Below are positions 1-16,100 of a DNA stretch of 16,100 nucleotides, piece after piece. A program made the translations under genes and the position numbers. This DNA comes from Patescibacteria group bacterium. GTDB lineage: Bacteria > Patescibacteria > Microgenomatia > Daviesbacterales > UBA10151. The notes beneath the pieces were generated by a model, which saw only the letters and a list, made by a program, of their open reading frames with translations, did not search any database and was not told the DNA's origin. The DNA lies in NCBI GenBank assembly GCA_023487645.1, contig JAMDBX010000010.1, positions 1-16,100 of the forward strand. The letters are read 5' to 3'. The stretch's first letter is position 1. The number at the start of each line of letters is the position of its first letter.

Positions 1-2
1 AT

Positions 3-149
3 CTAAATGGTGATGGCCGGGTCAATGTCACAGATTTATCCATGTTTTTGAGAATGTGGGGTTGGGCTGGAGGAGCTTCAGATTTCAACCATGACGGCAG
101 AGTAAATATTACAGACCTTTCTATCTTACTAAGGTCATGGTCAAGGTGA
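3..149 (+). CDS. Dockerin-like C-terminal domain of a secreted protein (5' end outside window)
   Basis: This is the last 48 codons of a gene that begins before the window. The reading frame shows two copies of a calcium-binding half-repeat, LNGDGRVNVTDL and FNHDGRVNITDL, each followed by a short helix (SMFLRMW, SILLRSW). That is the layout of a type I dockerin: two EF-hand-like loops with D/N-x-D/N-G-x-x-N spacing. In cellulosomes dockerins bind cohesins. In other bacteria they end many secreted or surface proteins with no known cohesin partner. The function of the main part of this protein cannot be seen. The stop codon TGA lies within the purine-rich stretch that probably serves as ribosome binding site for the next gene, suggesting co-transcription. 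The dockerin call is fairly firm and the role is unknown. Confidence 0.8.
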   Translation, partial: LNGDGRVNVTDLSMFLRMWGWAGGASDFNHDGRVNITDLSILLRSWSR

Positions 150-162
150 GGATATATTAAAC

Positions 163-483
163 GTGAGTCAAGTTAAAAAATTTATTATTGCTTTTTTATT
201 GGGCAATGTGTGGGCAATATTTTCCATATTTGAAAACTATCAAGCTAGCCTTTGGCCAGGACTAATTAAAACTTCAGCCCTAGAATTATATACCCTGGGT
301 TTGCCTGCAAAATTATTTTATCTTCTGGGGCAAGCTGCTTCCGGAACTGTTTTTGAAGGGTTTACCAAGTCTTTAGTCTTCAGGCCCTTCCCTTATGTTT
401 TTGGGGTGGTTGTAATGTATTTGATAATTAATATTTTGCAAAAGTACCGCCAGCGGGAGTCGAACCCGCGATTTTCGGAATGA
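163..483 (+). CDS. Small predicted membrane protein, 106 aa, 3' end antisense to tRNA-Glu
   Basis: I do not recognise a family. The protein has a hydrophobic N-terminal segment (about residues 5-24, FIIAFLLGNVWAIFSIF) and a second one near residues 76-92 (YVFGVVVMYLIINIL), so two membrane passes are likely. The GTG start is chosen because AAGGTGAGG lies 11 bases upstream, overlapping the stop of the dockerin gene; translational coupling is plausible. The last 12 residues (YRQRESNPRFSE) are encoded by the antisense strand of the tRNA-Glu gene, and the TGA stop falls on the tRNA anticodon. That tail is set by tRNA sequence and not by protein selection. The gene may be real with a tRNA-derived tail, or it may be a remnant that has lost its original 3' end. 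Confidence 0.5.
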   Translation: MSQVKKFIIAFLLGNVWAIFSIFENYQASLWPGLIKTSALELYTLGLPAKLFYLLGQAASGTVFEGFTKSLVFRPFPYVFGVVVMYLIINILQKYRQRESNPRFSE

Positions 484-518
484 GAATCCGATGTCCTAGA
501 CCACTAGACGATGGCGGC
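445..518 (-). tRNA. tRNA-Glu (anticodon CTC)
   Basis: Reading the minus strand gives a complete 74-base cloverleaf. The acceptor is GCCGCCA pairing with TGGCGGT (a G-U wobble at 1:72). The D arm has a GTC/GAC stem, the anticodon arm has a TCGGA/TCCGA stem with loop TTCTCAT, and the T arm has a GCGGG/CCCGC stem with loop TTCGACT. The discriminator base is A. The anticodon CTC (plus-strand bases 482-484) reads GAG codons, giving glutamate. No CCA is encoded, so a CCA-adding enzyme must finish the 3' end. The gene is convergent with, and overlaps, the small membrane ORF on the other strand. Confidence 0.95.
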
Positions 519-530
519 AAAATTAACTTT

Positions 531-560
531 AGAATACTAAAGTAAGCTAAATTTTAACAA
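531..560 (-). promoter_or_regulatory. Possible tRNA-Glu promoter
   Basis: On the minus strand, TTGTTA (555-560) and TATTCT (531-536) are separated by 18 bases. The -10-like box ends 12 bases before the first tRNA base, as expected for a short tRNA leader. Both boxes are imperfect, so this is a modest call. Confidence 0.35.
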
Positions 561-614
561 AATCGCCAGTCAAAGTCTATTTGTCTTCTGTTTGTAAAAT
601 AATGAGATTATCCA

Positions 615-643
615 TTGACAACGCGCTATTCCTTTAATAGAAT
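615..643 (+). promoter_or_regulatory. Near-consensus sigma70-type promoter for greA
   Basis: TTGACA (615-620) is a perfect -35 box. After exactly 17 bases comes TAGAAT (638-643), five of six matches to the -10 consensus. The predicted transcription start near 650 gives a leader of about 30 bases before the greA ATG. It probably also drives the metallopeptidase-like genes downstream. Confidence 0.75.
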
Positions 644-679
644 TGAGCGGTATAAAAATAACGATGAAAAAGGCAATAA

Positions 680-1168
680 ATGGTAAAAACTACTAAATCT
701 TATCAAAAGGTTAACAATGTCTATTTAACTGCAAAAGGCTTGGAGAGTGCTCGGGCTGAGTTGGATTTCCTTAAAACCCAGAAGCGAGTGGAGATATCCG
801 AAAGGATCCAGAGAGCCAGGGATTTTGGGGATATCTCTGAAAACGCCGAATATGATGCGGCATTAGACGAGCAAGCTTTAATCGAAAACCGTATTTCTTA
901 TTTGGAGGATGTCTTAAAAAATTTCAAGGTTATTTCAGAGAGTAAAAAAAGTGATTTTGTAGTGATCGGCTCTACTGTGGTGGTGGAGATGGATGAGGAG
1001 ATCGACGAATTTACTATTGTTGGCAGGGTAGAGGCCAATCCGGCAAAAAAGAAAATTTCCAATGAATCACCCTTGGGAGCGGCCATTTTAGGGGCTAAGG
1101 TAGGGGAGGTAGTGGAAGTAGCAACACCGATTGTCAGATATAAATGTAAAATTTTAGAAATAAAATAA
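680..1168 (+). CDS. greA: Transcription elongation factor GreA
   Basis: GreA enters the secondary channel of RNA polymerase and stimulates cleavage of backtracked transcripts. The 162 residues match the usual GreA length of about 158. Residues up to about 80 form the helical coiled-coil finger, with the acidic-tip region and the signature ISENAEYDAALDEQA, followed by ENRISYLEDVL. Residues from about 88 (DFVVIGSTVVVEMDE) form the FKBP-like C-terminal domain, ending SPLGAAILGAKVGEVVEV. The ATG has AAAAGG a few bases upstream and sits about 30 bases after a near-consensus promoter. The next gene starts one base after the stop, so the two are almost certainly co-transcribed. The assignment is secure; GreB is less likely given the sequence of the C-terminal domain. 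Confidence 0.93.
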   Translation: MVKTTKSYQKVNNVYLTAKGLESARAELDFLKTQKRVEISERIQRARDFGDISENAEYDAALDEQALIENRISYLEDVLKNFKVISESKKSDFVVIGSTVVVEMDEEIDEFTIVGRVEANPAKKKISNESPLGAAILGAKVGEVVEVATPIVRYKCKILEIK

Positions 1169-1169
1169 T

Positions 1170-2525
1170 ATGAAATCAATTCGTAGATATAGAATAAATA
1201 AGGAGGCTTGTTCAAAATTATCCCAAGAGGATAAAAAGATTTTAGGGATATTAGAAGAGGTAGTTGCAGACGCTGCCAAACTTTACGAGAAACAGTTAAA
1301 AGATGGCTTTTACCCAAAAGGTGTCGATAAAGTCAAATTAGAAGCTGCGGGTAAGAAGAATCCGCAAATTCTCTCTCCATTTACTTATGTTTACCAAGAA
1401 AATAGCCAACTAAAAGCAGTACCTTATCATGAAAAATACGCTTTATTATTACAACCAATTACTGAGAAAATAAAAAAAGCAGCAAAAATTTCTACAAATC
1501 CTTCTTTTAAACGATATCTGAATACTAGAGCGCAATCATTAATAAATGGAAATTACAAAGAGGCAGACATAGCTTGGCTTGATGTAAAAAATTCTCGAGT
1601 CGATTTTAGTGTCGGGCCTTTTGAGAGGTATTTAGATGAATTATTTTTTATTAAACGTATCTATCAAGCTCATGTTGGCATCATAGATGAGAATTTGACC
1701 CACATAGCAGAGGATATTATAGAGGCTCTCTATTCTTCAGCGAAGATGAGTCTACATAAAGGACATTCTACAGATATTCCCCAAAAGGGTGTACAGATAT
1801 TAGTAGAGAACACTCCTATAACTTCAGGCTATATGGCTGAAGTATTATTTACAGGCGAGCATTTTCCTTCAGATTTAGATATTATGCTTCGTTATGGATC
1901 TAAAATTTTAATATACCGTTCTCAATTTGAACTCAGGTTTGAAAAACTCCAGTATCCAATTTTTAAATTACTTTTTGAAAAGAGGTTTGCTTCTAAATAT
2001 TCAAAAGATCTTTTGTTTAGAGCACTAGCATGGACAATTTTGCTTTACGAAGCAGGCAGACAGTTACACAAATTTATAGGGGCTAGAGAGAGGCTTAAAG
2101 AATTCTATGGTCCAATAGATGAAGCCAATGCTATCGTTTCCGGTATTTATCACTCGAAATATTTAGTAGTGAAGGGATTAATATCTCAAGATGAGCTAGA
2201 AGCGGTCATGATTGCACATATTGTAAGAATGTTTTCTAATTGGCTATATAACCAGCAATCTATTGGTCTTAGCAGACATGTTGAGGGAGAAGCAATTGCT
2301 TTAAATACATATTTAGATCGGGGGGCATTAAGAGAGAAAGAAGGAATATCATGGCCGAATTTTTCTAAAATGTTTTTTGAAATTGAGGATTTGGCCGATA
2401 CTTTAGTGTATCTTTTGAAGGATGGTACTTATAAAGAAGCCGAAAAATTTGTGAAAGAGAATGCAAATATGAAAAATTTTGAAAGGCTAGGTAAAAAATT
2501 AAAAAATATAAGGTTTGATATTTAA
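1170..2525 (+). CDS. M49-like (dipeptidyl-peptidase III-type) metallopeptidase homologue lacking zinc histidines
   Basis: This 451-residue protein resembles peptidase family M49 and the next gene's product. Residues 39-49 (YEKQLKDGFYP) match YHKQMDEGFFP at 44-54 of the neighbour. Residues 148-171 (VGPFERYLDELF, then YQAHVGI) resemble the GPYExYxDxLF region of M49 proteins. The paralogues also share a GYMAE...G..FPS block (GYAAE...G..FPS). In the neighbour the catalytic site reads HEIGH, then REAFAD. Here the aligned positions read YEAGR (Y293, E294, R297), then DEANAI (317-322). The general-base glutamate and one later glutamate remain, but both zinc histidines and the final aspartate are gone, so zinc-dependent catalysis is unlikely. 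It may be a regulatory or scaffolding partner (inference). No signal peptide is visible, so it is probably cytoplasmic. It starts one base after greA with no clear ribosome binding site. Family assignment is moderate; loss of the histidines is seen directly. Confidence 0.6.
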   Translation: MKSIRRYRINKEACSKLSQEDKKILGILEEVVADAAKLYEKQLKDGFYPKGVDKVKLEAAGKKNPQILSPFTYVYQENSQLKAVPYHEKYALLLQPITEKIKKAAKISTNPSFKRYLNTRAQSLINGNYKEADIAWLDVKNSRVDFSVGPFERYLDELFFIKRIYQAHVGIIDENLTHIAEDIIEALYSSAKMSLHKGHSTDIPQKGVQILVENTPITSGYMAEVLFTGEHFPSDLDIMLRYGSKILIYRSQFELRFEKLQYPIFKLLFEKRFASKYSKDLLFRALAWTILLYEAGRQLHKFIGARERLKEFYGPIDEANAIVSGIYHSKYLVVKGLISQDELEAVMIAHIVRMFSNWLYNQQSIGLSRHVEGEAIALNTYLDRGALREKEGISWPNFSKMFFEIEDLADTLVYLLKDGTYKEAEKFVKENANMKNFERLGKKLKNIRFDI

Positions 2526-2588
2526 AATTACTTCGATTTCTGCTAAAATTGACTGCTAAATTCTATATAGCTTGATTTAATAAAGATA

Positions 2589-3977
2589 ATGACAGAAAAA
2601 AAAGAACAATTTGAAAAAACCTCGACCGGCGTGGTAATTTTCCCTGAAGTATGGGAAACCCTTCCTGCTCGTTTTGCCAATGCACAACGGCGAGTGTTTG
2701 AGGGAATTCAAAAAGGATACCACAAGCAAATGGATGAAGGATTTTTTCCTTCTGATCTGGGTGTAGATGATATCAAAAGAGAGATTGAAAAAGATCCGAG
2801 CTTGGCTTCTAATAATACTATTATCAAAAGAAAAATTAAAGGGGGAGAGGAAAAGTTGGTTGCTATTTCTTATAGGCGAGCTACTTACCGAAGCATTTAT
2901 CAAGAAATTGTTGCAGGATTGGAGGAAATAGAAAAGTTTGGGTGGAAGGCCAATGACGAGTTAATGATTCATGAGGCTGGTATATTAAAGGAAGGTTTTG
3001 AAACTGGTAATACAGACAGAGCTATGTTGCGTTTTATACTTTTAAAGCAGCATCCAATTAATTCAACATGGGCAGGTCTTTTAGATTGGTATGTTAATCC
3101 CTGGAAACTAAGTTTTCAGGGTCTAGGGCAAAGACAGAACCCTCGTTTGTCGGCAGATTTTAGTGCTTGGTCAAGAGATATTTTAAGAGCTGAAAAACGT
3201 GTTGGATTGAAAGGTGAGCCGATATACGTAGATTTTATGCTCGGGGATTCAACTGCACAAGCAGGGTATGCTGCAGAAAAAATTTGGCAGGGTCAGACAT
3301 TTCCTTCTCAAAGTTATATTGCTGAAAATGTTGGTTACTTTATCGAGTTTAATGATAACGTTTCACAGTGGAAAAGCGATACCTTAGTAAGACCGCTTTT
3401 TGACTCTATTCTTCCGCCATATCTTAAACGCCGGGATGATTTAGACAAAGTCTTTACTCGGGCAAGAAGAGCGATTGTCAGTGCCCATGAAATTGGGCAT
3501 GCTGCACATGTGATCAGATTTGGAGCTCAAAAACGTTTGATTGATATGTATCAAAACTTAAGGGAAGCTTTTGCTGATACTTTTGCGCCTTATGCAGTTT
3601 TAAATTATCCGCGCCCTGATATAATTTCTCAAGATGAAGTTGAGCTGGCAATATATTTTGACATTGCCAGGAAACTGGTTAAATCAAGCGAATACCAGGG
3701 AAAAGTTTTAAAAGGAGACGTTTCAGAAAAACAGATTAGCGATCCTTATCCATTTTCATCAGCTGCTTGGTTAAACACGATGATAGAAGCAGGAGTTTTA
3801 AACAGAAGCAGTGATGACATTTATTACTTGGCTAATCTAAATGAAGTTGAGAAAGTAAACCGTGCTTATCAAAAGGATCTACAAGCACTCACAGATGAAG
3901 GTAGCCGTAATCAGGTGGAAGACTTTATTTTAAGACGAGCAAGTTATCCTGTGAATTTTTTAGCCAAAGTTGCTTAA
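2589..3977 (+). CDS. M49-like metallopeptidase with intact HEIGH / REAFAD site
   Basis: This 462-residue protein carries a zinc-peptidase site: H300-E301-I-G-H304, then R325-E326-A-F-A-D330. The two histidines and E326 would bind zinc and E301 would be the general base. The spacing to an E-x-x-x-D element recalls family M49 (dipeptidyl-peptidase III), whose classic form is HELLGH with EECRAD. This protein has the shorter HExxH form. The N-terminal region (YHKQMDEGFFP, residues 44-54) and a GYAAE...G..FPS block before the active site match the preceding gene, so the pair arose by duplication. No signal peptide or membrane segment is seen, which suggests a cytoplasmic peptidase, perhaps recycling peptides. 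The ATG is 63 bases after the previous stop, with no strong ribosome binding site. That it is a metallopeptidase is well supported; M49 membership and substrate are less sure. Confidence 0.65.
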   Translation: MTEKKEQFEKTSTGVVIFPEVWETLPARFANAQRRVFEGIQKGYHKQMDEGFFPSDLGVDDIKREIEKDPSLASNNTIIKRKIKGGEEKLVAISYRRATYRSIYQEIVAGLEEIEKFGWKANDELMIHEAGILKEGFETGNTDRAMLRFILLKQHPINSTWAGLLDWYVNPWKLSFQGLGQRQNPRLSADFSAWSRDILRAEKRVGLKGEPIYVDFMLGDSTAQAGYAAEKIWQGQTFPSQSYIAENVGYFIEFNDNVSQWKSDTLVRPLFDSILPPYLKRRDDLDKVFTRARRAIVSAHEIGHAAHVIRFGAQKRLIDMYQNLREAFADTFAPYAVLNYPRPDIISQDEVELAIYFDIARKLVKSSEYQGKVLKGDVSEKQISDPYPFSSAAWLNTMIEAGVLNRSSDDIYYLANLNEVEKVNRAYQKDLQALTDEGSRNQVEDFILRRASYPVNFLAKVA

Positions 3978-3981
3978 GATA

Positions 3982-4010
3982 TTGTCTTCCTTTGCTTCCT
4001 TGAGTATACT
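3982..4010 (+). promoter_or_regulatory. Promoter for lysS, probably giving a leaderless mRNA
   Basis: TTGTCT (3982-3987) and TATACT (4005-4010) are separated by exactly 17 bases. Only 6 bases (TTAGGC) separate the -10 box from the lysS ATG, so the expected transcription start falls at or within a base of the start codon. There is no room for a Shine-Dalgarno sequence in such a transcript. Confidence 0.6.
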
Positions 4011-4016
4011 TTAGGC

Positions 4017-5462
4017 ATGGCTTTAGAGAATCTGCAAAAAGAACGGCTTAAAAAATTAAAAAATATCCAGCAGTTGGGAGTAAACCCTTACCCTGCCGTA
4101 GCTTCACGCAAGCAAACAACTGAGGAGGCCAGAAAAATGTTGGGTAAAAAGGTGGCTGTAGCCGGAAGATTAAGGTCACTCCGTCCCCATGGAAAGATTA
4201 CTTTTGCCGATTTGGAAGACGAGTCTGGCAAAATCCAGCTTTTCTTTTCCCAAGTAGATTTAAATGGTGATAAGTATGATTTTTTAAAAAATTTAGACAT
4301 CGGTGATTTTTTACAAGCAGAGGGTGAAGTTTTTAAAACCCAAGCCGGAGAAATAACAGTCAAAGTTTTTTCTTATCAGTTGCTGACAAAATCCATCCGC
4401 CCATTGCCTCCAACCTGGTATGGATTAAAAGATGTTGAAGAAAGATACAGGAAAAGATATTTGGATTTAATTTTAAATCCCGAAGTGAAAAATCAATTTA
4501 TTTTAAAAAGTAAATTTTGGACTTTAGCCCGAAAATATATGGCAGAACATGGGTTTTTGGAAGTAGAAACACCGGTCTTAGAACAAACTCCCGGGGGAGC
4601 AGATGCTAGGCCGTTTATTACTCACCATTTTGCTCAAAATATTCCTTTATATTTAAGGATTTCACCGGAACTTCATCTAAAAAGACTTTTGGTAGGGGGT
4701 TTTGAAAAAATTTTTGAATTGGGAAGAATTTTTAGAAATGAGGGGATTGATGATGAGCATTTACAAGATTATACCCAGTTAGAATTTTACTGGGCTTATG
4801 CAGATTATGAGCAATTGATGGATTTTGTCGAAGAGATGTATAAAACAATTATTAAAGGCACTTTTGGCACTTTAATAACTACTTGGGAAGGAGAGAAAAT
4901 TAATTGGGGTAAAAAATGGCCAAGAGTGGAATATTTTAAGTTGCTTTCTGAACATTGGAAAGTAGATGCCGAAAAATTGACAGTGGATGAACTTTATAAA
5001 TTAGCAGATAAATTTGGAGTAAAAGTAGAGCCAAATTTAGGCAAAGGAAGATTGCTTGATTTTATTTACAAAAAAACTGTGCGTCCAAAGTTAATCCAAC
5101 CCCAATTTTTGATTAATCCGCCTGCAGATGTTGAACCATTGGCTAAGCGTTTACAACAAAATCCCCAACTTGTGCAAAGAATGCAAGTTTTGGCTATGGG
5201 TTCTGAGCTGGGAAAAGGCTTTTCAGAACTAAATGATCCAGTGGACCAAAGGATACGTTTTGAGGAACAAATGAGACTGCGGAAAAAAGGTGATGCTGAG
5301 GCCCAAATGATGGATAAAGATTTTGTGGAAGCCTTAGAATATGGCATGCCCCCGGCAGCAGGATTTGGTTTTTCAGAAAGATTAATAGCGATGCTTTTGG
5401 ATAAACCAATCAGAGAGATGGTCTTTTTCCCAATCATGAAACCTGAAGGGAAGAAAAAATGA
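4017..5462 (+). CDS. lysS: Lysyl-tRNA synthetase, class II
   Basis: The enzyme charges tRNA-Lys with lysine in the cytoplasm. The 481 residues include an N-terminal OB-fold anticodon-binding domain (about 45-130, VAVAGRLRSLRPHGKITFADL) and the class II catalytic core. The core begins at RYRKRYLDL, and motif 2 (GRIFRNEGIDDEH) carries the ATP-binding arginine. The conserved LysRS stretch FSELNDPVDQ is present, and motif 3 is read from YGMPPAAGFGFSERL, where the class II arginine is kept. The usual GIDRL of motif 3 is GFSERL here, a mild divergence. The gene starts right behind a good -10 box and ends with TGA overlapping the next ATG by 4 bases, so it forms an operon with the HD-domain gene. 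Assignment is secure. Confidence 0.93.
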   Translation: MALENLQKERLKKLKNIQQLGVNPYPAVASRKQTTEEARKMLGKKVAVAGRLRSLRPHGKITFADLEDESGKIQLFFSQVDLNGDKYDFLKNLDIGDFLQAEGEVFKTQAGEITVKVFSYQLLTKSIRPLPPTWYGLKDVEERYRKRYLDLILNPEVKNQFILKSKFWTLARKYMAEHGFLEVETPVLEQTPGGADARPFITHHFAQNIPLYLRISPELHLKRLLVGGFEKIFELGRIFRNEGIDDEHLQDYTQLEFYWAYADYEQLMDFVEEMYKTIIKGTFGTLITTWEGEKINWGKKWPRVEYFKLLSEHWKVDAEKLTVDELYKLADKFGVKVEPNLGKGRLLDFIYKKTVRPKLIQPQFLINPPADVEPLAKRLQQNPQLVQRMQVLAMGSELGKGFSELNDPVDQRIRFEEQMRLRKKGDAEAQMMDKDFVEALEYGMPPAAGFGFSERLIAMLLDKPIREMVFFPIMKPEGKKK

Positions 5463-6073
5463 ATAGGGACGAGGTTTTAAAAATTGTTGAAGAAAAAGTT
5501 ACCAACAAAAATATTATCAAACACATGTTGGCAACGGAAGCTGTAATGAAGGCCTTGTGTGAAGAATTGTCTCATCGTCAAAAAAGAGATTCTTCGGCTG
5601 CGCCTCAGAATGACAGTGACGGAGAATTCAATGTGGAGGAATGGGGACTGGCTGGGCTTTTACATGATGGTGATTATCGGGAAGATGTTCCAGTTAATTT
5701 GCAGGGAATCCAAATTGGCAAGTGGGTGGAGGAAAAAGGCATCAACTTACCTGAAGAGATAAAACAGGCCATGGCAGCCCATAATGCCAGCAATACCGGT
5801 GTTAAACCGCAATCAAAAATGGATTGGTCGCTTTTTGCCTGTGATTCTTTGACCGGTTTGATTACGGCCTGCACTTTAGTTTTACCCAGCAAAAAGTTGG
5901 CTGATGTCAAAGTAGAGTCAGTACTGAAAAAATTTAAAACTCCTTCTTTTGCCGGAGGTACCAGAAGAGAGGATATTTTAATGTGTGAAGAAAAGTTAGG
6001 GCTTACTTTGGAGGAATTTGTTACAATAGCTTTGATGGCAATGCAGGGAGTTGCTCCAAGGTTAGGATTATAA
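5459..6073 (+). CDS. HD-domain protein (predicted metal-dependent phosphohydrolase) with in-frame palindrome insert
   Basis: HD-domain proteins bind metal through a His...HD...Asp set and usually hydrolyse phosphoesters of nucleotides or signalling molecules; the substrate here is unknown. Visible motifs are H22 in KHMLATEAVM, H69-D70 in GLAGLLHDGDY, H108 in MAAHN and D129 in FACDSLTG. Residues 40-57 (RQKRDSSAAPQNDSDGEF), between the first helix and the HD motif, come from a REP-like palindromic DNA element read as protein and lengthen that loop. The ATG overlaps the lysS stop (ATGA), implying translational coupling. The segment encoding part of residues 123-163 also occurs as a perfect 119-bp inverted copy inside the 5' end of serS. 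The HD family is well supported and the protein is otherwise complete. Confidence 0.82.
   Translation: MNRDEVLKIVEEKVTNKNIIKHMLATEAVMKALCEELSHRQKRDSSAAPQNDSDGEFNVEEWGLAGLLHDGDYREDVPVNLQGIQIGKWVEEKGINLPEEIKQAMAAHNASNTGVKPQSKMDWSLFACDSLTGLITACTLVLPSKKLADVKVESVLKKFKTPSFAGGTRREDILMCEEKLGLTLEEFVTIALMAMQGVAPRLGL
5576..5621 (+). repeat. REP-like palindromic element inside the HD gene
   Basis: A 46-base element has terminal CGTCA (5576-5580) and TGACG (5617-5621). Its core hairpin pairs ATTCTTCGGC (5589-5598) with GCCTCAGAAT (5602-5611), with two mismatches and a TGC loop. The core resembles the dispersed GATTCTTCG...CAGAATGAC repeats that I recall from many environmental bacterial genomes. Here it lies in coding sequence and stays in frame. 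Confidence 0.65.
5827..5945 (+). repeat. Inverted repeat, arm 1 (in HD gene)
   Basis: These 119 bases of the HD gene are the exact reverse complement of 6113-6231, by eye without a mismatch. The match stops sharply at both ends: 5826 and 5946 do not pair with 6232 and 6112. This arm is the original, because it encodes conserved HD-protein sequence in frame. Confidence 0.9.
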
Positions 6074-6075
6074 AT

Positions 6076-6240
6076 ATGGTTGATATAAATTTTATTAGAC
6101 AAAATCCGGAAAAAGGAGTTTTAAATTTTTTCAGTACTGACTCTACTTTGACATCAGCCAACTTTTTGCTGGGTAAAACTAAAGTGCAGGCCGTAATCAA
6201 ACCGGTCAAAGAATCACAGGCAAAAAGCGACAAGTTTTAG
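6076..6240 (+). pseudogene. serS: 5' fragment of serS, interrupted by the inverted copy
   Basis: The first 13 codons (MVDINFIRQNPEK) are the expected N-terminus of seryl-tRNA synthetase. From there on the frame reads the inverted HD-gene copy and ends at TAG 6238-6240. Downstream, in another frame, SerRS sequence resumes at about 6231 (QVLVDRNVDINLDDFLKLN), so the two parts belong to one original gene. About ten codons of normal sequence appear to be missing between them. The ATG follows the HD stop by two bases, fitting operon expression. Either the gene is broken here or the assembly is wrong at this point. Confidence 0.75.
6113..6231 (-). repeat. Inverted repeat, arm 2 (copy inside serS)
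   Basis: This is the 119-base reverse-complement copy of 5827-5945, separated from it by a 167-base spacer (5946-6112). The spacer holds the HD gene's 3' end and the first codons of serS. The copy replaces a short part of the SerRS N-terminal coding region. Confidence 0.9.
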
Positions 6241-6302
6241 TAGACAGGAATGTTGATATTAATCTGGACGATTTTTTAAAGCTTAATGAAGAGAAAAAAG
6301 AG

Positions 6303-7475
6303 TTGACGACAAAAGTTGATAATTTAAGACAGCAACGAAATGCGGCTGCAAAAGAGAAAGATATAGAAAGAGGTAAAGAAATTAAAGAAAAGTTAGGTTC
6401 TTTGGAAGAGGAACTAAGACAGAAAGAAGAAGAATATAATAATTTATTATTAAAATTTCCAAATGTTCCTCTAGATGATGTTCCTGTTGGGCCTGATGAG
6501 ACCGGTAATAAGGTATTAAGAAAATGGGGAGAGCCAAGACAATTTGATTTTCCTGTAAAAGATCATGTCGAAATAGGTGAGAAGCTAGACATCATAGATA
6601 TTGAAGATGCTGGAAAAGTGGTGGGGAGCAGGTTTGCCTATCTTAAGGCAGAGGCTGCAATGTTGCAGTTTGCGTTAATCAACTTTACTTTTCAAACATT
6701 GCAGGACCAAAAGATACTCTCTGAGATCGCCCAAAAAGTTTCACCAAATATAAATCCTAAGCCTTTTATCCCTGTTATTCCCCCTGTAATGATTAAACCT
6801 GAAGTTTATACAAGGATGGGTAGACTCGATCCTTCTGTCGTCGATGAAAGGTATTATTTACCTAAGGATGATCTATATTTAATCGGTAGTGCGGAACATA
6901 CACTCGGTCCGCTGCATATGGATCAAGTTTTAGAAGAGGGGAATTTGCCAATCCGTTATGTAGGTTATTCTACAAGTTTTAGAAGAGAAGCTGGTGCGTA
7001 TGGTAAGGATGTTCGTGGAATTTTGCGTGTACATCAGTTTGATAAGATTGAAATGGAAACTTTTTCCCGACCGGAGGATTCGCAAATAGAACAAGATTTT
7101 ATTGTTGCTATCCAAGAATATTTAGTTAAATCCTTGGGTATCCCTTATCAGGTAGTAATTATTTGTACTGGAGATATGACTACTCCAGATGCAAGACAGA
7201 TCGATATTGAATGTTGGATCCCTTCACAAAATCGGTATCGTGAAACGCACACCTCTGATTTAATGACTGATTATCAAGCGAGGAGACTAAATACTAGAGT
7301 TAGACGCAAGGATGGAAAAATTGAGTTTGTACATATGAATGATGCTACAGCTTTTGCTATCGGTAGAATTCTTATTGCTATTTTAGAAAATTTCCAGCAA
7401 AAAGATGGATCAGTTAAGATTCCGGAAGTTTTGCAAAAATATACCGGTTTTGCCGAGATTAAGCCTAAAAAATAA
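6303..7475 (+). CDS. serS: Seryl-tRNA synthetase, main body (N-terminus displaced)
   Basis: SerRS charges tRNA-Ser. The body is intact. A tRNA-binding helical arm (LRQQRNAAAKEKDIERGKEI and onward) leads to FPNVPLDDVPVG, the class II core, motif 2 (FRREAGAYGKDVRGILRVHQFDKIE), the QARRLNTR segment and motif 3 (NDATAFAIGRILIAILENFQ). The open frame yields 390 residues from the TTG at 6303, about 45 fewer than a full protein. The missing N-terminal residues are encoded in the same frame from 6231 (VDRNVDINLDDFLKLNEEKKE) and, before the inserted inverted copy, at 6076-6114 in a different frame. TTG 6303 is the only usual start codon in frame after the insertion, so a shortened protein lacking the first strand and half of a coiled-coil helix is possible. 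Identity is secure; the start is not. Confidence 0.88.
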   Translation: MTTKVDNLRQQRNAAAKEKDIERGKEIKEKLGSLEEELRQKEEEYNNLLLKFPNVPLDDVPVGPDETGNKVLRKWGEPRQFDFPVKDHVEIGEKLDIIDIEDAGKVVGSRFAYLKAEAAMLQFALINFTFQTLQDQKILSEIAQKVSPNINPKPFIPVIPPVMIKPEVYTRMGRLDPSVVDERYYLPKDDLYLIGSAEHTLGPLHMDQVLEEGNLPIRYVGYSTSFRREAGAYGKDVRGILRVHQFDKIEMETFSRPEDSQIEQDFIVAIQEYLVKSLGIPYQVVIICTGDMTTPDARQIDIECWIPSQNRYRETHTSDLMTDYQARRLNTRVRRKDGKIEFVHMNDATAFAIGRILIAILENFQQKDGSVKIPEVLQKYTGFAEIKPKK

Positions 7476-7535
7476 TCTCAGTAATCTCTTGCGTGTTTCT
7501 TACCCTTTTAACAAGCAGAGCTTTTAAAAATTTCC

Positions 7536-7541
7536 TATATT
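7536..7541 (+). promoter_or_regulatory. -10-like box close to the rhomboid start codon
   Basis: TATATT ends 6 bases before the ATG at 7548. No consensus -35 lies at the right distance, and TTAACA at 7508 is 22 bases away. By position it resembles the lysS promoter, so a leaderless transcript is possible. Confidence 0.3.
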
Positions 7542-7547
7542 TAAAAC

Positions 7548-8219
7548 ATGCTTCCTCTAAAAGATACCGGTCCTCGGGTGGTAAAGTTTCCTCTTTGGGT
7601 TTTAACGATCATCATTATTAATATTGTTGTTTTTTATTTTGAACTTACATCTGCAAACCCCGATACTTTCATTACCCAACACGCTTTAGTGCCGTCAACG
7701 ATTAGTATTTTTCATCCGATGACATTATTTACTTTTATTACCAGCCAATTTTTGCACGGAGGTTTTTTACATATTGCCTCTAATATGTGGTTTTTGTGGA
7801 TTTTTGGAGATAATGTTGAAGATAAATTGGGTTATTTTTTCTTCCCAATTTTTTACCTCGCTTCAGGTATTGTCGGCAACGTTGTCCAATATTTTTTTAT
7901 GCCTTCATCGCCAATCCCGGTGATTGGGGCATCCGGGGCTATTGCCGGAGTTTTAGGTGCCTATTATGCTTTTTTCCCGCGCAATAAAGTCAAAACTCTA
8001 ATTTTTATTCTGATATTTGTCACAATTTTCGACCTTCCTTCTTCTTTTATACTTTTTTATTGGTTTATCTTGCAACTTTTTAGCAGTGCCATAGCAGTTT
8101 CTCCGGCTGCAGCCAGTTTCGGAGGGGATATTGCTTATTTTGCTCACATTGGAGGGTTTGTTTTAGGATGGCTGGTAGCAAGAATTTTTTACCAACGGAT
8201 GGAACTCTCTCAAAGTTAG
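7548..8219 (+). CDS. Rhomboid-family intramembrane serine protease
   Basis: Rhomboids cleave transmembrane segments inside the lipid bilayer. The 223 residues show about six hydrophobic segments. The family signature HGGFLHIASNMWFLWIFG contains H70, H75 and N79, the last in the oxyanion position. The catalytic serine S129 sits in GASGAIAGVLGAY, and the catalytic histidine H200 in AHIGGFVLGWL. All key residues are present, so it should be active. The hydrophilic N-terminus is short (MLPLKDTGPRVVKFP, about 15 residues), which fits the common bacterial form. It stands alone between serS and galE. The substrate cannot be inferred. Confidence 0.92.
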   Translation: MLPLKDTGPRVVKFPLWVLTIIIINIVVFYFELTSANPDTFITQHALVPSTISIFHPMTLFTFITSQFLHGGFLHIASNMWFLWIFGDNVEDKLGYFFFPIFYLASGIVGNVVQYFFMPSSPIPVIGASGAIAGVLGAYYAFFPRNKVKTLIFILIFVTIFDLPSSFILFYWFILQLFSSAIAVSPAAASFGGDIAYFAHIGGFVLGWLVARIFYQRMELSQS

Positions 8220-8242
8220 TATCCATATCTCGTATAGTGGGG

Positions 8243-8271
8243 TTGATTGAGATAATAAAAAATGTTATGGT
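8243..8271 (+). promoter_or_regulatory. Likely galE promoter
   Basis: TTGATT (8243-8248) and TATGGT (8266-8271) are separated by 17 bases, each matching four of six consensus bases. The predicted start leaves about 22 bases of leader, with AGGA (8286-8289) ten bases before the ATG. Confidence 0.5.
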
Positions 8272-8299
8272 ATTTTTCGGGCTTTAGGAAAATTTACAA

Positions 8300-9322
8300 A
8301 TGGATCACAAAAAAATACTTATTACCGGAGCCGGGGGTTATATTGGATCAGTGACTGCCGATCTGTTACTGAAAAACGGTTTTAATGTTGTGGCTGTAGA
8401 TAATTTTTCCCGAGGATTCGAAGCGCCGCTTTTGTTTTTAAAAAAGAAATACGGTGACCAGAAAATATCCTGGAAAAAATTAAATTTGGTTACTGATAAC
8501 TTAGAAGAAATTTTTTCCGTCAATGAGATTGGAGCGATAGTCCATTTTGCCGCTCTTTGCCATGTTGGTGAATCTTGGGAGAAACCTGATCTATATTTTG
8601 GTAATAATGTTGTTGGGGCTCAGAGGTTGGCTGAAGCGGCGATTAAGGCCGGAGTAAAAAATATCGTTTTCTCTTCCACTTGTGCAGTTTACGGAGATGC
8701 CCAGTATTTGCCGATTGATGAAAAACACCCTTTAGTCAATCCGGCCAGTCCCTATGGAGCAACTAAAAAGATGTGTGAAGAAATATTTGGCTGGTATGCT
8801 AAGATCGATTTATTAAAATATGTCTTTTTAAGATACTTTAACGTGACCGGAGCCTCGGACGATTCGGAAATCGGTGACTCGAAAAATCCTTCCTTTCATC
8901 TGATTCAAAATGCTGTTCGCGGCGCTTTAAATTTAGATAAATTTAAGCTGGATTATGCCAGGGTGAATACCCCCGACGGTTCACCGATTCGTGATTATGT
9001 TAATGTTGTTGATTTGGCCAATGCCCATATGTTGGCCCTTAAATTTTTAATGGAAAATAAAGGAGCAAACGAGGTTTTTAATTTGGGGACGGGTTTGGGT
9101 AATTCCGTACTGGAAATTATTAGGTTGGTAAAGGAAAAAACCGGAGTAGATTTTGAAATTGGAGAATCCCAAAATAGAAGAAAGGGCGAGGCAGATAAAA
9201 TGGTTGCCGATAATACTAAGGCCAAAGAAGTTTTAGGCTGGAATCCTTCCCACACTTTGGAACAAAGCATCAACTCCCTGCTTTTGTGGTACAAGAAACA
9301 TCCTCACGGTTGGGAAGACTAG
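8300..9322 (+). CDS. galE: UDP-glucose 4-epimerase (extended SDR family)
   Basis: GalE interconverts UDP-glucose and UDP-galactose, or the N-acetyl forms, using bound NAD in the cytoplasm. The 340 residues match the usual length of about 338. Visible features are the NAD-binding motif ITGAGGYIGS at residues 6-15, VDNFSRG after the second strand, the SSTCAVYGD strand with the catalytic serine region, and Y152-x-x-x-K156 in SPYGATKK. Further on are RYFNVTGA and SPIRDYVNVVDLA, typical of epimerases, and a C-terminal ADNTKAKEVLGWNP. It could supply sugar nucleotides to the glycosyltransferases near 12.3-14.8 kb. The family is secure. Substrate specificity (Glc, GlcNAc or another sugar) is not determined by what can be seen. 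Confidence 0.88.
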   Translation: MDHKKILITGAGGYIGSVTADLLLKNGFNVVAVDNFSRGFEAPLLFLKKKYGDQKISWKKLNLVTDNLEEIFSVNEIGAIVHFAALCHVGESWEKPDLYFGNNVVGAQRLAEAAIKAGVKNIVFSSTCAVYGDAQYLPIDEKHPLVNPASPYGATKKMCEEIFGWYAKIDLLKYVFLRYFNVTGASDDSEIGDSKNPSFHLIQNAVRGALNLDKFKLDYARVNTPDGSPIRDYVNVVDLANAHMLALKFLMENKGANEVFNLGTGLGNSVLEIIRLVKEKTGVDFEIGESQNRRKGEADKMVADNTKAKEVLGWNPSHTLEQSINSLLLWYKKHPHGWED

Positions 9323-9339
9323 TGTTGGTATGCTACTAT
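9310..9339 (+). promoter_or_regulatory. Possible extended -10 promoter for the histidine kinase
   Basis: TGC-TACTAT (9331-9339) has the TGn extension and a five-of-six -10 box. TTGGGA (9310-9315) lies 18 bases upstream. The -10 box ends 10 bases before the ATG, leaving a leader of only a few bases. Confidence 0.45.
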
Positions 9340-9349
9340 GTAAGGTGTA

Positions 9350-10693
9350 ATGGATCCCAGTCAAGCTCCATCCAAAACTGCCGAGGTTACCACTGTTTAT
9401 GATTCCGGTTCCGGAAAAAAGAATTTAAAATTATCATTTTTAGGATTAATTTTCATAACAATAGTTACCTTAGATTTAATGGCAATTTTAGACAAAACGT
9501 TGTTCGGGGTGCCGGTTTTGGTGGTAAATATTGTCTTAATTACAGTTGGCGGTTTTTTAATAAGGAGTATCCTGAAGCGCTTTAACAGTCAACAGATTAT
9601 TCAACAAAAAAAATTTACCGAAATTGCCCTTTCTGTGCAGTCTTCACTTCGGGAAAGGGAAGATTTGGAAGAGGTTCTTCAAAGTATCCACGAGGGGGTG
9701 ATTATAACCAATACCGTAGGTATAATCAGGATTGCCAGTAGGAAAGCTTTGGAAATTCTAAAAACCTCTTTAGGGACAGTCCAGGGTAAACAGATAAATG
9801 AAGTACTCAACACAGACAGCGATAAAATAATTGGGTCTGATTTTAAAATCCAATTGACCTCTTTTGAAGGGGAGAAGATTCTTATAAATGTCAGTGTCTC
9901 ACCTCTTCGGGGCAAACACGAGGAGATAAAGGGGAAGATCTATTCAATCAGAGATGTAACCTCCGAAAATGAATTCGAGCAAATGAAATTAGATTTTGTG
10001 GCGATTACTGCCCATCAGCTACGGACACCGCTTACTTCCATCAAGGGCTATCTTTTCTTTTTGAAGGAGGCTGTTGTTGCCAATCCTGATAAATTAAATG
10101 ATGATGAGAAGCTTTTTTTGGACCGGTCGATTATCAGCGCTGATCGCCTAGCTTCATTAATTGAAAATTTATTAAATACCTCACAAATTGAAAAAGGAAC
10201 TTTGAAAGTAGAGCTGAAGCCTGTTAATATAGAAGAAATAATTAAAGATGCAGTGGATATGTTATCCATCAACGCTAAGCAAAAAAATATTCAATTAATA
10301 ATAGATAAAATGGAACCTCCGTCAATCCCTGTTATAGGTGATGTGCATCTTTTAAATGAAGTTTTATCCAATTTAATTATGAATGGAATAGCTTATAACC
10401 ATCCGGGAGGTTGGGTGATGGTTAGTCTGCAAAAACAACCTGAGGGGGCAATTGTCCATGTTTCCGATAGCGGTAGAGGTATTCCTTCAAGTGCCCTGCC
10501 GCATCTTTTTACCAAATTTTTCCGGGTTTCTAATTCCTTAACCCAGATGTCTAAGGGTATCGGATTGGGATTGTATATTGTCAAATCCATCATCGATGCC
10601 CACAAGGGAAGAATCTGGGTCAATAGTATTGAAGACAAAGGGACTACTTTTTCCTTTTTCATTCCTTCGGCTCCGGTTTCCAACTTAAGCTAA
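9350..10693 (+). CDS. Membrane sensor histidine kinase with PAS domain (orphan)
   Basis: This 447-residue protein would sense a signal and phosphorylate a response regulator. Two membrane segments lie near residues 26-46 and 52-72 with almost no loop between them, so there is no extracellular sensor domain. A PAS domain follows (about 100-205, EEVLQSIHEGVIITNTVGII through YSIRDVTSE) and probably provides the sensing. The HisKA domain carries the phospho-accepting H222 in AHQLRTPLTSIKGY. The ATP-binding domain has an N box (NLIMNGIAYNHPGG), a G1 box with D373 (DSGRGIP), FTKFFRV and the G2 box (GIGLGLYIVKS). All catalytic motifs are present. No response regulator is encoded in the window, so its partner lies elsewhere. 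Its stop codon is part of the strong ribosome binding site of the M32 gene. Confidence 0.92.
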   Translation: MDPSQAPSKTAEVTTVYDSGSGKKNLKLSFLGLIFITIVTLDLMAILDKTLFGVPVLVVNIVLITVGGFLIRSILKRFNSQQIIQQKKFTEIALSVQSSLREREDLEEVLQSIHEGVIITNTVGIIRIASRKALEILKTSLGTVQGKQINEVLNTDSDKIIGSDFKIQLTSFEGEKILINVSVSPLRGKHEEIKGKIYSIRDVTSENEFEQMKLDFVAITAHQLRTPLTSIKGYLFFLKEAVVANPDKLNDDEKLFLDRSIISADRLASLIENLLNTSQIEKGTLKVELKPVNIEEIIKDAVDMLSINAKQKNIQLIIDKMEPPSIPVIGDVHLLNEVLSNLIMNGIAYNHPGGWVMVSLQKQPEGAIVHVSDSGRGIPSSALPHLFTKFFRVSNSLTQMSKGIGLGLYIVKSIIDAHKGRIWVNSIEDKGTTFSFFIPSAPVSNLS

Positions 10694-10698
10694 GGAGG
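10692..10698 (+). promoter_or_regulatory. Strong Shine-Dalgarno site that sets the M32 start
   Basis: AAGGAGG, followed by T, is a full match to the anti-Shine-Dalgarno sequence and overlaps the kinase stop codon. It is 9 bases before ATG 10708, which favours that start over the TTG at 10699 that touches the site itself. Most genes in this window lack so strong a site. Confidence 0.85.
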
Positions 10699-10707
10699 TT
10701 GCAAAAA

Positions 10708-12237
10708 ATGAAAGATATTTCTAATCCTAATATTAAAAAACTTTTGCAAAGTTACCGGCAAATCAGTTTGTTAAATAAAATCTCGGCAACTTTAGACTGG
10801 GATTTAAATGTCAACTTGCCACCAAAAGCTTCAGAAGGACGAGCCAGGCAGTCAGCTTTTTTGGCAGGGCTATTAACAGATAAATGGCTTGGCCGCCAGT
10901 TTTTAAAACTGTTGGAAAAAGCCCGGGAAGATAAAGATAAATTAAATGAAAAAGAACAGGCTATTTTAAAAAATTTAGAAAGGGAGGGAAAATATTTTTT
11001 TAAAGTACCCAAAGAAATTATTGTGGAGATGGTCCAAACAACTTCAGAGGCTTTTATGGTTTGGCAACAAGCCAAAAAGAGAGACCGTTTTGAAGATTTT
11101 GCTCCCTATCTTCGTAAAATAATTCAACTTAACCAAATTATCGCCGGGCATTTAGGCTATGATAAAAATCCCTATGATGCCCTGCTGGACCTTTACGAAC
11201 CCGGCTTAACGAGTGATTTTTGTCACCAAATTTTTGGGGCAATCCAACCCTCGCTCACCCAGATAGTAAAAAAGATCAAGACTAAAAAAAAGCAAAAAGA
11301 GCTTGAGGATTTAACCTCCGGGTTGGTTGGCTATCCTGTTTCTTCACAGCAACAACTAGCCCTTTTTGTTATGAAAAAGATGGGATTTGATTTAGATGCC
11401 GGAAGGCTGGATGTTTCCGCTCATCCTTTTACTACTCATCTGGGACATTTTGATGTACGTATTACCAGCAAATATAAAGAAAATGATTTTCGGGACTCAC
11501 TGATGTCCACTATGCATGAAAGTGGGCATGCCCTCTATGAGATGGGGATTGATGAGGATTTTGATGAAACACCCCTTGAGGAAGGGGTATCTTTAGGAAT
11601 CCATGAATCACAATCCAGGTTTTGGGAAAACCTGGTAGGTAGGAGTCCCCAGTTTATAGAATTTCTTACGCCTATCTTGCAGGCTTTTTATCAGGATCAG
11701 TTAAGTAAATTTGGAAGTCAAACTTTGGTTAAACTATTCAACCAGGTCAAGCCCGGGTTTATCCGGACGGAGGCGGATGAGGTGACTTATAACCTGCATA
11801 TCATGATGCGTTTTGAATTGGAAGACGGCCTAATTAACAACCGCTTAAAAGTAGAACAACTTCCCGGGATGTGGAGAGAAAAGATGAAAAAATATTTGGG
11901 GGTAGTCCCGGAAACAGACCGGGATGGGGTACTGCAGGATGTCCATTGGTCTTATGGTAATTTCGGCTATTTCCCGACTTATACTTTAGGCAATCTCTAT
12001 GCTGCCCAATTTGCAGCTAAAATGTCCAAAGAACTGGATTTAAATAACCTGATGGAAAAAGGGGAGTTGGGGACAATCCTTTATTGGCTGCAAAATAATA
12101 TTTACCAATACGGTAAACTTTTTTGGCCAGATGAATTGGTAAAAAAAGTTACCGGAGAAAATCTTAATCCTCAATATTTTTTGGATTATATCAATAAAAA
12201 ATACTCCCAAATTTACAATTTTTCTTCCACAAGATAA
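10708..12237 (+). CDS. Carboxypeptidase Taq-type metallopeptidase (family M32)
   Basis: M32 enzymes are cytoplasmic zinc carboxypeptidases that remove C-terminal residues from peptides. With the ATG at 10708 the protein has 509 residues, the usual family length. The zinc site is H270-E271-S-G-H274 in MHESGHALYEMG, and the third ligand is probably E300 in GIHESQSRFWEN. Other family blocks seen are SAHPFTTHLGHFDVRI ahead of the site, FIRTEADEVTYNLHIMMRFELE after it, and YFPTYTLGNLYAAQ near the C-terminus. The gene is read from the kinase transcript, with the kinase stop embedded in its ribosome binding site. Confidence in the family is high. An upstream TTG at 10699 would add three residues but overlaps the Shine-Dalgarno sequence. 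Confidence 0.93.
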   Translation: MKDISNPNIKKLLQSYRQISLLNKISATLDWDLNVNLPPKASEGRARQSAFLAGLLTDKWLGRQFLKLLEKAREDKDKLNEKEQAILKNLEREGKYFFKVPKEIIVEMVQTTSEAFMVWQQAKKRDRFEDFAPYLRKIIQLNQIIAGHLGYDKNPYDALLDLYEPGLTSDFCHQIFGAIQPSLTQIVKKIKTKKKQKELEDLTSGLVGYPVSSQQQLALFVMKKMGFDLDAGRLDVSAHPFTTHLGHFDVRITSKYKENDFRDSLMSTMHESGHALYEMGIDEDFDETPLEEGVSLGIHESQSRFWENLVGRSPQFIEFLTPILQAFYQDQLSKFGSQTLVKLFNQVKPGFIRTEADEVTYNLHIMMRFELEDGLINNRLKVEQLPGMWREKMKKYLGVVPETDRDGVLQDVHWSYGNFGYFPTYTLGNLYAAQFAAKMSKELDLNNLMEKGELGTILYWLQNNIYQYGKLFWPDELVKKVTGENLNPQYFLDYINKKYSQIYNFSSTR

Positions 12238-12247
12238 GTATATTTTT

Positions 12248-12278
12248 TTGACAACTTACATATTATACTAGTTATACT
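12248..12278 (+). promoter_or_regulatory. Promoter region of the GT2 gene with a tandem 9-bp repeat
   Basis: A perfect -35 box, TTGACA (12248-12253), precedes two adjacent copies of TATACTAGT (12264-12272 and 12273-12281). The second copy provides TATACT (12273-12278) at a long spacing of 19 bases. The first copy is too close at 10 bases. The start codon of a tiny leader frame lies 9 bases further on. Confidence 0.5.
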
Positions 12279-12304
12279 AGTTGAGATATGTGCTTAAGGG
12301 TAAA

Positions 12305-13015
12305 ATGAAACTTTCAATAATTATTCCCGCTTATAATGAAGAAAAAACTATAGTTAAGGTGATTCGTAGTGTTGTGTTAGTGAATATTGGGGATGTTAAA
12401 AAAGAAATTATTGTAGTAGATGACGGATCAAATGATCAAACAGCGATAAAGGCCTACAAAGAAATAAAAAAAATCAAAATTGGAAAAATATTAAGGCATA
12501 AAAAAAATCAAGGTAAAGGGGCAGCACTAAGAACAGGTTTTAAACATGCAACTGGAGATTTTATTATTATCCAGGATGCGGATTTAGAGTATAATCCTAA
12601 GTATCTGCCATCTCTTTTACAGCCGCTTAAAGAAGATAAGAGTGAGGTTGTTTACGGGACACGGTTGAAGAGGCTTCCTAATTTTACTAATGAAGAAAAG
12701 ACAGTGAGGTTTTTTCTTCATTACCTGGGAAACAGATTATTAAGTTTATTTATTAGCTTACTCTATTATCAATGGATTACTGATCTGGAAACCGGATATA
12801 AAATATTTCCCCGAAAAGCCATAGAAAATATTAACTTCCAGGCAAATAGTTTTGACTTTGAGGTAGAGATAACCTCTAGATTACTTAAAAGTGGTTATAA
12901 GATTTTAGAGATCCCCATTAAAACATCCCCAAGAGGATACAAAGAGGGAAAGAAGCTAAAAACTGCAAGAGATGGATCGAGAGCATTTTGGGCTATATTA
13001 AAATATAGAATTTAA
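12305..13015 (+). CDS. GT2 glycosyltransferase, dolichyl/undecaprenyl-phosphate sugar synthase type
   Basis: Enzymes of this group move a sugar from a nucleotide donor to a polyprenyl phosphate on the inner face of the membrane. The 236 residues show the GT2 A-fold: LSIIIPAYNEEKT at the N-terminus, VVDDGSNDQT (37-46), GKGAALRTGF, the metal-binding QDADLEYNP (90-98), and DLETGYKIFPR, common in DPM1-like enzymes. There is no C-terminal pair of membrane helices, so it resembles the soluble DPM1 form. I chose ATG 12305, preceded by AAGGG, over TTG 12281, which would lie almost at the predicted transcription start. A GT-C gene follows closely, and the pair probably makes and uses a lipid-linked sugar. 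Family secure, sugar unknown. Confidence 0.85.
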   Translation: MKLSIIIPAYNEEKTIVKVIRSVVLVNIGDVKKEIIVVDDGSNDQTAIKAYKEIKKIKIGKILRHKKNQGKGAALRTGFKHATGDFIIIQDADLEYNPKYLPSLLQPLKEDKSEVVYGTRLKRLPNFTNEEKTVRFFLHYLGNRLLSLFISLLYYQWITDLETGYKIFPRKAIENINFQANSFDFEVEITSRLLKSGYKILEIPIKTSPRGYKEGKKLKTARDGSRAFWAILKYRI

Positions 13016-13017
13016 AA

Positions 13018-13128
13018 ATGAAGATTAAAAAAAGACAAGTAAAATTTTTATATTTTATCTTTGTTATTATCTCTTTAGGTTATTATATTTTTTTTCTGGC
13101 TTGTCGGGGAGGACTATGTTCTATCTAG
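13018..13128 (+). CDS. Possible 36-aa single-pass membrane peptide between the two glycosyltransferase genes
   Basis: An ATG two bases after the GT2 stop opens a frame for MKIKKRQVK, then a hydrophobic stretch (residues 10-28, FLYFIFVIISLGYYIFFLA), ending CRGGLCSI. A positive N-terminus, one membrane helix and two cysteines would suit a small membrane protein. It overlaps the start of the GT-C gene by 13 bases. There is no clear ribosome binding site, and low-complexity AT-rich DNA readily encodes such peptides. Its main support is that it fills the gap exactly between the two genes. Confidence 0.3.
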   Translation: MKIKKRQVKFLYFIFVIISLGYYIFFLACRGGLCSI

Positions 13129-14756
13129 CGCTTACCCTTGGTATTTTCTCCTACCTTATTTTTTTATTAGGATTATTTTCGTTGTTGTCTAAAGGTAATG
13201 TCACAACTGTCACCTTAATCTATTTCTTGATTGTTCTCCTGTTAAAAAACAAATCCATTCTAAAAAGAGCAGGTGAAATTTACAAAATATTACAACAAAG
13301 GCGTTTCTTTTCACTATCAAAAAGTAAACTTGCTGTTTTTTTAATTTTACTTATCTTTATCCAGGTGACAGTTAATTTAATCGGCGCTCTTGGCCCTGAG
13401 CATGCATTTGACGCACTCTGGTATCACCTTACGCTTCCTAAAATATTTTTATTAAATCATGAAATTGGGCATATACCAGGAGGGCTTCTTTTTTATTCTG
13501 ATATGCCCAAACTTACCGAGATGTTTTATCTGACAGGACTTTCTATTGGAAACGAAATCCTGGTAAAAATTATTCATTTTTCCTTTGGTTTGTTATCGAT
13601 GATTGCCCTGTATCAGCTTTCCCGAAAGTTCCTTAGTCCGCTTTATAGTCTTTTAGTACTGGTTGTTTTTTATGCCAATTTAGTAGTAGCTTGGGAATCA
13701 ACCACTGCTTATATTGATTTAACCCGGACATTTTTCGAGGTAATGGCTCTTTGGGGTTTTGTTAATTGGTGGGAAAGTCAAAAGAGATTTTGGTTGACTA
13801 CTGCGGCTGTAATGACTGGATTTGCAGTCTCGACAAAGTTACTGGCTTTAGGATCCATAGTTATATTTTCTATACTTATTTTAATCTTTTTTTATTATAA
13901 ACGTACGCACTATAAAGTTTCTTTTCGTTCGTTATTACTTTCACTGATATATTATACTACAGTGGCCTTGCTGATACCTTTGCCATGGTTTATATCGTCT
14001 TATTTGAGTACTGGTAATCCTGTATACCCCTTTTTTACTAATCTATATCCCACAACAGTAAATATTGCTTTACTCAACCCCCTAAACTTTATTAAAGATA
14101 TTGGAGAGATACTTCTTCATGCTGCAGATCCTATTTCACCAATTTATTTTATTTTCCTACCGCTTATTCTAATATTTAGAAGGAAAATTAAACCCAAGGC
14201 AAGAGTCATTTTGTTTTACTCAATGTTGTCGTTGTTGGTTTGGTACATTACTCCCCGTACGGGAGGGGGGAGGTTTATTTTACCCTACTTGCCCGGTTTT
14301 TCATTATTAGTAGCGATTGTTTTGCATGATATTAAAGATAAAAGTTTACATTTTTTTCTTATCTCAACAATTATCTTTGTATCTTTAACTACTATTTTTT
14401 ACAGAATGGTCACAAATGCTAAATATATTCCGGTTATTTTGGGGTTAGAAACAAAAGAGGTATTTTTATCAAGTCATTTAAATTTTACACTAGCGGATTT
14501 TTATGATGTAGATCAATATTTTGAAAAACAGATGACTATGAATGATAGAGTCCTTTTATATGGTTTTCATAATTTGTATTATATTGACTTTCCTTTTATA
14601 GATTCTTCCTGGATTAAGAAAGGAGATTGGTTCAATTACATAGCTGTACAAAATGGATCACTGCCTGAAAGATTTTCTAACTGGCAACTTGTTTATGAAA
14701 ATTCTAAAACCGGCATATGTCTTTATACACTAAATAAGCAAAAAGTTTTGTTTTGA
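13116..14756 (+). CDS. Multi-pass membrane glycosyltransferase-like protein (GT-C / GT39 style)
   Basis: GT-C enzymes take sugars from polyprenyl-phosphate donors on the outer face of the membrane. From ATG 13116 the protein has 546 residues with roughly ten or more hydrophobic segments. After the first segments comes a loop with GPEHAFDALWYHLTLPK (D99, W102, Y103, H104), which matches the acidic first-loop motif of GT39/RgtA-like proteins. LPWFISSYLSTGNPVYPF further on is also common in these membrane transferases. The C-terminal 100 residues are more hydrophilic and probably extracytoplasmic. ATG 13116 follows GGGGAGGA closely; the alternative TTG 13101 has no ribosome binding site. The GT2 gene just upstream would provide its donor. 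The acceptor (protein, cell-wall polymer or lipid) is unknown. Confidence 0.7.
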   Translation: MFYLALTLGIFSYLIFLLGLFSLLSKGNVTTVTLIYFLIVLLLKNKSILKRAGEIYKILQQRRFFSLSKSKLAVFLILLIFIQVTVNLIGALGPEHAFDALWYHLTLPKIFLLNHEIGHIPGGLLFYSDMPKLTEMFYLTGLSIGNEILVKIIHFSFGLLSMIALYQLSRKFLSPLYSLLVLVVFYANLVVAWESTTAYIDLTRTFFEVMALWGFVNWWESQKRFWLTTAAVMTGFAVSTKLLALGSIVIFSILILIFFYYKRTHYKVSFRSLLLSLIYYTTVALLIPLPWFISSYLSTGNPVYPFFTNLYPTTVNIALLNPLNFIKDIGEILLHAADPISPIYFIFLPLILIFRRKIKPKARVILFYSMLSLLVWYITPRTGGGRFILPYLPGFSLLVAIVLHDIKDKSLHFFLISTIIFVSLTTIFYRMVTNAKYIPVILGLETKEVFLSSHLNFTLADFYDVDQYFEKQMTMNDRVLLYGFHNLYYIDFPFIDSSWIKKGDWFNYIAVQNGSLPERFSNWQLVYENSKTGICLYTLNKQKVLF

Positions 14757-14764
14757 GTAAAGAA

Positions 14765-15388
14765 TTAAAGATCATTACCATTTAACTCTTCTTCGGTTTT
14801 TTGAAGTTGGTTGAGGATTTTTTTAATTCTTTTCTGTCCTAATTTTTTTCCGGTTTTGGTTTTAAATTCCCGATTGTTAATCTTTAACTTGGTAAATTCC
14901 AGGCTACCTAAAATATTCCTGCCAATTTGTCCTCCAAAAGTAAAAATTCTTAAAACACCCACCAGCCCAAGCCCGTCAAGTAAATCAGCATCGTGAAGTA
15001 AGTGGCCCTCTATACTCTCGCTTAGTCCATCAACCCCATGAGAAGAAATTATCTTTTGGATTTTCTCAGCTTGTTTTTGGGAAATTTCCTCTTGTTTTAA
15101 AAATTTTTTAGCTATCATAAAACTGCGTTGGGCATGTTTTCCCGCTTTAAATTTATCCGAAGATTTTTTTAATTCTTTGATCCGGTAACCGGATCCTAAA
15201 TCATGAAATATTGCAGCTAATCTTAAACTTTCCCAATCAAGTTGTTCACTAACTTTTTCCTTGTCCGCCAAGTATTCAATTAAGTTGAGGACTCTTTTAA
15301 TATGGTCTTGCTGATGGGTTGCATCGGTGGAGCAGTGTTTATCAACTAGCTTAAATGCTTCTTCGTATATTTGGTTTACATCTTGCAT
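14765..15388 (-). CDS. HD-domain phosphohydrolase (YpgQ/YedJ-like)
   Basis: This 207-residue protein carries a complete HD set: H29 in HQQDHIKRVL, H62-D63 in AAIFHDLGSG, H85 in KHAQRSF, H117 in IISSHGVDG, and D133/D135 in LLHDADLLDGLG. The GLGLVGVLRIFTFGG run after the last aspartate is typical of YpgQ/YedJ-type proteins, metal-dependent hydrolases thought to act on nucleotides. The substrate cannot be told here. It is convergent with the GT-C gene, leaving 8 bases between the stops and no visible terminator. A perfect TATAAT lies 7 bases before its ATG, which supports this start and suggests a leaderless transcript. It is unrelated in detail to the other HD protein near 5.5 kb. Confidence 0.82.
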   Translation of the reverse strand: MQDVNQIYEEAFKLVDKHCSTDATHQQDHIKRVLNLIEYLADKEKVSEQLDWESLRLAAIFHDLGSGYRIKELKKSSDKFKAGKHAQRSFMIAKKFLKQEEISQKQAEKIQKIISSHGVDGLSESIEGHLLHDADLLDGLGLVGVLRIFTFGGQIGRNILGSLEFTKLKINNREFKTKTGKKLGQKRIKKILNQLQKTEEELNGNDL

Positions 15389-15395
15389 GGAAGTT

Positions 15396-15401
15396 ATTAT
15401 A
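15396..15401 (-). promoter_or_regulatory. -10 box (TATAAT) for the minus-strand HD gene
   Basis: A perfect TATAAT on the minus strand ends 7 bases before the ATG at 15388. No good -35 box is seen 16-18 bases upstream. The position matches the lysS arrangement and implies that transcription starts at the start codon. Confidence 0.45.
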
Positions 15402-15524
15402 ACAATCCAATGAAAGAAGATATAGTGATTAAATCCTTAATTAGGATATGGCATTTTTTGAAATGCTATTCAAATAGGGTACCATACAGTCTTTTATCTT
15501 TTAAGATAACCAGAAGTAATACGC

Positions 15525-15773
15525 CTATTCTGATAGCTTATACTTTTTCAATAATTTCTTTGCTCGCTCTATTCCTTTTTCCTCTAGATATACACTTTTT
15601 GCATGATAAGAAAACGAAATATCACCATCTTTCATAAGCTTGTTTAAAACAGTAAAATCATAACCTTTCCAAGATCGCCATACCTTATCTTCTTTTTCAC
15701 GAAAGCGGGTAAGATATAAAAGAAGTATTATTAGCTCCCCTATTGTGTTCTCAATCTTAGTTCCATTAACCAT
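15525..15773 (-). CDS. Small DUF6429-like protein, 82 aa
   Basis: The sequence (TIGELIILLLYLTRF, then WRSWKGYDFTVLNKLMKDGDIS, then AKSVYLEEKGIERAKKLLKKY) resembles DUF6429, a small helical domain of unknown function. The fold looks like a winged-helix-type arrangement: helix, WKGYDF turn, helix, strand pair, helix. The ATG at 15773 is chosen because it starts MVNGTKIENTIGEL and overlaps the stop of the upstream frame (TAA at 15766-15768), so translation is probably coupled. An ATG at 15809 would extend the frame by 12 residues that overlap the upstream protein in another frame. No function is known; the domain call is from memory of the motif pattern. Confidence 0.6.
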   Translation of the reverse strand: MVNGTKIENTIGELIILLLYLTRFREKEDKVWRSWKGYDFTVLNKLMKDGDISFSYHAKSVYLEEKGIERAKKLLKKYKLSE

Positions 15774-15984
15774 AGGTTTGTTTATAAACCTCATATGGTG
15801 ATTTCCCATTCAACTTTTTATGAGGAAAGAAGTTCCACATATCATTAAATACGTTGTAGGATGAAAATACAACCTCCTCAGGTATGCCTAATTTTGTAAG
15901 ATCAGTAATAAAATCACCAAAGTTAGTTTCGTATGCTTCATTATAGACAAATGCAACAATTTCATCAAAAGAACGATATGACTC
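15766..15984 (-). pseudogene. 3' part of an interrupted gene upstream of the DUF6429-like gene
   Basis: The open frame encodes 72 residues, ESYRSFDEIVAFVYNEAYE at the start and WNFFPHKKLNGKSPYEVYKQ near the end, which look like real protein. No ATG, GTG or TTG opens this frame: the codons upstream of 15984 run back to an in-frame TGA at 16009-16011. If the 94-base duplication-plus-insert segment next to it is removed, the frame continues to the window edge at 16100. The gene is therefore probably interrupted, although only about 20 bases beyond the insert can be checked. It overlaps the start of the DUF6429-like gene. I do not recognise the family. Confidence 0.45.
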
Positions 15985-16080
15985 ACGTAAAATCCTACCG
16001 AAAGTGATTCATTGCCTCACATAAGAATCCTACCGAAAATATCTCCACTTGCTTTTGTAAGTAGGTAGGAGGTGACTCAC
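15979..16080. repeat. 86-bp insert flanked by 8-bp direct repeats, with internal imperfect tandem repeat
   Basis: TGACTCAC occurs at 15979-15986 and again at 16073-16080, as a target-site duplication would. The 86 bases between contain two related blocks about 34 bases apart, each with CTCAC(G/A)TAA followed by ATCCTACCGAAA (from 15982 and 16016), and a GTAGGTAGGAGG end. Clear terminal inverted repeats are not seen; only short TCCTACC / GGTAGGA matches are. It may be a tiny non-autonomous element or a repeat expansion. Confidence 0.4.
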
Positions 16081-16100
16081 TTTGCAGAAAGAAAATTATG

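What the first reader, a model, noticed from the sequence alone, without database searches (positions are those of the whole stretch)
5827..6240. Perfect 119-bp inverted duplication of an HD gene segment breaks the start of serS
Bases 6113-6231 are the exact reverse complement of 5827-5945, with sharp edges and a 167-base spacer. The copy sits after codon 13 of serS, replaces roughly ten codons and shifts the frame into a TAG at 6238. SerRS is essential, so this is either a recent template-switch (fold-back) mutation tolerated through an internal start, an intermediate in a mixed population, or an assembly or amplification chimera. Perfect identity means it is very recent or artefactual. If real, recombination between the arms could invert the spacer and swap the HD C-terminus with the serS start.
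Basis: seen in the sequence. Interest (0 to 1): 0.72.

Follow-up and report, generated by a model that had tools for sequence, protein, structure and literature searches.

The report
Inverted 119-bp copy interrupts serS start
A 119-base piece of one bacterial gene has been copied backwards into the start of the neighbouring gene for seryl-tRNA synthetase, most simply a one-off DNA copying slip in the cell or in the sequencing workflow, and not a working element.

Summary
Bases 6113-6231 are an exact reverse complement of 5827-5945 (119 of 119). Markov replicas of the window reach 11-13. In 2.14 Mb of 153 loci, window included, the next longest exact pair listed is 40. One detail is wrong: relatives show about two serS codons lost, not ten, so this is a nearly clean inserted copy, net about +110 nt, that shifts the frame. 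The donor is native HD-gene sequence. The order lysS-HD-serS-rhomboid recurs in 3 of 45 family genomes, so a join of two genomes is unlikely.

Best reading: one fold-back or double template-switch copying event, returning about 6 nt from where it left. Tolerance through an internal start is weakly supported: 111 of 111 relative loci tested keep the SerRS N-terminus, and the first ATG/GTG/TTG in frame drops 39 residues. Spacer inversion mends nothing. Neither product of the broken gene was found on a second contig, so no other assembly supports the junctions. Whether the polymerase acted in a cell or in a tube cannot be decided without reads. A known kind of event; low interest.

The parts
5459..6073 (+). 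HD-superfamily hydrolase-like gene (204 aa), native home of the duplicated segment
   Evidence: No Pfam hit at E 0.001 in my scan. Relatives up to 71% identical, some carrying Pfam PF01966 or named phosphohydrolase / HD superfamily by their sources. The duplicated stretch aligns without a gap in 15 of 15 relatives chosen from the 119 others listed.
5827..5945 (+). donor arm, inside the HD gene
   Evidence: exact 119/119 reverse complement of 6113-6231
5946..6112 (.). spacer between the arms (167 nt): HD 3' end and serS start
   Evidence: one search gives 161 nt with arms extended to 122 nt
6076..6114 (+). first 13 codons of serS (MVDINFIRQNPEK)
   Evidence: resembles the N-termini of P0002-P0005
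6112..6115 (.). junction 1: leaves serS, enters the inverted HD copy, with 2 (possibly 3) nt shared
   Evidence: register of flanks; the ancestral bases are inferred from relatives' proteins
6113..6231 (-). inverted copy of 5827-5945
6230..6232 (.). junction 2: returns to serS about 6 nt downstream of the departure point, about 1 nt shared
   Evidence: with the protein alignment (inference)
6076..6240 (+). 54-aa fusion ORF ending at TAG 6238-6240
   Evidence: the only match returned is on a 16100-base contig that the tool marks as the window's own
6231..7475 (+). body of serS in the shifted frame; first ATG/GTG/TTG in frame is TTG 6303 (390 aa), next TTG 6402
   Evidence: PF00587 positions 8-179 of 179, PF02403 only positions 66-108 of 108 and below its cut-off
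4017..5462 (+). lysS, upstream neighbour
   Evidence: PF00152, PF01336; lysS-HD-serS-rhomboid order in G002, G022 and G041, 3 of 45 family genomes
7548..8219 (+). rhomboid-family gene, downstream neighbour
   Evidence: PF01694; same order in those relatives, and next to serS in G001

Best explanation
A single fold-back, double template-switch copying event. A polymerase copying across the start of serS left its template after codon 13 and annealed by 2-3 nt to the other strand (or to its own nascent strand) about 170 nt back in the HD gene. It copied 119 nt backwards, then returned to serS about 6 nt beyond where it had left. The result is a near-clean inverted insertion (net about +110 nt) that ends SerRS at a TAG after 54 codons. 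Shown: the exact copy, the sharp edges, the junction positions, the frame shift, the same gene order in some relatives and an uninterrupted serS start in the relatives tested. Inferred: the order and direction of the switches, the 6-nt loss, the microhomologies, and that one event made both junctions. The product has no function of its own. It is probably not the fixed, working allele of a living population: I hold it likelier that the molecule arose in amplification or library making, or is a rare or doomed variant, than that the cell lives with it.
For: Exact 119-nt inverted copy with background identity outside. No comparable pair in 2.14 Mb scanned: next longest exact pairs listed 40 and 35 nt, in 153 loci including the window. 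The donor is native HD coding sequence. Both sides of the insert belong to the same serS and resume two residues apart relative to P0002. The four-gene order lysS-HD-serS-rhomboid in 3 of 45 family genomes. In great apes, short-range template switches have median copied length 12 and maximum 128 (gold-standard set), and the majority patterns make single inverted repeats (PMC7954356, passages). Yeast fold-back insertions range from 2 to about 150 bp, with 0-5 bp (median 2) microhomology at one junction (PMC11724301, passages). Template switching with return to the correct template is described in E. coli at quasipalindromes (PMC7202029, passages).
Against: No closely related intact sequence was found at DNA level (best proteins 87-88%), so the ancestral bases at the junctions are inferred. 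119 nt lies at the long end of known short-range events: most yeast fold-back insertions are under 14 bp, and in a study of rRNA genes the largest template-switch-like pattern, 59 bp, failed quality control (PMC8794818, passages). No reads were available to show that any molecule carries both junctions. A serS null should be lethal (recalled), which sits badly with a consensus contig from living cells.
Confidence: 0.78

Rival explanations
1. In-vitro chimera: the fold-back copy was made during whole-genome amplification, library PCR or long-read library making, and entered a low-coverage consensus.
For: [quoted passage not shown] Ligation nanopore libraries gave 0.18-7.33% inverted-repeat reads (PMC13141652, passages). 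Perfect identity and loss of an essential gene. Only one contig known for either product.
Against: The MDA chimeras described join two segments, whereas here the sequence returns to serS within about 6 nt. That is weak: by the figures those reads averaged about 100 bases, too short to show a 119-nt insert with both junctions. The nanopore inverted-repeat reads counted have pieces over 500 bp. Read length, coverage and library type of the contig are unknown.
Confidence: 0.45
2. Real chromosomal mutation in a minority or recently arisen lineage, not long viable, caught by the assembler.
For: The return to within about 6 nt of the departure point is what a template switch inside one replication fork, or a templated insertion at a break, gives (PMC7954356; PMC11724301). 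The locus is otherwise normal: same four-gene order in 3 of 45 family genomes.
Against: A consensus contig normally shows the majority allele. No intact sister protein at 90% identity or more was found (P0001 stands for 1 member and 1 contig).
Confidence: 0.3
3. Fixed and tolerated: SerRS is made from an internal start (TTG 6303, or non-standard ATC 6213, ATT 6258, CTG 6264), or by -1 slippage on the A-run at 6222-6226, which would re-enter the serS frame before the TAG.
For: The serS body is otherwise open and carries the class II core domain. The frame is open from 6183. The protein collection itself lists a 420-aa product from this contig, which by its length starts at 6213. A weak AGGA at 6246-6249 lies 8 nt before ATT 6258 (by eye).
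Against: 111 of 111 relative loci tested have the normal N-terminus by a loose pattern. TTG 6303 would drop 39 residues of the N-terminal domain, whose helical arm bacterial SerRS uses to recognise the long arm of tRNA-Ser (PMC9427863, passages). By eye no strong Shine-Dalgarno precedes the candidates. The slippage run is only five A, and I tested no stimulator.
Confidence: 0.12
4. Pure assembly-graph or gap-filling error with no physical molecule behind it.
For: No reads were seen; perfect identity is what re-use of one unitig in reverse would give.
Against: The joins rest on an inferred 1-3 shared bases, so a de Bruijn path would need real junction k-mers. No N, and no other inverted 16-mer outside the site in the window.
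Confidence: 0.08
5. A functional invertible or regulatory element: the arms recombine to flip the spacer and switch the HD and serS ends.
For: Long identical inverted arms with a short spacer.
Against: The inverted state gives HD a foreign C-terminus and leaves serS without a start. None of the other 152 loci scanned has such arms; whole genomes were not scanned.
Confidence: 0.01

Closest known systems
Short-range template switch mutation (four-point model; PMC7954356, passages)
   Same: Reverse-complement copy of nearby sequence, two switches, return close to the departure point, creating a single inverted repeat
   Different: 119 nt is far above the great-ape median of 12 and near its maximum of 128; it destroys an essential reading frame; no close ancestor was available to align
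Quasipalindrome-associated template switching in E. coli (PMC7202029, passages)
   Same: Polymerase uses the nascent strand as template and returns
   Different: No pre-existing imperfect inverted repeat is evident here; the inferred shared bases at the site are only 1-3 nt
Fold-back templated insertions at double-strand breaks in yeast (PMC11724301, passages)
   Same: Local inverted insertion, short microhomology at the capture junction, sizes up to about 150 bp
   Different: Those use a 10-bp imperfect inverted microhomology and NHEJ proteins, and most are under 14 bp; the first was not seen here and the second not tested
MDA inverted chimeras (PMC1855051, passages)
   Same: Inverted orientation, short distance, probable microhomology of 2 nt or more
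   Different: Described chimeras join two segments; here there are two junctions with return to the original gene, which those short reads could hardly have shown

Membership tests
Short-range template switch mutation | Inserted tract is a reverse complement of nearby sequence | tested here: met
   119 of 119
Short-range template switch mutation | Replication returns to the original template near the departure point | tested here: met
   Two serS residues missing against P0002-P0006; the ancestor is inferred from proteins, not observed
Short-range template switch mutation | Event inferred against a close ancestral or sister DNA sequence | tested here: inconclusive
   Closest relatives 87-88% in protein, no DNA held for them; closest DNA held is 79% in protein
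Quasipalindrome-associated mutation | Pre-existing imperfect inverted repeat made more perfect | tested here: not met
   Outside the arms identity is background and only about 6 nt of the target were lost, which leaves no room for an earlier repeat
MDA chimera | Inverted join with microhomology of 2 bp or more | tested here: inconclusive
   Inverted: yes. AA at 6113-6114 is shared if codon 13 was AAA before the event, as relatives' proteins suggest
MDA chimera | Two segments joined at one junction with intervening deletion | tested here: not met
   Two junctions, return to serS; the paper's reads averaged about 100 bases (from the totals), so this feature is weakly defined
MDA chimera | DNA was amplified before sequencing | not testable with these tools
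   The origin of the window is not given and no genome is held for it
Phase-variable invertible element | Both orientations give meaningful products | tested here: not met
   In-silico inversion of 5946-6112 gives no serS start and a foreign HD tail
Phase-variable invertible element | Adjacent recombinase | tested here: inconclusive
   8 of the 24 ORFs listed were scanned with Pfam, none matched a recombinase; the others were not scanned
Bacterial SerRS | Class II catalytic core | tested here: met
   PF00587, profile positions 8-179 of 179
Bacterial SerRS | Complete N-terminal tRNA-binding domain in the same frame | tested here: not met
   PF02403 only 66-108 of 108, 25.4 bits against a cut-off of 28.2; pattern absent in the window, present in 111 of 111 relative loci tested

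The most novel reading that the evidence does not exclude
The mutation is real and fixed in a Daviesbacteria-like bacterium, which survives with a SerRS that lacks its first 24-39 residues or is made by frameshifting through the insert, and whose chromosome tolerates a 119-bp inverted repeat with a 167-nt loop.
Probability: 0.08. Interest if true: 0.5.

Novelty: new member of a known kind. Interest (0 to 1): 0.2.

Why it matters
If real, it is a clean example, near the long end of the known size range, of a one-step template-switch insertion in what looks like an uncultured bacterium, and a natural test of how much of the SerRS N-terminus a reduced-genome cell can lose. If it is a chimera, it is a useful signature (long exact inverted copy, two junctions, essential gene broken, gene order normal) for finding such errors in metagenome contigs. 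Either way the apparent loss of serS should not be read as biology without read support.

Tried and rejected
Chance: rejected. Markov replicas reach 11-13 nt, and the other 152 loci reach 40 nt. That listing needed a 30-nt exact seed and dropped tracts of two letters or fewer; loci may overlap partly. The earlier scan without the letter filter (81 sequences, 1,300,757 bases, 25-nt seed) also shows many short palindromes and one simple-repeat array in L070 with arms up to 37 nt.

Loss of ten codons: rejected; about two residues are missing. Join of two different genomes: unlikely; gene order and both serS halves fit one locus. Functional inversion switch: rejected.

Weak points of the neighbourhood argument: HD lies upstream of serS in a minority of the loci held (14 of 102 plus-strand rows; 19 of 106 relatives), only 20 of 45 family genomes have any HD match and 17 of 45 a rhomboid match.

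Weak points of the N-terminus argument: one search used a loose pattern and only the loci held; the serS of family genomes listed without a locus was not fetched by that call, and matches of some of them start late (G020, G033, G017). In one search the start-picking rule failed for 14 of 106 rows (N-terminal lengths 7-20), so I used. P0015 as predicted lacks the first 16 residues, so 18 of 19 relatives show the full N-terminus. The one search list has some shorter proteins (for example P0088, 394 aa), which I did not align.

Viral contigs: 24 pattern matches, none a relative. Second record of the broken gene: the 54-aa ORF search returned only the window's contig, and P0001 stands for 1 contig; that is absence in one protein collection at its word-based sensitivity, and one search scored only 8000 candidates. 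SbcC hairpin nuclease: 35 of 45 family genomes match TIGR00618 at E 0.001 or better, 0 over the curated cut-off, but only 1 of 14 control genomes passes that cut-off; inconclusive. PMC13155455 (passages) gave no usable base rate because it counts spacers up to 8 nt only. PMC5941160 is not held. The solved-structure search found SerRS structures aligned from residue 1 of P0002 and was not taken further.

Full report
WHAT IS THERE. Window bases 6113-6231 are the exact reverse complement of 5827-5945, 119 of 119, with a 167-nt spacer and background identity outside the arms (one search gives 122 nt at 99%). There is no N. No other inverted 16-mer outside the site was found in the window. Ten first-order Markov replicas of the window gave longest exact inverted pairs of 11-13 nt within 600 nt. 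In 153 loci, window included, totalling 2,140,968 bases, the only exact inverted pair above 40 nt is the window's; the next are 40, 35, 32, 32, 31 and 31 (30-nt seed, two-letter tracts left out). The feature is therefore not chance, and not usual in the related stretches scanned.

WHERE IT SITS. The contig looks Patescibacterial. The nearest named genome by SerRS is Candidatus Daviesbacteria GW2011_GWA2_42_7 at 79% (L001 = G001); the nearest proteins are 87-88%. The donor is the HD-type gene 5459-6073. Its duplicated stretch is native, aligned without a gap in 15 of 15 relatives (I chose 15 of the 119 others listed). The recipient is serS. In three of 45 family genomes (G002, G022, G041) lysS, HD, serS and rhomboid follow one another on one strand as in the window. 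The nearest genome G001 keeps serS-rhomboid with an HD-like 3' end before serS, by my own reading of the DNA. So a join of unrelated genomes at this place is unlikely. Over all loci held the HD-serS pair is a minority arrangement: 14 of 102 plus-strand rows, 19 of 106 relatives.

WHAT THE COPY DOES TO serS. From ATG 6076 the frame reads 13 serS codons, enters the copy, and stops at TAG 6238-6240. The rest of SerRS lies in another frame, open from 6183. Against P0002 (MVDINFIRQNTQKIKQVLADRNVDINL) the window has MVDINFIRQNPEK, the insert, then QVLVDRNVDINL: two residues are missing. In relatives the residue at 6303 is most often preceded by 39 codons (57 of 106 rows; 24 have 40; 14 rows are rule artefacts), that is 117 nt; the window has 227. 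The net insertion is thus about 110 nt, with about 6 nt of serS lost, not ten codons. From the last HD codon to this residue is 233 nt in the window. It is 121-157 nt in 13 of the 19 relatives with HD upstream, and 196-523 nt in the other 6, where the HD-serS gap itself is longer.

IS serS STILL MADE? The core domain is there and the N-terminal domain is cut. The first ATG/GTG/TTG in frame is TTG 6303, 39 residues in; TTG 6402 follows. Non-standard ATC 6213, ATT 6258 and CTG 6264 also exist; by eye only ATT 6258 has a weak AGGA at a usual distance, 8 nt. By a loose pattern test 111 of 111 relative loci keep the N-terminus and the window does not. In the protein alignment 18 of 19 relatives keep it; P0015 as predicted does not. 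Bacterial SerRS uses this N-terminal helical arm to recognise tRNA-Ser (PMC9427863, passages). A -1 slip on the five-A run at 6222-6226 would re-enter the serS frame; I did not test it. In the family, 41 of 45 genomes have a serS match; 39 of these have one match, one (G017) is a gene split in two pieces and one (G007) has a second, weak hit of 22 bits. So a second serS in the window's genome is not expected, but it could not be searched.

HOW IT AROSE. The copy seems to start and end with only 1-3 shared bases (inferred from relatives' proteins) and resumes within about 6 nt of where it left. That is the outcome of two template switches by one polymerase (four-point model, pattern giving a single inverted repeat) or of a fold-back templated insertion at a break. 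Great-ape short-range switches have median 12 and maximum 128 nt (PMC7954356, passages). Yeast fold-back insertions run from 2 to about 150 bp, most under 14, with median 2-bp microhomology at one junction (PMC11724301, passages). E. coli shows template switching with return at quasipalindromes (PMC7202029, passages). In rRNA genes the largest such pattern, 59 bp, failed quality control (PMC8794818, passages). The length here is at the upper end, but not outside.

IN THE CELL OR IN THE TUBE? Unresolved. For the tube: MDA makes mostly inverted joins with microhomology (PMC1855051, passages), ligation nanopore libraries make inverted-repeat reads (PMC13141652, passages), the arms are identical, an essential gene is lost, and no second contig with either product was found. 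For the cell: a two-junction structure with near-exact return is not the published MDA form, though those reads averaged about 100 bases (totals) and could hardly have shown it; and a pure assembler path would need junction k-mers that 1-3 shared bases cannot supply. I put in-vitro origin at about 0.45, a rare or transient real variant at about 0.3, and a fixed tolerated allele at about 0.12.

PLACE AMONG KNOWN THINGS. It works like a short-range template switch and meets the features of that class that I could test; the close-ancestor test was inconclusive. It is not a quasipalindrome-associated mutation in the strict sense (no pre-existing inverted repeat seen), and not the described two-segment MDA chimera. 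Inverting the spacer gives HD a foreign tail and no serS start, so it is no switch. My literature searches looked for class-level work; I did not look for this exact case in print and claim nothing about that. Papers were seen as search listings and passages only. Interest is low unless reads show the allele is fixed.

Noticed in passing
window 4017-7475: Adjacent genes have different nearest relatives among 45 family genomes: LysS 70-71% to G011/G027, HD 73% to G041, SerRS 79% to G001 but 42% to G041. This suggests patchy replacement of synthetase genes within a conserved gene order; G001 itself shows no HD match (cut by a contig edge) and no full LysS match, so the comparison is incomplete.
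   Followed up: partly
window 5570-5632: The HD protein carries an extra stretch of roughly 17-20 residues (around SHRQKRDSSAAPQNDSDGEFN) that 12 of the 15 aligned relatives lack.
   Followed up: no
window 1170-2525 and 2589-3977: Two neighbouring large proteins (451 and 462 aa) without any Pfam match at E 0.001; the second contains HEIGH, a zinc-peptidase-like motif by my own recollection.
   Followed up: no
L001 1-120: The nearest named genome's contig begins inside the HD gene just upstream of serS, so its HD gene is cut by the contig edge.
   Followed up: no
window 6221-6227: The inserted copy brings a CAAAAAG run whose -1 slip would re-enter the serS frame before the TAG; probably chance.
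   Followed up: no
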